Part shown: one piece after another, positions 1 to 64,000 of the stretch
Layout: the number at the start of each line of letters is the position of its first letter
How positions within the stretch are numbered: the first letter of the stretch is position 1
Origin: Woodsholea maritima DSM 17123
GTDB lineage: Bacteria; Pseudomonadota; Alphaproteobacteria; Caulobacterales; Maricaulaceae
Length of the DNA stretch: 64,000 bases
NCBI RefSeq assembly: GCF_000382325.1
Contig: NZ_KB908056.1
Coordinates: 273,722 to 337,721 of the forward strand
Direction of reading: 5' to 3'
Notes under the pieces: generated by a model
Told to the model about the DNA's origin: nothing
What the model saw: only the letters and a program-made list of their open reading frames with translations
The model's database searches: none
Program-made: the position numbers and the translations under genes

Positions 1-53
1 CACTATCGTTCGTCCGGGATGACAGTATTTATTGAAAAGCTAAGAAAAAAAAT

Positions 54-100
54 GCCCCCTCCGGCCGTACCGGCCACCTCCCCCGCTTCGCAGGGGAGGA
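54..100 (-). repeat. Dispersed double-hairpin intergenic repeat, copy 1
   Basis: Read on the minus strand, this element is a C-rich/G-rich hairpin (cctcccc...ggggagg) followed by a second short hairpin (ggccg.tac.cggcc) and a run of G. The same order of parts recurs at 53030-53076 on the plus strand, so it is a dispersed family and not a single terminator. Confidence 0.55.
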
Positions 101-110
101 CTTATCTTAT

Positions 111-144
111 CTGTCACCCCAAACTTGATTTGGGGTCCATGCCG
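111..144 (+). repeat. Palindromic intergenic repeat, left copy of an inverted pair
   Basis: The 34-base unit begins ctgtcaccccaaacttgatt and ends with tccatgccg. It contains an internal palindrome (ccccaaacttgatttgggg). Its reverse complement, with a few substitutions, is found at 193-226, and a third direct copy lies at 331-362. These resemble the widespread alphaproteobacterial GTCATCCCGGACTTGATCCGGGATCC-like repeats. Confidence 0.6.
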
Positions 145-192
145 GACGCGTTGAGCCAAGTTCTGGTCGATTAGAAATATACTGAAAGCTCA

Positions 193-226
193 CGGCATGG
201 ATGCCAGATCAAGTCTGGCATGACAG
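193..226 (-). repeat. Palindromic intergenic repeat, right copy of the inverted pair
   Basis: This is the inverted partner of 111-144. On the minus strand it reads ctgtcatgccagacttgatc and ends with tccatgccg, matching the left copy outside the stem. The stem changes are compensatory (cccc/gggg in one copy, tgcc/ggca in the other), so the fold is kept while the sequence varies. Confidence 0.6.
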
Positions 227-330
227 GTCGACCCGAAGGGTCGCAAGGACGACCGCCCTCAAGTAGGCGACAGCCGTTAGGGCATTAAAGAGATACCGCG
301 CGCAGCGCAGCGAGGACGCGTCTAAAAACC

Positions 331-362
331 CTGTCATCGCGGACCTGATCCGGGGTCCATCA
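331..362 (+). repeat. Palindromic intergenic repeat, third copy
   Basis: The sequence starts ctgtcatcgcggacctgatc and ends ggtccatca. It matches the consensus of the 111-144 copy and ends four bases before the xseA stop codon, so it probably forms the 3' end of the xseA transcript. Confidence 0.5.
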
Positions 363-365
363 CCC

Positions 366-1934
366 CTAAAACAAGCTGCCTTGTTCAGGTGGAGTTTGGG
401 GTTTCGCCTTTGCGCGCGGTTTGGATTTCACACTTGGACTGGGTGCAATGACATCGCCCTCGCCCAACACCTGGACCTGACGCGTCGCATCGCCAAAGGT
501 AAGGCTGAGCCCCGTGCCATACGCCAAAGCCCGACCCTCGCGTACCACATGGCCCGCCTCATCGCGCACCAGGGCAAAACCGCGCTGCAAAGTGCCCTGA
601 TAGGAATAGGCTTCAAGCTGGCTCGAGAGGCTTTTCAATCGCAGGGCCTGCGCCTTTGACTGGGCCTGACCGGCACGGCCCAAACGCGCCATCATCTGGC
701 TTAGCGCATCGCCCTTATCCTTGGTCATACGGGCCAAACGCTGGGGCACCAAGCGTTGGGCGCTGGCCTGCAAGCCTTGGCGGCGCGGGGCGATCTGCTG
801 GCTCAACCCAGCTTTTAAACGCCGCGACAGATCCTCCAGACGGCGCATCCGCTCGGCCACATCGCGCGCCATGGCTTCGGGGCGCAGGCGCACCTCTAAC
901 AAGGCTAAGCGATTAGCGCGGCGTTCCATCCCGCTCTGTAGTGCGGGGCCTAAGCGGCGTTGCAGATAATCAAGGCTTTGGGTTTTATCTGCGATCAAGC
1001 TATCCGGGCGCGGTAGCCCACGCGCCGCTGCGCGCAGATCCGCGCCCTTATGCTCTAAGGTGCGCAGCAACGCCGCGCCCAGGCGTTGGCGCTGACCATC
1101 CAAACGCTCCAGCAGATCCAAGCGCACCGGCACCGCCATCTCTGCCGCCCCGGTTGGGGTTGGCGCACGCCGATCCGAGGCATAATCAATCAGCGTGGTA
1201 TCGGTTTCATGGCCCACGGCGGAAATGAGCGGGATTTCAGAGGCTGCGGCCGCGCGCACCACGATTTCCTCGTTAAAGCACCACAAATCTTCAATCGAGC
1301 CACCGCCGCGCGCCACGATCAACAGATCAGGGCGCGGCACCGCCCCGCCCGGCATAATCGCATTAAAGCCTTCAATCGCCGCCGCGATTTGCTCTGCGGC
1401 TTTATCACCCTGCACCAGAACCGGCCAGAGGAGGACATGGCGCGGAAAGCGATCATCCAAACGATGCAGGATGTCGCGGATCACCGCGCCCGTGGGCGAG
1501 GTCACAACGCCAATCACCCGGGGCAAGAAGGGTAAGGCGCGCTTACGATCGGGACTAAACAGACCTTCAGCGGCGAGTTTTTTCTTGCGCTCTTCGAGCA
1601 GCGCCATCAGCGCGCCCGCGCCTGCAGGCTCCATCTTTTCAATGATGATCTGGTATTTTGACCGTCCCGGAAAGGTCGAGAGCCGCCCCGTGGCCACCAC
1701 TTCCAACCCCTCTTCCGGGCGGAATGATAATTGGCTGGCGACACCTTTCCACATAATCGCGTCGATGACGGCCTTATCATCCTTCATGTCCAGATAGACA
1801 TGACCGGATTTGGCCACCGTGACCCGGCCTAACTCCCCGCGCACCCGCACATGATCATAGGTTTCCTCGACCGTGCGCTTGAGGGCGTTAGACAGCTCCG
1901 AAACGGAATATTCAGGGGAATTGGTAATTGCCAT
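366..1934 (-). CDS. xseA: Exodeoxyribonuclease VII large subunit
   Basis: This is the large subunit of the bidirectional single-strand exonuclease that degrades ssDNA in the cytoplasm together with XseB. The product is 522 residues. An N-terminal OB-fold (about residues 8-105, starting YSVSELSNAL) is followed by the catalytic region with the family signature GGGSIEDLWCFNEE and a long helical, Arg-rich segment that makes the coiled stalk. I chose the ATG at 1934; a TTG six bases upstream would add two residues. No strong Shine-Dalgarno is visible for either start. xseA lies divergent from a small secreted protein, with purD beyond it; this neighbourhood is common in Alphaproteobacteria. No xseB is seen in the window. 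Confidence 0.95.
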   Translation of the reverse strand: MAITNSPEYSVSELSNALKRTVEETYDHVRVRGELGRVTVAKSGHVYLDMKDDKAVIDAIMWKGVASQLSFRPEEGLEVVATGRLSTFPGRSKYQIIIEKMEPAGAGALMALLEERKKKLAAEGLFSPDRKRALPFLPRVIGVVTSPTGAVIRDILHRLDDRFPRHVLLWPVLVQGDKAAEQIAAAIEGFNAIMPGGAVPRPDLLIVARGGGSIEDLWCFNEEIVVRAAAASEIPLISAVGHETDTTLIDYASDRRAPTPTGAAEMAVPVRLDLLERLDGQRQRLGAALLRTLEHKGADLRAAARGLPRPDSLIADKTQSLDYLQRRLGPALQSGMERRANRLALLEVRLRPEAMARDVAERMRRLEDLSRRLKAGLSQQIAPRRQGLQASAQRLVPQRLARMTKDKGDALSQMMARLGRAGQAQSKAQALRLKSLSSQLEAYSYQGTLQRGFALVRDEAGHVVREGRALAYGTGLSLTFGDATRQVQVLGEGDVIAPSPSVKSKPRAKAKPQTPPEQGSLF

Positions 1935-2086
1935 AATCAATCAAAGGTTTATTGGAAAGCCAGGTTAAGCTTAACCCAGATCGGGGGGCGGAGGCAAACA
2001 TTCGTGCATTAACCTAATTCGACAATTGACGAACACGTCAACTATCTGCCATCACTAGGGTGCTTGGACATCAAGAGGGGGTCGAG

Positions 2087-2482
2087 ATGCGCCATTTATT
2101 TTTGATTTGCGCTTTATTTACAATGACGTCACCTGCCATGGCGCAGATGACCGTCCTGCGCGATGACCCCGAAGCCCAGCGGTTGATGGATGATTATAGC
2201 GCTTTAACGGTCGCGTATTTCGTTAACGAGGCCTGTGATGTGCTGTCATCGGGGGAGACCAGCACCCTGCGCCGGGTTGTAGAAGATGCCACCCAAGCCA
2301 TGAATTCGCTGCTGGATGAGCGGGTCGGCGCACGCCACAGCCAAGCGCTGATGATTGGCCTTCAGCGCGATAGCTATTCCCAGGCGCAAAGCCGCTTTGG
2401 CCGCTGTGATAGCCTGGCGCGGGACTTCGTGACCGCGAACCTCTCGGGCGCGCAAAGCTTTTTAGCCAGCCTGCCGCGCTAA
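2087..2482 (+). CDS. Secreted protein of unknown function
   Basis: The product has 131 residues. A typical signal peptide ends about residue 20 (cleavage after PAMA), so the mature protein should be periplasmic and mostly helical. It has two cysteines, in NEACDVLSS and RFGRCDSLA, that could form one disulfide. I chose the ATG at 2087 because a purine-rich ribosome-binding site (aagaggggg) sits just upstream; a GTG at 2060 would put nine residues before the signal peptide. I do not recognise the family. It is transcribed toward purD with about 145 bases between them, so an independent transcript is likely. Confidence 0.7.
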   Translation: MRHLFLICALFTMTSPAMAQMTVLRDDPEAQRLMDDYSALTVAYFVNEACDVLSSGETSTLRRVVEDATQAMNSLLDERVGARHSQALMIGLQRDSYSQAQSRFGRCDSLARDFVTANLSGAQSFLASLPR

Positions 2483-2627
2483 TCCCCGATCAATTTCGCC
2501 GCGCTGAGCCTTAGGACTAGATCCAAGGGCCTTCCATGCGCTATGGCCCTTCTTTAACGATGGGCGCGCTGCGACTGTGTGCGCTGCGCCCACCCCCTTT
2601 ACTTACGACCGTTAAGGAGACCCCCTC

Positions 2628-3905
2628 ATGAAAGTGCTCGTCATTGGCAGTGGTGGCCGTGAACATGCGTTGACCTGGAAGGTCTCTCAAAGCCCATTAG
2701 TGGATGAAGTCATCGTCGCACCCGGCAATGCAGGCATGGTCGATGTCGCGCGCTGCGTCGATGTGAAGGCCGATGATCTCGAAGGACTGATCGCGCTGGC
2801 CCAGGATGAAGGCGTCGGCCTGGTCGTTGTGGGCCCAGAAGCGCCGCTGGTCGAGGGCATCACCGACCGGTTTGAAGCCTTAGGGATTTTATGCTTTGGC
2901 CCCAACAAGGCCGCCGCGCGCTTGGAAGCCTCCAAAGCCTTCACAAAAGAGATCGCAGACAAGGCCAAAGCCCCTACCGCGCGCTATGGTAATTTCACTG
3001 ATGCCGCTGAGGCCAAAGCGTTTCTCGACACGGTTGAACCGCCCTATGTGTTGAAGGCCGATGGTCTGGCCGCGGGTAAGGGCGTTGTTATTTTGAACGA
3101 GCGCGCCGAAGCCGAAGCCGAAATTGACGCCATGCTGGGCGGAAAATTCGGGGCTGCATCCCAGCGCCTGGTCATCGAAGAGTTTATGCACGGTGAGGAG
3201 GCGAGCCTGTTTGCGCTTGTCGATGGCGACAGCGTGATTGCGCTCGATGGCGCGCAAGATCACAAGCGCGCCTTTGACGGCGATCAAGGCCCCAATACCG
3301 GCGGCATGGGAGCCTATTCGCCCGCGCCGATCCTGGATGAAGCCATGCGCCAGCGCGCCATGGATGAGATTGTCATCCCCTGCATCAAAGCCATGGCGGA
3401 TGTGGGTGCGCCCTATCGCGGGGTTCTTTTTGCGGGTCTGATGATTGATGACAACGGCCCGCGCCTGGTGGAATTCAATGTCCGCTTTGGCGATCCAGAA
3501 TGCCAGATCCTGATGGCGCGCCTGGAAAGCGATATTGTGCCCTATCTCTTGGCCTGCGCCGGGCAAGGCCGCTTAAGTGATCTGCCCCCTTTAAGCTGGA
3601 GCAGCGAACCGGCCGTTACCGTAGTGATGGCGGCCAATGGCTATCCTGACAGCTATGACAAGGGCAGCGAAATTCGCGGCATTGATGAAGCCAACGCCCT
3701 TCACAATGTCATGGTTTTTCATGCGGGAACCAAAATGGGCCCTCATGATGCGATCCTGGCCAATGGGGGGCGCGTCCTGAACGTCACCGCCCTGGGTGAG
3801 GACCTCAAAGATGCGGTCTATCACGCCTATCAGGGGGTTGATCTGATTGATTGGCCCGAAGGTTTTTGCCGACGAGATATCGCCTGGCGCGCGCTGGAGC
3901 GTTAA
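2628..3905 (+). CDS. purD: Phosphoribosylamine-glycine ligase (GAR synthetase)
   Basis: PurD joins phosphoribosylamine and glycine with ATP in step two of de novo purine synthesis. The 425 residues match the normal family length. The N-terminal domain begins MKVLVIGSGGREHAL, the ATP-grasp core contains ADGLAAGKGVV and NTGGMGAYSPAP, and the metal and ligand site carries EFNVRFGDPE. A good ribosome-binding site (aaggaga) lies eight bases before the ATG. A GC-rich hairpin follows the stop. No other purine gene is adjacent. Confidence 0.97.
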   Translation: MKVLVIGSGGREHALTWKVSQSPLVDEVIVAPGNAGMVDVARCVDVKADDLEGLIALAQDEGVGLVVVGPEAPLVEGITDRFEALGILCFGPNKAAARLEASKAFTKEIADKAKAPTARYGNFTDAAEAKAFLDTVEPPYVLKADGLAAGKGVVILNERAEAEAEIDAMLGGKFGAASQRLVIEEFMHGEEASLFALVDGDSVIALDGAQDHKRAFDGDQGPNTGGMGAYSPAPILDEAMRQRAMDEIVIPCIKAMADVGAPYRGVLFAGLMIDDNGPRLVEFNVRFGDPECQILMARLESDIVPYLLACAGQGRLSDLPPLSWSSEPAVTVVMAANGYPDSYDKGSEIRGIDEANALHNVMVFHAGTKMGPHDAILANGGRVLNVTALGEDLKDAVYHAYQGVDLIDWPEGFCRRDIAWRALER

Positions 3906-3927
3906 ATCAAAGCCTTCGAGAAAAAAG

Positions 3928-3953
3928 AACCCGCGGGTTTGACCCCGCGGGTT
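3928..3953 (+). terminator. Hairpin downstream of purD
   Basis: A ten-base-pair stem (aacccgcggg/cccgcgggtt) with a six-base loop follows the purD stop by 22 bases. An A-run precedes it and no T-run follows on the plus strand, so it may terminate inefficiently or mainly stabilise the 3' end. Confidence 0.5.
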
Positions 3954-4181
3954 AAGCTCATCAAAAGGGAACGATCGTCAACAACGATCCCTTCGAGCTT
4001 TGCCGCGATGCACATAAAGTTTCAAATTACAAAGCCGTAGGGTCTGATCCTTTAATCTCGAGGTTATGCTCGTGTAATCTCGGCGTTAGGCAATGCCCAC
4101 ATTATGACAGTCTCACGCTTGTTATTTGACTTTTCCCGCTCAGGCGCTTCACATATCCCCTATAAAAAAGGGGAGGATCCT

Positions 4182-5483
4182 ATGTTCCACACAACCGCAA
4201 AGCTGCTCGCCTCGAGCGCTTTGATCGCCTGCGCGATCACCAGCCAGAGCCTGGCCCAAGACGGGTCATTGCAAGTCATTCATGCCGGGCATGTCCTGAC
4301 TATTCCAGGTCAACCCTTCCAAGCAGAGCAATCCATCTATGTCCGCGATGGAGTGATTGAGCGCGTTGAGGCGGGCTATGCCAGCCCAGAGGGCGCTGAA
4401 ATCATTGATCTTACAGATCAATGGGTCATGCCGGGCTTCATCGACAGCCATGTCCATATGACCAGCGAGCTGAACCCCAATGGCCGCTTGATGACGGTGA
4501 CCGATAGCAGTGCGGATCGCGCCATTGATGGAGCCAGATTTGCCCGCGCGACCTTGATGGCGGGCTTTACCACCGTGCAGGATGTGGGCGGGAATCTGGA
4601 TGCGGTCACGGCGCTGCGCGATGGCATCAATGCCGGGGATATTCCCGGCCCGCGCATGCGGGTCTCTGGCCCTGCGGTCACGCCCACCGGCGGGCATGGC
4701 GATATCAATGGCTATTCCAGCGAAGTGATGGACCTTCTTACCTCGCGCGCGGCCTGTAATGGCGCTGCCGATTGTCGCCGGGCGGTGCGCGAATTGGTGC
4801 GCGGCGGCGCGGATGTCATCAAGATCACGGCAACCGGCGGGGTGCTCTCCAACACCGCAGCCGGGGTTGAGCAACAATTCTTTGATGACGAACTCGCCTC
4901 TATCGTTGAAGCCGCCCATATGATGGGGCGTAAAGTGACCGCCCACGCCCATGGTGTGACTGGGATCAATTCGTTTCTTGAGGCTGGCGGCAATTCCGTC
5001 GAGCACGGGACTTATCTGGACCGAGACTCCATTCGCCTGTTCAAGCGCAATAATGCTTATCTGATACCTACCGTTCTGGCCGGTGTCACCGTTGCAGAAA
5101 TGGCCGAAACCGCGGCCTGGATGACGCCTTTTCAACGGGCAAAATCGCGTTTGGTCGGCCCGATGATGATCGAAATGGCCCGGCGTGCCCATGAGGGCGG
5201 GGTTGCGATCGCTTTCGGGACGGATTCCGGGGTGTCGCGTCATGGCCTGAATGCGCGTGAATTCGAGCTGTTGGTCGAAGCGGGCCTCACCCCGATGGAG
5301 GCGATTGTCACCGCCACTCTTAATGCTGCCGATCATCTGGAACTCAGCGCACATCTGGGCACCTTAGAAGCGGGCAAATCGGCGGATATCATTGCGGTAG
5401 ATGGTGATCCCCTAGCCGATATTCGTGAGCTTCAAGATATGGATTTCGTCATGGCGCGCGGCACGGTTTATCGCAACGACTAA
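4182..5483 (+). CDS. Secreted metal-dependent amidohydrolase (prolidase/imidazolonepropionase-like)
   Basis: The 433-residue product carries an N-terminal signal peptide (cleavage near SLAQ) and an amidohydrolase TIM barrel. Visible metal ligands are HxH in DSHVHM (about residue 90), a lysine in DVIKITATGG (about 212, the likely carboxylated lysine), HAHG (about 253), EHGT (about 275) and the aspartate in FGTDSG (about 346). These match the Xaa-Pro and Xaa-Arg dipeptidase-like subgroup of amidohydrolases common in Caulobacterales, so a periplasmic peptidase or amidase acting on small peptides is the best inference. I chose the ATG at 4182, directly after ggggagga; an in-frame upstream start at 4104 would bury the signal peptide. 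The exact substrate cannot be read from sequence. Confidence 0.88.
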   Translation: MFHTTAKLLASSALIACAITSQSLAQDGSLQVIHAGHVLTIPGQPFQAEQSIYVRDGVIERVEAGYASPEGAEIIDLTDQWVMPGFIDSHVHMTSELNPNGRLMTVTDSSADRAIDGARFARATLMAGFTTVQDVGGNLDAVTALRDGINAGDIPGPRMRVSGPAVTPTGGHGDINGYSSEVMDLLTSRAACNGAADCRRAVRELVRGGADVIKITATGGVLSNTAAGVEQQFFDDELASIVEAAHMMGRKVTAHAHGVTGINSFLEAGGNSVEHGTYLDRDSIRLFKRNNAYLIPTVLAGVTVAEMAETAAWMTPFQRAKSRLVGPMMIEMARRAHEGGVAIAFGTDSGVSRHGLNAREFELLVEAGLTPMEAIVTATLNAADHLELSAHLGTLEAGKSADIIAVDGDPLADIRELQDMDFVMARGTVYRND

Positions 5484-5512
5484 GACAAAATCTAAATAAA
5501 CCTTGTGCGAAT

Positions 5513-5549
5513 CTTCAGCCCAGGCCTAGCTTGGGCTGAAGTCATTTTT
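5513..5549 (+). terminator. Terminator-like hairpin abutting the next ribosome-binding site
   Basis: A ten-base-pair stem (cttcagccca/tgggctgaag) is followed by tcattttt. The T-run ends at 5549 and the Shine-Dalgarno of the next gene begins at 5550, so the element could end the amidohydrolase transcript or act as an attenuator for the methyltransferase gene. Confidence 0.75.
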
Positions 5550-5559
5550 GGAGGCGGTT

Positions 5560-6792
5560 ATGGTATTGTCTGTGCATGACAATCCAAAGGTTCAGAATCA
5601 ATACGAAAACTGGCCTTATCCCACTCCGATCAAAACCCTGGATGATTTTACCAAACCGGGCGGATTTTTGCTGGGTGACCCCAGTTTTGAATTTTTCAAT
5701 ATCTGGCCGGAGGGCCATGAGCGCACCTTGTCCATCCTGGTGGCGGGATGTGGCACCTTTCAAGCGGCCTATACCGCCTGGCGCAATCCGACCTGTCAGG
5801 TCGTAGGCATTGATATCGCCAAAACCAGCCTGGCCGAAAGTCGCCGATTAAAAGCCCATCACGGCCTGGATAATCTAGAGATTAAACGCCTCAGCCTGTT
5901 TGATGTCGCAAGCTTAGGGCAAGCGTTTGACTATATCTTGTGCAGCGGCGTCGTTCACCACCTACCCGACCCTGTGGCCGGGGTCAGGGCGCTCTCAAAC
6001 GCCTTAAAGGACGATGGCGTCCTCCACCTGATGGTCTATGGCAAGGCCATGCGCACCGGGGTCTATATGGTGCAAAGCCTGTTTAAAGCCATGGGATTGG
6101 GCCAAAGCAAAAAAGATATCGCCCTGGCGCGCGAGGCTCTTCAGCATCTGCCCAAAGGCCATGCGGTGGAGCGTTATATCGCGATCTCCCCAGAGCTGGA
6201 GGACGATGCAGCTTTCGTCGATACCTTCCTCAACGCCCAGGATACGGCCTTCGATGTCCGCGATATTTATGATCTGGCTGAGGCGGCAGATCTACAGTTT
6301 CAAGGCTGGAGCGATCGTCATCGCTATAGCGTGATGAGCACGCTCAATCCCGGTCATCCTTTGCGCGAGACGGGCTTAAAGCTCTCGCCGCGTGATCAAG
6401 CCATCGCCATGGATCAATTAACCCAAGGTAATGGCCGTCATTTGTTTTGGTTGCGCAAGAAAGCGTGCGATCCCAAACGCTTCACCCCGGATTTCACGTC
6501 CGAAGCGTTCTGGACCTATGTCCCAATCCCTTCACCCTATCTGGAGATTGAAGGCCCGATTGCCACGGGCAAGGCCGGGCCGGTTCTGGCCCATCATCTG
6601 GGCACCATCCATCCGCTGTCCCTGGCCAGCCAGCTTTTTCTGACCGTGGCCGATGGCTCACGCAGTATAAAATCCTGCCTCAAAGCTCTGAGCGAGCGCG
6701 GCGCGCAGCTCTCTGATGAAAGCGAAGCCATGACCCGCGCCGTCTTCCAAGAGTTTTACGAGCGCGGGCATATCCAGATCCACATGCCCTAA
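5560..6792 (+). CDS. Class I SAM-dependent methyltransferase
   Basis: The 410-residue product has a Rossmann methyltransferase domain. Motif I is VAGCGTFQAAYTAW (about residue 60), followed by the acidic ribose-binding strand VVGIDIAKTSL and the substrate-proximal CSGVVHHLPDP. The N-terminus begins with a conserved-looking patch, YENWPYPTP, and a roughly 150-residue C-terminal extension follows the core. The substrate is unknown. The start at 5560 is set by ggagg at 5550-5554; a TTG at 5548 is less likely. A terminator-like hairpin directly precedes the ribosome-binding site, so no promoter fits between hairpin and start codon. Confidence 0.85.
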   Translation: MVLSVHDNPKVQNQYENWPYPTPIKTLDDFTKPGGFLLGDPSFEFFNIWPEGHERTLSILVAGCGTFQAAYTAWRNPTCQVVGIDIAKTSLAESRRLKAHHGLDNLEIKRLSLFDVASLGQAFDYILCSGVVHHLPDPVAGVRALSNALKDDGVLHLMVYGKAMRTGVYMVQSLFKAMGLGQSKKDIALAREALQHLPKGHAVERYIAISPELEDDAAFVDTFLNAQDTAFDVRDIYDLAEAADLQFQGWSDRHRYSVMSTLNPGHPLRETGLKLSPRDQAIAMDQLTQGNGRHLFWLRKKACDPKRFTPDFTSEAFWTYVPIPSPYLEIEGPIATGKAGPVLAHHLGTIHPLSLASQLFLTVADGSRSIKSCLKALSERGAQLSDESEAMTRAVFQEFYERGHIQIHMP

Positions 6793-6798
6793 GGGGGG

Positions 6799-7293
6799 TT
6801 AAGCCTTTCGCGCCATCACCGCTTCAGACGCGATCAAGGCCCACAGCACGATAAAGGGCTGAAACAACGGGCGTAGGGCAAAATAGGCGTCGCCAAAATT
6901 CATGCCAGCGACCTGGGCTTGGGTTTCGGCGATGTGAGCATTGGCGATCACCATGACGCTGAGCAACATGGCCAGTCCCACCCCGGCGACAGGACGTAAG
7001 TTTGGCAGTTTAGCCAAACGCCAGCCCGCCAAAGGCATAAGAAGCCCAATCGCTCCGGCCAATTCCAACCCGCCCGACATCGCCACCAGGCCATAATCAT
7101 AGGGCGCAAGATAATCCGGGATCATCGGCTGATAGCGCTGCGCCCCGCGCAGGAAATGATCAATCCCGGTATAGAGAAAGCCCCCGCCCATACCCTGGCG
7201 CAGCGCCATGCGCCAATCACGCTTATCCCCCCAAATTGCTTGTGGGATATAGCTGATCAACGCGATCACACTCATCAATATCAAAAAACTCAT
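6799..7293 (-). CDS. DoxX-like four-helix membrane protein
   Basis: The 164-residue protein has an N-terminal hydrophobic segment, then GGGFLYTGIDHFLRG, and three further membrane helices, resembling the DoxX/DoxD-like family. Members of that family are linked to redox or thiol stress but often lack a defined function. I chose the ATG at 7293, which has ggag a few bases upstream; a GTG six bases earlier is possible. It is divergent from a TetR regulator with a perfect palindrome in the shared promoter region, so TetR control is likely. The stop lies close to the stop of the convergent methyltransferase gene. Confidence 0.7.
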   Translation of the reverse strand: MSFLILMSVIALISYIPQAIWGDKRDWRMALRQGMGGGFLYTGIDHFLRGAQRYQPMIPDYLAPYDYGLVAMSGGLELAGAIGLLMPLAGWRLAKLPNLRPVAGVGLAMLLSVMVIANAHIAETQAQVAGMNFGDAYFALRPLFQPFIVLWALIASEAVMARKA

Positions 7294-7346
7294 AGGCACT
7301 CCAAAGGGCTGTGTTCCGCCTGTGGGTTATTCATGCGCACACTTGT

Positions 7347-7365
7347 AACTTAACACTGTTAAGTT
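7347..7365. promoter_or_regulatory. Perfect 19-bp palindrome, probable TetR operator
   Basis: The sequence aacttaacactgttaagtt has nine-base arms around one central base. It lies 53 bases upstream of the doxX-like start and 57 upstream of the tetR start, in the shared divergent promoter. Size and symmetry fit a TetR-family operator controlling both genes. Confidence 0.75.
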
Positions 7366-7422
7366 GGCAAGATTGATTCTGTTCAATTTATTGCGCAAGG
7401 TAAAAAAAGGATGGAGAATCAA

Positions 7423-8010
7423 ATGAGCGAGGGTGCACAACCATCATCTGATCTGCGTGAGACCCTGATCCATTGTGCTTTACATTTGTTAGAGCGCGAT
7501 GGTTTGGCGAAGGTCAGCCTGCGCGCGGTCGCCAGGTCGGCAGGGGTCAGTGAGGCTGCGCCCTATACGCATTTTTCCGGCAAGTCCGGATTGATGGCGG
7601 CCGTGGCGGCCCACGGCTTTCACATCCTCAACCGGCGTCTAACCCATGCCCCGCAAGAGCAAGACCCTCTCCATAGCCTCACCTCACTGGGCGTGATTTA
7701 TATCCGCTTTGCTGAGGATTATCCCGCGCTGTACCGGGTGATGTTCGGCCCCTCAGACACTTTGGATCAAGATGAGGCCAGCTATGTGCGTGAAAGCCGG
7801 ATGTCGTTTGAGCATTTGCTGAAAACCGCCGCGCTGTGTGGCGCCCATGCCCCCACCAGTGATGAGGCGCAGATTGATGCAGCCGCGGCCTGGTCGCTGG
7901 TCCATGGTCTGGCCATGTTGCGCCTGGATGGGCGCCTGCCTATCAATCCGCCCGATTTAACCCGCCGGGTCGCCCAGCGCCTCGCCGCCGGGCTAGGCAA
8001 GATCGACTAG
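7423..8010 (+). CDS. TetR/AcrR family transcriptional regulator
   Basis: This is a 195-residue one-component repressor. The N-terminal helix-turn-helix is clear (LIHCALHLLERDGLAKVSL, then VARSAGVSEAAPYTHF, residues about 12-60). The C-terminal helical domain resembles the TetR_C-type ligand-binding domain (YIRFAEDYPALYRVMFG). I prefer the ATG at 7423 because ggatggag sits six bases before it; an ATG at 7411 would have its ribosome-binding site too close. Its target is probably the divergent DoxX-like gene through the 7347-7365 palindrome. The inducer is unknown. Confidence 0.9.
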   Translation: MSEGAQPSSDLRETLIHCALHLLERDGLAKVSLRAVARSAGVSEAAPYTHFSGKSGLMAAVAAHGFHILNRRLTHAPQEQDPLHSLTSLGVIYIRFAEDYPALYRVMFGPSDTLDQDEASYVRESRMSFEHLLKTAALCGAHAPTSDEAQIDAAAAWSLVHGLAMLRLDGRLPINPPDLTRRVAQRLAAGLGKID

Positions 8011-8028
8011 GTCCAAATCGATTGAGCC

Positions 8029-8862
8029 CTAAACCTGTAAAGCACGGGTGATATCAACATCAGAGAGATAGCCCACAACCGTTCCAGCCTCGTCCCCGCT
8101 TTCGGTGACAAAGGCGTCAGCGCATTTATCGCGTACGCTCATGCGCCGCTTCACCGTGTCCAGACTATCGCTGGCCTTCACGCAGATAAAAGCATGGCTG
8201 AGCCAGCTCCACGCGGGTTCTTCGACAAAGGCCTTGATCGTCACTTCATTCTCGGCGTCCGCCATGGCAAAGCGCATCACGCCCGGTCCTTGTAAACGCT
8301 CCAGCAAAGACGATTTATGGATGACCAACTTGGGGCGGTCTTCCTTCATGATCAAAGCGCGGTTAAGCCCAGCATGTTCATCAAAGAACAGCTTCAACGT
8401 CGTCAGGCTTTCCTCCATCGGATCGTCTTTTTCACCCTTGAAGACCCGCATCTGCCCCCGCCGGATCATGACATCGCTCACAGTCAGCGCTTGAAGCTGG
8501 GCTTGTTCTTGATTGATCCCGACCCGCGCCATGCGTTCGGCATTACGCGCGGCGGCGTTGAAATTCTCACGTGAGAAATAAAACGCCAACACGGTCCCGA
8601 CCCAGATGCCGATCATGGGCAAAAGCGCGTCCTGCAAGCCTTCCAAGACTTGCGAACCACGCTCATGGCGGGCAATCGCGTTTTGACTACCTTCAAGCGC
8701 CATTAAAGGCGTGCGTAGGGTCTTGTTGAGCTCCAGCCCCATATACACCAAAAGATAGATGATAAAGACCGCCCCAACAATGACCGCAATGGCCAACAAG
8801 GTTTGCATCAGAACTTTCGGCTCGGGTAGACTTTTACCCGGCAATTGTGGATCTCTATCCAT
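8029..8862 (-). CDS. Membrane protein with C-terminal CBS-like region
   Basis: The 277-residue product has two membrane segments (about residues 18-45, beginning VLMQTLLAIAVIVGA, and about 85-105 in LLPMIGIWVGTVLAFYF). A long cytoplasmic part follows, containing LTVSDVMIRRGQMRVF and, near the end, VVGYLSDVDITRAL, which resemble the start and end of a CBS-type ligand-sensing module. I do not recognise a named family. The start at 8862 has gagaggggc upstream. Longer in-frame starts up to 8916 would overlap the start of the divergent transporter gene at 8903, which is less plausible. Confidence 0.7.
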   Translation of the reverse strand: MDRDPQLPGKSLPEPKVLMQTLLAIAVIVGAVFIIYLLVYMGLELNKTLRTPLMALEGSQNAIARHERGSQVLEGLQDALLPMIGIWVGTVLAFYFSRENFNAAARNAERMARVGINQEQAQLQALTVSDVMIRRGQMRVFKGEKDDPMEESLTTLKLFFDEHAGLNRALIMKEDRPKLVIHKSSLLERLQGPGVMRFAMADAENEVTIKAFVEEPAWSWLSHAFICVKASDSLDTVKRRMSVRDKCADAFVTESGDEAGTVVGYLSDVDITRALQV

Positions 8863-8902
8863 ACTCAGCCCCTCTCGCTCAAAAGACGCCCTTTGAGGTT
8901 GC

Positions 8903-9637
8903 ATGTCGCTCATCATAATTCTCCTTACGGCGCTGGCAACGTCTTTTATATCCGCCATTTTCGGCATGGCAGGGGGGCTGATCCTGATGGGGGTCTTGCT
9001 GGCCCTCTTGCCGCTGTCCAGTGCGATGGTGATCCATGGCGCGATCCAGAGCCTGGCCAATGGATCACGCGCCCTCTTCCTACATCGCCATATCCAATGG
9101 AGTTTTATCGCGCGCTATCTTATGGGCTCCCTGACCGCAGGCGCGATTTTACTTCTGATCACCTTTAAGCTGGATAAGGCGCTGACCTTCATCATCCTGG
9201 GACTGGTTCCGCTATGGATATGGCTGCCCAAATCCTGGTTTCACCTCAACGCCGCCCACCCGTTACAGGCGACGATCTGCGGTGCAATCGTCACAGGATT
9301 AAACGTCATTGCCGGGGTGTCAGGGCCGCTGCTCGATGTGTTTTTTCAGCATACCGCGCTTGATCGGCGCGCCATCGTAGCCACCAAAGCGACCAGCCAA
9401 ATCGCCGCCCATGGGGTTAAGATCGCCTATTATATCCTACCCGCTCTTCACAGCACCGATAAGGATTTGCTTTGGATTATCGCCCTGGCCGCCCCGCTTT
9501 CCATAGCGGGCACTTTCCTGGGTGGACGCCTCTTAGAGCGGATGAGCGAAAATCGTTTTCGACATTGGACGAAACGCATTGTGAGCGTCATTGGCGCGAT
9601 CTATGTGCTAAGGGGCCTCTCTCTATTTCTTGGTTAA
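8903..9637 (+). CDS. TSUP-family transporter (TauE/SafE sulfite or sulfonate exporter type)
   Basis: The 244-residue product is almost wholly hydrophobic, with about seven or eight membrane helices. It shows the two internally repeated TSUP halves, beginning FISAIFGMAGGLILMG and GLNVIAGVSGPLLDVF. TSUP proteins move sulfite, organosulfonates or other small anions across the inner membrane; the substrate cannot be assigned here. The start has tgagg just upstream. It lies divergent from the CBS-like membrane protein with about 40 bases between start codons. The GNAT gene follows with about 10 bases between stop and start, so co-transcription is likely. Confidence 0.85.
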   Translation: MSLIIILLTALATSFISAIFGMAGGLILMGVLLALLPLSSAMVIHGAIQSLANGSRALFLHRHIQWSFIARYLMGSLTAGAILLLITFKLDKALTFIILGLVPLWIWLPKSWFHLNAAHPLQATICGAIVTGLNVIAGVSGPLLDVFFQHTALDRRAIVATKATSQIAAHGVKIAYYILPALHSTDKDLLWIIALAAPLSIAGTFLGGRLLERMSENRFRHWTKRIVSVIGAIYVLRGLSLFLG

Positions 9638-9647
9638 GGCTTTCACC

Positions 9648-10220
9648 ATGCATTTGACCCCGATCCTGCTTGAAAACGACCATGTCCGCTTGGAGCCCTT
9701 GCGCGAAGATCACCGCGAGATTTTGCGCCCCCTCGCGCAAGAAGAAGAGATCTGGGCCTTCAATACCCTGCTCGGCCATGGTGCGCATTTTGATGGTTGG
9801 TTTGACTGGATGCTTGATCAACAAATCAAAGGCGAACAGATCAGCTATGGCGTCTATTGCAAAGCCTATAACAGCCATGTCGGCCACAGCGCCTATATGA
9901 TGATCGCCCCGCCCCATGCGCGCGTTGAAATCGGCTGGACCTGGTATGAAGCGCGCGCGCGTGGCACGCGGGTTAACCCGGCGGCCAAACATGCCCTGCT
10001 CAGCCATGCCTTTGCCTGCGGCGCAGCGCGGGTAGAGTTGAAGACCCATCATAAAAATCTACGCTCCCAAGCGGCGATGACCAAGATGGGCGCGGTGCGT
10101 GAAGGGACTTTGCGCTCTCACACCCTCACCTGGACGGGCGAGCGGCGCGATACGGTCTATTTCTCCATCCTCGCGGATGAATGGCCCAAGGTTAAGGAAG
10201 GTTTAGACGTCCGGCTCTAG
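9648..10220 (+). CDS. GNAT family N-acetyltransferase (RimJ/RimL type)
   Basis: The 190-residue product follows the RimJ/RimL pattern: an N-terminal strand (HVRLEPLREDH), the strand leading to the acetyl-CoA site (ARVEIGWTWY), and the late motif VELKTHHKNLRSQAAMTKMGAVREGTL typical of this group. It transfers acetyl from acetyl-CoA to an amine of unknown identity. The ATG at 9648 has aagg eight bases upstream; a TTG at 9630 would overlap the transporter gene. It is probably the second gene of a transcript with the TSUP transporter. Confidence 0.85.
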   Translation: MHLTPILLENDHVRLEPLREDHREILRPLAQEEEIWAFNTLLGHGAHFDGWFDWMLDQQIKGEQISYGVYCKAYNSHVGHSAYMMIAPPHARVEIGWTWYEARARGTRVNPAAKHALLSHAFACGAARVELKTHHKNLRSQAAMTKMGAVREGTLRSHTLTWTGERRDTVYFSILADEWPKVKEGLDVRL

Positions 10221-10253
10221 CGCACACCCGGTCAAGCGCCTACATTTCAGCCC

Positions 10254-10442
10254 ATGATCCGTATTGAATATGAAAACTCAGGGTGTTTTTCAGGCTGTAC
10301 CGGCATTATCGCGCTGGCCGGATGGTTTACGGCCGTGATCCGCGATGTGATGTTTTCCAAATGGCTGTGGGTGATTTTTGACGTGCTGATCCCGCCCCTT
10401 GGGGCATTTCGCGGCATCTTTATGTGGCTGGGCTGGGCCTAA
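10254..10442 (+). CDS. Small membrane protein, unknown
   Basis: This 62-residue open frame encodes two hydrophobic stretches (GCTGIIALAGWFTAVI and KWLWVIFDVLIPPLGAFRGIFMW). It fills the space between the GNAT gene and tadA exactly, ending three bases before the tadA stop. No clear ribosome-binding site precedes the ATG. Composition and position argue that it is real, but I recognise no family. Confidence 0.45.
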   Translation: MIRIEYENSGCFSGCTGIIALAGWFTAVIRDVMFSKWLWVIFDVLIPPLGAFRGIFMWLGWA

Positions 10443-10445
10443 ACC

Positions 10446-10937
10446 TTACCCTTCACGTTTCAAGGCCTTTGCCGCCTCGCGCTTGGCTTTGAAGAAGCCG
10501 CGTAACAGATCTGCACTCACTTCTTCACAAATCCCGGACACCACGTCTGGGCGCCAATGGCAGGTCGGTTGCGCAAAGAAACGCGGGCCATGGTCAATCG
10601 CGCCGCCCTTCTCATCGCCTGCGCCATAGATTACCCGACCCAGGCGCGCATGTGAAATGGCCCCCGCGCACATCGCACACGGTTCCAAGGTGACATAAAG
10701 CTCTAACCCCATCAGGCGATAATTGCCCAGCTTTGCGCCCGCTAAACGGATCGCAGTCAATTCAGCATGGGCCGTTGGATCACAGCTCGCAATCGGCGTA
10801 TTATGTCCGCGCGCCAGGACTTCGTCTGTGGCCGGATCGACAATCACCGCCCCGATGGGGGCTTCATCAGCCTTGGCCGCCAGACGGGCTTCGTCCAGCG
10901 CCAGGCGCATAAACATCTCTTCGCGCGTTGGGGTCAT
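10446..10937 (-). CDS. tadA: tRNA adenosine(34) deaminase
   Basis: TadA deaminates A34 to inosine in tRNA-Arg(ACG). The 163-residue product has the cytidine/deoxycytidylate deaminase zinc site: HAE (in DPTAHAELTAIR) and PCAMCAG, with the conserved N-terminal region EAPIGAVIVD. The tail (ADLLRGFFKAKR) matches the tRNA-binding C-terminus. The gene is divergent from the pseudouridine synthase gene with 36 bases between starts, a common alphaproteobacterial pairing. Confidence 0.93.
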   Translation of the reverse strand: MTPTREEMFMRLALDEARLAAKADEAPIGAVIVDPATDEVLARGHNTPIASCDPTAHAELTAIRLAGAKLGNYRLMGLELYVTLEPCAMCAGAISHARLGRVIYGAGDEKGGAIDHGPRFFAQPTCHWRPDVVSGICEEVSADLLRGFFKAKREAAKALKREG

Positions 10938-10973
10938 ACCTTCGCTTACTCACCTTCGGGAGCCTGATCAAGC

Positions 10974-11753
10974 GTGAATAAAGCCTCACCCCCCTCCGCC
11001 AGCCCTGATAGCGGCGATCGCATTGCCAAGGTTCTCGCCCATGCCGGGGTCGCCTCGCGGCGCGAAGCGGAGCGTCTGATCGAAGCTGGACGGATCAGCG
11101 TCAATGGCAAGGTGTTAAAAACCCCCGCCCATAAAGTGACCCCCGACGATATTGTCTGCCTGGATGGAGAGCCGATCTCCAAACGCCCTCCAACCCGGCT
11201 TTGGCGCCATCATAAGCCGATTGGCCGTGTCACCACCCATTCCGATCCCCAGGGGCGCGAAACCGTCTTTGCCAATCTGCCCCCGGATATGGGCCGGGTG
11301 ATCTCTATCGGGCGCCTGGATCTTAATTCTGAAGGTCTGATTTTGCTGACCAATGATGGCGAACTGGCGCGGGCGCTGGAGCTTCCCTCCACCGCCTGGA
11401 CGCGGCGCTACCGGGTGCGCGCCTATGGCAATGCCAAAGACAGTGATCTGGCGAAATTGAAAGACGGCATCACCGTTGAAGGGGTCAAATATGGCTCAAT
11501 CGAGGTTGAGGTTGATCGGCGTACCGGATCGAATGTCTGGCTAACCGTCTCTTTGAAAGAGGGTAAGAACCGCGAAGTGCGTAAAGTGCTCGCCGCGGTG
11601 GGCCTCACCGTGAACCGCTTGCTGCGCACCGCCTATGGCCCGTTTCAATTGGGCGCGCTTAAAAAAGGCGAGACCGAGGAGATCAAACGCTCGGTCCTGC
11701 GTGATCAATTGGGTAAAATCTATAAAATCGACAAGGATGGCCAACCGATATGA
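10974..11753 (+). CDS. rRNA pseudouridine synthase, RluB/RsuA family
   Basis: The 259-residue enzyme isomerises a uridine in rRNA. It has an N-terminal S4 RNA-binding domain (AKVLAHAGVASRREAERLI, residues about 18-75) and the RsuA/RluB catalytic core with GRLDLNSEGLILLTNDGEL, where the aspartate after GRL is the nucleophile. KEGKNREVRKV is the conserved late motif. The start is GTG at 10974. The stop overlaps the rsmD start by four bases, so the two are translationally coupled. RluB (23S) is more likely than RsuA from the extended N-terminus, but the exact site is inferred. Confidence 0.9.
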   Translation: MNKASPPSASPDSGDRIAKVLAHAGVASRREAERLIEAGRISVNGKVLKTPAHKVTPDDIVCLDGEPISKRPPTRLWRHHKPIGRVTTHSDPQGRETVFANLPPDMGRVISIGRLDLNSEGLILLTNDGELARALELPSTAWTRRYRVRAYGNAKDSDLAKLKDGITVEGVKYGSIEVEVDRRTGSNVWLTVSLKEGKNREVRKVLAAVGLTVNRLLRTAYGPFQLGALKKGETEEIKRSVLRDQLGKIYKIDKDGQPI

Positions 11754-12316
11754 GAATTGTCGGGGGACAGTTTAAAGGCCGCCCTTTGGTGGCCCCTAAA
11801 GGGCGCACCACACGGCCCACGGCGGACCGCGCGCGCGAAGCGATTTTTAATAAAATCGCCCATGCCCCCTGGAGTGCGGGCCTGGACGGCAAGCGCATTA
11901 TCGACCTGTTCGCGGGATCCGGCGCGCTGGGCTTTGAGGCCCTCTCGCGCGGGGCAAAATTCTGCCTTTTCGTGGAAACCGATACCGCCGCGCGCGGGGC
12001 TTTGCGTGATAATGTTGAAACCTTGATGCTGTTCGGCAATACCCGCATCCACCGGCGTGATGCCACGGCGCTGGGCGATAAACCGGCCAATCTGGGCGCG
12101 CCCTTTGACTTCGTCTTTCTCGACCCGCCTTATGGCCAGGGCCTGGGCGAAAAGGCCCTCGCGCGCCTTATCGAAGGGGGCTGGGTCAGCGAACGCGCCC
12201 AAGCCATGTTTGAGGTCGGCGTGGAGGAACATCCGGAGATTTCCGGCTGGACGACCCTGGATGAAGCCGAATATGGCGCAGCACGGGTGCTGTTTTTAGA
12301 ACGCTCGGCTGAATAA
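11750..12316 (+). CDS. rsmD: 16S rRNA (guanine(966)-N(2))-methyltransferase
   Basis: RsmD methylates G966 of 16S rRNA. The 188-residue product has RIVGGQFKGRPL at the N-terminus, the SAM-binding IIDLFAGSGALGFEALSRG, and the amino-methyltransferase motif DPPY (in FVFLDPPYGQG). It overlaps the preceding pseudouridine synthase gene by ATGA, making a two-gene rRNA modification operon. Confidence 0.95.
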   Translation: MRIVGGQFKGRPLVAPKGRTTRPTADRAREAIFNKIAHAPWSAGLDGKRIIDLFAGSGALGFEALSRGAKFCLFVETDTAARGALRDNVETLMLFGNTRIHRRDATALGDKPANLGAPFDFVFLDPPYGQGLGEKALARLIEGGWVSERAQAMFEVGVEEHPEISGWTTLDEAEYGAARVLFLERSAE

Positions 12317-12434
12317 CCTCATTTAACGCACGCTATCTTCACCTCAATTTTACCCGTCTTCGCGCACATTATCCCTAATCTGGAATAAGAATGGGCGCGT
12401 AAAGCGATCCCGGGTGTAAAGGCGCGGCACAGAT

Positions 12435-13562
12435 ATGAGCAGTTTATCAGCAAAAGCCGGGAATTTAGCGATGATCCGCGATAGCGGATCTACGGCGCGC
12501 ATTCTCAATCTTCTCTCTGTGAAAGACCGCTATAGCAAAACGCCCGAATATACCGAAAAGCCGCTGTTTCGCTCGACCCGTCTCAATGCCTGTTTTATCA
12601 TCAAGCATACCATGCGCCCGCGTGAACGCATGCAGATGCGTCTGCACCGCCTGACCGCTACCAAAGTGATCTTGCCCTTCTCAACCGAGAATTTACGCGT
12701 AGGAGGGCTGTCGGTCTTCGTAGAGCAACCCGATGCCAGCCGCATGCTGTCGGAAACCCTGGGCAAGGCCGTGACCAATCCTGATTTCCGCCAGGATATG
12801 CAAACCTTGGATGAAATATCGCGCCTGCCTTCGCTTGATCCTTATCTGCTGCGTGAGCGCTTTAATAATCTCGGCCGCGAAGTGGCCCGGTGCTATTTCG
12901 ACGTCTCCGAAGCCGATATGGCGCGCATGCAAAAACATGTCAGCGATCAGATTAAACGCTTGGTAGAATTGACCTTCAAAGGCCAATCCACGAACGCCCA
13001 TGGCATCGCCAATAAGCTGGCTGAGCTGTTGATGTCGGATATGACCAATGAAGCCTTGATGCCGCTGCGCAATGCCATGCGTCTGTCTGAAAAAGACTAT
13101 TCTGAAGGCATGTATGGCTGGAAAGGGTTTCTCTATTATACATGGCAATGGACCCAGATCGAAGATCAATTAGCCCCGATTGCCGAAGACCTGTTCTCCA
13201 TGCGCTTTTCCAATGCCGATTCCCATCAGATGAAGGAATTAGACCGCCTACGCGACCGGGTCTTTGAGGGAGCCAATGCTCGCGCCGAAGCCGTGCGCCG
13301 CGATCTGGAAAGCTATAAAGATGCCTTCAATGGCCTGGTCGAGCGCAATGAGCCTTTGGCGTTCCGCAACTTCCTGCTCAATGCGCCCGAAATGTTTATC
13401 AATACAGGTGAGCACTTAGCCGCCATTACCCATTTGGTCAGCTTTTGGAGTTTCCGTTTCCGTGATGGCGTGATGATGGCCGTCGATTCCACTGAAGCGG
13501 TCGAGATTTTTACAGATTTAGAGGATACCCTGCACACGGATGACGAGCTCAACATCGCTTGA
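12435..13562 (+). CDS. Conserved-looking cytosolic protein, unknown function
   Basis: The 375-residue product has no signal peptide or membrane segment. It is rich in charged residues and looks largely helical, with long amphipathic stretches in the second half (for example RDRVFEGANARAEAVRRDLE). The N-terminal third contains a basic patch (RPRERMQMRLHRLTATK) and a strand-rich segment after it. I do not recognise any family. The gene lies alone, between the rsmD operon and the convergent mutL. Confidence 0.75.
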   Translation: MSSLSAKAGNLAMIRDSGSTARILNLLSVKDRYSKTPEYTEKPLFRSTRLNACFIIKHTMRPRERMQMRLHRLTATKVILPFSTENLRVGGLSVFVEQPDASRMLSETLGKAVTNPDFRQDMQTLDEISRLPSLDPYLLRERFNNLGREVARCYFDVSEADMARMQKHVSDQIKRLVELTFKGQSTNAHGIANKLAELLMSDMTNEALMPLRNAMRLSEKDYSEGMYGWKGFLYYTWQWTQIEDQLAPIAEDLFSMRFSNADSHQMKELDRLRDRVFEGANARAEAVRRDLESYKDAFNGLVERNEPLAFRNFLLNAPEMFINTGEHLAAITHLVSFWSFRFRDGVMMAVDSTEAVEIFTDLEDTLHTDDELNIA

Positions 13563-13615
13563 GCGCGTCAGAGCGAGGCGATCTTTGAGCTCGATTAAAT
13601 CCCACCTGTTGCGCG

Positions 13616-15529
13616 CTATCTTCGACCGAAGAGGCGCTCAATATCAGCCAGTTTCAATTCCACATAAGTCGGACGGCCATGATTACACTGACCCGAATGG
13701 GGGGTAGCCTCCATCTCGCGCAACAAGGCATCCATTTCTTGGGCATTCAAGCGCCGACCTGAGCGCACCGAGCCATGACAGGCCATGGTGCCAACCACCT
13801 CTTCCAGCTTTTCTTTAAGCGATAAAGCCTCATCATATTCCGCGATCTCATCGGCCAGATCGCGAATAAGCCCCTGGACGTCCAAACGTCCACCCAAGAG
13901 TGCGGGCACATCACGCACCGCAATCGCGCCCGCGCCAAAGCCTTCAATCACAAGGCCCAATTCGGCAAGCTCATCGGCGCGGCTTAACACCCTTTGCGCC
14001 TCAGCCTCGTCCAGCTCGACAATCTCAGGCACCAGCAAGGCCTGGCGCGAAACCCCGGTTTCGGCCATCTGCTTTTTCATGCGCTCATAGACCAGGCGTT
14101 CATGAGCGGCATGCTGATCGACAATCACCAAGCCATCATGGGTCTGGGCGATCACATAGGTCGAATGCAGCTGCGCACGCGCCAGCCCCAAGGGCCGCCC
14201 CAACGGATCTTCTGCAGGCGCGGGTCCATCATGGACCTCATGATCAAATCCGGCTGTGGGCTCAACCCGGGTCGAGGCGCCATCGATGAAACGCGCCTCC
14301 ACGCCCTCGCCAGCGCCCAAAGCATCTGGGGCCAGCACCTGGTCATAACTGTGTTGAGCCTCGCGCATCTCCGCGCTGGGACGATAGCCACCCCCATAGG
14401 CCGCCGGTCCACGTGATCCCCAAAGCCCGCCGCTGGGCTGTGGGCTCGATCCGGCTTGCACCCGGCCCAAGGTATAATGCGCGACGGTCGTTGAGGCGCG
14501 ATGGCCAGCGCCCGCCAGGGCATGGCGCAACGCCCCGACGATCAAACCGCGCACCAGACCGGAATCGCGAAAGCGGACTTCCGCCTTGGCGGGGTGAACA
14601 TTGACATCGACTTGCGAGGTTGGAAGATCGACATAAAGCGCCACTACGGGATGACGATCACGGGCCAAAAAGTCCTGATAGGCCCCGCGCACCGCGCCCA
14701 CGATCAGCTTATCCTTTACCGGGCGATCATTGACGAACAGATATTGATGCTGGTTCGAGCCGCGATTATAGGTCGGAAGGCTCGCCCAGCCGGTAATGCG
14801 CACGCCCTCGCGCTCTTGATCAATCTCCAGCGCATTCTCACCGAAATCCCCGCCCAGCAACGCCGATAAACGCGCCTTACGCGCCTGGGCCGGGTCTTCA
14901 TGAGTTTCGGCGACAAGAGAGAGGCGTGAACGTCCATCCACCGTAAGGTAAAACCCCACATCCGCGCGCGCCAGCGCCAGGCGCTTCAGCGTGTCGGCAA
15001 TTGCAGTCGATTCAGAGCGTTCCGACTTCAAGAACTTCAACCGTGCGGGCGTCGCATAGAAAAGATCGCGCACTTCAACGCGTGTCCCGCGCCGACCCAA
15101 CGGCGGGGCCGGACGAGGGCCTTCCAAAACGCCGCCCTCCACACTCAGCTGCCAGGCTTCGCCTAAATCTGCGTTCTGAGAGAGGAGTGATAACCGCGCG
15201 ACCGAGCCGATGGAGGGCAAGGCCTCACCACGAAAGCCCATCGTATCAATATGAAGAAGGTCATCCTGGCCATCTTCGCCCACGGGCAGTTTTGACGTCG
15301 CATGACGCTCCACCGCCAGGCGCATCTCATCGCCATCCATGCCGCAGCCATTATCCTCAATCACCAAACGGACTAAACCGCCGCCTTCGGCGCGCACATC
15401 AATGCGAGTGGCCCCGGCATCCAGGGCGTTTTCCACCAATTCTTTCAAGGCGGAGGCAGGGCGTTCAACCACTTCACCGGCAGCGATGCGGTTGACGGTT
15501 TCAGGCGATAATCGACGGATCTTGCTCAT
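13616..15529 (-). CDS. mutL: DNA mismatch repair protein MutL, endonuclease-type
   Basis: MutL couples MutS mismatch recognition to strand removal. The 637-residue product has the GHKL ATPase motifs [17 protein letters not shown] and GFRGEAL, and the C-terminal dimerisation domain. The C-terminal domain carries the metal-dependent nicking motif [12 protein letters not shown], which fits DQHA-x2-E-x4-E, and CNHGRP near the end. It is therefore predicted to nick DNA itself, as in bacteria without MutH. The start at 15529 has gtgagg upstream; an earlier in-frame start (to 15628) would run through the upstream terminator. Confidence 0.95.
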
Positions 15530-15587
15530 GGCCTCACCCTCCCCTCGCGCGGTGAGTCGGTCAAGGCCAGCACGCGGTTCACCCCAG

Positions 15588-15620
15588 CAAAAAACCCGGC
15601 TCAATCGAGCCGGGTTTTTC
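15588..15620 (-). terminator. Rho-independent terminator after the bamF gene
   Basis: On the minus strand a perfect eleven-base-pair stem (aaacccggctc/gagccgggttt) with a four-base loop is followed by tttgc. It ends the leftward ileS-lspA-bamF group about 30 bases after the bamF stop and separates it from mutL. Confidence 0.9.
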
Positions 15621-15650
15621 AATTCCAAAACCGAAGCCTAAGCCTAAGAC

Positions 15651-16190
15651 TTATAGACCAGGCAATTTGCGGCGGTTTTCGCGGCGACGCTCGATCTCAA
15701 CCTGACCACCACCGGTCACGGAATCGATCTGGGCTTGTGCAGCCTCTGGATCAAGCGCATCAGGGCGATCAGCCGGCGGGGCATAGCTGTCATTCTGCCA
15801 GAACAGAACACGATCTGCGAAGGCAGAGCGTTTACGCACCACGGCAGCGGTTTCCCCATCAATCAACTCGCGGATCGAAGGATTGGCCTGAGCGGCACCG
15901 GCGCGAGACGCGAACAGGATTTCCGCATCGGTTGCGGTGCCATCACTAATGCTGCCGAAAAGCGCGCGTTGGGCCTGTTGATCAACGAACACGTCTTCGG
16001 CGCGCAATTCACCCGGACGCGGTGGGCGCAGATTATATTCTGGCGGAACGGACAAAGGCGCGATGGTGACCACGCGGAATTCATCCGGGGTGGTTTTCTC
16101 GGTACCAAGGGCTTGGCGAACACCTGACGTACAGGCGGTTGCCCCCAAAAGGGCCATCAAGGACGTCGCGATGAGGGTGCGGCTGCGCAT
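15651..16190 (-). CDS. bamF: DUF3035 lipoprotein, BamF-type outer-membrane assembly subunit
   Basis: BamF is the alphaproteobacterial lipoprotein subunit of the BAM complex that inserts beta-barrels into the outer membrane. The 179-residue product has a lipoprotein signal ending in GATAC and the BamC-like segment TIAPLSVPPEYNLRPP (about residues 45-60), which defines DUF3035. The rest is low-complexity and Ala/Arg-rich, usual for the family. aaggagcg precedes the start. It follows lspA, whose product would process its signal peptide; both probably share a transcript. Confidence 0.85.
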   Translation of the reverse strand: MRSRTLIATSLMALLGATACTSGVRQALGTEKTTPDEFRVVTIAPLSVPPEYNLRPPRPGELRAEDVFVDQQAQRALFGSISDGTATDAEILFASRAGAAQANPSIRELIDGETAAVVRKRSAFADRVLFWQNDSYAPPADRPDALDPEAAQAQIDSVTGGGQVEIERRRENRRKLPGL

Positions 16191-16281
16191 GGCAAGGTCG
16201 CTCCTTTAAAATCCACTGTGATCAACACTTAACAGATGCTTAGGCCCCATGCCTAGGGCCCATGGCATCTTCGAGGCGTTT

Positions 16282-16794
16282 TTAACGCCGAGCATCGTCG
16301 GAGTTAAACAACAAATCAGCAAAAAGTAAGGCAACCCCGACACAAATTCCGGCATCGGCGATGTTAAAGACATAAGGGAAGTAAAGCCCTGAGAAGTCCA
16401 GAAAATCAACGACCGCGCCATAAAGCGCCCGATCGATGACATTGCCCACCGCCCCACCAATGATGAGACCAAAGGCCAGCGCCTGTAAAGCGCGGGTGGT
16501 TTTGGTCATCCATACGACCAAAAAGGCTGATACCGCCAGGGAAAAGCCGATGAGAACACTGCGCTGCCACAGGCTGTCCGCGGTGAAGAGGCCAAAGCTG
16601 ACCCCGCGATTCCACACCATGGTGAGGTTAAAGATCGGATCTAACACCTTGACCTGCGCACCGGGACCGCCGGCATCGAGATCAAGGATCTGCGTAATCC
16701 AATATTTGCTGAGCTGATCAAGGATCAGGACCACGCCCGCAATTGTGAAACCATAGACCGGCAATAAGCCGCCACTGCGTTTACGACGAAACAT
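16282..16794 (-). CDS. lspA: Lipoprotein signal peptidase (signal peptidase II)
   Basis: LspA is the inner-membrane aspartyl protease that cleaves prolipoproteins before the lipidated cysteine. The 170-residue product has four membrane helices and the conserved blocks DQLSKYWI, WNRGVSFG, GGAVGNVIDR and FPYVFNIADAGI, which include the catalytic aspartates. gaggtgagg precedes the ATG. Its usual partner ileS lies upstream, but a terminator-like hairpin separates them here. Confidence 0.95.
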   Translation of the reverse strand: MFRRKRSGGLLPVYGFTIAGVVLILDQLSKYWITQILDLDAGGPGAQVKVLDPIFNLTMVWNRGVSFGLFTADSLWQRSVLIGFSLAVSAFLVVWMTKTTRALQALAFGLIIGGAVGNVIDRALYGAVVDFLDFSGLYFPYVFNIADAGICVGVALLFADLLFNSDDARR

Positions 16795-16840
16795 CCCTCA
16801 CCTCCAAGCTGATACTCTTTTAGGCCCATGGCTTTAAATA

Positions 16841-16873
16841 GAAAAGAGGCAATGATGACCATTGCCTCTTTTT
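16841..16873 (-). terminator. Terminator-like hairpin between ileS and lspA
   Basis: On the minus strand an eleven-base-pair stem (aagaggcaatg/cattgcctctt) with a five-base loop is followed by ttctattt. It lies 21 bases past the ileS stop and 47 bases before the lspA start, so it should reduce read-through from ileS into lspA. Confidence 0.75.
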
Positions 16874-16893
16874 ATAAAGTCGCCAAAGCGCGT

Positions 16894-19866
16894 TTAGTTC
16901 ACACCGTCATAGTGTGCCACGGCATCGGCATCGCGCACGGAGAGATCGGGATAACGCGCATCCGCGCCCACATCTTGGCGGATCCGCCAAGAGCGCGAAC
17001 ATTTGCGCCCTTGGGCTTTTTCCACCACAACGCCCAGATCACTGACATCGTCCAAGGTGAACGCCCCTTGCGGCAAGGCCCCTTCGACCAGGCGCGCTTG
17101 CGAGGTGATGGCCATATCGGCGAGGAAGTCTTCCAAGACCTCATCACCGGCTTCAGCTTTCAGGGCCTCGGCATAACTTGGATGCGTGGAATACACGACC
17201 GGGGCCGCTTCCAGGCTGGACCCGATACGCTTTTCACGGCGCTCCAACTCCAACGCGCCGGTCACGACACGGCGCAGTCGACGAATGGCCGCCCAATTGT
17301 CGGCACGCGCCTCATCGCGCCATTCGGCGGGTACAGGGGCAAAATCCATCAGATGGACAGAGCCGTCTTCGCTGGCGAAACGATCCTGCCAGGCTTCTTC
17401 GGCGGTGAAGGGCAGCAAGGGGGCCAACCACAAGGTTAGATGCTCAAACACCTTCGCCATCACCGTGCGGGCGGACCGACGCCGGATCGCGTCCGGACGA
17501 TCGCAATAAAGGCTGTCCTTACGCACATCGAGATAGAAGGCCGACAAATCATTGACACAGAAATTAAACAAAGCCGCCCAGGCGCGCTTAAAGTCATAGG
17601 CCGCATAGGCCTTGCGCACGGCCTCATCCACCTCACTTAAGCGATGGAGCATGAAGCGCTCCAGCGAGGGCATCTGTGCCAGCTCAACCGCTTCGTCCTC
17701 GCTAAAGCCATGAAGCGCACCCAACAGATAACGCAGCGTATTGCGCAGCTTACGATAGGCATCGACGGAGGATTGCAAGATCGCCTCACCAATGCGCAAA
17801 TCGCCTGAATAATCCGAGCTGGCCGCCCACAGGCGCAAGATATCCGCGCCATATTTCTCCGCAACCGCAGCCGGAGCGACGGTATTGCCCAAAGACTTGG
17901 ACATTTTACGACCGTCTTCGGCCATCGTAAATCCATGCGTCAGAACCTGCTTATAGGGCGCGCGTCCACGCGTGCCGCAGCTTTCCAGCAGAGACGATTG
18001 GAACCAGCCGCGGTGCTGGTCAGAGCCTTCCAGATAGACATCGGCCGGCCATTCGCCTTCACGCAGGGCAAAGGCATGAGTGGAGCCGGAATCAAACCAC
18101 ACATCCAAGATGTCGAAGACTTGCTCGAACGCGTCGGCGTTATATGCCTCGCCCAGGAATTCGCTGGCGGGATGTTCAAACCAGGCATCGGCCCCGCCTT
18201 CACGCACGGCCGCGATGATGCGCGCATTGACATCCGGGTCGCGCAGGATTTCGCCCGTGGCTTTATTGACAAACAAAGTCAGCGGCACGCCCCAGGCGCG
18301 CTGGCGTGAGATCAACCAGTCTGGACGCCCTTCAACCATCGACTTGATGCGGTTCTTGGCCACAGCAGGCGTCCATTGCGTATCATCAATGGCGCGCAAA
18401 GCCGTATCGCGCAGGGTTTCCCCGTCCTCCATCGCTTTATCAATGGCGATGAACCATTGCGCGGTATTGCGGAAGATCACCGGCGCTTTTGAGCGCCAAG
18501 AATGCGGATAAGAGTGGGTCAGTTGAGCCCGGCCCAACAATAAGCCCGCCTCGATCAATTTCGCCATGGACAGCTTATTGGCATTACCGTCTTGACCGGC
18601 TTTTTTACCTTCTGTGCGGATGATCTGCTCGCCCGCAAAGAAAGGAATGTGCTCGAGATAGGCCCCATCCGGACCCACAGTGTGGGGGATCGGCTCTTTA
18701 AGATCATGCCAGTCTTTATGCTGCATCCAGATGACATAGTCGTCCGCACCATGGCCGGGTGCGGTATGGACAAAGCCCGTACCCGCATCAGCGGTCACAT
18801 GATCGCCAGCAAACATCGGCACACGGTAATCCCAGAAGCGATCAAGCTTGGCAAAGGGATGCGAGCAGATGAGGCCCTCTGGATTGACATCGCTCAAGCG
18901 CCGCCAGCCTTTGACAAAGCCCACCTTGGCCACGTCTTCCCACAGATTATCCGCCACGATCAATTTATCACCTGGACGGGTCCAGGGCATGAAATCCATC
19001 TCGGTATCAACGGCCGTGACTTCGTAAAGGCCATAATTGATGGCTTTGGAATAACATACCGCCCGGTTGGCCGGAATGGTCCAAGGCGTGGTCGTCCAGA
19101 TCACGACATGCGCCCCAGCCAGCGCGTGAGGGATGGCGACCCCATCTTGCTTCACCGCACGCAGGGGAAAGCGCACCCAGATCTGGGTCGAGACTTTATC
19201 TTGGTATTCCACTTCCGCTTCGGCGAGCGCGGTCTGCTCCACCGGCGACCACATCACTGGCATGGAGCCGCGATAGACCAGATCCTTCTCAACGAAGGTC
19301 AGGAATTCATTGACGATGGCGGCCTCTGCATCATAGGCCATGGTGGTATAGGGATCATGCCACTCGCCTTCCACGCCCAGACGCTTGAACTCTTCACGCT
19401 GCACATCCAGCCATTTTTGCGCATAGGCCCGGCATTCACGGCGGAACTCCGCCATGGGTATATCGTCTTTGCGCTTACCTTTTTCGCGATAGGCCTGCTC
19501 GACCTTCCATTCGATGGGAAGACCATGGCAATCCCAGCCCGGACGATAAGGGGCGTCTTTGCCACTCATACGTTGGGTACGGATCACAAAATCTTTCAAG
19601 ATCTTGTTGAGCCCGGTTCCGATATGGATATGGCCATTGGCATAGGGCGGACCATCATGCAGCACAAAGCGCTCTTGACCGGCTTTGGTGGCGCGCATTT
19701 TCTCATACAGCTTAATCGCGTTCCAGCGTTCCAACCATTTGGGCTCAGCCTTGGGAAGGCCCGCGCGCATCGGAAAATCCGTCGTGGGCAGAAACAGCGT
19801 GTCTTTATAGTCGCGTGCAGAGGCTTCGCCGGTTGCGCCAGCAGAAGTGTCGATCATATCGGTCAT
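16894..19866 (-). CDS. ileS: Isoleucyl-tRNA synthetase
   Basis: IleRS charges tRNA-Ile and edits valine. The 990-residue class I enzyme has HIGH in the form GHIHIGTGLN (about residue 80), a large editing domain, and KMSKS in EDGRKMSKSLGN. The tRNA-stem and C-terminal domains follow; the tail has a single Cys (GRKCSRSW) and lacks a full C-terminal zinc site, as is common in this class. Length fits the family. The ATG has only a weak ribosome-binding site. Upstream lie ribF and a MaoC gene on the same strand. Confidence 0.97.
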   Translation of the reverse strand: MTDMIDTSAGATGEASARDYKDTLFLPTTDFPMRAGLPKAEPKWLERWNAIKLYEKMRATKAGQERFVLHDGPPYANGHIHIGTGLNKILKDFVIRTQRMSGKDAPYRPGWDCHGLPIEWKVEQAYREKGKRKDDIPMAEFRRECRAYAQKWLDVQREEFKRLGVEGEWHDPYTTMAYDAEAAIVNEFLTFVEKDLVYRGSMPVMWSPVEQTALAEAEVEYQDKVSTQIWVRFPLRAVKQDGVAIPHALAGAHVVIWTTTPWTIPANRAVCYSKAINYGLYEVTAVDTEMDFMPWTRPGDKLIVADNLWEDVAKVGFVKGWRRLSDVNPEGLICSHPFAKLDRFWDYRVPMFAGDHVTADAGTGFVHTAPGHGADDYVIWMQHKDWHDLKEPIPHTVGPDGAYLEHIPFFAGEQIIRTEGKKAGQDGNANKLSMAKLIEAGLLLGRAQLTHSYPHSWRSKAPVIFRNTAQWFIAIDKAMEDGETLRDTALRAIDDTQWTPAVAKNRIKSMVEGRPDWLISRQRAWGVPLTLFVNKATGEILRDPDVNARIIAAVREGGADAWFEHPASEFLGEAYNADAFEQVFDILDVWFDSGSTHAFALREGEWPADVYLEGSDQHRGWFQSSLLESCGTRGRAPYKQVLTHGFTMAEDGRKMSKSLGNTVAPAAVAEKYGADILRLWAASSDYSGDLRIGEAILQSSVDAYRKLRNTLRYLLGALHGFSEDEAVELAQMPSLERFMLHRLSEVDEAVRKAYAAYDFKRAWAALFNFCVNDLSAFYLDVRKDSLYCDRPDAIRRRSARTVMAKVFEHLTLWLAPLLPFTAEEAWQDRFASEDGSVHLMDFAPVPAEWRDEARADNWAAIRRLRRVVTGALELERREKRIGSSLEAAPVVYSTHPSYAEALKAEAGDEVLEDFLADMAITSQARLVEGALPQGAFTLDDVSDLGVVVEKAQGRKCSRSWRIRQDVGADARYPDLSVRDADAVAHYDGVN

Positions 19867-20091
19867 GGATCGGGTGTCCTATGGGTGAGCCGTTAAGGCC
19901 CAACAAATCAAGAAACGTAAAGGCGTGCAAGATATATCCCGGCACCGCAGCGCTCCGCTTCAAACGGATCAGGCGCGGCCCGGGCCCATAATTCGTAGGC
20001 CGATTATCGTGCAAGCATAGATCATGAAACAAGGTTTAACAGGGCCCATGCCCAGCGTCCAGCCAAGGATGACAGGCGATCACAGCCCCTT

Positions 20092-21054
20092 TTAACGCCG
20101 CTCTAACAAGGCGCGCGCCTGGGCACAATCTTGCGCAATCTGGGCCTTCAAAGCCTCCAGCCCGTCAAATTTTTGCTCCGGGCGAATAAAGTCCAGCAAG
20201 GCCACCTGTAAGGTCAGATCATAAAGATCATCCTCAAAGTCAAAGACATGCACCTCCAGGCGCTCTTGTGTGCCGTTGACGGTGGGACGCGCGCCCAAAT
20301 TGGCAACCCCTATTAAAGGCCGCTCGCGATCAGGGTGGTAGACATGCACCGCATAGACGCCGAATTTGGGTCGAACATAATCACCCAAAGCGATATTGGC
20401 GGTGGGAAAGCCCAGCAAACGCCCGCGCTTGTCCCCATGATCGACAAGGCCCTCAATGGTAAAGGGTCGGCCCATCAAGGTTCTGGCCAGACGCGGATCG
20501 CCTTCGCGCAGGGCCTCACGGATCATAGAGGAAGAGACCTTCTCCCCCTCACCAGCGCGCGCATCATCCATGATCGGTTCAAGAGCATGATACGCAAAGC
20601 CATAACGCGTCGCGAGATGGGCCAAAGTATCGGCATTGCCCGCACGGCCCTTGCCAAAGCAGAAATCCGCCCCGGTCACGACACCGCGCACACCCAGCCC
20701 ATCCACCAAGACGGTTTTTACAAAGACCTCAGGCTCCATTGCCGAGAGATGGGCATCAAAGGGCAGATGAACAATCGGATCCGCCCCTAACATCCACAGA
20801 ATATGCGCGCGTTGGGCATCGCTCGATAAACGAAAGGGCGCAGCATCGGGCGCGAACCATTGGCGCGGATGCGGGGTGAAGACCGCAGCGCCCCAACGCG
20901 TGTTTAAGCTCTGAGCGATCACTTGCGCGCGGGCCAGCACCGCACGATGGCCCTTATGCACGCCATCAAAATTACCCAAACCAATCACAGCCCCGCGCAC
21001 ATCATCGTGCAGGGTCGTCCATCCAGAGAGGATCCGGGCCGTGTCTATCGCCAT
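20092..21054 (-). CDS. ribF: Bifunctional riboflavin kinase / FAD synthetase
   Basis: RibF phosphorylates riboflavin to FMN and adenylylates FMN to FAD. The 320-residue product has the N-terminal nucleotidyltransferase motif GNFDGVHKGHRAV and the C-terminal flavokinase motif GRLLGFPTANI. No FMN riboswitch-like structure is obvious upstream. The MaoC gene ends 31 bases before its start on the same strand. It is followed by a 225-base gap and ileS, the usual ribF-ileS-lspA order. Confidence 0.95.
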   Translation of the reverse strand: MAIDTARILSGWTTLHDDVRGAVIGLGNFDGVHKGHRAVLARAQVIAQSLNTRWGAAVFTPHPRQWFAPDAAPFRLSSDAQRAHILWMLGADPIVHLPFDAHLSAMEPEVFVKTVLVDGLGVRGVVTGADFCFGKGRAGNADTLAHLATRYGFAYHALEPIMDDARAGEGEKVSSSMIREALREGDPRLARTLMGRPFTIEGLVDHGDKRGRLLGFPTANIALGDYVRPKFGVYAVHVYHPDRERPLIGVANLGARPTVNGTQERLEVHVFDFEDDLYDLTLQVALLDFIRPEQKFDGLEALKAQIAQDCAQARALLERR

Positions 21055-21085
21055 AACGAAATGCCTTAGGATTTAGGGTAATGCG

Positions 21086-21529
21086 TTAATCTGCGGATTT
21101 TTTGCGACGCTTTCGCACCATAACTTCGGCATCCGCCTCCATCACGATCTCATCATCGACCAAGCATACACATTCCAGGATTACCCGGCGTTTGGTAACA
21201 TCAATATCCTTAATTGTGGCGCGCGCAATCACTGTATCGCCGATGCGAACGGGCTTGGAAAAGCGCATAGACATGCCCGCAAACACCGCGCCAGGCCCTG
21301 GAAGGTGACTTCCCAGGACACAAGACACAAAAGATGCAACTAATGCACCATGGGCAATTCGGCCGCGAAATGCGGACTTCGCCGCATAGGCTTCATCCAT
21401 GTGAAGCGGGTTGTAATCACCTGAAACTTCAGCGAATTTCTCAATTGTTGTTTCATCGACCAGACGCTCGATTTGGGCACTTTGGCCCACCCATAATTCG
21501 TCCAATCCGAAGCCTTGTGTGTCACTCAT
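21086..21529 (-). CDS. MaoC-family hydratase (hot-dog fold)
   Basis: The 147-residue protein is a single hot-dog domain with the hydratase-2 motif SGDYNPLHMDEAYA; the D and H are the catalytic dyad, followed by GRIAHGALVASF. It probably acts as an (R)-specific enoyl-CoA hydratase in acyl-CoA metabolism; the chain length is not deducible. The C-terminus is basic (RKRRKKSAD). It is the first gene of the leftward group that includes ribF. Confidence 0.85.
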   Translation of the reverse strand: MSDTQGFGLDELWVGQSAQIERLVDETTIEKFAEVSGDYNPLHMDEAYAAKSAFRGRIAHGALVASFVSCVLGSHLPGPGAVFAGMSMRFSKPVRIGDTVIARATIKDIDVTKRRVILECVCLVDDEIVMEADAEVMVRKRRKKSAD

Positions 21530-21674
21530 GTATCTTTTTCTCCACCTGAAGCGCAGTGTTTAACCGAATTTTGACCGCGCTTGTCTAGCCTTTAGTCTCA
21601 CTGGCGGGGATCTTCTTAGCTGTGAGAGGCGTGAGAAGGTCTGGTATCGGTTTAATTTGGATGGAGGTTGGGGC

Positions 21675-22061
21675 ATGGCTGTCGAAATGTCGATGCCGAT
21701 TCTTGTGGTAGATGACTACAAGACAATGGTGCGCATTATTCGCAACCTGCTTAAGCAGATTGGTTTCGAAAATGTGGATGAGGCCTCGGATGGCCAAGAA
21801 GCCTTCGAGAAAATCAAGAAGCAAAGTTACGGTTTGGTGATTTCCGATTGGAACATGGAGCCGATGACAGGTTACGAGTTATTGAAAAAAGTGCGCGCGG
21901 ATGATTCTGTTCGCTCTACACCCTTCATCATGGTCACGGCCGAATCAAAAACGGAAAACGTTGTGGCGGCGAAGAAGGCAGGTGTGAACAATTACATCGT
22001 GAAGCCTTTTAACGCTGCGACCTTGAAGGCGAAAATGGCGGCCGTTCTGGGTGATTTCTAG
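21675..22061 (+). CDS. cheY: Flagellar chemotaxis response regulator CheY
   Basis: The 128-residue protein is a stand-alone receiver domain very close to classic CheY. It has the acidic pair D13-D14, phospho-acceptor D58 (in VISDWNMEPMTG), switch residues T88 and Y107, and K110. All are offset by one from E. coli numbering, so phosphorylation and motor binding should be normal. The start at 21675 follows ggaggttgggg; an upstream TTG is unlikely. A CheZ-type phosphatase gene follows after 43 bases, so the pair probably sets the flagellar signal lifetime. Confidence 0.92.
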   Translation: MAVEMSMPILVVDDYKTMVRIIRNLLKQIGFENVDEASDGQEAFEKIKKQSYGLVISDWNMEPMTGYELLKKVRADDSVRSTPFIMVTAESKTENVVAAKKAGVNNYIVKPFNAATLKAKMAAVLGDF

Positions 22062-22104
22062 AACATAAGGCTTTGTTTTCGCACTAACGCTAAGGGAGGG
22101 CCCT

Positions 22105-22824
22105 ATGCCCGCCGCAGAAGTCGCAAATCGCGTCCGTGAATCGCTGGCAACCTTACGCCAGAGTGATCTGAAAGATGCTCAGATCATGGACGTGCTGAAA
22201 CTGGCTCATCAGCTGACAGATACGATGCAAATCTTCTTCAGCTCGTTGGACCAGTCGATCTGCAATGAGTTTTCCTATATCGCGGATTATATCGCACGCA
22301 CGCGGTCTGAAATCGCGCACCTGCGACCCAATGATATCAAGGAACAACGTATCCCGACGGCCGGTAAGGAACTCGAAGCGGTCGTTACCGATACAGAACG
22401 CGCCACCGAAAGCATCATGCAGGAAGCTGAGAACATCCTGTGTGCCGAGGCCGAAGATATGGATAGCTATAAGGCCATGGTCGATGATGCGATGTTGCGC
22501 ATCATCGAGGCCTGTTCTTTCCAGGATTTGACCGGCCAACGGGTGTCAAAAGTGGTCGGCTCGCTCAATCACGTTGAAAAACGTGTGACACGCTTTGCCC
22601 GCGTGATGGGCGTCCATGATGCCAGCGCCGATGAAGACGAACTGGTGGAAAAAGAACGCGCCAACAAGCTGCACCTTAATGGTCCAGCCGTCGGCGGCCC
22701 TGAAACAACACAAGAAGAAATCGACCGCATGCTTGCCGATGATTTCGGCGGGGATGCAGGCGGGGGGAATGAAGACCCCGGTTCTGGCCTGGACCAGAAT
22801 GATATTGACGCCCTGTTCGATTAA
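22105..22824 (+). CDS. cheZ: CheZ-type CheY-P phosphatase
   Basis: CheZ dephosphorylates CheY-P. The 239-residue product forms the expected long helical hairpin, and its catalytic glutamine is Q145 in FQDLTGQRVSKV, matching E. coli Q147. After a charged linker the C-terminal tail carries two acidic amphipathic peptides: QEEIDRMLADDFG (about 208-220) and DQNDIDALFD (about 230-239). The second resembles the CheY-binding peptides of CheZ and FliM. gggagg precedes the ATG. The gene is co-directional with cheY and ends in a terminator hidden in the next gene. Confidence 0.88.
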   Translation: MPAAEVANRVRESLATLRQSDLKDAQIMDVLKLAHQLTDTMQIFFSSLDQSICNEFSYIADYIARTRSEIAHLRPNDIKEQRIPTAGKELEAVVTDTERATESIMQEAENILCAEAEDMDSYKAMVDDAMLRIIEACSFQDLTGQRVSKVVGSLNHVEKRVTRFARVMGVHDASADEDELVEKERANKLHLNGPAVGGPETTQEEIDRMLADDFGGDAGGGNEDPGSGLDQNDIDALFD

Positions 22825-22839
22825 AGGTCGTCTCGCCCC

Positions 22840-23691
22840 TTAATCCCAGATCAGCGCCGGTGCGAACCATCGCACCGGCGTTTTATAGGGGGCTAAGAGC
22901 GCCTCTATATCGCCGCGTGTGGCATCGCCCTGAACCTGGTGGCCAAAGATGCCCGCCGTGATAAACAATGCATCCATGCCCTCACGCGCCGCGCCGATCA
23001 GATCGGTTTCGATACCATCGCCAATGGCCAGTATCCGGGCGGGATCGCGATGGCCCAGCCCGGCATTTTCCAACGCATTCAGGGCCAGATCATAAATTGG
23101 CGGATGAGGCTTTCCGGCGAAAATGACTTCGCCGCCAAGCTGGCTATAACGCTCAGCCAGCGCCCCCCCGCACGGTAACAGGCGATCGCCATTTTGCACG
23201 ATCTTGTCCGGGTTCGCACAGACCATGGGAAGATGGCGCAGCTTGGCTTCGCGCAACAGATCTTCGTAATCGGCGACGCTCTCGGTTTCATAATCCACCA
23301 GACCGGTGCAGGAGATGAAAGCGGCCTCCTTCAAGGGCGCGAAATCCAGCCCCGTGCCCTCATAAATCTCATCATCCCAATCAGGCCCCAGCTTATAGGC
23401 CGGTCCAGGGGCCAAACCGCTCAGCGCCGCATGGGTCGCATCGCCCGAGGTGACAATATCGTCCCACAGACCCGCGTGGGCTCCCTCACGGGCCAATTGA
23501 TCCTTCAAACCAAAGGCGCGCTGCGGCGAATTGGAGATCAGGACAATCGGCTTACCGCTGTCGCGAAACTTGGCCAAAGCGTCCAAGGCGACAGGCAAGA
23601 GGCCTTTGCCATCACGGATCACACCCCACACATCACACAAAATCGCGTCATAATGGGCGGAAATATTTTTTAAGGTCACAGGTCCAGTCAT
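22840..23691 (-). CDS. HAD-superfamily hydrolase, NagD-like (TIGR01459 type)
   Basis: The 283-residue phosphatase-like protein has HAD motif I as CDVWGVIRDG: the nucleophile aspartate is followed by VWG in place of the usual DxD, as in the TIGR01459 subgroup. Motif II is VLISNSPQR, and motif III/IV lies in GKPHPPIYDLAL and AIGDGIETDLIGA. The substrate is unknown. The ATG at 23691 is preferred; longer in-frame starts give an unlikely N-terminus overlapping the upstream gene. Its 3' coding end contains the cheZ terminator. Confidence 0.85.
   Translation of the reverse strand: MTGPVTLKNISAHYDAILCDVWGVIRDGKGLLPVALDALAKFRDSGKPIVLISNSPQRAFGLKDQLAREGAHAGLWDDIVTSGDATHAALSGLAPGPAYKLGPDWDDEIYEGTGLDFAPLKEAAFISCTGLVDYETESVADYEDLLREAKLRHLPMVCANPDKIVQNGDRLLPCGGALAERYSQLGGEVIFAGKPHPPIYDLALNALENAGLGHRDPARILAIGDGIETDLIGAAREGMDALFITAGIFGHQVQGDATRGDIEALLAPYKTPVRWFAPALIWD
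22855..22884 (+). terminator. cheZ terminator inside the 3' end of the convergent HAD gene
   Basis: A perfect eleven-base-pair stem (cgccggtgcga/tcgcaccggcg) is followed by tttt on the plus strand. It begins 31 bases after the cheZ stop and lies within the last 15 codons of the convergent HAD gene. Confidence 0.85.
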
Positions 23692-23750
23692 GCCCACTTT
23701 GGAGCAAGACCCAGGGTGAAATGCAAGAGAATTTAAAGTGACAGCTGCAC

Positions 23751-24059
23751 TTAAGCCAGACCCAGCACCGGCGACAACCGCGCCAAGCCGATAATCAACA
23801 CCACGCTGGCAAAAACCCGCGCCCAATGCAATCTAGCCGAACGAATTGGCCCCATGCCGGGGCGACGCGCGATCACCTGTAACCAGGCAAAGCCCAGCCC
23901 CCCACAGCCCAAACCAATGGCAAAGGCGGCTAGAATAATCGCGACATGCGTCATAGGCAGAACCAGCGCCGGTCCCGCCATATAGAGACCACACACAAAA
24001 GCGACATCAATGGCGAGCCATTCCGCAAAAAAGGGAATCGTTTGATCGGTACGCGTCAT
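23751..24059 (-). CDS. Small membrane protein, unknown
   Basis: The 102-residue product has about three hydrophobic helices (AIDVAFVCGLYMAGPALVL, then AIILAAFAIGLGCGGLGFAW, then a C-terminal helix) and a basic loop (ARRPGMGPIRSARLHWAR). I do not recognise it. It lies 59 bases upstream of the HAD start on the same strand, so it may head that transcript. Confidence 0.65.
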   Translation of the reverse strand: MTRTDQTIPFFAEWLAIDVAFVCGLYMAGPALVLPMTHVAIILAAFAIGLGCGGLGFAWLQVIARRPGMGPIRSARLHWARVFASVVLIIGLARLSPVLGLA

Positions 24060-24135
24060 GCGCGCAATTAGACCGGATCAAGATGTCGGTTTAATGACGA
24101 CTGAATGAGTTTTAAAAGACAAAAAGGTTAATGAC

Positions 24136-25410
24136 TTAGCTGACCATACGGGCCGGTACGCCCGTCTCAGCCATCACGTCCTCGCGCACGGGACGCGGCT
24201 CACCAAATAAATGGCCCTGACCATAGGCGACATCCAGGTCGAGAATCTCCACCACCGTGCCTTCGGTCTCAATTTTCTCGGCAATCAAATCAACGCTATA
24301 GCGCGCAAACAGGCCCGCAATATCCTCAGGCGCGATCGCGCCCGGCTCACGTCCGGCAATCGGCTCCGCCTTGCGGGTGGCTTCAATCAAGCGTTCCCCG
24401 CCCACCTTCATGAAGCGCACGCTGGCGCGCTGCAATTCGGCCAAGTCGACATTTAAATTCGTGACTTGGTCGATAGAAAAGCGGAAACCAAAATCAGCCA
24501 AACGCGACATATTACGTGCCGCAATGGCCGAGCGATTTAAAAACGCGCTCTGAGGCATTTCAAAAATCAAAGAGCCCGCCAAATCTGACTGGCGGCGCAG
24601 GAATTCCAAGAAATCTGGAAAGAACGTCTCATCCTGTAAAGAGCGCGGTGAGATATTGCAGAAAATCCCAATCCGACGATCCGATTTGGTCAGGCGACGC
24701 ACAATCTGCACACAGCGGAAGAGAAGAAGGTTATCAACTTCAGTAATCAGGCCCGCTTCCTCAGCCGCACTTAAAAATGCGCCCGGTGGAATGATCTTGC
24801 CCTCATGATCACGCAGGCGCGTAAAGCCTTCATAGAAATACGTCCGGCGCTGAGGCAAGGTCACGATAGGCTGCAAATACAAATCGACGCGATTTTCATC
24901 GAGCGCCTCTTGCACCACGTCGGCATCAACACCGCCGCGCTTGATATTGGGCGAAAGCTCACCCGAATGCGTGCCCGCCTTTTCCAGCTTCGCGATCAGT
25001 TCGGCGATGACATTTTCTTCGGCGAGATTGGCTTGAGGCACGGTCGGCGCCTTCTCATCCACCCAATGGCGCTCAATCTGATCTTGCAGAACAGCCTCAG
25101 TGCGCTGAGCAATCTCATGGGTATCGTGCACTTCGCTTTGCAGCTGTTCGACCCGGCCAGATAACCCTTCCAGCTCATCGAGCAGCGACATATTCGCCGC
25201 GCGCATTTCATGAAGCTCGTTTTCGTATTTCGCGCGCTCTTCCACCCGCGCCGCCGCGGAGTGAACCTGGCCCGCCAACAAGAAAACCATGGCCCCCATC
25301 AGCCAGGCCAAACCGGTCGACATCAAGCCAAAGCGCTCAAACGCCAGGGCTGCGACAACCGCAACCAGCGCATAAGTGATCACCACTAAAATATCTGTCG
25401 CACGAGGCAT
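24136..25410 (-). CDS. tipF: TipF-like flagellum positioning protein with degenerate EAL domain
   Basis: The 424-residue product has two N-terminal membrane segments (about residues 8-50), a coiled coil (about 55-110) and a C-terminal EAL-type domain (about 165-410). This is the architecture of Caulobacter TipF, which binds c-di-GMP and directs flagellar assembly at the new pole. The EAL motif is replaced by YEGFTRL, the NxS strand reads CNISPRSL, and DDFG-type residues are replaced by IDQVTN, while QGHLFG is kept, so it is probably a binder rather than a phosphodiesterase. The start is ATG 25410, with GTG just upstream. The cheY-cheZ pair is close by. Confidence 0.8.
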   Translation of the reverse strand: MPRATDILVVITYALVAVVAALAFERFGLMSTGLAWLMGAMVFLLAGQVHSAAARVEERAKYENELHEMRAANMSLLDELEGLSGRVEQLQSEVHDTHEIAQRTEAVLQDQIERHWVDEKAPTVPQANLAEENVIAELIAKLEKAGTHSGELSPNIKRGGVDADVVQEALDENRVDLYLQPIVTLPQRRTYFYEGFTRLRDHEGKIIPPGAFLSAAEEAGLITEVDNLLLFRCVQIVRRLTKSDRRIGIFCNISPRSLQDETFFPDFLEFLRRQSDLAGSLIFEMPQSAFLNRSAIAARNMSRLADFGFRFSIDQVTNLNVDLAELQRASVRFMKVGGERLIEATRKAEPIAGREPGAIAPEDIAGLFARYSVDLIAEKIETEGTVVEILDLDVAYGQGHLFGEPRPVREDVMAETGVPARMVS

Positions 25411-25526
25411 CACGGGCTTAGGTCTTTATCTCAGGCCAGAAATACAAAGGTTCATCCTGAAGTAAGTCATGATTCTGACCATGTATCTAACCTCAGTACA
25501 GACCTATTTACAGTTTATTAACGACA

Positions 25527-25557
25527 AACGCGCCCCACCCTTAAGGTGAGGCGCGTT
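25527..25557 (-). terminator. Terminator-like hairpin after the OmpA-family gene
   Basis: On the minus strand a 13-base-pair stem (aacgcgcctcacc/ggtggggcgcgtt, one G-T wobble) with a four-base loop is followed by tgtcg. It starts 36 bases past the stop. The T-run is short, so strength is uncertain. Confidence 0.6.
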
Positions 25558-25592
25558 CATAGTGTCAAATTTAAACGCCAGGCGTTAGATCT

Positions 25593-26267
25593 TTAAGACG
25601 CAGTGTGCGGCGCGATCTTGATCTCAACACGGCGGTTTTGCGAACGCCCCTGAGGGCTGTCATTGCTGGCGATCGGTGCGCTCTCGCCCATACCCGCCAC
25701 GAAGAAGCGGTCACGAATGACGCCTTGGCCGATCAGATAAGAGGCGACAGAGGTCGCACGACGCTCAGACAATGCCTGATTGTAATCCGCTGCGCCGGTT
25801 GAATCGGCATGGCCCACCACGTCCACATAGGTCGCGGGGAAGGTCTGCAAAACGTCAGCCACGTCATTCAATACAGGAACGAATTGCGGCTTGATGCGCG
25901 ATTCATTGGTGTCGAAGGTAATGTCGCCCGGCATCACCAGGTAGAGGTTTTGACCTTCACGGCGTACGCCAACGCCAGACCCGCGCAGACGCTCGCGGAA
26001 GGCGCGCTCTTGGCGGTCCATATAATTACCGATGCCCGCACCGGCCAAGGCACCGATCCCGGCACCAATCAGGGCGTTGGTACGGCCTTCTTCTGAATCA
26101 TTGGTATTGGTGAGATAACCGAGCAGGCCGCCAGCCGCCGCACCGATCAGCGCGCCGCGCCCGGTGTTATTGGCATAAGTGTTGCCGTACTGGTCGGTGG
26201 TTGTACATGCAGCTGTCACAACCAAAGTCATGACGATGGCAATCATGGAACGCAATAATGTGGTCAC
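25593..26267 (-). CDS. OmpA-family lipoprotein (YiaD-like)
   Basis: The 224-residue protein is an outer-membrane lipoprotein anchored to peptidoglycan. The lipobox is VTAAC. A glycine-zipper segment follows (LIGAAAGGLLGY and ALIGAGIGALAGAGIGNYMD, about residues 38-85), and then an OmpA C-terminal domain (about 110-220) with ITFDTNESRIKP, GHADSTG and the diaminopimelate-binding pattern ending SQNRRVEI. The start codon is GTG with gggaggg six bases upstream, which decides the start. Such proteins stabilise the envelope and often respond to stress. Confidence 0.9.
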   Translation of the reverse strand: MTTLLRSMIAIVMTLVVTAACTTTDQYGNTYANNTGRGALIGAAAGGLLGYLTNTNDSEEGRTNALIGAGIGALAGAGIGNYMDRQERAFRERLRGSGVGVRREGQNLYLVMPGDITFDTNESRIKPQFVPVLNDVADVLQTFPATYVDVVGHADSTGAADYNQALSERRATSVASYLIGQGVIRDRFFVAGMGESAPIASNDSPQGRSQNRRVEIKIAPHTAS

Positions 26268-26432
26268 AGCGACCCTCCCTCGAAAACGTGATTAAGCCAG
26301 ACCTTAACCTGTCGGCCCCCAAAGCGCTATGGGTGTTTAAGCGACAATCAGATGAATATAGCTTGAATGGCGTTGGCCTGCTTTGGTTCCCAAAAAAGTG
26401 CAAGAATTTTTGACCAAAGTGTGATCACCCCC

Positions 26433-26458
26433 CTTGACGCTGGACGATGAGCCCCCTA
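26433..26458 (+). promoter_or_regulatory. RpoH-type heat-shock promoter of groESL
   Basis: CTTGAC at 26433-26438 and CCCCCTA at 26452-26458 are separated by 13 bases. This fits the sigma-32 consensus of Alphaproteobacteria (CTTG and CCCC-TA). The CIRCE element begins 13 bases downstream, so heat-shock activation and HrcA repression act on one promoter. Confidence 0.7.
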
Positions 26459-26470
26459 CTTCCAGCAGCG

Positions 26471-26497
26471 TTAGCAGCCACACCCCTCGAGTGCTAA
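26471..26497. promoter_or_regulatory. CIRCE element, HrcA operator
   Basis: The inverted repeat TTAGCAGCC-N9-GAGTGCTAA matches CIRCE (TTAGCACTC-N9-GAGTGCTAA) with a perfect right arm and two changes in the left arm. It lies 72 bases before the groES start, just downstream of the RpoH-type promoter. Confidence 0.88.
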
Positions 26498-26568
26498 TGC
26501 TCATGTGGCGCTAATGCTTGGATATAACCCTAGAGCCCTTATGGCTCAACTTTTAGGAGCGAGACGCG

Positions 26569-26856
26569 ATGAACTTCCGTCCTCTACATGATCGCGTGCT
26601 GGTAAAGCGCGTTGAGGAAGAAGCCAAAACCAAAGGCGGCATCATCATTCCTGATACCGCAAAGGAAAAGCCTTCCGAAGGTGAAGTTGTTGCCGTTGGC
26701 GGCGGAGCCATCAAAGACGATGGTTCGGTGCGTGCCCTCGACGTGAAAGTGGGTGACCGCATTTTGTTCGGGAAATGGTCGGGCACCGAAGTCACTGTAA
26801 GTGGCGACGAACTGCTGATCATGAAAGAATCCGACATTTTGGGCGTTCTGGCCTAA
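26569..26856 (+). CDS. groES: Co-chaperonin GroES
   Basis: GroES is the heptameric lid of the GroEL folding chamber. The 95-residue product has the family start [15 protein letters not shown], the mobile loop ([20 protein letters not shown], residues about 16-35) that contacts GroEL, and [11 protein letters not shown]. taggag lies nine bases before the ATG. groEL follows after 52 bases in the same operon, under the RpoH-type promoter and CIRCE. Confidence 0.98.
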
Positions 26857-26863
26857 AGCCTAA

Positions 26864-28558
<1,695 letters not shown>

Positions 28559-28583
28559 GCTCAACGCCGTTTGGCACCAAGAG

Positions 28584-28619
28584 AAAGGGCGGCTCAACCG
28601 AGCCGCCCTTTTTTGTTTT
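28584..28619 (+). terminator. Rho-independent terminator of groESL
   Basis: A stem aagggcggctc/gagccgccctt with a four-base loop is followed by ttttgtttt. It begins 26 bases after the groEL stop. It is symmetric enough to serve also as the end of the converging secreted-protein gene. Confidence 0.92.
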
Positions 28620-29349
28620 ACTGAACCACCTTGGTGTAGCTCACCAAACGTTCCGGCAAGAAATTCATGAACTTATACTGCCAGCCTGCGGGGACCATAA
28701 AGGTGGATGTATCCATATTATATTCCCAGCACCGGGCATCTTCTAAATACTGCTCCGCGCTCATCGCATCTTTTCGGATATAGACTTGAACAACCTGGCC
28801 GCCATTATTGGCGCATAAGCGGGTCATGGAGAAGAGGGTGTCCGTCCCAACGCTCGTCCAAACATTCAAAGCGGTAGGCACATTGGTATTGATCGTCAGC
28901 TCACCTTCATTAGCCCCTGCGGCCACAGCGCCTTCCAAGTCTTCCAGGCGACTTACAAACTCATCCGGTGCCACACCCACGGGGTTTGTCGGTGAATTAA
29001 ACAAAACCCCGCTGGTCCAGGCGCGGTTGAGCACGGCGTTTTGGCCCTGACGCCAGCTCACCGTGGTGCAATCCATCAGATAGAATTGAACCTGAGACTT
29101 CGCCTGAACCGCCATCATCAAAAGGGGAGCAATTGTGGGCAGAAAGTTTGGATTATTAGGGTCTTCCGCCACAAAAACCGGACGGCTGACCCCCGGGCTG
29201 CACTCATTGACGTCATTAAAATTGCCATAAACCAGCAAGCCACCGTTGGAATACTCCACGACCGTGGGCACCGCCCAGCCCGAATACCCATGGGCAAACG
29301 CTGAAGACGAAAAAAGAGCCCAAAGGCCCGCACAGATTAATTGCTTCAT
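28618..29349 (-). CDS. Secreted protein with four cysteines, unknown function
   Basis: The 243-residue product has a signal peptide cut near SSAFAHG. The mature protein has four cysteines (NECSPG, MDCTTVS, RLCANN, ARCWEY), which could make two disulfides in the periplasm, and a strand-rich look with many Asn and Val residues. I recognise no family. The ATG at 29349 follows ggggaga; an upstream in-frame start at 29457 would add an extra hydrophobic stretch and has no ribosome-binding site. Its 3' end meets the groESL terminator. Confidence 0.7.
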   Translation of the reverse strand: MKQLICAGLWALFSSSAFAHGYSGWAVPTVVEYSNGGLLVYGNFNDVNECSPGVSRPVFVAEDPNNPNFLPTIAPLLMMAVQAKSQVQFYLMDCTTVSWRQGQNAVLNRAWTSGVLFNSPTNPVGVAPDEFVSRLEDLEGAVAAGANEGELTINTNVPTALNVWTSVGTDTLFSMTRLCANNGGQVVQVYIRKDAMSAEQYLEDARCWEYNMDTSTFMVPAGWQYKFMNFLPERLVSYTKVVQ

Positions 29350-29499
29350 GATGTCTCCCCTGAAGACCAAAAGGCTAAAAACACACCCAGTGTGTGCAAT
29401 AAGAGAGAGTGCGGCTGCGGACATCAATTCGCAATTTAAGATTTTATGACAAGCCAAACTTAGGCCTTAAGTTGAGAAAGAATTTAAATAAATGCTCTT

Positions 29500-29525
29500 A
29501 TAAAAAAGGCGACCAAATGGTCGCC
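29500..29525 (-). terminator. Rho-independent terminator after the Cys-rich microprotein
   Basis: On the minus strand a stem ggcgacca/tggtcgcc with a two-base loop is followed by ttttttata. It lies about 80 bases past the stop of the small Cys-rich gene. Confidence 0.8.
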
Positions 29526-29603
29526 CCCCCCAATCGACATCCCATTTTATCGGGTTTCAATGGGCTCCAACGCCCCTTCAGGGAGAGGGGTCATCAAAGC
29601 ATC

Positions 29604-29846
29604 TTAATCAGACGGATTAGAGATTGGCGCAAAACCCCGCTTATGAATAAAGGCAATGATAGTGCTGTCACCGCACTCCCTCGCACAGCTCGCCAGGCAA
29701 AGCTGCTTCACGCTAGACCCGGCTGGCAAGGCGTGACAGCTTTGCATGTAACAGGTATGAAAACAGGCTTGGTCATCGGGCTCGCTCGCATGGGCCGTCT
29801 CGATCAAGGCTAAACACGATAGGCTTGTGGCTAACATAAATCGCAT
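29604..29846 (-). CDS. Secreted microprotein with twin CX3CX3C motifs
   Basis: The 80-residue product has a signal peptide (cut near AHAS), leaving a mature peptide of about 58 residues with six cysteines in two clusters, CFHTCYMQSC and CLASCAREC, about 13 residues apart. Each cluster is CX3CX3C, so pairing would bring two short helices together. The mature part has no membrane segment. A strong ribosome-binding site (ggagg) precedes the ATG. It has its own terminator, so it is probably monocistronic. I do not recognise a family; a metal-binding or disulfide-rich periplasmic peptide is an inference. Confidence 0.65.
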   Translation of the reverse strand: MRFMLATSLSCLALIETAHASEPDDQACFHTCYMQSCHALPAGSSVKQLCLASCARECGDSTIIAFIHKRGFAPISNPSD

Positions 29847-29911
29847 TGTGGCCTCCCAAATGATGCAATTTACGCCAAAAAGTCGAACGCTCGCTTTCAT
29901 TCGTGACGACA

Positions 29912-29941
29912 TAAAAAAAAGGCGGCCCAATGGACCGCCTT
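29912..29941 (-). terminator. Rho-independent terminator of the large TonB receptor gene
   Basis: On the minus strand a stem aggcggtcca/tgggccgcct (one G-T wobble) is followed by eight T. It lies 28 bases past the receptor stop. Confidence 0.85.
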
Positions 29942-29968
29942 AAGTAACAAAGAGGAACGCTCGCGTGA

Positions 29969-32900
29969 TTAGAAGTGCTTAGTCACGTTCAAGAAGAACG
30001 TCCGACCACGCAAGTCGTATCCGACACCGCGAATGGGAGACCCATTGTTGTTTGTCAGATCTGGCGCTTCATCAAAGACGTTGCTGATACCACCACGCAT
30101 GATCCAGTCACCCATGTCATAACGCGCTGACATGTCGTGTACCCAGTAATCGCCTGCGTCGTCGTAAGACCAGCATTCGGCTTCGCCAGCTTGAACACAT
30201 GGGTTCAGGCCAGAGGTAACTTCGTCGATTGGATCATCATTGGCTTCAATGAAGTTATCAACAAAGCGAGATTGGAAAATGAAGCTCATATCTTTGTAAG
30301 ACAGAACGTTGGTGTAGCTCAGGCGCCAGCGTGGGTTCCCGAACTCACCCAGATCGTCATTAATCTGCGTGCCTTCAGCAAGATATTCTTCTTCGGTTTG
30401 GCTCAGCATGTAGGTTGAACGGAAGATACCGCGATACCCAATTTCACGCTCAGTCCAAGGCGTATTAAAATCAAAGTCGAGTTCGAAGTTGTAATCGATC
30501 CCTTCAGAGATTTGCTCGCCCAAGTTTTGGTTCAAGGCTTCAACGAATGACACCTCACCAGTCGATGGGTCACGTTGGATGAACGCACACTGCGGGTCGT
30601 TCAAGCTTGGTGAATTATAGCACCGCCCAACAATGGTTGCAGCTGTCAACGCATCAACTTCGTCTTTCACAGCAATGTGGAAGTAAGTCGATGAGAACTG
30701 GAAGCCGAAGCTATCAAACCATGGCTGTTGGAAAACAATACCACCTGTGAAAGCGTCAGAGGTTTCTGCGCCCAATTCTGGGTTCGAACCGCTGGCCACT
30801 TGGGTGGTTGCGCCCAAGAAGACTGGGCTTGATGTTCCAAGACCTTCTACGCCAAGGCTGGTTGGATCATTGCCCGGCAGATTGAAGGCACCGCCCCCAT
30901 TGCGACAATTGGCCAGCAAGGTCGGATCGCGCGTATCCAGTGCAGGATTGTACAAACGCACTTCTGGGGTTGATGGATCATTGTCATGATCGACGAATGG
31001 CACCGCAATACCTGGAACGCGGCAAGGATCGCTTGGGTCTGCGAAGCCCGTTACACGCCCGCCGAATTGCTCACCCAGGTTAGGCGCGCGGAAAGACGTG
31101 CCATAGGTGGTGCGGAAACGCAGCCAATCGGTCGGTGCATAAGTCGCCTGGATACGATAGGTCCAGTGTGCACCAAAGTTCTCTTCCTCAGTCCAGCGTG
31201 TGGCCAAGTTCAAAGACAGCTCATCCGCGAAAGGACGGTCGTGCAACAAGGTTGCCTCAACCTCAGCAAACGCTTCCATCAAAGAACGAGAGCCGTTCGA
31301 ACCTGGATCGCCGAAGAAACCTTCGAAATCACCGCTCGCGGTTGCCGCATCGGTTTCGGTGCGGATAGACTCATCGCGGTATTCGAAACCCAAAACGCCG
31401 CTGACAGGGCCATCAGGAAGGTTGAACAAATCACCAGAAATAAAGCCGTTGAAGATCGCCTGATCAACATAGGTGTTGGTGATACGGTTCGGCAGGAAGT
31501 ATTCATTGTCCGCCTGATCCGCAAAACGACCTGTGGTGATGAATGTCTGATCGAAGAAGTTCAATGGGCGACAGGTTGAAACAACAGATGTGCCGATTGA
31601 ATCACACACGATATTGCCGCTACCATCGTCATGCGTATTAGACATAACTTGGTTGAAGCGTGACTTCAGGTAGTAACCATTTACGCGGTCAAAACCCTCA
31701 GAGCGGCTGAAGCTACCGTAAACATCGTAGTTGAAGTTGTTGAAGCTTGGCAGCAAGCGATCAACGAAAGGCAAGTCACCTTTCAAACCACCGATCAAGC
31801 GGGTTTGAGAGACTTCGGTGAAGTTCTCAGCACGGTTCAGGAAGTACAAAGTACCTGCTGCTGGGCCTGCCGCATTTTCAAATGGGTTGTACGCATAGTC
31901 AGCGGTAAACTTGATGTTACCTTGACCAAAGCGCGTGGTTTCGCTGCGACGACGCGTGTGAGACGCTTCGTAGTAAGCGGTCATGTTTGGCGCAAGCTCA
32001 AATTCACCCACAGAATAAAGCGAAAGACGCTCAAGGTCAGGCGTGAAGCTAGACTGCAGCTCTTCGGGATGCAACAGCAGCAAACGACCATTTTCGCTTG
32101 TCGGCAACAACAGATCTGGCGTTACGTCGATACTAACCCAATCAGCGGGCAACAGACCAGACGCAGCCGTACCTGGAACCAGGCCAACATAGCCTACGCC
32201 ATTCACGCTGGCCGAACCAGCACCGAATGAACCAGCACAGGTTTCGTAGATTTTACCGCTTGTACCTTGGGTGTAGCTTGATTGACAGATCCCAGAATAA
32301 GGCTCGTAGAAGCTACCAAACTCGCCACGGGTGTGACCGTCGGTTTTGTTATACTCAAGCGCAAAGGCCATAAAGCCATTGTCAAAATCTTTACCGTAGG
32401 TCGCAGAGGCAATGTATTGCCCGTTATTACCGTCCATTTGCGGGAAAGTTTGATTGAAATCAATGGTGAAGCCATCGAAATCGGTACGAAGAACGTAGTT
32501 TACAACACCCGCAACCGCGTCAGAACCGTAAACAGAAGACGCCCCGTCCAAAAGCACATCAACACGTTGGATCAAAGAGCCCGGGATCATGTTCAAGTCT
32601 GGTGCAGAAGGCGCGCCACGTACACCCGCAGGTGCCAGGCGACGACCATTAACCAGAACCAAAGTCCGGCCCGCATCCAAACCGCGAAGACCCGCAGTCG
32701 CAGACCCAGGACCGTTATCAGACAGCAAGCCCGCGGATGTAGATACACCCGTGGTGATCTGCTGACCTTGAACAACTGTTGTTTGATTGAGCAGCGCCGA
32801 TGCATCGATCAAACCCAAATCACGACCAAATTCACCGTCAATGGTCTGAATTGGAGACATAGCTGAAAATTCGTTACGACGAATGCGCGAGCCCGTTACG

Positions 32901-33097
32901 ACGATTTTGTCGCCTTCTTGAACGTTGCTTTCTTGAGACTGTTCAGATTGATCTTGAAGCTGCACAACGGCAGGATCATTTCCCTCTTGCGCTGAAGCAT
33001 TTGCTTGCGCAAAACTTGCGCCTGCAAACAACACAACAGCCGCACTACTTAACAGTGTGCTACCTACCAGGGTATCACGTAGTTTTTTTCTTGACAT
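29969..33097 (-). CDS. TonB-dependent outer-membrane receptor
   Basis: The 1042-residue product is a 22-strand barrel type receptor. A signal peptide is followed by a plug domain with IVVTGSRIRR (about residue 65), the plug motif LVLVNGRRLAP and VYGSDAVAGVVNYV. The C-terminal strand ends LNVTKHF, the usual aromatic terminus for BAM recognition. Many TBDRs of this form in Caulobacterales import sugars, peptides or aromatic compounds rather than iron; the ligand cannot be read here. aagggga precedes the ATG. No regulator or transporter is next to it, and a 633-base AT-rich gap lies upstream. Confidence 0.93.
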   Translation of the reverse strand: MSRKKLRDTLVGSTLLSSAAVVLFAGASFAQANASAQEGNDPAVVQLQDQSEQSQESNVQEGDKIVVTGSRIRRNEFSAMSPIQTIDGEFGRDLGLIDASALLNQTTVVQGQQITTGVSTSAGLLSDNGPGSATAGLRGLDAGRTLVLVNGRRLAPAGVRGAPSAPDLNMIPGSLIQRVDVLLDGASSVYGSDAVAGVVNYVLRTDFDGFTIDFNQTFPQMDGNNGQYIASATYGKDFDNGFMAFALEYNKTDGHTRGEFGSFYEPYSGICQSSYTQGTSGKIYETCAGSFGAGSASVNGVGYVGLVPGTAASGLLPADWVSIDVTPDLLLPTSENGRLLLLHPEELQSSFTPDLERLSLYSVGEFELAPNMTAYYEASHTRRRSETTRFGQGNIKFTADYAYNPFENAAGPAAGTLYFLNRAENFTEVSQTRLIGGLKGDLPFVDRLLPSFNNFNYDVYGSFSRSEGFDRVNGYYLKSRFNQVMSNTHDDGSGNIVCDSIGTSVVSTCRPLNFFDQTFITTGRFADQADNEYFLPNRITNTYVDQAIFNGFISGDLFNLPDGPVSGVLGFEYRDESIRTETDAATASGDFEGFFGDPGSNGSRSLMEAFAEVEATLLHDRPFADELSLNLATRWTEEENFGAHWTYRIQATYAPTDWLRFRTTYGTSFRAPNLGEQFGGRVTGFADPSDPCRVPGIAVPFVDHDNDPSTPEVRLYNPALDTRDPTLLANCRNGGGAFNLPGNDPTSLGVEGLGTSSPVFLGATTQVASGSNPELGAETSDAFTGGIVFQQPWFDSFGFQFSSTYFHIAVKDEVDALTAATIVGRCYNSPSLNDPQCAFIQRDPSTGEVSFVEALNQNLGEQISEGIDYNFELDFDFNTPWTEREIGYRGIFRSTYMLSQTEEEYLAEGTQINDDLGEFGNPRWRLSYTNVLSYKDMSFIFQSRFVDNFIEANDDPIDEVTSGLNPCVQAGEAECWSYDDAGDYWVHDMSARYDMGDWIMRGGISNVFDEAPDLTNNNGSPIRGVGYDLRGRTFFLNVTKHF

Positions 33098-33730
33098 TAT
33101 TTTCCCCTTTTTACGCTTGTATTTAAGATTTTTTTACAAGCTGCTGAAGGGTATAAATTTATTTATCTGAGCTGGTAGGACGCTGCGTCATCACTTTGAG
33201 ACCAAAGCGTCATAATGCGTTTATTATGCCACACTCATACGACCAAATGGCCACGCCATTGCGCATTTTATGGTCTGCTTTTTAACACAAGAACTCACAA
33301 AATTTTCACATAATTCAACAGGATAGCCACGTTGAGAAATAATTAAGTATTCAAAACATTACAATGTGTTAATGCAAAATTTAGATTCGAATTACACATA
33401 TCTAGTTCGGACACATATTACATTTTTATTGAATCAAATTTCTTATCATTACCTAAAGATGCGCACTTACTTAAGTTCAACTTGTAGGCGCCAAATGCAC
33501 AACTTTCAAACCCCTTTAAGTCCGGACTCATTGCCTCTTTCAATGACATAATCATGTCATTTCGGGCGCACTAAGGTTATGAATTCATGAGGCTATAATC
33601 TTAAGCTGTATACGGATTTTATGCGCGGCGGCATGCTCGCAAAGCTGTTTCATGACATCGAATTAAGCTGAGCGACGCCTTGAAGTAATCTTGGCTCAAT
33701 TATGGTCCTTTCACAGATTGGGAGGACATA
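33098..33730. other. AT-rich intergenic region with a perfect palindrome
   Basis: This 633-base gap is far richer in A+T than its neighbours and holds the divergent promoters of the TonB receptor and the coiled-coil protein. I see no convincing gene; a 61-codon frame at 33366-33551 lacks a ribosome-binding site and has ordinary AT-rich composition. A perfect 20-bp palindrome lies at 33542-33561. No tRNA-like structure is visible. Confidence 0.6.
33542..33561. promoter_or_regulatory. 20-bp inverted repeat, possible regulator site
   Basis: The sequence aatgacataatcatgtcatt has eight-base arms around aatc. It lies 170 bases before the coiled-coil protein start and about 445 bases before the TonB receptor start. 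No candidate regulator gene is adjacent. Confidence 0.4.
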
Positions 33731-34834
33731 ATGCGAACCTTACTGACAACCCTTTGCTTGGCTCCGCTGATGATCTCAGGATCCAGTTGGGCACAAGAGC
33801 CTCAAACCCAGACGCGTATTCTCATCGTCAATGGCGAGCGCTATGAGTTGAGTGAAGACGCCGAGGTTTCCGACATCTTAGAAACCTCTGAGCGTGCCAA
33901 TACTGCGCGCGGGCAGAAAATCTATGAGTTTACGTCCTTAGACGAGGCTGAAATTGAAATTTTGGTCGATGACGCTATGCGCGTGGTTCAGCAAACCCTT
34001 GCTGAAGCCGAGGTTAATTTTGCTGGCAGCATCGTGATCGACTTGCAAGATGAAAACGAGGTTGAGCGCGTTTTCATCCATGGCCCCGACGCCCCACCCC
34101 CGCCGCCTGTTCCGCACGACATTCATGTGCGCGTGCGCGCCAATATAGATCACGCCTTGGCGCAAGCGAGACGCGACAATAGTCGCGAAAATGTCCGCGC
34201 CCGCATCATTCGCGATGTCACACGCGCCCAAGCCCATGCTGAACGCGACCATGCCCGCGAATTAGCGCGTATGGAGCATCGCTTGGCCCGTAATGAGGCG
34301 CGCACAGAGCACGATCTAGACCGCGACATGCGCCGGGTTTTTATTGAAGTGGAACGTGAAGCCCGCATCGCAGAAGCGCACGGACGCCGCGCCGAGGCCC
34401 AGGGCCGCCGCGCTGAGCGTATGGGCTTAGAAGCCGGTGTCGTCGGCCTTCGCGCGGGCATTGAAGCCTTAGAGATAGCCCTGCGTGAGGGCTATGTTGA
34501 AGATGACAATGGCCGACGTGAGATCACCCGCCGTGAGCGGCGCGAATTTCGCGAGAATATCGAAGATATGCGCAAAAACTTAGAGGATATGGAAGAACAA
34601 ATCGCAGAGCTGCCTTCTGCGCGCCACATCGCCTCTCGCATGGAATGGATTGAGCGCGCACCGCGTGCACCGCGCGAGCCCCGCATCACCCATGGCAGCT
34701 TGCGCATCGAAGAAAGCGATAATGGCTCTCTTCGGGTTTGGGAAAATGGCCAGGAACTGACCGGCGATGAATTAACCGCATGGCTCAATGACACAGAAGC
34801 CAGCCGCCTCGCCGGTGGGCCCGAGAACGACTAA
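33731..34834 (+). CDS. Secreted, highly charged coiled-coil protein
   Basis: The 367-residue product has a signal peptide (cut near SSWAQE), a short mixed domain (about residues 30-125), a proline run (PPPPPVPH) and a long Arg/Glu/Ala-rich helical region (about 130-300). The helix shows repeats such as RARIIRDVTRAQAHAERDHAR and GRRAEAQGRRAERMG, typical of an extended coiled coil or stalk. A short C-terminal domain follows (ITHGSLRIEESDNGSLRVWENG). I do not recognise the family. The ATG follows ggagga. It is alone in its transcript, ended by a terminator. Confidence 0.75.
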   Translation: MRTLLTTLCLAPLMISGSSWAQEPQTQTRILIVNGERYELSEDAEVSDILETSERANTARGQKIYEFTSLDEAEIEILVDDAMRVVQQTLAEAEVNFAGSIVIDLQDENEVERVFIHGPDAPPPPPVPHDIHVRVRANIDHALAQARRDNSRENVRARIIRDVTRAQAHAERDHARELARMEHRLARNEARTEHDLDRDMRRVFIEVEREARIAEAHGRRAEAQGRRAERMGLEAGVVGLRAGIEALEIALREGYVEDDNGRREITRRERREFRENIEDMRKNLEDMEEQIAELPSARHIASRMEWIERAPRAPREPRITHGSLRIEESDNGSLRVWENGQELTGDELTAWLNDTEASRLAGGPEND

Positions 34835-34859
34835 GCATTCATCCAGACATGAGCATAAA

Positions 34860-34888
34860 AAAGAGGCCCGGTGAAAACCGGGCCTTTT
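34860..34888 (+). terminator. Rho-independent terminator
   Basis: A stem aggcccggt/accgggcct with a GAAA tetraloop is followed by ttt. It lies 26 bases after the coiled-coil protein stop. Confidence 0.85.
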
Positions 34889-35019
34889 CAAGATTTGGTT
34901 GGTCGATCAACGGTGGTCTCCTCCCCGAAGACACCGTAACGATAAGACGGTCAGGCCTCATCTGAAGGTTAGAGTGACGTATAGAGTGGGGTGACGTCAA
35001 GTCCCTCTATGCAATCGGT

Positions 35020-36483
35020 TTAAACCAGTCGTTCATGCAGGGCCTTGGCAAAACCGGCCAGTGGCAGGGTAAATTGCGCGGGTTGATCCTCTCGCCAGGC
35101 CTTATTGTCTTCAATCTGTTGCGCTAAACGTGCGCCTAGCTTCAAATCCTTGATTGTCACGGTCTGGTTTTGACGCTCATCTTCACCGACAATCACTGCA
35201 AAATCTGCACCCCGGCGATCGGCATATTTCAATTGCTTACCCATGTTTCCGCCCCCCACAAAAGCTTCGGCGCGAAGCCCTTCAGCACGCAATTGGGCCG
35301 CCAATTGGAAATAAGTCGCCATATGGTCTTTATCGACCGCCAAAACGATGACCAAAGGATCCGGCGCGCTATCCTTGATACGATCAAGCGCAGAAAGCGC
35401 GGCGGCAAAGCGGCTAACCCCGAAGGAGAAGCCCGTCGCCGGTACGGCCTGACCGGTAAAGCGCGCCACCAGATCGTCATAACGCCCGCCCCCGCCAACA
35501 GAGCCAAAGCGGATCGGCTGACCGTTTTCATACGTGGCACTCAGATTGAGCTCAACCTCAAACACCGGACCGGTATAATAGCCAAGACCGCGCACGATGG
35601 AGGGATCGAAAATCACTTGGTCTTCATCCACATTCAACGCGTTAAGGATGGCGGCAATCTCTTCAAGCGCGCTTACACCGGCCCCGCCCACACCGGCACC
35701 CACGATGGGGATCAGGCGCTCAATCACCTCGCCGCGCGTGCCCCCGCCCGCCTCGATAAAATCAAGAACCCGCGTGATGGACGCCGCATCCAGACCGGCA
35801 CCCGGCGTGAAATCACCCGATTCATCCTTGCGGCCTGCACCCAGCAAAAGCTCGACCCCGTGACGGCCCAAACGGTCCATTTTATCAATGGCACGCAGGA
35901 CTTTCAGGCGCGCCTCAGCGGCCCCTGCGCCCAGGCTTTCCAAAATCCCATCCAGCAAGCGGCGGTCATTGACACGCACGGCATATTCCCCGCGCTCCAA
36001 GCCAACAGCGGCCATCACCTCACTGGCAAGGGCAATAATCTCCGCATCAGCCGCAGTGCCCGGGGCACCCACCGAATCGGCATCACACTGAATGAATTGG
36101 CGGAACCGCCCAGGGCCCGGTTTTTCATTGCGCCAGACATCACCATATTGATACCGGCGGAAGGGCTTGGCGAGGTCTTGGAAATGCTCCGCACTGAAAC
36201 GCGCCAAGGGCGCGGTCAGATCATAGCGCAGCGCCATCCATTGCTCATCATCATCTTGCAAGGCGAAAACGCCCTCATTGGGTCGATCATCATCAGGCAG
36301 GAACTTGCCCAAGCAGTCGGCAAATTCAAAGGCGGGCGTCTCCAAGCGCTCAAAGCCCCACCGCTCATACACGCCCGAGGCGGCCTGGATCAGAGCCTGC
36401 TCCGCACGCAGATGATGGGACAAGCGGTCCTCAAATCCACGGGGGCGACGCGCCTTGGGTTTAAACGCTTTGTTAGAGCTCAT
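35020..36483 (-). CDS. hisS: Histidyl-tRNA synthetase, alphaproteobacterial type
   Basis: HisRS charges tRNA-His. The 487-residue class II enzyme has motif 1 around WGFERLETPAFE, motif 2 as VWRNEKPGPGRFRQF, and the histidine-binding block VRGLGYYTGPVFE, followed by motif 3 and an anticodon-binding domain. Motif 2 has the KPGPGRFRQF form, whereas most bacteria have a RYERPQ-GR-REF form. This variant HisRS goes with unusual tRNA-His identity (loss of G-1) in a clade of Alphaproteobacteria. The start is set at 36483; an ATG 15 bases upstream is an alternative. Confidence 0.93.
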   Translation of the reverse strand: MSSNKAFKPKARRPRGFEDRLSHHLRAEQALIQAASGVYERWGFERLETPAFEFADCLGKFLPDDDRPNEGVFALQDDDEQWMALRYDLTAPLARFSAEHFQDLAKPFRRYQYGDVWRNEKPGPGRFRQFIQCDADSVGAPGTAADAEIIALASEVMAAVGLERGEYAVRVNDRRLLDGILESLGAGAAEARLKVLRAIDKMDRLGRHGVELLLGAGRKDESGDFTPGAGLDAASITRVLDFIEAGGGTRGEVIERLIPIVGAGVGGAGVSALEEIAAILNALNVDEDQVIFDPSIVRGLGYYTGPVFEVELNLSATYENGQPIRFGSVGGGGRYDDLVARFTGQAVPATGFSFGVSRFAAALSALDRIKDSAPDPLVIVLAVDKDHMATYFQLAAQLRAEGLRAEAFVGGGNMGKQLKYADRRGADFAVIVGEDERQNQTVTIKDLKLGARLAQQIEDNKAWREDQPAQFTLPLAGFAKALHERLV

Positions 36484-36593
36484 GATGGCATGCCTCATGC
36501 TTGGTAAAATAAAAATGCGAGAAAATGGGTTAGCGTGCCATGGCCCACCAATCAAGGTGCCAAACCATGGCCCAGGTGAATAGGAGCTGTGAC

Positions 36594-37079
36594 ATGCGCG
36601 CGATTGTGACGCTGACTTTAGGACTGGCGCTTGGCCTTGCCGCTTTCAGCACTCCGCGCGCTCACGCCCAATGGGGGAGCGCAATGGAAGATCTCGCCCC
36701 TCTCACCGAACGCTTAGACGTAGAAGCCCGCAGCCGTGCACAGCGCCTCGCGCCCACCGCGATCGCCCCGGCCATCCCCCTTGAAAGCGAAGATGGCTTC
36801 ATCCTCGACGTGGAAGACTTTGTTTTAAAAGCCCTTCAGCTGAGCCACGCCATCGAAGCTCAGGGCGGCCCACAAGATTTGGCCTGCATCTTTCGGGGCA
36901 TGTCGGGGGATGCGAATACGCGCCTGGAGGCCTTACTGAACGCGCAAACCCGCGGCGATCAGGCGCGCTTTTATCTCGACTATGCCGACCTTTTCGAGGT
37001 CGCCCATGAGATCACGTCCGACCCCGAAAACCAGCCTGAAACCAGCGTCTTTTCCAGCTGCCCTGCGCCAGAGCTTTAA
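36594..37079 (+). CDS. Secreted protein of unknown function
   Basis: The 161-residue product has a signal peptide (cut near RAHAQ) and a mostly helical mature part with two cysteines (DLACIFRG and FSSCPAP), likely a disulfide. I recognise no family. The ATG at 36594 follows tagga; an earlier start would precede the signal peptide. Its last four bases overlap the stop of the convergent DsbD-family gene. Only 110 bases separate it from the divergent hisS start. Confidence 0.65.
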   Translation: MRAIVTLTLGLALGLAAFSTPRAHAQWGSAMEDLAPLTERLDVEARSRAQRLAPTAIAPAIPLESEDGFILDVEDFVLKALQLSHAIEAQGGPQDLACIFRGMSGDANTRLEALLNAQTRGDQARFYLDYADLFEVAHEITSDPENQPETSVFSSCPAPEL

Positions 37080-39208
37080 CGCGCGCGCTCAATCGCCGCT
37101 AAAACCAAATCCTGGGTCAAGAGCGCCGGCAAAATTTCTGCCTCACCACCATCAGCCGGATAAATGACATAAAGCGGTACACCGGCTGCGCCATACTGCT
37201 CCAATGCTGCAGCGATCTGTGGGTCTTGATTGGTGAAATCCGCCCTGAGGAGCGCGACATTCGCCTCAGCAAAGGCCGTCTTGACCGCATCCGTCGACAA
37301 CACCGTCAACTTGTTCACCTGACAATTCACACACCAGGCGGCGGTAAAGTCGATGAAGACCGCGCGGCCCTCAGCGCGCAGATCGCTAACCTTTTCCGGC
37401 GACCAGGCTTGATAGCCTTCCTCAATCGGGCTGGTCGTAGCTGGCTCTAAGCGGGAGGTCAGGCCAATCCCAGCGATCAGGCCCAGTAAAGCCAGCACCG
37501 CCAATACTCGCGCCACCACACCCTTAAATCGGAAGAGCCAGATCATCAGGGCCGCGCCCAGGAAGAGCGCCAGGATCAACAACGTACCGCTGGCCCCCGT
37601 CTGAACGCTCAACACCCAGGCCAGCCAAATCGCGGTGGCAAACATCGGGAAGGCCAGCGCTTGACGTAAGACCACCATCCACGCGCCAGGCTTGGGCAAA
37701 GCCGCCAAGAGCTGCGGCACGAAGCTGACGATCACAAAGGGCAGCGCCAATCCCACGCCCAGGAATAAGAAGATGATCAGCGAGGCCCAGATCGGTTGGG
37801 TCAGCGCATACACCAGGGCCCCGGTCATAATCGGCGCCACGCATGGGGCCGCGACAAAGACCGCCAGCACGCCGGTCAGGAATGATCCGCCCCGGCCAGA
37901 ACCTGACTGGCTCTGCCCGACACCTTGTAAGGAGGTGCCAATTTCAAAGAAGCCTAAGAAATTTAACCCGATGAGGAAGATCAGAACGCTTAAAGCCGCG
38001 ACCACGACGGGGATTTGCAATTGAAACCCCCAAAGGCCCGGTAAGCCCATAGCCCTTAAGCCCAAAAGGCCCGCCCCCAGGACCAAAAATGTTGTGATCA
38101 CCCCAGCCCCAAAGAGCAGACCTAAAGTGCGTGCCTCAGAACGCTCAGCATGGCCTTTATGAAGCAGGTTCAACGCCTTCATGGAGAGGATGGGGAAGAC
38201 ACATGGCATCAGATTGAGGATCAAACCGCCCAGCAGCGCAAAAAAGGCCGCTTGCAACAGCGTCAAACCCGCCGCATTTTGATCTTGAGATTTCACCCAT
38301 TGCACTGAGGTCTCCGGCGACGTGCTTTCAACCTCCGCCGTGGTGGCAATGCCATCGAGCAGCGGCAGAGCATCGCCTAGAGTGGGGCTTAACGCGTAGG
38401 CTTTTCGACTACCGTCTGCAAAGCTTTGGATCAAAACTCCGCCATAGGCCTGATCCAGCGCGCCAGACACCTTCCAGCCGGGTTGCAGATGAAGCTGAAG
38501 CCCCTGTTCAGAGACCCCAACGCCCTGAGCCGCATCATGGGTAATAATCCCGGCTTCATAAGGGAAAAACACGGTTTCAACCGCGCGTGCGTTATCATCC
38601 GCCAGTGCCGGGTCGGCGACCGACAAGATGATCTTGCCCGCACGCCAGCTCATCGTGGTGGGAGCGGTCAACGCCTGCGGGGTCTTGTCGAGAAACCGGA
38701 TGATGAGATCAGCGTCCGGGCTCGCCACACGGGTCTCATCAATCAGAAGACTTAGACTGACATCGCTTTGTTCGGGGATACAAATCTCCTCACAAACCAG
38801 CCAATAGGCCTTGCCGGTGATCGTGATCGGCCCCAAGGGCGCGTCCATAGGGATGGTGAGGGTCTGGCTTAAGACAACCTCATCAGAATAGCCATAGTTG
38901 GTCAGCGGTCCCAGATCATAAGCCTTAGGCGTCGGCCAGACCCAATCAGAAACATGATACCCCTCCGGCAGATCCAGGCTCTGACGGGTCGGCTCCCCAC
39001 TATCTCCGGGATTGATCCAATAGGTATGCCAACCGGGCTCAATACGTTGATGCAGCGCGATCTGGATCTCATCACCGGGGCGCGCGCGCGTCACATCAGA
39101 GATTAAGCGCGCTTCAACCTTGGGGTCTGAATTCCAACTGCCTTGGGCGTGCGCGATCCCTGAGGCGCAAAACAGCGTTGAAATTAAGGCGAACACTCGA
39201 AAAAGCAT
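37076..39208 (-). CDS. DsbD-family thiol:disulfide reductase (ScsB-like)
   Basis: The 710-residue protein carries electrons from cytoplasmic thioredoxin to periplasmic thiols. A signal peptide is followed by a DsbD alpha-like periplasmic domain with the pair CEEIC (about residue 147), an eight-helix membrane core with the redox cysteines NLMPCVFPI and AAPCVAPIM, and a C-terminal thioredoxin-like domain with AWCVNC (about 630). All three domains keep their cysteines, so it should be active. The long N-terminal domain suggests the ScsB-like group over classic DsbD. ggggaa precedes the ATG. Confidence 0.88.
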   Translation of the reverse strand: MLFRVFALISTLFCASGIAHAQGSWNSDPKVEARLISDVTRARPGDEIQIALHQRIEPGWHTYWINPGDSGEPTRQSLDLPEGYHVSDWVWPTPKAYDLGPLTNYGYSDEVVLSQTLTIPMDAPLGPITITGKAYWLVCEEICIPEQSDVSLSLLIDETRVASPDADLIIRFLDKTPQALTAPTTMSWRAGKIILSVADPALADDNARAVETVFFPYEAGIITHDAAQGVGVSEQGLQLHLQPGWKVSGALDQAYGGVLIQSFADGSRKAYALSPTLGDALPLLDGIATTAEVESTSPETSVQWVKSQDQNAAGLTLLQAAFFALLGGLILNLMPCVFPILSMKALNLLHKGHAERSEARTLGLLFGAGVITTFLVLGAGLLGLRAMGLPGLWGFQLQIPVVVAALSVLIFLIGLNFLGFFEIGTSLQGVGQSQSGSGRGGSFLTGVLAVFVAAPCVAPIMTGALVYALTQPIWASLIIFLFLGVGLALPFVIVSFVPQLLAALPKPGAWMVVLRQALAFPMFATAIWLAWVLSVQTGASGTLLILALFLGAALMIWLFRFKGVVARVLAVLALLGLIAGIGLTSRLEPATTSPIEEGYQAWSPEKVSDLRAEGRAVFIDFTAAWCVNCQVNKLTVLSTDAVKTAFAEANVALLRADFTNQDPQIAAALEQYGAAGVPLYVIYPADGGEAEILPALLTQDLVLAAIERAR

Positions 39209-39308
39209 ACTTATTCCCCAAGACCTAAGCGTGAAGCTTAGACCCTACATAGACCAAAATATCTAAAAGAGAAGTCCAATCGCGCCCTTGTGATAAGGGG
39301 GTGGTCAA

Positions 39309-39342
39309 AGAAAAAGCCGGTGCGAAACGCGCACCGGCTTTT
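39309..39342 (-). terminator. Rho-independent terminator of sapC
   Basis: On the minus strand a stem aagccggtgcg/cgcaccggctt is followed by tttctttg. It lies 23 bases past the sapC stop. Confidence 0.85.
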
Positions 39343-39364
39343 GATCTTTAGACGCTTAATAGAC

Positions 39365-40195
39365 TTAAGCTTCTGGTGGCGGAGGCACCGCACCGGCCGC
39401 CGCGCCATTTTGCGCAGCTTGAGACGCACGCACGGTCGCACGCTGGATCAGCGCATCCCAGTTCGGGATCGACATCATGTGCGCGTAGATCGCGCCGAGA
39501 TACGCATTGTCACGCAACTCAACAAGAACGTCAGGCGACAAGGCGCGCAATTTCTGCCCCGATACACCCCAGTAAGAGGCAACGGTCTGCGGCTCACCTT
39601 GAGGATTGCCCTGAGCATCGCGCGGCTGGAAGGTTGCTTTTTGCTCTTCGAACAGCTCCAACTCTTCCATACGCTTCAAGAACGCATTGGTAGAGGCGAC
39701 ATCGGCTTCAAAACGCTTCACATAATCAATGGCGTTTTGGGTGTAAGCCGTTGGCTGACCATCGGTGCCAAAGAAAGGCTGATCAGGTTGATCCGAGACC
39801 AGATCAGATTCGCCATCGATGCAGATGGTGAAACGATCGGTATCATCTGAATGGCTGGCCGATACGAAGGGGTAGCGACGCACATAGGCGGGCAGATAGC
39901 CGAAATCTTCGAACTGACCGGCTTCGTTCACGAACAGGTTTTCACCGGCACGAAGACCCATTGCGGCCACAGGGGTTTTCTTATCGCCCAAGAAAATGAT
40001 GGGGTAACGCCCGGCGCACGTGCCGAATTCACCAATGGTAATCGGTACGAAGTGGGTGTTTTTCAGAAAATCGAATGGGCGATCAGAGAACTTTACGCCT
40101 TTACCGGCATGCGCCTGGGCGCTTAAAGGTTCAGGTTTTTTGTAAAGCGGCAAAGTGCCGGTCACGGTTGCTTGGTTCGCTGCGGCGTCAGCCAT
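39365..40195 (-). CDS. SapC family protein
   Basis: The 276-residue cytosolic-looking protein matches the SapC family: an N-terminal TLPLYKKPEPLSA, the conserved HFVPITIGEF and YPIIFLGDKKTPVAAMGL, then FGYLPAYVRRYPF. Function is unsettled. In Caulobacterales and related groups it often neighbours a TonB-dependent receptor and a tryptophan-halogenase-like gene, but neither is adjacent here. I chose the ATG at 40195 with aggggga upstream. The tail is Ala/Pro-rich. Confidence 0.85.
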   Translation of the reverse strand: MADAAANQATVTGTLPLYKKPEPLSAQAHAGKGVKFSDRPFDFLKNTHFVPITIGEFGTCAGRYPIIFLGDKKTPVAAMGLRAGENLFVNEAGQFEDFGYLPAYVRRYPFVSASHSDDTDRFTICIDGESDLVSDQPDQPFFGTDGQPTAYTQNAIDYVKRFEADVASTNAFLKRMEELELFEEQKATFQPRDAQGNPQGEPQTVASYWGVSGQKLRALSPDVLVELRDNAYLGAIYAHMMSIPNWDALIQRATVRASQAAQNGAAAGAVPPPPEA

Positions 40196-40287
40196 ATTTT
40201 CCCCCTGAAGAGTTAAGGTTGTTATCGTGTTAGCCGATGATACGCGATCAGACAACAAAGGGGCGCACAATTACAGTTAAGTCCCCA

Positions 40288-40320
40288 AGAAAAAGGCGCT
40301 GCCCACCGGGCAACGCCTTT
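40288..40320 (-). terminator. Rho-independent terminator of the ompW-like gene
   Basis: On the minus strand a stem aaggcgttgccc/gggcagcgcctt (one wobble) is followed by tttcttgg. It lies about 30 bases past the ompW stop. Confidence 0.82.
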
Positions 40321-40351
40321 ATTCACCTTACGATCTGGTGTCTATGACAGA

Positions 40352-40990
40352 TCAGTAACGATAGCCAATACCCACGCCGAAGATCCAGGGATCAATATCG
40401 GCATCGGCTTTAACGATGCCTAAAGCGCCCGCATCAATGGTGACATCGGTATTGATTTTGACTTTCTTCAAATCGACATTGAAGAACCAGCGCTCGTTAA
40501 TCGCATAGTCAAAACCGACCTGCGCGGCCCAACCGAAGCTGGAATCATAATCAATATCCTTCAGCACTGAGCCAGAAGGCAGATCGGCATTGAAGAAGTG
40601 AGTGAAATTGACCCCGGCCCCGATATAAGGGCGGAACTGGCCTTCAGGATTGAAGTGGTATTGTAAGGTCAAGGTGGGCGGCAGCAAAGTCACATCACCT
40701 AGATCCACTTCACCCAGCGCCGTACCGACCGCTTTCACATCATGGGGTGTGACGCCCAAAATCAGCTCTGCAGCGATATGATCGGTGAAGAAGTAGGAGA
40801 TATCGAACTCAGGCACGACGCTATTGTCGATAGAAACATCACCGCCAATAGGGGTAATCTTTGCGCTTTCATCGGGCTGAACGCTCAGCGCGCGAAGGCG
40901 GAACAACCAATCGCCTTGCTCTGCCATAGCAGGCGTTGCGAGACCGGCAACCAAGGCAATACTGACACTGGTGAGAAGAAGGGCTTTCAT
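40352..40990 (-). CDS. OmpW-family outer-membrane beta-barrel protein
   Basis: The 212-residue product has a signal peptide (cut near AMAE) and an eight-strand OmpW barrel. Strands include LFRLRALSVQP, VPEFDISYFFTDHIAAELI, LPPTLTLQYHF and FRPYIGAGVNFTHFF, ending GVGIGYRY for BAM recognition. The family is implicated in small hydrophobic molecule uptake and stress. It has its own terminator. Confidence 0.92.
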   Translation of the reverse strand: MKALLLTSVSIALVAGLATPAMAEQGDWLFRLRALSVQPDESAKITPIGGDVSIDNSVVPEFDISYFFTDHIAAELILGVTPHDVKAVGTALGEVDLGDVTLLPPTLTLQYHFNPEGQFRPYIGAGVNFTHFFNADLPSGSVLKDIDYDSSFGWAAQVGFDYAINERWFFNVDLKKVKINTDVTIDAGALGIVKADADIDPWIFGVGIGYRY

Positions 40991-41070
40991 GATTTAATCC
41001 CCATAGCCACAAAACTTATGGGGACTTTATGCGCCTGAATACCAGCGCTGTAACGTGCGCATCCTGACGC

Positions 41071-41100
41071 GCGTCAGCCCGCCGCGCGGCGGGCTGACGC
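41071..41100. repeat. Perfect 30-bp palindrome between ompW and the zinc receptor
   Basis: The 15-base arms gcgtcagcccgccgc/gcggcgggctgacgc join without a loop. The element lies 20 bases past the zinc receptor stop. It lacks a T-run on the minus strand, so a 3' stabilising hairpin or a binding site is as likely as a terminator. Confidence 0.6.
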
Positions 41101-41120
41101 AGGCGAGAAAACATCCTTTT

Positions 41121-43316
41121 TTAGAATGCCTTACGCACAGACACCCGCACGGACCGGCCCTGCGCTGGCAAATGATCCTTCAAATAAGAGGTATGAAAGC
41201 GCACCTCTTCATCGGTGATATTGCGCACCCCCAGGGTCAATGCCAGCGAGTCTAGGCTTTCGGGGCGCCATTCGACATCCCCATTGAGAAGCACATAGCC
41301 ATCGGTGGGCAGCTCATTCGTCGCGGTTTCATCCTGCTCGGCCACAAATTGCGCATCTGCACGCCAAGACAAGCTCTCATTAACCAGCTCCAAGCCGGTT
41401 TTCAGGCTCAAAGGTGAGATGCGCGGCAGATTTCCGCCCTGATCCAACTCGCCGCGCACATAGTCGAGCCCGGCATGGGCCAAGATGTCATAGCCAAAGG
41501 CTTGACCCAGCTGGGTATTGGCCGCCAGCTCAAAGCCATAGAGGCGCGCATCTGCTTGGGTGTACTGATATACATCCAAGCCATCGCGGGTCTCACCGCT
41601 CGCCATTAAGGTGATGAAGCCATCATAATCGGCATAGAATACATTGGCTTCGGCATGAAGATTATCATGATCGTAGCGGAGCGTGCCTTCCAGAGACCAG
41701 GCTTTTTCCGTGTCGAGATTGAGATCACCGATTTCAAAGGCGCGCGTCGCCAAGTGAGCCCCTTCTGCGAACACTTCAACGTCTGTGGGCGCACGCTCCG
41801 AACGTGACACGGTCACACTGGTGAAGAGGTCAGGGTGCGGGCGCGCGAACAAAGATCCCGAAGCCGAAAAGGCGGTATAGGTGTCTTCTTTACGCAGACC
41901 ATTCAAGCGGCGACGTTCCAACCGGGCCCCAGCTTCAAAGCCCCAAGCCTCACGGTCAAACCGCTCCAGCGCGAACAGGCCCCAATCCTGGGTCGTTACC
42001 GGCTCGATATAGGCTTCCTCGCCTTCGGCCTTGAAATCCTTAGTCAGAGCCTGAAGCCCCCAGGCCCCTTGCCAATTGCCGCCATGATCATGGCTAACTT
42101 CAACGCGGCCCTCAAAGCCTTCATTATAGAAGGTGGTGGCTATCTCATCACCTTCGCGTTCTTTGTGCTCATAATCAGAATAGGCGCCTGACCAACGCAC
42201 CCGGTTGATAAACCCATCAAGACGCACTTCACCACGCACATCAATGCGGGTCTGATCCATCACCAGACGCGGATCCGCGTGTTCATGCTCATGTTCATGA
42301 TCATCATCGTGATCGTCGTCGTGATCGTGATCGTGGTCGTGATCGTGATTCTCATCTTCATGAGCGTGCTCATGTCCAGGAAGACCATATTCCGCATCCG
42401 TGACTTTCACAGCCAAACCGACAAAGCCCCAGTTTTGAATATAGGAGACGCCACCCGAATAGGTTTTAAACAGGAAGTCTGAATTCTCGACATGATCGCG
42501 AGCGAATTCCTCTTCATGGTCATGGTCATGATCGTGGTCATGATCGTGGTCATCATCGTGGTCGTGATCGTGATCGTGATCATGATCATGATCATCATGC
42601 TCGCCCTCTTCCAGAGCGCGTTGACGCGCTGAATCGGCAAAGCCGGGTATGTCATAGACACCCGCTTCGCGGCGCTGACCCTCCAGCGTAAAGGCGAAAT
42701 CGCCCGCCCCTACAATCACCCGGCCCGCCAGCTGGTTGCCGTCATCCACGCTGGTATAGCCGCCATAAACCTCACCCGAGAACGGAGCCTCTGGGCGCTC
42801 TTCAACGATGCGGCCATCCATAATATTGACCACGCCGCCAATAGCGCCGCCGCCATAGGCAATGGCCGAGGCCCCACGCAGCACCTCAATTTGCGACGCA
42901 CTGAGTGTTTCCGCCGCGATCGCATGATCCGGGCTTGCCGCGGAGGCATCAAGCGAGCCCACCCCATTAACCAGAACCCGAACCCGATCTGCGCCCAGGC
43001 CCCGAATGACGGGTCGCCCGGCCGCCGGACCAAAAAAGGTATTGGTCACGCCAGGAATATTGGCTAAAGCCTCACCCAGATTGCCCGCCCCCAGGCGCTG
43101 AATCTCTTCATCATTTAAAATACTCGCCGCGCCGACCACATCATGGTCATGCACATTCAAAGGCGAGGATTTGACGATGATCACATCAATGTCGTGATCA
43201 TGGGCCTCTTGAGCCTCTTGGACCTGTTGAGCATGGGCAGAGGTCGCCGCACTCAGCGCCAGGGCGCTGGCCGCAAGGCAAAGGAGTGACCGTCTTTTAT
43301 CGTTAAACCGTAGCAT
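41121..43316 (-). CDS. znuD: TonB-dependent receptor of the zinc receptor ZnuD type
   Basis: The 731-residue product is an outer-membrane receptor that probably takes up zinc. It has a signal peptide, a plug domain (PVIRGLGADRVRVLVNG, VLRGASAIAYGG) and a barrel ending RVSVRKAF. Two long His/Asp runs lie in predicted outside loops (about residues 239-270 and 314-346), with shorter HDHD patches near the N-terminus. Such loops bind Zn. It lies divergent from a Zur-type regulator, and an AT-rich imperfect inverted repeat sits between them, so zinc limitation should induce it. No iron-siderophore genes are adjacent. Confidence 0.88.
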   Translation of the reverse strand: MLRFNDKRRSLLCLAASALALSAATSAHAQQVQEAQEAHDHDIDVIIVKSSPLNVHDHDVVGAASILNDEEIQRLGAGNLGEALANIPGVTNTFFGPAAGRPVIRGLGADRVRVLVNGVGSLDASAASPDHAIAAETLSASQIEVLRGASAIAYGGGAIGGVVNIMDGRIVEERPEAPFSGEVYGGYTSVDDGNQLAGRVIVGAGDFAFTLEGQRREAGVYDIPGFADSARQRALEEGEHDDHDHDHDHDHDHDDDHDHDHDHDHDHEEEFARDHVENSDFLFKTYSGGVSYIQNWGFVGLAVKVTDAEYGLPGHEHAHEDENHDHDHDHDHDDDHDDDHEHEHEHADPRLVMDQTRIDVRGEVRLDGFINRVRWSGAYSDYEHKEREGDEIATTFYNEGFEGRVEVSHDHGGNWQGAWGLQALTKDFKAEGEEAYIEPVTTQDWGLFALERFDREAWGFEAGARLERRRLNGLRKEDTYTAFSASGSLFARPHPDLFTSVTVSRSERAPTDVEVFAEGAHLATRAFEIGDLNLDTEKAWSLEGTLRYDHDNLHAEANVFYADYDGFITLMASGETRDGLDVYQYTQADARLYGFELAANTQLGQAFGYDILAHAGLDYVRGELDQGGNLPRISPLSLKTGLELVNESLSWRADAQFVAEQDETATNELPTDGYVLLNGDVEWRPESLDSLALTLGVRNITDEEVRFHTSYLKDHLPAQGRSVRVSVRKAF
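42278..42376 (-). repeat. His/Asp-coding repeat block 2
   Basis: A run of near-identical CAT/CAC and GAT/GAC/GAG codons on the minus strand encodes HDHDHDHD-type sequence (about residues 314-346 of the zinc receptor). It is coding repeat, not CRISPR. Confidence 0.9.
42512..42600 (-). repeat. His/Asp-coding repeat block 1
   Basis: A six-base-period run of His and Asp codons on the minus strand encodes about 30 alternating residues (about 239-270 of the zinc receptor). The period makes it prone to in-frame length change. Confidence 0.9.
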
Positions 43317-43336
43317 GGTGTCCCCCAGCGGTTGGG

Positions 43337-43370
43337 TATGTTATAATGTATCTTGTTATTGTATTACACT
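43337..43370. promoter_or_regulatory. Putative Zur box in the znuD-zur divergent promoter
   Basis: The segment contains TGTTATAATGTAT and TGTTATTGTATTACA, AT-rich imperfect dyads resembling Zur operators (TGTTATA-type half sites). It begins 21 bases from the znuD start and ends about 106 bases before the zur start, so it should mainly control znuD. Confidence 0.6.
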
Positions 43371-43475
43371 TGAGGGCCATGCCTGACAAGGCGTGAGCAG
43401 CAAAATTAATGTTTGTTCAAAAAATGACGAACTTAAGGGCTCGCCACCTCAAACAAATGCGGTTAAAAAAATTCC

Positions 43476-43910
43476 ATGACCTTGCATTCTGATCTCACTC
43501 ACTCTCTGGCCGAAGCTGAAGCCCTTTGCGCACGCAAAGGGGTCAGCCTGACGCCGATCCGCAAACGCGTTCTAGAGTTATTGCTGGATGCCGATGGCCC
43601 AGTAAAAGCTTATGATTTGCTGGCTCAGCTCAAACCTGGCGCAGGGGCTGCCCAGCCCCCGACCGTCTATCGCGCGCTGGATTTTCTGGTTTCCACAGGC
43701 CTCGCGCATAAGGTCGAATCGCTCAACGCCTATACCGCCTGCATCCATGGCGAAGAAGCGGGCGGGCCGGTGCTTTTCATTTGTGAAAAATGTGGTGCGG
43801 TTCAAGAACAGCACGCCCACGCCAAACTCAAAGACATGCCTGAAGGCTTTCAACTGACCCGCTCGGTCGTGGAACATTATGGCCTGTGCGCGAATTGTCA
43901 GGCAGCGTGA
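43476..43910 (+). CDS. zur: Fur-family regulator, probable zinc uptake regulator Zur
   Basis: The 144-residue product has an N-terminal winged helix (KGVSLTPIRKRVLELLLDADG, then TVYRALDFLVSTGLAHKVES) and a C-terminal dimer and metal domain with CIHGE, ICEKCGAV and a terminal CANC, forming a Cys4 structural zinc site, with HAH nearby. It lacks the long His-rich motif of classic Fur, and its divergent partner is a zinc receptor, so Zur is the best call. No strong ribosome-binding site precedes the ATG. Confidence 0.85.
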   Translation: MTLHSDLTHSLAEAEALCARKGVSLTPIRKRVLELLLDADGPVKAYDLLAQLKPGAGAAQPPTVYRALDFLVSTGLAHKVESLNAYTACIHGEEAGGPVLFICEKCGAVQEQHAHAKLKDMPEGFQLTRSVVEHYGLCANCQAA

Positions 43911-43999
43911 CACTTTTAAGCCTTGCCCCATGGCGTTGGGGCCAATAAACCATATCTTATAGCCCACTGAAGGGTTTTCAGACCTATAGGAGCGCGCCC

Positions 44000-44926
44000 A
44001 TGCAAGATCTCTGGCTCGGCAATGCCAATGCGTGGGAGTGTGATGAGCTGGGCCATCTCAATGTGCGCTATTATCTCGCCAATGCCATGCAGGCCATTGG
44101 CACGCTGGCTGATCGCTTAGGTCTCAACGAAGCTTTTACCCGGCGCGCCACCGCAACACTTTTGGTGCGTCACATTCATATCCGCTTCCATGCCGAAGCC
44201 CGCCCCGGTGCCCCTTTAAAGATTGAAGGCGGGGTCTGCCATTGGGATGAGACGAGCCTGGATGTCCTTCTTATCATGCGCCATGTCGCGCGTGATAAAA
44301 TCTGTGCCACGTTCCGCATTACCCTGGATCATATCGCGCCCCATACCGGTCGCCCGTTTGAGTGGCCGAAGCGTGTGCGCGGCGTTTTAGATGGCTTTGC
44401 CGTGCAGATCCCCGATGAGGCCCAGCCGCGTGGTGTCGATCTCAGCCCAGCCCCACGCGAAGACATTTCCCTCACCAAGGCCGATAGCCTGAATATGGAT
44501 GTGGCGGGTATGGGCCGGTTCAGCCATGCGGATACCGATGTGTTTGACCGTATGCTGCCTGAACTCACCTTGGGTAAAGTTTCGGATAGTGCGGTGAATT
44601 TCCATCGCGGCTTCCCGCGCATGTGGCGCGCCCACCAAAGCGGTAATCCCGTACGCATCGGTAATGCTTTGTTGGAATGCCGCATCCATGTCTATCGCTA
44701 TGCCAATGCTGGTCAGGGCTATGTCATGCGCTCGGGCCTCAAAGCCGCCAACACCAAAACCCGCACGCTTATTCACTGGCTGATGGACCCCATTACGGGC
44801 GCGCCGCTATGGACCGTGGAAGGCATTGGCTGTGATATGGATTTAGATGCGCGCAAGTTGATGCCCACCGAAGGGGAATTCCTGGAGGAATTACAGGACG
44901 CCGTGATTGACGGGCTCTCAATCTAA
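44000..44926 (+). CDS. Thioesterase family protein with two hot-dog domains
   Basis: The 308-residue product starts with a 4HBT-like hot-dog domain (NAWECDELGHLNVRYYLANAM, residues about 10-30, where D and the GHLN motif are typical), and a second half with HADTDVFDRML and VNFHRGFPRMWRA that looks like a second hot-dog unit. It probably hydrolyses an acyl-CoA or acyl-carrier ester in the cytosol. taggag lies before the ATG. It follows zur by 89 bases on the same strand with a weak hairpin between. Confidence 0.78.
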   Translation: MQDLWLGNANAWECDELGHLNVRYYLANAMQAIGTLADRLGLNEAFTRRATATLLVRHIHIRFHAEARPGAPLKIEGGVCHWDETSLDVLLIMRHVARDKICATFRITLDHIAPHTGRPFEWPKRVRGVLDGFAVQIPDEAQPRGVDLSPAPREDISLTKADSLNMDVAGMGRFSHADTDVFDRMLPELTLGKVSDSAVNFHRGFPRMWRAHQSGNPVRIGNALLECRIHVYRYANAGQGYVMRSGLKAANTKTRTLIHWLMDPITGAPLWTVEGIGCDMDLDARKLMPTEGEFLEELQDAVIDGLSI

Positions 44927-44943
44927 AATACCGATTTAAACGC

Positions 44944-45744
44944 TTAGCGTTGCTCGAGGCCCCGTAAGGCGCGCCGCGCCGCCACAGCCTGTGCATCCCC
45001 GCGCGCGGCTTGAAACGCTTGCTGATAGAGCACCCGCGCCCCATCGCGATCACCGCGCGCCAGACGAATCTCGGCCAGCGCATATAGCGAATCAAAATGG
45101 CCCGGCTCCAGCGCGATCGCTTGTTGCAAGATACGCGTGGCCGCCGTTTGATTACCTTGATCAAGGAGACAATTGGCATGGGCGGCCAAGCCATTGACAT
45201 CCCAGGCCGCCTCTTGCACGCGGCGCGCCGTAGCCTCACAGCCCTCACTAGCGCCTTCGGCTTCGTTTTGGCGCGCGGCCGCCGTCATTGGCAGAGTATC
45301 GCGCGCGCCGTCAGAGCGTCCTTCGCTTGACGAGGCCCCCGGACGAGATATGGGAGGCAGACCACCACTGGACGCGTTTTGAGACGGAGCGCGGCCATTG
45401 CCGGTCAGCGCGATCACCACCGCGCCATCACGCACCTCACCATAGGCGCTTTGCCAGCCACCCGGGATTGTCACCCGGATTTGATCGGTGCCAGAGGGTG
45501 TAAATTGAAGCCGGGTTAGCTCCCCGGCTTCATAAAGCTCTAGTGTGCGCGCGCGCTCACTCACGCCCTGTACATCAAAGGCCGATCCGCCCGCGGGCGT
45601 CACGCCCTGAACTGGGCGATCAAAAATCAGCCACAGATTATACTGAGCACCATCCTGTGCCAGGCGCGCATCGACCAGCTCGCCATGGGCGGGCGCACAT
45701 AAAGATGAAAGGCCCAAGGCCAACAAACAAGCGCGTGTAAACAT
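44944..45744 (-). CDS. Secreted protein with C-terminal TPR repeats
   Basis: The 266-residue product has a signal peptide (cut near AHGE) and a strand-rich N-terminal domain (about 25-120). A low-complexity Ser/Gly/Arg linker and tandem TPR helices follow (ILQQAIALEPGHFDSLYALAEIRLARG, about 200-255). TPRs suggest a periplasmic protein partner. The protein family is not recognised. It is convergent with the thioesterase gene. Confidence 0.72.
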   Translation of the reverse strand: MFTRACLLALGLSSLCAPAHGELVDARLAQDGAQYNLWLIFDRPVQGVTPAGGSAFDVQGVSERARTLELYEAGELTRLQFTPSGTDQIRVTIPGGWQSAYGEVRDGAVVIALTGNGRAPSQNASSGGLPPISRPGASSSEGRSDGARDTLPMTAAARQNEAEGASEGCEATARRVQEAAWDVNGLAAHANCLLDQGNQTAATRILQQAIALEPGHFDSLYALAEIRLARGDRDGARVLYQQAFQAARGDAQAVAARRALRGLEQR

Positions 45745-45782
45745 AGCTTTGAGATAGGCTGAGTCGCGTCAGAGCCGAAGGC

Positions 45783-46685
45783 TTATCGCGATCCGCCCAG
45801 GGCAATCTCTTGCGTGCCAGACCCACAGGCATCATGACCCAGCGCCCCGATCAGGGCACCGGTTTCATCGCGCACCCGCTCCCATTGATAACAGGCTGTA
45901 CCGTTTTGCGGCATTTCCCCCAGCACGAAGACCGGCGTACCTTCCCCGTCCAGAGCGGGCTCACCATCCAGCACCACGGTCCACTCAATGAAAGGCTCCT
46001 GGCTATCACGCACACCGTCCTGCACCACACAATCCATACGCCCGGCATCGGGATAGGCAAAACGCACGACCACATCCGCGCCATCGCGGCGCACATGGGT
46101 CACTTGACGCTCACCCGCGCCGCGCAGATACGCGATCGAGCGCACGGCGGCCGCGCGCTGACACGCTTCAATGGCAGGCAGATAGGTAAAAATCTCTTCA
46201 GACCAGCTCTCACTTGGTCCGGTTTCTTTCGCACACGCCTGATAGCGTAAACGCCCGGCCTGAACATTGGCGAAATGGCTAAAGGTCTGGCCACCGGTCC
46301 GACACGGCCCAGCCTCCATCTCCACCTTCAGATCCAGCCCCGAATAGCTTTCACCATCAAAGGTGCGTTTACCCTCAGAAATCCAGGGCCGGTGCATTTC
46401 CAAATCACCTAGGAGTGGACGAGCACCCGGCACGCGATGTTCATAATACACCGCCAGCTTATCGCCTTCATCTTCATAGGTAATGTCGGCGGTAAAATTC
46501 TCACCGATCAGCTCATATCCGCCAACAATGCTGGAGCGGGAGGAAGTGGAACGACGGACCGGCGCACTTGTACTTGCCCCGCTCTCAATAAAGCTGGTGG
46601 GGATCAGTTCAGGCTCCATCACATCATCACTGGCGCAGCCCGCTACGACCAAGCCCAAACCGATTAAACCCAAGCGTTTCATCAT
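45783..46685 (-). CDS. Lipoprotein with Cys-containing domain, unknown
   Basis: The 300-residue product has a lipoprotein signal (lipobox VVAGC) after the start MMKRLGLIG; the ATG at 46685 is set by gggggac upstream, and longer starts overlap the divergent methyltransferase gene. The mature part contains SGLDLKVEMEAGPCRTGG and LRYQACAK, which resembles the small-secreted-domain pattern LxVxxxxGxC...GCA seen in COG3650-like envelope proteins. A second half has paired cysteines (MDCVVQ, ACYQW, DACGSG). Function unknown. Confidence 0.7.
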   Translation of the reverse strand: MMKRLGLIGLGLVVAGCASDDVMEPELIPTSFIESGASTSAPVRRSTSSRSSIVGGYELIGENFTADITYEDEGDKLAVYYEHRVPGARPLLGDLEMHRPWISEGKRTFDGESYSGLDLKVEMEAGPCRTGGQTFSHFANVQAGRLRYQACAKETGPSESWSEEIFTYLPAIEACQRAAAVRSIAYLRGAGERQVTHVRRDGADVVVRFAYPDAGRMDCVVQDGVRDSQEPFIEWTVVLDGEPALDGEGTPVFVLGEMPQNGTACYQWERVRDETGALIGALGHDACGSGTQEIALGGSR

Positions 46686-46772
46686 CACGTCCCCCGTTTT
46701 ACCGGCAATATGGCCCGCCCGTGCGCAGATGCATAGATAGTCTGGCTTAAAAAGGACGGATAAAGTCACTCC

Positions 46773-47936
46773 ATGGGCTCTGATTCTTCATTCACCGCGT
46801 TAGAATTTTTTGCCGGCGCAGGCATGGCCCATTTCGGGCTAGCCCCGCACTGGCGCGTCATATTTGCCAATGATTATGACGAGAAAAAGACACGCTGTTA
46901 TCAAAGTAATTTTTCTTCACCCTCGCCCCTAACGCGAGACGTGCACAGCCTAAGCCTCAATGATCTGCCTACAGAATTTGCAGATCTTGCCTGGGCCAGC
47001 TTCCCATGTCAGGACTTATCGCTGGCCGGGGCGCGCGGCGGGCTGCAAGCCCAGCGCTCCTCAGCGTTCTTTGGCTTTTGGAGTGTGATGGAGGCGCTAC
47101 GCCAAGATCACCGCGCGCCACATATTTTGGTGCTGGAAAATGTCAAAGGCCTGCTGACCTCTCACCAGGGCCAAGACTTTACGCTCTTATGCCATCTCTT
47201 GGCCAAGTCCGGATATCGCTTTGGCGCGCTGGAGCTGGATGCCAAAGCCTTCCTGCCGCAATCACGCCCGCGCCTGTTCATCATCGCCTGCAGGGCCGAT
47301 ACACCCCTGCCCTCATCCTTCCTGGCCTTAGGCGAAGGCGATCATTATGGGCTGACCCCCGCCATTTACACCGCGCGCGATCGCCTAGGCGCGAGCCATG
47401 GTGTGCGCTGGATCGACTGGCATCTACCCACCCCACCCGCACGCATGGCGAGCCTTGATCAGATCATTGACCCCAGCCTTACCTGGCATAGCGCTGATCA
47501 ACGCCAGGCCCTGTTGAGTTTGATGAATGACACTCACCGTCAAAAGGTCGAAGCCGCACACGCGCGCGCGCGCCTAACAGGAAAGCCTCAGATCGGCTTT
47601 ATCGTGCGCCGGACCCGTCAAGAACAGGGCAAACGCCAACAACGCGCCGAAGTGCGCTTTGACGGCCTATCGGGGTGTTTGCGCACGCCCGGCGGGGGAT
47701 CATCGCGGCAATTTGTGATCTGGTGTGAGGGCCAGAGCATCGAAACCCGGCCCATGGCGGCGCGTGAGGCCGCGCGTTTGATGGGTCTGCCCGGTAGTTT
47801 TCAGCTACCCACCACGACCGGCGCGGCGCTCCATGTCATCGGGGATGGATTGTGCGTGCCCGTCGTCAGCTGGCTTGATACCCATCTGTTAACGCCGCTG
47901 GCCCAGCATTTGAAAGCCAGCACAGAGGCGGCTTAA
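46773..47936 (+). CDS. Orphan DNA (cytosine-5) methyltransferase
   Basis: The 387-residue product has the C5 methyltransferase motifs in order: motif I FFAGAGMAHFG, motif IV with the catalytic Cys in SFPCQDLSLAG, motif VI ENVKG, motif VIII QSRPRLFI, and motif X near VIGDGLCVPV. The target recognition region lies between about residues 190 and 310. No restriction endonuclease, Vsr or other defence gene is adjacent, so it looks like a solitary methyltransferase. It is divergent from the lipoprotein gene and convergent with a LysR gene (5-base gap). Confidence 0.92.
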   Translation: MGSDSSFTALEFFAGAGMAHFGLAPHWRVIFANDYDEKKTRCYQSNFSSPSPLTRDVHSLSLNDLPTEFADLAWASFPCQDLSLAGARGGLQAQRSSAFFGFWSVMEALRQDHRAPHILVLENVKGLLTSHQGQDFTLLCHLLAKSGYRFGALELDAKAFLPQSRPRLFIIACRADTPLPSSFLALGEGDHYGLTPAIYTARDRLGASHGVRWIDWHLPTPPARMASLDQIIDPSLTWHSADQRQALLSLMNDTHRQKVEAAHARARLTGKPQIGFIVRRTRQEQGKRQQRAEVRFDGLSGCLRTPGGGSSRQFVIWCEGQSIETRPMAAREAARLMGLPGSFQLPTTTGAALHVIGDGLCVPVVSWLDTHLLTPLAQHLKASTEAA

Positions 47937-47941
47937 CACCG

Positions 47942-48832
47942 TTAAAAGCCGTCCTTGAACCAATCGCCCAGGAAATCGACGAACAGGCGCACCCGGTGGG
48001 TCAGATAGCGATTGGAGGGGAAGACGGCCCACAAATCACGATGATCGGGCTCCCACTCTTGTAAAATCCGTACCACGCCCTCTTGCTCTAACGCCTCGCG
48101 CGCGGCCCAATCAGGCGAACAGGCAATGCCCATGCCCGCACAGGCGGCTTTCACCGCGGCACGCGCGCCGTTCAGCGATAAAGGCCCATCGACTTTAATG
48201 ACTTGGGTATCCCCGCCCTTTTGAAACACCCATTGATACGGTGTCGGCTTATTGCGGTCGATAATGCAATGATGATGGCCCAGATCTTTAGGATGGGTGG
48301 GCGTTCCCGCCGCTTCAAGATAATGGGTGCTGGCAAAGACCGCCATCCGGCTATGAGAGAGGCGTTTGGCGATGAGGCTGGAATCGGAGAGATGCCCAAT
48401 GCGCACCGCCAGATCATAACCCTCATCCACCAGATCCACCATGCGATCGGACAGATCGAGCAAAACCTCCACCTGGGGCCATTGCTTCATGAAGGCCGTG
48501 ACCGGATCAATCAGTTTTTGAACACCGAAATCCGTGGGCGCGGAAATCCGCAGTCGCCCCGCAGGCGCATGGGTTTCACAGCTCATCCCCTGTTCGATGG
48601 ATTCATATTCCTGCAACCAAGGCCGCACCCGCTCCAACAAGGCTTTGCCGCCATCGGTCAAGCGCACCGAACGCGTCGTGCGCTCTAACAAGCGCACTTG
48701 CAGACGCTCTTCCAGGGCAGAGACCTGTTTTGAGGCCGCGCCCGGCGTTAAATTCATCCGCTCTGCGGCTTTGGTGAAGCTTTCTAATTCTGCAACCGTG
48801 GCAAACAGGTGCAGCGCGTCAATCCGGTCCAT
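47942..48832 (-). CDS. LysR-family transcriptional regulator
   Basis: The 296-residue product has an N-terminal winged helix (LHLFATVAELESFTKAAERM, then NLTPGAASKQVSALEERLQVRLLERTTRS) and a periplasmic-binding-like effector domain. It resembles the AaeR/DsdC-like LysR group that controls nearby catabolic genes. The ATG at 48832 has aagga seven bases upstream. Its neighbours are the DNA methyltransferase and a small membrane protein, so no obvious target is adjacent. Confidence 0.88.
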   Translation of the reverse strand: MDRIDALHLFATVAELESFTKAAERMNLTPGAASKQVSALEERLQVRLLERTTRSVRLTDGGKALLERVRPWLQEYESIEQGMSCETHAPAGRLRISAPTDFGVQKLIDPVTAFMKQWPQVEVLLDLSDRMVDLVDEGYDLAVRIGHLSDSSLIAKRLSHSRMAVFASTHYLEAAGTPTHPKDLGHHHCIIDRNKPTPYQWVFQKGGDTQVIKVDGPLSLNGARAAVKAACAGMGIACSPDWAAREALEQEGVVRILQEWEPDHRDLWAVFPSNRYLTHRVRLFVDFLGDWFKDGF

Positions 48833-48918
48833 CAAGGCATCCTTGCCCATCGCGGGCCGTCAAGAGTGTTACCTCAAGTATCAGGCGCGATTATTGCCAA
48901 AATGGCAAGAGTGCTTCG

Positions 48919-49239
48919 TCAGGAATCTGTCTTGGAATCGTCATTATCTGATGGGGCCGTTTCGCGCAAATGCCATAAAACAAACCCGCCAAGCCCCATG
49001 ATGATCAGTCCGAAATAAAACGCTAAATCATCCAGAGAGATTGTCGTGGTCCGGCGCGAGAGCCCGACATCATCGGGTAAAAAGATCGGCATGACGATCG
49101 CAAGCGCAAGCCCAATTGCCAAATAGGTCGCGCCCAATTGCATGATTGCGCCGCGTCGCGAGCGCTTAAACCGACGTTGGATCGTCGCCACGCTGCCCTC
49201 AAACATATCAAACAGCTTTTTATCATCATCTTGCGACAT
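48919..49239 (-). CDS. Small two-helix membrane protein, unknown
   Basis: The 106-residue product has a charged N-terminus (MSQDDDKKLFDMFEG, RFKRSRRGA) and two membrane helices (YLAIGLALAIVMPIFL and FYFGLIIMGLGGFVLW). ggagg lies six bases before the ATG at 49239. It precedes the LysR gene on the same strand. Unknown family. Confidence 0.65.
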   Translation of the reverse strand: MSQDDDKKLFDMFEGSVATIQRRFKRSRRGAIMQLGATYLAIGLALAIVMPIFLPDDVGLSRRTTTISLDDLAFYFGLIIMGLGGFVLWHLRETAPSDNDDSKTDS

Positions 49240-49276
49240 TTTAGGCCTCCAAAGCGCCAGCCGATGGGCAGGCATA

Positions 49277-49311
49277 CAAAAAGCCCCTCTACAGCGTAAA
49301 GGGGCTTTTTG
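49277..49311 (-). terminator. Rho-independent terminator of the fadB group
   Basis: A stem aaaaagcccct/aggggcttttt with an eleven-base loop gives T-runs on both strands. It lies 19 bases past the fadB stop. Confidence 0.88.
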
Positions 49312-49329
49312 CGTTCGCGTTAAAAAAAC

Positions 49330-51522
49330 TTACGCGGCTGCGGCTTCGTTTCCAAAGCGGCCATAAAATGTCTCATTCTTGGCGGCCATCTCTTCAAGAA
49401 GCGCCGGAACCTCAAAGGCTGGCCCGTAATGCCCGGCCAAGTCCTTAGCCCGCGCAACAAAGGCCTTGGCCCCAATGGTGTCGATGAAGGACAAAACCCC
49501 GCCCGTGTAGGGCGCAAAGCCCCAGCCCAGGATCGAGCCGACATCGGCTTCGCGTGGATCCACGACAATGCCTTCGGCCACGGTACGCGCCGCCTCGATG
49601 GCTTGGGCGTATAGAATGCGGTCTTTGATCTCTTGCACCGAAGGCTGGTCTTCATCGGCCAGAATGCCCTTCAGGGCAAACTGACCCAGCTCTTCCCAGA
49701 GATGCTTCTCTTTACCCTCGTAAACATAAAAGCCCTTGGCGTTTTTACGGCCATAGCGCTCCAGCGCATACATGCGATTGATGATCGCATCGGTGGGGCC
49801 TTCTTGATACTCCGCGCCCAGATCGGCTTTGGTCTGGCTGAGGATTTTGTACGCCAGATCAATCGCCACTTCGTCTTGCAGCGAGAGCGGACCCACCGGC
49901 ATGCCGGCCATTTTCGCGGCATTTTCAATGAGCGCAGGCTTAACGCCCTCAGACAAGAGCGCCATGCCCTGTTCGATATACCGCATCACGCAGCGATTGG
50001 CGTAGAAGCCGCGGGTGTCTTTGACCACAATCGGCGTCTTCTTGATTTTCGCTACAAAATCAATCGCTTTAGAGATGGCTTTCGGCCCGGTCTTCTCGCC
50101 CACGATCAATTCCACCAGCATCATTTTCTCAACCGGTGAGAAGAAGTGCACGCCGATGAAATTCTCTGGCCGTGATGACGCCTCAGCCAGCGAGGTGATC
50201 GGAATGGTCGAGGTGTTAGAGCCAAAGATCGCGCCTTCGGGCAGAACCGCTTCGGCGGCCTTGGTGATCTTATGCTTCAATTCAGCGTTTTCGAACACGG
50301 CTTCAACGACCAGATCGACATCTTTCATGGCGTTGTAATCGGTGGTCGCGGTGATCAAGCTGGCGAGTTTATCCGCCTTCTCTTGGGTGAGCTTACCCTT
50401 AGAAACACCTTTGGCGAAGTGATCGAGGGCATGTTGACGGCCTTTATCGGCCCCGTCTTGATGGACATCAATCAACACCACTTCGATACCGGCCTGGGCC
50501 GAAACGGTGGCAACCCCAGCGCCCATAAAGCCCGCGCCGATGACCGCGATTTTCTTGATGTCCGATTTTTCCTGACCCTCTGGGCGACGTCCGCCCTTCT
50601 CCAACGCCTGTTTCGACAGGAAGATGGAGCGGATCATATTGCGGCTTTCCGGACGTAGCAGCAACTTGGTGAAATACCGGCTTTCAATGCGCAAGCCCGC
50701 ATCCATAGGCACTTGCAGGCCTTCATAAACGCAAGACAGGATATAACGCTGAGCGGGATAATTGCCGTAGGTGTTTTTACGCAGCATCGGCGACGCCCCG
50801 CCAAACACCTGAATGCCCGCAGGATGGTAAGGCCCGCCGCCTGGAATTTTGAACTTATCGCCATCCCAGGGCTGGGTGGCTTTTTTGGGGTCCGCTTTAA
50901 CCAGCTCTTTGGCTTTGGTGATCAGATCATCCGCGCTGGCAATCTCATCGACAAAGCCTTGGAATTTCGCCATATTCGCATCATATTGCTGACCTTGCAG
51001 CATGATCGGCGCAGCATTCATGACACCGACCAAGCGCGCCAAGCGCTGGGTCCCGCCACCGCCGGGCAAAACCCCAACCATGGCTTCAGGAAGGCCCAGC
51101 TTGGCGCCTTCAGCCATCACGCGGTAATGACAGGCCAAAGTGACTTCAAAACCGCCCCCCAGCGCCAAGCCATTGATGGCGCAGGCCACCGGCTTGCCGC
51201 AGGTCTCAAGCGCGCGCAGCGCCTGGTTCAGCTTATAAACCTCATCGAAGAGTGTCTGCTTGGCCTCATCTTCAGGCAGGCCATCGAGCGCCTTAAACGC
51301 GGCACCCAGCTCCGACAGGTCCGCGCCCGCACAAAAGGCCGCCTTGCCCGAGGTGATCACCGCGCCCTTAATGGCCTCATCCTGAGTGATCTTGGCGATC
51401 AGATCGACCAGCTCTGCGATCACCGCATTGGACAAGACATTCATCGAGACATCGGGGCTGTCAAAGGTGATCAGCGCAATGCCATCGCTATCGGTTTCGA
51501 ATTTGAAATGTGTGTAGCTCAT
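49330..51522 (-). CDS. fadB: 3-hydroxyacyl-CoA dehydrogenase / enoyl-CoA hydratase (FadB-type)
   Basis: The 730-residue bifunctional enzyme does steps two and three of beta-oxidation. The N-terminal crotonase domain (about 1-200) has FCAGADLSELG and ALGGGFEVTLACHYRVM plus LPEAMVGVLPGGGGTQRL with its catalytic glutamates. The 3-hydroxyacyl-CoA dehydrogenase part (about 310-730) has AVIGAGFMGAG, the catalytic HFFSPVEKMMLVE and two C-terminal helical domains. The ATG at 51522 has aggagg upstream. It overlaps the 63-codon membrane gene by four bases. fadA lies just upstream. Confidence 0.95.
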   Translation of the reverse strand: MSYTHFKFETDSDGIALITFDSPDVSMNVLSNAVIAELVDLIAKITQDEAIKGAVITSGKAAFCAGADLSELGAAFKALDGLPEDEAKQTLFDEVYKLNQALRALETCGKPVACAINGLALGGGFEVTLACHYRVMAEGAKLGLPEAMVGVLPGGGGTQRLARLVGVMNAAPIMLQGQQYDANMAKFQGFVDEIASADDLITKAKELVKADPKKATQPWDGDKFKIPGGGPYHPAGIQVFGGASPMLRKNTYGNYPAQRYILSCVYEGLQVPMDAGLRIESRYFTKLLLRPESRNMIRSIFLSKQALEKGGRRPEGQEKSDIKKIAVIGAGFMGAGVATVSAQAGIEVVLIDVHQDGADKGRQHALDHFAKGVSKGKLTQEKADKLASLITATTDYNAMKDVDLVVEAVFENAELKHKITKAAEAVLPEGAIFGSNTSTIPITSLAEASSRPENFIGVHFFSPVEKMMLVELIVGEKTGPKAISKAIDFVAKIKKTPIVVKDTRGFYANRCVMRYIEQGMALLSEGVKPALIENAAKMAGMPVGPLSLQDEVAIDLAYKILSQTKADLGAEYQEGPTDAIINRMYALERYGRKNAKGFYVYEGKEKHLWEELGQFALKGILADEDQPSVQEIKDRILYAQAIEAARTVAEGIVVDPREADVGSILGWGFAPYTGGVLSFIDTIGAKAFVARAKDLAGHYGPAFEVPALLEEMAAKNETFYGRFGNEAAAA

Positions 51523-51710
51523 TTGGGAGCCTCCTGCGAGGATGCGTCCTCGTCCTTTTTTGATGGTTTTTTCGCCAGAGTGACCGATAGTGCCGCACCA
51601 ATCGCTACGCCGAGCCCAATGCCCAGGCCCATATTGCCCAAGGCCACGCCAAAGGCGGTTCCTATCGCGATGCCAATCGGCAACCAGTATAGGGATTTTA
51701 CGGTGTTCAT
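51519..51710 (-). CDS. Glycine-zipper membrane peptide coupled to fadB
   Basis: The 63-residue product has a single glycine-rich hydrophobic region (IGIAIGTAFGVALGNMGLG then IGLGVAIGAALSV) that is a classic glycine zipper, and a charged tail (KKPSKKDEDASSQEAPK). The stop overlaps the fadB start by ATGA, so translation is coupled. gagga lies six bases before its start. It sits 14 bases after fadA. A role in membrane association of the beta-oxidation complex is only an inference. Confidence 0.7.
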   Translation of the reverse strand: MNTVKSLYWLPIGIAIGTAFGVALGNMGLGIGLGVAIGAALSVTLAKKPSKKDEDASSQEAPK

Positions 51711-51724
51711 ATCGGTCCTCGCCC

Positions 51725-52933
51725 TTACATCCGCTCGATAATCGTGGCTGTGCCCATACCGCCGCCCACGCACAGCGTCGCCAGGCCCACGCCTTTACCG
51801 GTGCGTTCCAGCTCATCGAGCACCGTGCCCAGGATCATCGCCCCGGTTGCGCCCAGCGGGTGACCCATAGCAATCGCGCCGCCATTGACATTGGTCTTAG
51901 CGTAATCGACGCCCAGATCTTCCATGAAGCGTAGAACCACGGCCGCGAAGGCTTCGTTCATCTCATAAAGGTCGACATCGCTGGGGCTCATCCCGGCTTT
52001 GGCCAGGGCTTTGCGCGCAGATGGCGCAGGCCCGGTCAACATGATGGTTGGCTCTGACCCGATAGAGGCCATGGCCTTGATCCGTGCGCGCGGCTTGAGA
52101 CCCAATTGTTCACCGATGGCTTTTGACCCGACCAGCACGCCGGCGGCCCCATCGACGATGCCCGATGAATTGCCCGCATGGTGGACAAAATTGACCGCTT
52201 CCAGATCGGGATAGCGTTGCAGCGCCACGACATCAAAGCCGACAAAGGCCGAAAGGTCTTTGAACGAGGGCTTTAATCCGCCCAAAGTCTGCATATCGGT
52301 ATCCGGGCGCATCAGCTCATCATGATCGAGCTGGGTCAGGCCCAGCTGGTTTTTCACCGCCACAACCGATTTTTTAAAGCGCCCTTCATCCCAGGCCAGC
52401 TTGGCGCGCTTTTGCGATTCCACCGCATAGGCGTCCACATCATCACGGGAATAGCCGTATTTGGTCGCGATCAAGTCTGCCGAAACCCCTTGCGGGACCA
52501 TGTAATGATCAAAGGCCAGCTCCGGATCGGCAATTAACGCCCCTCCATCAGAGCCCATGGGCACGCGGCTCATCGCCTCGACCCCGCCGCCAATGGCCAT
52601 ATCGGCTTCACCGGACATGACTTTCGCTGCGGCGATATTCACCGCTTCCAGGCCCGAGGCGCAAAAACGATTGACCTGAAACCCTGAGGCGGTTTCAGCA
52701 TAATTGGCGTTGATTGCGGCGGCGCGCGCGATATTGGCCCCTTGCTCACCCACGGGTGAGACGCAGCCCAAAATCACATCATCAACTTTGGAGGTGTCGA
52801 GATCATTACGATCACGCAGCGCCTCTAAAACCTGGGTTGCCAATTGCAAACCGGTCACTTCATGCAAGGAGCCGTTTTTCTTACCCTTGCCGCGCGGTGT
52901 GCGCACCGCGTCATAAATATAGGCTTCAGTCAT
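51725..52933 (-). CDS. fadA: Acetyl-CoA C-acyltransferase (3-ketoacyl-CoA thiolase)
   Basis: FadA cleaves 3-ketoacyl-CoA with CoA in the last step of beta-oxidation. The 402-residue thiolase has the nucleophile Cys in [11 protein letters not shown], the catalytic His in GHPLGATGA and CVGGGMG with the second Cys. It precedes the glycine-zipper gene and fadB on the same transcript, in the order thiolase, small protein, FadB. Confidence 0.96.
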
Positions 52934-53029
52934 GAGGGGTCATGTCCTCCCAATTGGGGTTTGAAAGTCTTCTCTGCTCCCTGCGCCCGCTTTGCGGGGT
53001 GGATAGAGAGCCGTACATCGAACAAGGCC

Positions 53030-53076
53030 GTCTCCCCCTGTTCACGGGGGGAGTGGCCCGAAGGGCCGAGGGGGGC
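53030..53076 (+). repeat. Dispersed double-hairpin intergenic repeat, copy 2
   Basis: The parts are ctccccc...gggggag, then ggcccgaagggcc, then aggggg. They repeat the order seen at 54-100 on the opposite strand. It lies between the acyl-CoA dehydrogenase and fadA, so it also forms part of an operon spacer. Confidence 0.6.
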
Positions 53077-53090
53077 GTTCAAAGTCATGC

Positions 53091-54257
53091 CTATAACGTC
53101 CTCGAGATCAGAACCTTCATGATCTCGTTGGTGCCGCCATAGATGCGCTGAACCCGGGCATCGCGCCACATGCGCGCCACGGGGTATTCATTCATATAAC
53201 CATAGCCGCCATGCAGCTGGACGCATTCGTCAATCACTTCGCACTGGGTATCACTGACCCAGTATTTCGCCATCGAGGCCGTGGCCGCATCAAGATGGCC
53301 TTCATAAAGCCGCTTAGAGCAATCCAGGCAGAAAACCTCGGCGATGGTGGTTTTGGTTTTCAGTTCAGCCAGTTTGAATTGCGTATTCTGGAAGTCCATG
53401 ATCGACTTGCCGAAGGCCTTGCGCTCTTTGACATAGGCGATGGTCTCTTTCAGAGCGGCCTTCATCATACCCACGCCGTAAAGCGCAATCTGCAAACGCT
53501 CTTGAGGTAGCTGATCCATCAACTGATAGAAGCCCCGGCCCTCTTCCTCGCCGATCAAAGCATCCGCCGGCACAACCATATCATCGAAGAACAGCTCGGC
53601 GGTATCTTGCCCCTTTAGCCCGACTTTATCGAGCACACGCCCGCGCCGGAACCCTTCCAGCCCGTCAGTTTCAATGCCAAAGAGCGAAATGCCCTTCGCG
53701 CCCTGGCTGGCATCGGTCTTGGCCACGACAATAATGAAATTCGCCGTGCCGCCATTGGTGATAAAGGTTTTCGAGCCATTGATGCGATAGCCATTGCCTT
53801 CGCGAACCGCTGTGGTCTTCACCCCTTGCAGATCAGAGCCTGCACCAGGTTCCGTCATCGCAATCGCGCCGACATAGTCCCCAGACACCAATTTTGGTAA
53901 GAGGCGCGCTTTTTGCTCTTCGCTGCCATAATGCCAGACATAGGGCGCAACGATGGAGTTATGCAGCGACGCACCCCAGCTATCACAGCCCGCCTCGGCC
54001 AGCGCCATGTGGAAGACGTGATCATGGCGCCAATCCCCGCCAGCCCCACCATAGGCCTCGGGCGCAGACGGCACCAGCAGCCCCGCCTCACCGGCTTTAT
54101 TCCACAGCGCGCGATCGACGACGCCTTCCTTTTCCCAACGCTCAATATGCGGGGTGCATTCCTTCTCTACGAAGGCCCGCACCGCATCGGCGTAGATATT
54201 CACCTCTTCCTGGTCCAGCCAGTCCGGGGTCGGCACATTCGTCACCTGTGCACTCAT
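53091..54257 (-). CDS. Acyl-CoA dehydrogenase, long-chain (ACADL-like) type
   Basis: FAD-dependent enzyme for the first step of beta-oxidation. The 388-residue product has EPGAGSDLQGVKTTA and ITNGGTANFIIVVA, then LPQERLQIALYG, which places the catalytic Glu in the helix-G position as in long-chain and isovaleryl-type enzymes; the usual YEGT position reads IYGGTNEIMK. So the Glu has moved, not been lost. ggaggaa lies before the ATG. fadA follows after about 157 bases containing a repeat. Confidence 0.93.
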   Translation of the reverse strand: MSAQVTNVPTPDWLDQEEVNIYADAVRAFVEKECTPHIERWEKEGVVDRALWNKAGEAGLLVPSAPEAYGGAGGDWRHDHVFHMALAEAGCDSWGASLHNSIVAPYVWHYGSEEQKARLLPKLVSGDYVGAIAMTEPGAGSDLQGVKTTAVREGNGYRINGSKTFITNGGTANFIIVVAKTDASQGAKGISLFGIETDGLEGFRRGRVLDKVGLKGQDTAELFFDDMVVPADALIGEEEGRGFYQLMDQLPQERLQIALYGVGMMKAALKETIAYVKERKAFGKSIMDFQNTQFKLAELKTKTTIAEVFCLDCSKRLYEGHLDAATASMAKYWVSDTQCEVIDECVQLHGGYGYMNEYPVARMWRDARVQRIYGGTNEIMKVLISRTL

Positions 54258-54336
54258 GCTTTCCTCCCATAGGGTGTCGGGTTCTTTCTGTATCGCGAAC
54301 CTCGATTTTTAAAATTTGCCCAGGATCGAGCCCAGG

Positions 54337-54368
54337 CAAAAAACCCCGCCCAGTCAGCTGGGCGGGGG
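54337..54368 (-). terminator. Rho-independent terminator of the large acyl-CoA dehydrogenase gene
   Basis: On the minus strand a stem ccccgcccag/ctgggcgggg with a four-base loop is followed by tttttt. It lies eight bases after the stop and before the next acyl-CoA dehydrogenase gene. Confidence 0.9.
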
Positions 54369-54376
54369 TAAGCGTC

Positions 54377-56164
54377 TTAGAAAGCCTCTACCTCGAGGGC
54401 CATCATGCTGGTGGCACCGGCGCGGATCTTATTGAGATGCGCATCGGCTTCAGGCAGCCAGCGTTCGACGAAATAGGTCGCGGTTTTGATCTTGGCAGAA
54501 TAATGAGGGTCCTGCGAGCCTTCTGCCAATTTGATCAGCGAGGCTTTGGCCATGCGCGCCCACATATAGGCAAAGCAGGTCAGGCCAAACAGGTGGAGAT
54601 AATCGTGCGAGCCCGCACCGGCATTATCAAAGTTTTCCAAGCCCTTCTCGACCATCCAATCGGTGGCAGATTTCAGCTTTTCCTTCACGCCCGCCAGCCC
54701 GTCGATGAAAGGCTTCATCGCTTCATCGCTGGCATGTTCGGCAATATACCCATCTAATTCCGCCATGAAGGTGGTGTAGGGGCGCATGCCGCGCATGGCC
54801 AGTTTACGGCCCACCAGATCGAGCGCCTGAACACCATTGGTGCCTTCATAGATCAGGGTGATACGCGCATCGCGAAGCAGCTGAGACAGACCCCATTCTT
54901 CGGTGAAGCCCGACCCGCCATGGACCTGAAGACCGGCTGAAACGCTGTCATAGCCCTTGCCCGTTAGATAGGCTTTCACGATGGGCGTCAGCAGCGCCAT
55001 ATAGTCAGAGGCCTTATCGCGCACCGCCTCATCGCTGGCGACATGTTCCAGATCGGCCTGAACCCCGATCCAGAAGGTGAAGGCCCGCGCGGCCTCAACG
55101 AAAACCTTCTGATCCATCAGCATACGGCGCACATCAGGGTGCACGATGATCGGATCAGCGGCTTGATTGGGTTCTTTTGGACCGGTCAAAGCGCGGCCCT
55201 GAATGCGGTCCTTGGCAAAGGCGAGCGAGTATTGATAGGCGGTTTCGGCCAGCGCATAGCCCTGAAGACCAACGCCCAGGCGCGCCTCATTCATCATGAT
55301 GAACATGATTTTGAGGCCTTTATTTTCCTCGCCTACCAGCCAGCCGGTCGCGCCATCATAATTCATCACACAGGTCGCATTGCCGTGGATGCCCATCTTC
55401 TCTTCCAGGCCGCCACATTGCAGGGCATTACGCACGCCCGGCGCACCATTTTCATCGGGAATGAATTTGGGAACCACAAACAGGGAAATGCCTTTCACCC
55501 CGTCGGGCGCACCCTCAACCCGGGCCAGCACCAGATGGATGATGTTTTGGCTCATCGGATGCTCACCGGCGGAGATCCAGATCTTCTGGCCGGTGATTTT
55601 ATAGCTGCCATCACCTTGCGGCACGGCTTTCGTGCGCAACAGGCCCAGATCCGTCCCGCAATGCGGCTCGGTCAAATTCATGGTGCCTGACCACTCACCC
55701 GAGATCATTTTCGGCAGATAGAGCGCTTTTTGCTCATTGCTGCCGCCATGATAGAGCGCCTGCGCCGCCCCCGCGGTCAGGCCGGGATACATACCAAAGG
55801 CCATATTGGTGGAGGTCACCATTTCGCTGGAGGCCAAATTCAACACATGCGGCAGGCCCTGCCCGCCATATTCAGGATCGAAAGAGAGGCCCGTCCAGCC
55901 ATTTTCCGTCATCTGGTCATAGGCCTCTTTGAAGCCTTCGGGCACGGTGACTTCACCGTCTTTCAAATGACAGCCCTGGGTGTCGCCAATTCTATTGAGC
56001 GGATGCAGGACATTTTCCGCAAACTTGCCGCTTTCTTCCAAGATCGCATCGACGATATCGGGACTGGCCTCAGAAAATCCGGGCAGATCGCTATATTGCT
56101 GGATATTCAAAACATCATTGAGAACAAAGCGATGGTCACGAAGGGGGGCGCGATAGGTGGGCAT
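54377..56164 (-). CDS. Acyl-CoA dehydrogenase with N- and C-terminal extensions
   Basis: The 595-residue product is the larger ACAD class. It has an N-terminal acyl-CoA dehydrogenase extension (MPTYRAPLRDHRFVLND), the core (LTEPHCGTDLGLLRTKA, ITGQKIWISAGEHPM), the catalytic Glu in LIYEGTNGVQALDL, and a C-terminal helical domain (about 470-595). It initiates oxidation of long or branched acyl-CoA. The start has gaggagac upstream. A MerR gene lies upstream and an operator-like dyad is located between them. Confidence 0.95.
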   Translation of the reverse strand: MPTYRAPLRDHRFVLNDVLNIQQYSDLPGFSEASPDIVDAILEESGKFAENVLHPLNRIGDTQGCHLKDGEVTVPEGFKEAYDQMTENGWTGLSFDPEYGGQGLPHVLNLASSEMVTSTNMAFGMYPGLTAGAAQALYHGGSNEQKALYLPKMISGEWSGTMNLTEPHCGTDLGLLRTKAVPQGDGSYKITGQKIWISAGEHPMSQNIIHLVLARVEGAPDGVKGISLFVVPKFIPDENGAPGVRNALQCGGLEEKMGIHGNATCVMNYDGATGWLVGEENKGLKIMFIMMNEARLGVGLQGYALAETAYQYSLAFAKDRIQGRALTGPKEPNQAADPIIVHPDVRRMLMDQKVFVEAARAFTFWIGVQADLEHVASDEAVRDKASDYMALLTPIVKAYLTGKGYDSVSAGLQVHGGSGFTEEWGLSQLLRDARITLIYEGTNGVQALDLVGRKLAMRGMRPYTTFMAELDGYIAEHASDEAMKPFIDGLAGVKEKLKSATDWMVEKGLENFDNAGAGSHDYLHLFGLTCFAYMWARMAKASLIKLAEGSQDPHYSAKIKTATYFVERWLPEADAHLNKIRAGATSMMALEVEAF

Positions 56165-56244
56165 TCTTGTCTCCTCGCCTGGGGCATCTTTTTTTTAAGC
56201 CTTGCGCATTTGAGCCCATGACGATGGGCGTGCGCAAGATATAG

Positions 56245-56260
56245 TTAACGTCTGCGTCAA
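56245..56260. promoter_or_regulatory. Putative MerR-type operator upstream of the acyl-CoA dehydrogenase
   Basis: TTAACGTCTGCGTCAA is an imperfect inverted repeat 81 bases before the ATG. It matches the merR promoter element (TTGACGTTCGCGTCAA on the minus strand, 56801-56816) at 13 of 16 positions. Confidence 0.6.
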
Positions 56261-56290
56261 TTTTCAACGGTGGTCCGGACCGATTTGGAC

Positions 56291-56779
56291 TTAGGCGTCC
56301 TCCTCAATCGCGCTGGACCAAGGCGCGAGACGCGCCGCCGCCAAAGCTTCAAAGGCGCGCGCACGGTGCTTGATATCTTCAGAGGGCTCGCGGTTTTCCA
56401 CCCGCTCCTCCATCCAACGACACCCGGCTTCCAGCTCACTTAAAGCCCCATCAATATCATCGCGCTGGCGGCGCAAATCCTTGATCCGGGCACGAAAGCG
56501 CACAATCGCCGCCTCCAAATGGGTCTTACCGCCCTGATCCAGCGCTTCGAGATCGAGCATCTCTTTGATGTCAGACAGGGCAAAACCTACGCGCTTGCCG
56601 CGCAGGATCAACACCAGGCGCGCGCGATCAGCGGCGGAGTAAATCCGGTTTGCGCCCTTGCGCTTGGGACTCAACAAACCCTTCTGCTCGTAATAGCGCA
56701 AGGTCCGCGCCGTCACATCAAAGGTTTCGGCCAGTTCGCGGATCGTAAACTCTGCGTGGGGCGGGACAATCTCTACCAT
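56291..56779 (-). CDS. MerR-family regulator of fatty-acid/acyl-CoA genes
   Basis: The 162-residue product has an N-terminal MerR helix-turn-helix (FTIRELAETFDVTARTLRYY) and a wing (LLSPKRKGANRIYSAADRARLVLILRGKRVGF). A coiled-coil dimer helix (about 80-125) follows with a single Cys (AGCRWMEE); it lacks a heavy-metal binding set. It resembles the LiuR-like MerR proteins that control acyl-CoA breakdown. An earlier ATG at 56791 is possible. A matching dyad lies upstream of its own gene and upstream of the adjacent acyl-CoA dehydrogenase. Confidence 0.88.
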   Translation of the reverse strand: MVEIVPPHAEFTIRELAETFDVTARTLRYYEQKGLLSPKRKGANRIYSAADRARLVLILRGKRVGFALSDIKEMLDLEALDQGGKTHLEAAIVRFRARIKDLRRQRDDIDGALSELEAGCRWMEERVENREPSEDIKHRARAFEALAAARLAPWSSAIEEDA

Positions 56780-56800
56780 AAGCGTCAGCATGCGACGAAG

Positions 56801-56816
56801 TTGACGCGAACGTCAA
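56801..56816. promoter_or_regulatory. Putative MerR-type operator upstream of merR
   Basis: TTGACGCGAACGTCAA is a near-perfect inverted repeat 22 bases before the merR start and is followed by another half site (cgtcaa). The same pattern occurs upstream of the acyl-CoA dehydrogenase gene, which fits autoregulation. Confidence 0.65.
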
Positions 56817-56945
56817 CGTCAATTTTATCCTCAAGGTGAATTTTATTTTCCGCCTACAGTCCCAGTCGCGGATCGCTTGCGCCCATGGCGCGTTATCCTT
56901 AATCAGGCTAAGATGAATTGATCATGTCGTGAAGGGGATCAGAGA

Positions 56946-58517
56946 ATGAACATCGCGCGTTACGGGATTATTTCTGGCCCCATCTTGTCTGGCCCCATCT
57001 TGTCTGGCCCCATCTTGTCTGGCCTTGCCGCTCTGGCCCTGACGACCAGCCTCAGCACACCAGTCTTCGCCGATCCCGCCTTTGGCCCTCACATTGATCT
57101 AGCAACCTATATAGATCAGCGCGGCGGCTTTGAGGGCCCGGCCTGGACCTTGAGCTTTGAGCACAGCGCGCGCCATATCTCCACCGGCGCGGTTGAAGGC
57201 CAACAGCCTCAAACCGAAAGCCCCTATCGGGTTCGCTTCGGCCAAGATTATGCGCTTGATTTCAATCAAGAGCGTGGACCCTGCCTCATCGACTTCAAGA
57301 CCGAGCGCACCCTATGTGACAGCGCGCAAGCCACCGCGCTGACCAACACCTCTTTCTTTGGCCCGGTCCGGCGCAATATTGATACCTATGTGGGCCTTTC
57401 TCAAAGCGGCCAGCGCGAGATCATCCAGTTCGGCGCGAACCAGACCTTTGAGCGTTTCTGGCTGGAAGCGGCCATGGGCGTGCGTGCGACCCAAGTCGAG
57501 CTGAGCGTCACCCTAGAGGGCGATCTTCACCATTTGAGCCGCGGTGAAGAGCGTGTGGCCACGTTGGATTTCACCGCCAGCGACAATCAGGCCGCGCTTG
57601 ATGGCCATGTGCTGACCAGTTTTACCCGCTGGGCAAGCCATAATCTGACCCTGCACCCGGACATTCTGGCCTATATCACCGAGGTCGGACACATCCCCAG
57701 CGCCATGACGTTCAAAGTCGTCAGCCCCGAAAGCCCTCAAGGGCGCATGGAGCATTGGCAGCTGACCAGCGCCACACCCAACCCGGACCTGCCGGAGCTT
57801 TTGAACGATAAAACCAGCTTCATCTTCCCGATTGAGGGCGAAGTGGGCGATGTAATTGAACATGCCGCGGCAGGGCTTTTCTCCTATCGCCCAACGCAGG
57901 AGAGCTTTCTCAGCGAATTTCAAGACGCGTTGGGCGAGGAGGATCCCGCCAAGGCACTTTTAATCGCCCATCAAGAAGCCTTTCACTTTGGCCCCTGCCC
58001 GCGTGAAACCATTGGTTCTTCGCGCCTGGTATGCGCCAGCCTTCAAGGTTTGACGAATGCGGGTGTCGGCAATGCCCGCTTTGAAGCGCTTAATGATGTT
58101 TTGATGCGCCTGGGCCAGGTGAATTATGTCGATCTGGAAGCCGCGCTGAGCCCCTATCTAAACGCCGATGGCCATGCCGGGGCGGGGGCCAATCTGATCT
58201 ATGGCCTTGAGCTGAGCCGTTTGGCGCAAAGCGACACGACTTTGATCGAGGATAGTGCCCTTTCCCCGCAAAGCGCTTTAAATGCTGCCCTCCTCAAAGA
58301 TCCCATGGCCGGGGATACGTATTGGTATCTCGCTCAACATGCGATTGCCAGCGGGAACTATGATCAAGGCTGGGCCTATTTAGATCTGGCGCGCGCCGGG
58401 GCGCAGATCGAAAAGACCCCCGCTTTAGACCAGGCCGAAGCCATCGAATCACGGCTCAAAGCCCTGGCGCCGGGATTCTTCCTGCCCAGTGAAGAAAATC
58501 TTCAGATTTCTGAATAA
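56946..58517 (+). CDS. Secreted protein with a 15-bp tandem repeat inside its signal peptide
   Basis: The 523-residue product has a signal peptide in which the pentapeptide SGPIL is repeated three times (residues about 10-25), then GLAALALTTSLSTPVFAD. The mature protein has strand-rich N-terminal parts, and the last third has helical repeat-like segments (YWYLAQHAIASGNYDQGWAYL, about 465-485). Four cysteines occur in two pairs (CLIDF/TLCD and GPCPR/LVCAS). I recognise no family. The ATG at 56946 follows agaga and fits. Confidence 0.72.
   Translation: MNIARYGIISGPILSGPILSGPILSGLAALALTTSLSTPVFADPAFGPHIDLATYIDQRGGFEGPAWTLSFEHSARHISTGAVEGQQPQTESPYRVRFGQDYALDFNQERGPCLIDFKTERTLCDSAQATALTNTSFFGPVRRNIDTYVGLSQSGQREIIQFGANQTFERFWLEAAMGVRATQVELSVTLEGDLHHLSRGEERVATLDFTASDNQAALDGHVLTSFTRWASHNLTLHPDILAYITEVGHIPSAMTFKVVSPESPQGRMEHWQLTSATPNPDLPELLNDKTSFIFPIEGEVGDVIEHAAAGLFSYRPTQESFLSEFQDALGEEDPAKALLIAHQEAFHFGPCPRETIGSSRLVCASLQGLTNAGVGNARFEALNDVLMRLGQVNYVDLEAALSPYLNADGHAGAGANLIYGLELSRLAQSDTTLIEDSALSPQSALNAALLKDPMAGDTYWYLAQHAIASGNYDQGWAYLDLARAGAQIEKTPALDQAEAIESRLKALAPGFFLPSEENLQISE
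56973..57024 (+). repeat. 15-bp tandem repeat, 3.5 copies, in frame
   Basis: The unit tctggccccatcttg repeats three times with a partial fourth copy, with no substitutions. Being 15 bases, each unit adds five residues and keeps the frame, so slippage would change signal peptide length, not break the gene. Confidence 0.92.
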
Positions 58518-58540
58518 ATATTAGCGCGAAACCCCAGGCG

Positions 58541-58556
58541 TTAACGCTGCATTAAC
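58541..58556. promoter_or_regulatory. CtrA box upstream of the podJ-like gene
   Basis: TTAA-CGCTGCA-TTAAC matches the CtrA consensus TTAA-N7-TTAAC exactly. It lies 155 bases before the start. GANTC sites lie at 58612-58616 and 58705-58709, and another TTAACC at 58665. In Caulobacter, CtrA and CcrM/GcrA act on cell-cycle promoters of this kind. Confidence 0.72.
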
Positions 58557-58711
58557 CGCACCAACGGCTCTTGATTTTATGGGAGTTTGGTGCGGTGCGC
58601 GCCCCAACAGCGATTCGGTGTGGATATACCACATCTTGAGGGGGCAGACATGGTTTACACAATATTAACCGCTCGATACCGTCTACCCATTGAGTGATGG
58701 AGTTGAGTCGT

Positions 58712-61700
58712 ATGGCGTCGGGAACGCCCTGGAGCATTAAAGGCATTGACCCTCGTGCCCGTGCAATCGCGAAAAGCGCTGCGCGCAAGGAAGGCATGAC
58801 TTTGGGCGAATGGCTAAACAGCGTGATCCTTGAGGATGGCGAACCTGCGGCTGAGCGCTCCAAGCCCTGGGACAAGCTGGCGGGTTTTCCCGGCTTTGCC
58901 CGTCCTGGCGGCGGTGGCGGGGATGATGATGGCCCCGGCGACGAAGACAGTGAGCTGAACAATATCGTCCAACGCTTGTCCGAGCGTTTGGAAGCGGCCG
59001 AGCAACGCTCTGCCCTCGCGCTGACCGGTGTTGACCATTCCGTGCTTAATCTCGCGCGCCGTTTGGAACGGATTGAGGAAGAGCGCGATCAGCATGATAG
59101 CGATCTTGATGAAACCCTGGTGCGCACCCGCGCGGCCCAGGAAGAATTGCTCGACCGGATCCGCAAGCTGGAACGTCAAGACCCTGCGCAAATCACGCCG
59201 GAGAGCGTCAAAGCCATAGAAAAGGCGGTGGGTAAAATCGCTCAGCGCCTGTTTGAGACGGAAAACACCGTACGCTCTGAGCTGCAACACGCTGAAAGCC
59301 GCGATGACAAAGCTCAATCGGATCTCGAAAAAACCACCAAAGCCCTTTCGACCCGCCTGGAAGACATCGAAAAGCGGGCAAAGGGTGAATATAACGAGCT
59401 GAAAGACCTGTTAGAGAGCCGCGAGCGGCGCGCCACGGAAGGTCTGCAAGGGCTCTATGATGCCACGCGCGCCATGCAATTGCGCCTGTCACAAGCCGAA
59501 GAGCATACCGATCACGCGGCCAAAGCGCTCTCCACCCATCAAGAGATGTTTGAACAGCGCCTGCGTGAGATTGAAAGCCGCAGTGCGGGATCTGTCTCCA
59601 CCCAGTCCTTCCAGCGCCGCTTTGAGCATCTTTCTGATGAGCTCGCTCAAGTCATCGCGCGCACCCGCAGTGAGCTGGCCAATGAGATCAGCCGCGCCAG
59701 CCAGGCCCCGCGAGTGGATCAAATCGAAGCCGCGTTAAAAGCCGCTGAGAGCCGGATCGAAGCTGCCGAAGCGCGCCATTCTCAGGCGCTGGCTAAAATC
59801 GGCACGGAAATCGGACGCATGGCGCGCGCCATGGATCGCCGTTTGAAAGAGACCGAGCGCCGGGTTCAAGTTCAGGCACAAGCGCCCGCCCCGCGTCCTG
59901 TTCAACCCAGCGCCCATATCGAAGCGCGCCTGGATGAAGTGCGCCGCGAAAGCACCGATGCCGTAAAGCGGATCGGCGAAGAAGTCTCCAAGCTGGGCAA
60001 TAACTTAGCTGAACGCGTTAGCGAGGCCGAAGCCCGCTCGGCCGCCGCCGTCGAAGCGGCCGGTGAGCGTATGGCGCAGATGCTTGAGCGTTTGGAAAGC
60101 CAACGCGTTGCAAGCCCGGAAGCAGATTTGGAAGCGCGCATTTCCGCCTCAGAAGAGCGCACCGCGCGCCGCATAGAGGAAGCCATGCAAGGGGTTCATC
60201 AACGGCTCGACATCGCGCGCGCCGAAACGCACGAGGCCTTATCCCCGGTGCAACGCGCCATGACCGCGCTCGCCGAACGGCTCGAAGCGATTGAACAACG
60301 CCATCCCGGTGCCCATGCCGCGCGCACCCAACACGCCCCCGCCCAAGAGGATGCTGGGGAATGGATCGAAGCCCAACCCCAACAGCCCTATACGCCGCAA
60401 GCGCCCAAGGCCGAGCCCACGGGGGGGGCCAATCGCGATTTTGATGAGCCGCTGCCCTTACCGCCCGGCTATAATCTGGGGGCCCAGCCGCACAGCGATC
60501 CGGCCTTGGAAGACGATGGCTTCATCCTGAACGCCCTTGATATGCCAAGCCAGCAGCCCCAGGGCGCGCGCCAGCCTCAAGCGCAGGCGCAGACAGCCCA
60601 GCCTCACATGGCTCAAACTCAGGCAGCACAAACTCAGGCGGCTCCGGCTCAACCCCAAAACGCGCCGCAGCCCCAGGCGCAACCGGCCAAACCCGCCCCC
60701 TTGGGGGCCACGGCCAACGCTGAATTCCTGGCGGCCGCACGCAAAAGCACCCGCACGGGGCAGAACAGCTATAATCAAGCCATGGGGGCTGCGCCGATGG
60801 CGAGCGCGCCGGTCCAGGGCCTGAGCCTTCCCAAAGCCCAGGGCGGACGCTTACTTCTGATCGGACTTCTCGTCGTGGGGTTCTTGACGATTGGCTCGGC
60901 CTTTGCGCTGTTGATGCTGGATCGTACGGGGTCTGAACCCCGTCAGGCCCAAGCCAATACCGATGCGGTTTCGCAATTATTCGCGGCTACGCCCTCTTCT
61001 GCGCAAGAGCCACCGGTCGCTGAGCCTCAACAGCCCCCGCAGACGGAGGGCGAAGGCGAAGCGCGCCCTTTTGATCCAGACCAAGGCAGCGCACGCCCGG
61101 ACTCCCTTTCCAGCGCCGCAGATGAGACACCCCTTGAGGCTCCGCGTGAGGCCCAATCTGCGCCTGCACCGCGCCTAGAAACACCCGCCCAAAATGTGGA
61201 GCCGCAACCCATTGGCGCCGCGCAAGAGCCAGGCGCACAAGACCTAGGCGCGCCCAGCCCGGCGGTTGAGCGCGCTGCCCCGCCGCTGACTTTAGAAGCC
61301 GCCGCCGCTCAAGGTCATCCCATTGCACGCTATCAATTGGGCCTGCGCCTCTATCGCGAAGGTGAGTTCGCGGATGCCGCCGCGCTGTTGCGCCGCGCCG
61401 CGGAACAAGGCGTGCCTGATGCCCAATATCGCTATGCCAAAATGTTGGAACGCGGCGAAGGCATGGAGCAAGATTTCCTGGGCGCTGCGCGTTGGAACCA
61501 GGAAGCGGCCGAAGCCGGTCATGGCCGGGCCATGCATAATATGGGCGTGCTTCTGGTGACCGGTCAGATGGGCGAGCCTGATTATGAACGTGCCAAGCGC
61601 TGGTTTGAGCTGGCCGCCCTGCATGGCGTGGCCGATTCGCAAAACAATCTGGCGCTGTTCTTTGAGCGCGGTATTGGCGGTACAGCGCAAAGCCTGCCCG

Positions 61701-62086
61701 ATGCCTATGCCTGGTATTCGATCTTGGCCCAAAGCGGCGATGAAGCCGCACCCGAACGCGTCGCGGCGCTGCGCCCGCAAATCAGCCCAGAAGCCGCGGC
61801 CCAAGCCGATCAGGTCGCACGCCAATTTACCCCCCGCCCTCTCGATCCAATTGTTCAAGGCCAATATGGCCCACAAGCCTGGGACCAGGGAGAAAATTCA
61901 GTTTCTGTTCAACGTGCACAAACTTTATTAGCACGCTTGGGCTATGATGTGGGTCCAACCGATGGTGATGTCGGACCCAAAACGCGGGAGGCCATTATCG
62001 CTTATCAAAGCGAGCATAATCTTGATCAAACCGGAACGATTGACGCAGCGCTGATTGCACGCCTAGAGCGCACAGACGGGCGTTAA
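58712..62086 (+). CDS. podJ: PodJ-like polar localisation factor with Sel1 repeats and peptidoglycan-binding domain
   Basis: The 1124-residue product has the PodJ-type N-terminus (SGTPWSIKGIDPRARAIA, MTLGEWLN). A long cytosolic coiled coil (about 90-560), a proline/alanine/glutamine-rich linker, one membrane helix (LLLIGLLVVGFLTIGSAFALL, about 713-733), a periplasmic Sel1 repeat array (about 864-1012) and a peptidoglycan-binding domain (about 1062-1124) follow. Caulobacter PodJ has the same order and recruits polar proteins such as PleC. The start at 58712 has ggag upstream; a GTG 18 bases earlier is less likely. A CtrA box lies upstream. Confidence 0.88.
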   Translation: MASGTPWSIKGIDPRARAIAKSAARKEGMTLGEWLNSVILEDGEPAAERSKPWDKLAGFPGFARPGGGGGDDDGPGDEDSELNNIVQRLSERLEAAEQRSALALTGVDHSVLNLARRLERIEEERDQHDSDLDETLVRTRAAQEELLDRIRKLERQDPAQITPESVKAIEKAVGKIAQRLFETENTVRSELQHAESRDDKAQSDLEKTTKALSTRLEDIEKRAKGEYNELKDLLESRERRATEGLQGLYDATRAMQLRLSQAEEHTDHAAKALSTHQEMFEQRLREIESRSAGSVSTQSFQRRFEHLSDELAQVIARTRSELANEISRASQAPRVDQIEAALKAAESRIEAAEARHSQALAKIGTEIGRMARAMDRRLKETERRVQVQAQAPAPRPVQPSAHIEARLDEVRRESTDAVKRIGEEVSKLGNNLAERVSEAEARSAAAVEAAGERMAQMLERLESQRVASPEADLEARISASEERTARRIEEAMQGVHQRLDIARAETHEALSPVQRAMTALAERLEAIEQRHPGAHAARTQHAPAQEDAGEWIEAQPQQPYTPQAPKAEPTGGANRDFDEPLPLPPGYNLGAQPHSDPALEDDGFILNALDMPSQQPQGARQPQAQAQTAQPHMAQTQAAQTQAAPAQPQNAPQPQAQPAKPAPLGATANAEFLAAARKSTRTGQNSYNQAMGAAPMASAPVQGLSLPKAQGGRLLLIGLLVVGFLTIGSAFALLMLDRTGSEPRQAQANTDAVSQLFAATPSSAQEPPVAEPQQPPQTEGEGEARPFDPDQGSARPDSLSSAADETPLEAPREAQSAPAPRLETPAQNVEPQPIGAAQEPGAQDLGAPSPAVERAAPPLTLEAAAAQGHPIARYQLGLRLYREGEFADAAALLRRAAEQGVPDAQYRYAKMLERGEGMEQDFLGAARWNQEAAEAGHGRAMHNMGVLLVTGQMGEPDYERAKRWFELAALHGVADSQNNLALFFERGIGGTAQSLPDAYAWYSILAQSGDEAAPERVAALRPQISPEAAAQADQVARQFTPRPLDPIVQGQYGPQAWDQGENSVSVQRAQTLLARLGYDVGPTDGDVGPKTREAIIAYQSEHNLDQTGTIDAALIARLERTDGR

Positions 62087-62091
62087 GCCCG

Positions 62092-63018
62092 ATGCAAATC
62101 TACCTGCCGATCGCGGAAATTTCGATCAATATTTTCCTGCTCTTAGGATTAGGGGCCGGGGTCGGCTTTCTATCGGGTATATTTGGCGTCGGCGGCGGGT
62201 TTTTGATGACACCGCTGTTGATTTTCATCGGCATTCCCCCCGCCGTGGCCGTTTCGACCCAAGCCAATCAGGTGATTGCCTCCTCCGCCTCGGGCGCGTT
62301 GACGCATTGGCGCCGCCAAGCCATTGATATCAAGATGGGACTTCTCCTGCTGATCGGCGGCTCACTGGGCTCCGTTCTTGGGGTTTTCCTCTTCACATGG
62401 CTGCGAACCCTGGGTCAGATCGACCTTTTCGTCTCGCTGGCTTATGTCGCGCTCCTCTCCATCATTGGCGGGTTGATGCTGGTCGAAAGCGTCAATGCCC
62501 TACGCAAAAAATTCCTGGGCAAGGGCGATGACAAGGCCAATCCGCGCCGCAAACGCCGCCTGATTGACCGGCTGCCTTTCAAAGTGCGTTTTGCGCGCTC
62601 TGGGCTCTATATCAGTGTGATCCCGCCTTTATTCATGGGCTTTTCGGTTGGGGCATTGGCCGCAATGCTGGGCATTGGGGGCGGCTTCATCATGCTTCCG
62701 GCCATGATTTATATCCTGCGCATGCCGGCCAATGTCGTGGTGGGAACCTCGCTGTTCCAGATCCTCTTCGTCACCGCGCTGACCACCTATCTTCAAGCGG
62801 CGCAAAACCAAACCGTCGACATTGTTCTGGCCCTCACCTTGATTGTGGGCGGGGTGATCGGGGCGCAATTTGGCGCGCGCCTGGGCCAGCGCCTTCCGGC
62901 GGAAGAATTGCGCACGGGCCTAGCCTTGCTGGTTCTGGGCGTTGGGGTCAAGCTCGCCTGGGATCTGGGCTCAGAGCCCAGTGATATGTTTGAAATTATT
63001 CAGACCGGGGTGAAGTGA
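62092..63018 (+). CDS. TSUP-family transporter (TauE/SafE type)
   Basis: The 308-residue membrane protein has two TSUP halves: FLSGIFGVGGGFLMTPLL near the N-terminus and ALAAMLGIGGGFIMLPAMIYILRMP in the second half, with a basic cytosolic loop between (KANPRRKRRLIDRL). It probably exports sulfite or a small organic sulfonate or sulfur acid. It begins five bases after podJ. The next gene overlaps its stop codon, so TSUP and TIGR02186 are coupled. Confidence 0.93.
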   Translation: MQIYLPIAEISINIFLLLGLGAGVGFLSGIFGVGGGFLMTPLLIFIGIPPAVAVSTQANQVIASSASGALTHWRRQAIDIKMGLLLLIGGSLGSVLGVFLFTWLRTLGQIDLFVSLAYVALLSIIGGLMLVESVNALRKKFLGKGDDKANPRRKRRLIDRLPFKVRFARSGLYISVIPPLFMGFSVGALAAMLGIGGGFIMLPAMIYILRMPANVVVGTSLFQILFVTALTTYLQAAQNQTVDIVLALTLIVGGVIGAQFGARLGQRLPAEELRTGLALLVLGVGVKLAWDLGSEPSDMFEIIQTGVK

Positions 63019-63839
63019 TGATGCGCGCCCTTCTCCTCACCTCGCTCCTCATCCTCATCAGCACACTCAATAGCGCCTTGGCCGCCCCGCCCGATGAGTT
63101 AGAGCGCGAGGCCGATATCGTTGCCGCTCTATCCCAGACGACCGTCGAGATCCGCTCCAATTTTGCCGGGGCGGATTTGATTTTATTTGGCGCAATTGCA
63201 GGCTTTCAAGACGGCGATGATGTCGCGGTGGTGGTGCGCGGGCCGGCCAGTGATTTACGCGTGATGCGTAAAGAGCGCAGCTTCGGCATCTGGATCAATC
63301 GCGCGCCGGTGCGCTTTGAAGAGGTCTCTGGCTATTATGCCGTGGCCTCGACCCGGCCCCTGAAAGACATGGGCACGTTCTCGGCCCTGAGGCGCAACCA
63401 AATCGGGCGCGATCATGTGCGCCTGAATGCCCCCGAAACCCAGCGCCGCGAGACCCGCTTTGGCGTCAGGGATGTGTTGGTTTCGGATCTCGGCTCGGAG
63501 ATAGTTGATTATCGCGAAGCCTTGGGCCGGATCAAAGGACGCGCGGGGCTTTATGTCGAAACCCCCGGTGGGGTGACGATTTTGGAAGGCGGGCTGTTCC
63601 AAGCGCGCCTGCGCCTACCGCCCGCCACGCCCGTGGGCGATTATGTCGCCGATGTCTATCTCTTCCGCGCTGGTCAGCCCATCGCCAGCCGTCAGATTTA
63701 TCTTGATGTGCGTAAAGCCGGGTTGGAGCGCGCGATTTATGATCATGCCCATAACCATCCCCATCTTTATGGGTTAATCTGCGTCCTACTCGCGGTCTTC
63801 GCCGGATGGGCCGCGGCCGAGATTTTCCGTCGCCGCTAG
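63018..63839 (+). CDS. TIGR02186-family membrane protein
   Basis: The 273-residue product starts with a signal-like helix (MMRALLLTSLLILISTLN), has a strand-rich periplasmic domain (DIVAALSQTTVEIRSNFAGADL, about 35-225) and a C-terminal membrane helix (YGLICVLLAVFAGWAAAEIF, about 248-268). It belongs to the TIGR02186 family, whose genes usually sit next to a TSUP transporter in Alphaproteobacteria, as here. The start overlaps the TSUP stop (TGATG), and a GTG three bases upstream is possible. It may help the transporter. Confidence 0.88.
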   Translation: MMRALLLTSLLILISTLNSALAAPPDELEREADIVAALSQTTVEIRSNFAGADLILFGAIAGFQDGDDVAVVVRGPASDLRVMRKERSFGIWINRAPVRFEEVSGYYAVASTRPLKDMGTFSALRRNQIGRDHVRLNAPETQRRETRFGVRDVLVSDLGSEIVDYREALGRIKGRAGLYVETPGGVTILEGGLFQARLRLPPATPVGDYVADVYLFRAGQPIASRQIYLDVRKAGLERAIYDHAHNHPHLYGLICVLLAVFAGWAAAEIFRRR

Positions 63840-63849
63840 GGGAAAGACC

Positions 63850-64000
63850 ATGAACCATCTCAAAGACGCACCGACCCTTCCTTTGATTTTGGGCTTTGGC
63901 GGACTGATCCCTTTTGCCTTAGGTCCGATAATGTGGCTGATCGGCGGGCCGCTCAGCGCCGCGGCGCAACTAGCCTTACCGCTTTATGGCGCGATGATCC
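63850..64000 (+). CDS. DUF3429-type membrane protein, 5' part only
   Basis: The reading frame starts with ATG at 63850 after ggggaaag and runs off the window, giving the first 50 residues. It contains GFGGLIPFALGPIMWL and AAQLALPLYGAMI, which match the start of DUF3429 proteins (small inner-membrane proteins, several helices). It probably continues the TSUP/TIGR02186 transcript. Confidence 0.7.
   Translation, partial: MNHLKDAPTLPLILGFGGLIPFALGPIMWLIGGPLSAAAQLALPLYGAMI

Follow-up and report, generated by a model that had tools for sequence, protein, structure and literature searches.

The alpha-hairpinins have been described as a family of plant peptides; they are secreted helix-loop-helix molecules, such as nigellin-1.1 (PDB 2nb2), in which each helix carries three cysteines spaced about three residues apart and disulfides run between the helices. 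The motif of the 6C alpha-hairpinins has been given as CX3CX3C-x4-20-CX3CX3C (PMC11591084). In bacteria, CX3C motifs on alpha-helices are found in the copper storage proteins Csp1 and Csp3; in the Csp proteins such motifs bind Cu(I) (PMC5171941). The E. coli heat-stable enterotoxin STII (STb) is exported by Sec, oxidised by Dsb and then exported from the periplasm by MacAB-TolC, the peptide substrates of MacB being commonly small and disulfide-bonded (PMC5985334), and STb is composed of two antiparallel helices joined by two disulfides (PMC8878840).

The peptide considered here is encoded in a 64,000-nucleotide stretch of the Woodsholea maritima DSM 17123 genome, referred to as the window, and reads MRFMLATSLSCLALIETAHA (signal peptide) followed by SEPDDQACFHTCYMQSCHALPAGSSVKQLCLASCARECGDSTIIAFIHKRGFAPISNPSD (mature part); the features of the locus are collected in Table 1. 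As read from the sequence, the signal peptide is of a plausible Sec type, ending AHA|S, and a seventh cysteine, C11, sits inside it. The full layout of the remaining cysteines is C28-x3-C32-x4-C37-x12-C50-x3-C54-x3-C58, a spacing of 3-4-12-3-3. An earlier note on this DNA had described two CX3CX3C clusters in a mature peptide of about 58 residues; the six mature cysteines, the second cluster and the short mature peptide all stand, but the first cluster is CX3CX4C and the length is nearer 60. Two histidines, H30 and H38, lie near the cysteines, and the peptide is acidic with a net charge of -2.

Table 1. Features of the microprotein locus and its immediate neighbours (window coordinates).
Feature	Coordinates	Strand	Basis or remark
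Microprotein CDS, 80 aa (P0001)	29604..29846	-	ORF call; probable single-gene unit between terminators
Shine-Dalgarno GGGAGG of the microprotein gene	29852..29857	-	Five bases before ATG
Predicted Sec signal peptide MRFMLATSLSCLALIETAHA	29787..29846	-	Read from sequence, AXA site
Mature part (60 residues), predicted to be a helical hairpin	29607..29786	-	AlphaFold2, single sequence
Cysteine cluster 1, C28-x3-C32-x4-C37, helix 1	29736..29765	-	Sequence and AlphaFold2 model
Cysteine cluster 2, C50-x3-C54-x3-C58, helix 2	29673..29699	-	Sequence and AlphaFold2 model
Terminator-like hairpin and T-run after the microprotein gene	29501..29532	-	Fold -18.8 kcal/mol, z -5.6
Terminator of the TonB-receptor gene lying upstream	29919..29941	-	Terminator scan and fold; separates receptor from microprotein
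TonB-dependent receptor, upstream neighbour, separate unit	29969..33097	-	Pfam PF00593, PF07715
Orphan secreted 243-aa protein, downstream neighbour	28618..29349	-	Without Pfam match

Strong translation signals and a terminator of its own had also been ascribed to the gene, and both were borne out by the Shine-Dalgarno sequence and by the stable hairpin with its T-run; the latter comes from the folding calculation and is missing from the list produced by the simple terminator scan. As the gene is flanked by this terminator-like hairpin on one side and by the terminator of the TonB-receptor gene on the other, it is probably a single-gene transcription unit. No match to a sigma-70-type promoter was found in the short gap upstream.

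Structure prediction, which had been proposed as a check, gave a helix-loop-helix with each cysteine cluster lying within one of the two helices. The AlphaFold2 model of the single mature sequence has helices at mature residues 2-17, 25-38 and 41-49 and a mean pLDDT of 74; its first four ten-residue blocks reach 77-91, with a core of about 84-91. Mature cysteines 8, 12 and 17 lie in helix 1 of this model and 30, 34 and 38 in helix 2. Since the positions 8 and 38, 12 and 34, and 17 and 30 give near-constant sums in the predicted hairpin, an antiparallel ladder of C28-C58, C32-C54 and C37-C50 (mature 8-38, 12-34 and 17-30) is proposed, and would be geometrically natural. A Foldseek search with the model returned nothing significant.

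Judged on the predicted model, the nearest architecture is that of the plant 6C alpha-hairpinins and not that of the small Tim proteins, because the former have a defined 6C motif and supply the sole fold matches of a better-modelled sister peptide (below). The window peptide shares with the alpha-hairpinins, in the AlphaFold2 prediction, the helix-loop-helix with cysteines in both helices, and the same pairing between the helices is proposed for it. It departs from them in having CX3CX4C in helix 1, which takes it outside the exact motif, 12 residues between the clusters and an extra C-terminal segment; moreover it is bacterial and acidic, and no sequence similarity extends beyond the cysteines.

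No match to the window peptide was found in Pfam, NCBIfam, PHROGs, PADLOC or PDB sequences, including, at the NCBIfam cut-off of 50 bits, the Cys-Xaa-Xaa-Xaa repeat radical-SAM target peptides of TIGR04117. The statement in the earlier note that no described bacterial family has this pattern thus agrees with Pfam, NCBIfam, GTDB, PHROGs and PDB sequences, and the known bacteriocin, toxin or metal-binding family that would have spoken against it did not appear in Pfam, NCBIfam, PHROGs or PADLOC, nor did any described defence or phage protein family. Sequence homologues were likewise not found in 61 relatives, 398 genomes of the order, GTDB, viral contigs and plasmids, a set in which the genus itself is represented by no other species; weak matches at E 0.003-0.5 were dismissed, being without the cysteine pattern. 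Within its own genome, a profile (A6) in which the window peptide is itself one row retrieved the window peptide alone.

These results raise the alternative that the ORF arose by chance or is very young, and is not a selected gene, its cysteine layout being an after-the-fact coincidence. Six cysteines scattered over 60 residues give this layout in 1.25e-5 of placements, or in 9e-4 of random placements under a loose definition of the spacing, both figures referring to a layout defined post hoc. Searched as DNA, the entire 3.1-Mb genome contains the cysteine pattern four times, and of these occurrences only the window ORF reads as a small secreted ORF. Its reading frame has the top coding score of the six; its overall codon score lies below 98.8% of real-gene pieces and is exceeded by 21% of spurious ORFs, and its synonymous codon score, from which amino-acid composition is removed, exceeds that of 90% of the spurious ORFs but is itself exceeded by 93% of the real-gene pieces. 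The codon usage of the microprotein is intermediate and the coding evidence moderate. A chance or recent origin would be in keeping with the weak overall codon score, the missing homologues and promoter match, and a position beside the orthologous TonB receptor which is not conserved, but it has to contend with a strong Shine-Dalgarno sequence, an export signal with an AHA site, a terminator belonging to the gene, the best-scoring of six frames, a hairpin predicted with fair confidence from a single sequence, a cysteine layout which chance would give at 1e-5 to 1e-3, and the recurrence of that layout in secreted peptides of relatives. On this evidence the ORF is probably a real gene, and we regard a chance origin as rather unlikely.

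A search for the cysteine pattern, of the kind that the earlier note had suggested, covered 137 genomes of the taxonomic family and led to about ten secreted peptides of this architecture in relatives. They came to light first in one genus (g8), then, in a follow-up search with one of its peptides, in two further genera (g14 and g5); a class-wide search with one sister peptide, over an even sample holding few close genera, gave no matches. A search with a permease profile placed the group in a Maricaulis MAG, Glycocaulis albus, and Oceanicaulis and Hyphobacterium MAGs, all Maricaulaceae, as well as in a Caulobacteraceae MAG, and added the peptides of L105 (CX3CX3C-x15-CX3CX3C), L128 (x19) and L106. 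The peptide loci are L103/L080, L104/L082, L110/L081, L107/L099, L100, L101, L105/L126, L128 and L106, and the gene order recurs: the cysteine peptide is followed by a secreted protein of ~200-240 aa without a Pfam match, a MacA-like (HlyD-type) adaptor, an ABC ATPase and a MacB_PCD/FtsX permease. The peptide is present in eight of the nine distinct complete operons with a readable upstream side (L080, L081, L082, L099, L100, L106, L126, L127 and L128) and absent in one (L127, genome G126); a tenth locus, L101, has the peptide and the second gene before the contig ends. In the Caulobacteraceae MAG the operon is headed by two tandem hairpin peptides with signal peptides and the spacing CX7CX3C-x12-CX3CX5C (L106:4463-4915). 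Genome G102 (L139/L198) keeps the peptide beside an apparent operon remnant (L198:7345-8134), in which the ORF after the peptide seems to join the first part of the operon's secreted protein to a permease-like C-terminus, as though the operon had decayed by internal deletion. As far as the databases and literature searched show, this operon-encoded set of peptides is undescribed.

The cysteine spacings of the sister peptides vary (e.g., 3-3-15-3-3, 3-3-19-3-3 and 4-3-13-3-3), and several, such as the L105 peptide with 3-3-15-3-3, have the exact 6C alpha-hairpinin motif. When the mature parts of twelve peptides, one of them the window peptide, were aligned as input for modelling, the L105 peptide gave a helical hairpin with a pLDDT of 93.8, of which helices 2-14 and 21-35 contain all six cysteines. 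Only two PDB folds were matched by this model, nigellin-1.1 and the walnut vicilin hairpin (E 6.2 and 6.7, TM 0.56-0.70), and these matches are non-significant alone; the best PDB sequence matches to a profile of the bacterial peptides were mostly alpha-hairpinins, at E 0.04-0.4. Two sister peptides score 12-14 bits against TIGR04117, compared with its 50-bit cut-off. All of the operon peptides are acidic, with net charges of -2 to -7 when the window peptide is included, and this charge sets them apart from typical cationic lytic peptides. In the best model, drawn by analogy, the operon peptides would be exported by Sec, oxidised by Dsb and released by the encoded MacAB-like pump through an outer-membrane duct.

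Several further observations concern these and other loci. In two genomes dsbB and coq7 adjoin the peptide operon (L080:8295-9361 and L082:6563-7629), an adjacency which may be functional for disulfide formation or may be ordinary synteny. Weak profile matches in the middle of L140 and L141 are secreted peptides with twin CX7C-like spacing, that is, the same hairpin geometry minus the middle cysteine. A probable lipoprotein (L196:1312-1983) carries CX6CX3C-x13-CX3CX6C in its N-terminal part, which may represent a hairpin module in a different taxonomic family of the order.

The window peptide has the layout of the operon peptides, being a short secreted peptide with three plus three cysteines at x3-x4 spacing, and so belongs to the set by architecture; by sequence it does not. 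The operon-peptide profile has no match in the genome of the window peptide at E <= 1, and a profile of the mature parts built without the window peptide scores it at 4.7 bits, a value that is also attained with 31 of 4287 decoy ORFs and, when the sequence is fully shuffled, in 3.5% of cases. The same score is reached by 55% of the shuffles which keep its cysteines in place, and it follows that the window peptide shares nothing beyond the cysteines with the operon peptides. No operon-type MacB-like permease was found in its genome at E <= 1e-60, and its neighbours are other genes than those of the operons, which encode a secreted protein, a HlyD-type adaptor, an ABC ATPase and a MacB/FtsX permease. 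Given the profile miss, the score of 4.7 bits, the missing permease and the unrelated neighbour, the window peptide is described as working like the family without being a member of it.

A second alternative is that it is a strongly diverged and displaced operon peptide of the Maricaulaceae, which once stood beside a MacAB-like exporter and is now alone. The two share a taxonomic family, an export signal and cysteine layout, and acidity (net -2 against -2 to -7), and the remnant in G102 shows that a decaying operon can retain its peptide; nevertheless the profile misses the window peptide, the likeness is no greater than the cysteines, the genome has no operon of this type, and the secreted protein encoded downstream shows no relationship to the product of the operon's second gene. 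We consider such a displacement unlikely.

In its way of working, the window peptide may be compared with STII/STb, as a Sec-exported helical-hairpin peptide oxidised in the periplasm, with export by MacAB-TolC corresponding to what is proposed for the sister peptides; STII/STb has two disulfides and another cysteine layout, and no homology is claimed. By the reading preferred here, the peptide would be exported by Sec and cleaved after AHA, as its sequence suggests, and its cysteines would then be oxidised in the periplasm by Dsb, pairing as the modelled antiparallel ladder. These two steps, export and an oxidised hairpin, are the core claim, which we think is somewhat favoured. A tripartite pump could next carry it across the outer membrane, by analogy with the sister peptides, whose operons encode a MacAB-type exporter, and with STII/STb of E. 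coli, and the peptide might then have an extracellular role, in antagonism or in signalling, as a molecule stable to proteases. As the window peptide has no exporter beside it, both of the latter steps are extrapolations, release by a MacAB-type pump being doubtful and extracellular action more doubtful still. Taken as a whole, an orphan, exported, Dsb-oxidised, disulfide-laddered alpha-hairpinin-like peptide is the best reading, to which we give about even credence.

Metal binding as in the Csp proteins is the main functional rival to this reading: at least two hairpins of a periplasmic peptide would pack into a cysteine-lined bundle for Cu(I) or another soft metal. That Csp helices use CX3C motifs as Cu(I) sites (PMC5171941) lends this some appeal, as do the nearby histidines H30 and H38 and a charge which is acidic and not that of a cationic lytic peptide. 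The Csp proteins, however, are four-helix bundles, Tat-exported or cytosolic, whose 13-19 cysteines are kept reduced, whereas the window peptide has six mature cysteines in one predicted hairpin, a Sec-type signal which leads to an oxidising compartment, no match in Pfam or NCBIfam and no copper gene adjoining it; we find metal binding quite improbable. That the peptide assembles in the periplasm as a bacterial equivalent of the small Tim chaperones of mitochondria, there to escort the neighbouring TonB receptor and other membrane proteins, is hardly credible, and the earlier comparison with these proteins, twin CX3C helical hairpins of an intermembrane compartment, is not the closest: the predicted hairpin with CX3C on each arm, the outer-membrane protein next door and the sixth place of Tim9/Tim10 in a fold search without significant matches are outweighed by three cysteines per arm where small Tims have two, a transcription unit separate from the receptor, the lack of the peptide beside orthologous receptors and a Tim match of only E 7.2 and TM 0.30, and homology was rejected on that match and the lack of one among PDB sequences.

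To our knowledge, the natural substrates of MacB-type exporters are largely unknown, and the operon peptides would give these exporters a genetically linked candidate cargo. Bacterial peptides that head a MacAB-like operon and have the alpha-hairpinin cysteine architecture would also suggest an independent bacterial origin of the stapled-hairpin scaffold. On its own the window peptide is one orphan, whose importance lies mostly in having led to the operon-encoded set. It is conceivable, if unlikely as a whole, that the Maricaulaceae and their relatives make alpha-hairpinin-like, fast-diverging, Dsb-oxidised stapled hairpins for use against or between cells, let out by a MacAB-type exporter of their own, with the window peptide as a lone extreme member.

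The genes around the microprotein were also considered. Nine orthologues of the TonB receptor were found in sister genera at 54-60% identity, seven or eight of them with a readable downstream side, and a link between receptor and microprotein was rejected, there being no such peptide downstream of the readable orthologues. The secreted 243-aa protein was rejected as an equivalent of the second gene of the sister operons (hhalign probability 0.1); it has one weak relative, in G149, among the 137 family genomes, and this relative (L102:7120-10713 and 15316-16069) belongs to a group of ~115-aa secreted proteins arranged in tandem near type IV pilus-like assembly genes. Elsewhere in the window, a thiol:disulfide interchange protein resembling DsbD, which includes a thioredoxin-like domain (37076-39208), is encoded ~7 kb from the microprotein, a further TonB-dependent receptor (41121-43316) has long His/Asp-rich loops, possibly for zinc, and a C5 cytosine DNA methylase (46773-47936) appears to be solitary.

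Follow-up and report, generated by a model that had tools for sequence, protein, structure and literature searches.

A Young-Looking, In-Frame Tandem Array in the Signal-Peptide Coding Sequence of a Putative Exported Protein of Woodsholea maritima

Introduction

Does a perfect tandem repeat within the sequence that codes for a signal peptide adjust the export of the encoded protein, or is it a recent insertion that the signal peptide tolerates? This question is raised by a gene at positions 56946–58517 (plus strand) of a 64,000-nucleotide stretch of Woodsholea maritima DSM 17123 DNA (the window), which encodes a putative exported protein of 523 amino acids. If the number of repeat units varied and changed export, secretion would be tuned by mutation in a graded and reversible manner; a sequence-only reading of the locus had proposed that unit changes tune export.

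Tandem Array and Signal Peptide

The gene starts with an ATG at 56946. AAGGGG ends 8 bases ahead of this ATG, which is the sole ATG, GTG or TTG codon from the preceding in-frame stop to the array. The array itself (56973–57024, plus strand) consists of 52 letters, namely three exact copies of the 15-bp unit TCTGGCCCCATCTTG followed by TCTGGCC as a partial fourth unit (7 of 15 bases), which gives 3.47 copies by length, all perfect. Tandem Repeats Finder reported a period of 15, 3.5 copies and 100% matches; the program and the letters thus both confirm the three perfect SGPIL-coding units described earlier. The array is read in the frame of the ORF at 56946–58517 and codes for residues 10–26, SGPILSGPILSGPILSG, with the product (SGPIL)3-SG. 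TTG codons internal to the array were considered as alternative starts and rejected, being preceded by neither a ribosome site nor a positive n-region.

The N-terminus of the product is MNIARYGIISGPILSGPILSGPILSGLAALALTTSLSTPVFA, followed by DPA. The signal-peptide coding part spans 56946–57071 (plus strand, 42 residues), with the cut predicted before DP by a home-made rule and not by a trained predictor; an earlier version of this rule cut after residue 31 and the later one after residue 42. By the same rule, the hallmarks of a Sec signal peptide are present, including a positive n-region (MNIAR), a core (SGLAALALTTSL) and VFA before DP with small residues at −3 and −1. Residues 1–37 have a pLDDT below 50 in the AlphaFold2 model. 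Within the signal peptide, (SGPIL)3-SG sits after the n-region Arg and ahead of the hydrophobic core. The half unit noted previously amounts to 7 of 15 bases, and the array, earlier placed on the h-region side, is flanked by the n-region and the hydrophobic core.

Perfect Arrays in the Genome

The array far exceeds what chance would produce: all 100 first-order Markov simulations of the window lacked perfect arrays with a length of 24 bases or more and two or more copies. The same cut applied to a real genome sample of 464 kb (the window together with 20 stretches of 20 kb each, roughly 15% of the 3.1-Mb genome) yielded five perfect arrays, among which only the one at 56973–57024 has three or more copies. 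With up to one mismatch, the TCTGGCCCCATCTTG unit occurs three times in the whole 3.1-Mb genome, always inside the array. Three of the perfect arrays belong to the sampled stretches and lie at codon 97 or later in the ORFs longer than 90 amino acids that they touch, hence outside signal peptides. The second perfect array of the window (42523–42553) is inside a receptor-like ORF on the minus strand (41121–43316). The location of the sole array of at least three copies in a signal peptide could exceed luck, which a single case within 464 kb cannot establish.

Other repeats were seen as well. The receptor-like ORF, of 731 amino acids, carries 6- and 12-bp repeats at 42280–42595 that code for His/Asp-rich stretches, and we take its product to be TonB-dependent receptor-like and similar to ZnuD. 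A perfect 62-bp duplication (2.13 copies) was found in a stretch of the same genome (L107, 14130–14261), mostly outside the sole ORF longer than 90 amino acids that it touches.

The genome is a draft in 20 contigs, and the copy number of the array might on that account be an assembly error. The array is, however, interior to a 1.16-Mb contig, and its 52 bases are shorter than ordinary sequencing reads. A miscount by one unit is possible, but a complete absence of the repeat is unlikely, and we consider an assembly error highly improbable as an explanation of the copy number.

Distribution among Relatives and Origin of the Array

Matches to the window protein (E ≤ 0.001) were found in 72 of 137 family genomes, representing 12 of 19 genera. 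The match in genome G095 (locus L067) was rejected as an ortholog and is a look-alike, SGPVLSGPV, within a repeat-rich protein body, reducing the count to 71 genomes and 11 genera. That repeat-rich protein, from another genus (L067, 508–630), resembles the SGPIL array in its SGPVLSGPV stretch. Signal peptides were compared over 38 related loci from Maricaulis, Oceanicaulis, Glycocaulis, Marinicauda, Hyphobacterium, Alkalicaulis, one "Maricaulaceae bacterium" and some unclassified assemblies; these loci overlap the genomes of the 137-genome search and are not independent samples. They supersede a first, cruder table of 60 rows, which included the G095 look-alike and some wrong starts and gave a median of 24 residues. 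No close relatives of the gene were detected in genome_contigs or viral_contigs, the gene was not found in plasmids, and two exact repeat units gave no match in the part of viral_contigs covered.

Over its first 180 bases, the gene is free of any comparable DNA repeat in all 38 related loci. A 22-base piece of the array, searched with up to two mismatches, was present in the window's own genome and in none of the other family genomes, 136 being searched in all; 95 of the 136 have a completeness of 90% or more and a contamination of 5% or less, and the genus is represented by the window's genome alone. A family-wide repeat was rejected on these two counts (0 of 38 loci, 1 of 136 genomes). When 22 members are aligned, most rows have gaps opposite the 17 array residues, and the two fullest other rows occupy 9 and 10 of these 17 columns, with different letters. 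The nearest orthologs show just 33–38% identity in long matches and up to 46% in short segments, and so would hardly reveal the state before the expansion.

The same five codons are used in all three units, an agreement that three independent SGPIL units would reach with a chance of about 1e-5, given the codon usage of 36 long mechanical ORFs of the window. A convergent repeat at the protein level is unlikely because the units share identical codons, and for the same reason the units are attributed to duplication of DNA. No substitution separates the units within the 52 bases. The claim of recent expansion holds up in so far as a DNA-level duplication looks recent, given 52 bases without substitution and no counterpart found in relatives, in a sample of one strain only.

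According to the mechanism that we favor, slippage in replication, or unequal recombination, between short TCTGGCC copies multiplied the 15-bp unit; the TCTGGCC that bounds each unit would serve as a foothold for slippage or unequal crossing-over. Each added unit would contribute five codons, whose peptide is uncharged and mildly hydrophobic, contains Gly-Pro and follows the positive n-region, ahead of the intact core and cleavage site. Because the insert keeps the frame, is uncharged and leaves the core and cleavage site intact, the signal peptide should still work, only longer, and the product of 42 residues would still function as a Sec signal peptide. The expansion would then be tolerated and probably near-neutral, and the copy number may drift. 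We consider it probable that slippage expanded the array recently, at a site where the signal peptide tolerates added length, and that the effect is near-neutral.

A different reading takes the long signal peptide to be selected at its fixed length, with the extended N-terminal part slowing or redirecting targeting. Its length of 42 residues, compared with a median of 21 in the 38 related loci, agrees with this reading, but the related signal peptides vary between 14 and 40 residues without repeats (by an automatic rule, some of whose cuts are doubtful, e.g., 40 residues for L069), and the identical codons suggest a young event; selection for a fixed length is very unlikely.

Effect of Unit Number at the Protein and RNA Levels

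A young slippage expansion might nevertheless vary in length, and the consequences of unit number were computed for the protein and for the RNA. The best 10-residue hydropathy is 2.39 for one to six units and 2.46 for none, and the best 19-residue hydropathy is 1.64–1.67 for one to six units and 1.58 for none. At every unit number from one to six, the longest hydrophobic run comprises 11 residues. The sole change is in the uncharged stretch that separates Arg5 from the cleavage site, which lengthens by five residues per unit, from 27 to 52 residues. The earlier statement that unit changes alter the hydrophobic length and not the frame is therefore right about the frame, the unit being 15 bp, and finds no support for the hydrophobic part, the core being constant from one to six units.

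These values bear on the possibility of an in-frame export rheostat, in which a population would contain different unit numbers and each would set its own efficiency of export. The array is perfect, in-frame, slippage-prone and rightly placed for such a role. However, the hydrophobic core is unchanged by the units, each unit contains Gly-Pro, and a repeat at this place is absent from all 38 related loci. Gly-Pro, present in each unit, tends to break helices. For human carnosinase, a leucine repeat in the signal peptide whose length reportedly affects secretion offers a parallel (PMC6948305). On balance, a graded control of export by unit number is unlikely.

At the RNA level, the predicted probability that the start codon is unpaired falls from 0.78 without a unit to 0.23–0.25 with one to six units (0.24 with three). 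The first unit has 9.7 expected pairs with the ribosome-site region, to which units 2 and 3 add 0.05 and 0.24. At 56920–56990, unit 1 is complementary to the ribosome-site region, and the start codon is predicted to be closed by a hairpin. For comparison, synonymous arrays were folded in two sets of 400, and 4–9% of them were equally closed at the ribosome site, the start codon or the region, while the total folding energy of the real sequence was less stable than that of 86–96% of the synonymous versions. According to these predictions, the first unit may lower translation, and further units should not; translation tuning through unit number was rejected, as the effect saturates at one unit.

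The same folding results could be read as the cause of the array, such that unit 1 lowers translation by pairing with the start codon and ribosome-binding site, and selection for this hairpin brought about the array as a by-product. The drop in start-codon accessibility, the 9.7 expected pairs of unit 1 and the small share of synonymous arrays that are as closed (just 4–9%) fit this reading, but saturation at one unit, the weakness of a 4–9% share and a total energy less stable than most synonymous versions speak against it, and we regard it as exceedingly improbable.

The in-silico results taken together make it less likely that unit number has a tuning role. The earlier proposal of export tuning finds no support in the computation, since both the hydrophobic window and the predicted access to the ribosome site are constant beyond one unit. 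We prefer to regard the array as a clean, unusually perfect in-frame insertion tolerated by a signal peptide; it is real, local, young-looking and probably harmless.

Carrier Protein and Its Locus

The family that carries the array, predicted to be LolA-like plus TPR-like and accompanied by a divergent MerR regulator, is probably of more interest than the repeat. AlphaFold2 was run on 39 sequences with a mean pLDDT of 86.7. The mature N-terminal domain of the window protein (residues 49–312, 57090–57881, plus strand) is predicted by structure prediction, Foldseek and structural comparison to be a LolA-like half-barrel, and it reaches a pLDDT of 88.3 when folded alone. In the Foldseek search with this domain, the first 16 rows are LolA chains or a LolA–LolB complex, 11 of them at E ≤ 0.001 (best 8cgm_A, E 9.4e-5), with rmsd of 8–13 and target-normalised TM of only 0.36–0.47. 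A second structural comparison returned LolA, ependymin-related, RseB-type and a few other chains, the best being 4mxt (Z 6.8, rmsd 4.4, 138 aligned). The C-terminal helical part (residues 329–509, 57930–58472, plus strand) is TPR-like in the predicted model and matches TPR folds such as 6v8e_B (Z 9.5, rmsd 3.3, 115 aligned), for which such a Z is not strong, the arrangement being a common one.

Sequence searches gave a different outcome. The window protein has no Pfam family at E ≤ 1 and no NCBIfam match, and none of the 39 members matches LolA models at E ≤ 0.01. Two Pfam TPR models each match one of the 39 members, neither being the window protein. Among PDB sequences there was no hit at E ≤ 1 with profile A3, and the best E was 0.69 in a separate PDB sequence search. 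Because no sequence profile links the protein to LolA, it is described as LolA-like in predicted fold, and not as a LolA; Z values below 8 are modest, and the argument comes from the consistency of the rows.

Upstream of the gene is a divergent MerR-family regulator of 166 amino acids (56291–56791, minus strand; PF13411, E 1e-17), and between the two divergent genes motif comparison located an operator-like palindrome, TTGACGCGAACGTCAA (56801–56816). A MerR relative lies upstream on the opposite strand in 33 of the 38 related loci, 113–314 bases away, and a motif stands between the MerR and carrier genes in the same 33 loci in three forms, TTGACG-N4-CGTCAA (11 loci), AACGTCAACGTCAA (17 loci) and ACGTCAACGT (5 loci). 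The other five loci have neither a MerR relative nor the motif within the DNA examined. With up to two mismatches, AACGTCAACGTCAA has two matches in the window versus 0.30 expected, a comparison that covers the window only. A relative of the neighboring protein was matched anywhere in the locus in 33 of 38 cases; from its sequence, we take this neighbor to be acyl-CoA dehydrogenase-like, and the setting may resemble LiuR-type regulation of acyl-CoA catabolism. Downstream of the gene, 58694–62086 encodes a protein of 1130 amino acids with Sel1 repeats and a peptidoglycan-binding domain, which we assume to be PodJ-like.

Comparison with Known Systems

The N-terminal domain of the carrier protein is alike in prediction to LolA, LolB, RseB and ependymin-like half-barrels, with LolA-type chains ranked first. 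It differs from LolA-type folds in having no sequence match, an extra C-terminal TPR-like part, TM below 0.5 and Z below 8.

Neisseria opa and human CNDP1 are known examples of a repeat within the sequence that encodes a signal peptide. A bacterial in-frame signal-peptide repeat was not recognised among the titles and abstract openings of the papers that literature searches listed, which is no proof of its absence in print; for a mycobacterium ORF with a Sec/SPII signal peptide, repeat variants are described, in which the repeat may lie inside or outside that peptide (PMC10581078). In Neisseria opa, CTCTT repeats lie in the leader-peptide coding region, and slipped-strand mispairing alters their copy number (PMC3960869, PMC3899988, PMC4534519). 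Like the opa repeat, the array is a tandem repeat located where a bacterial exported protein has its signal peptide encoded and, as in an opa-type contingency locus, is a coding repeat near the 5′ end. Unlike in such loci, its unit is a multiple of 3: the 5-bp unit of opa shifts the frame and acts as an on/off switch, whereas the 15 bp of the array (five codons) keep the frame and provide no such switch. One might picture the array as an always in-frame, hypermutable rheostat that sets how fast the MerR-linked LolA-like protein arrives in the periplasm. In a relative of Maricaulis, it would be the graded equivalent of the opa switch, which works by frame shifts; we hold this to be very improbable. 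The in-frame parallel is human CNDP1, where a leucine run in the signal peptide shows known variation with a reported effect on secretion (PMC6948305). Like the repeat of CNDP1-type length polymorphism, the array is an in-frame repeat inside a signal peptide; the repeat of CNDP1 is a leucine run, whereas the array consists of Gly-Pro-containing units beside the core.
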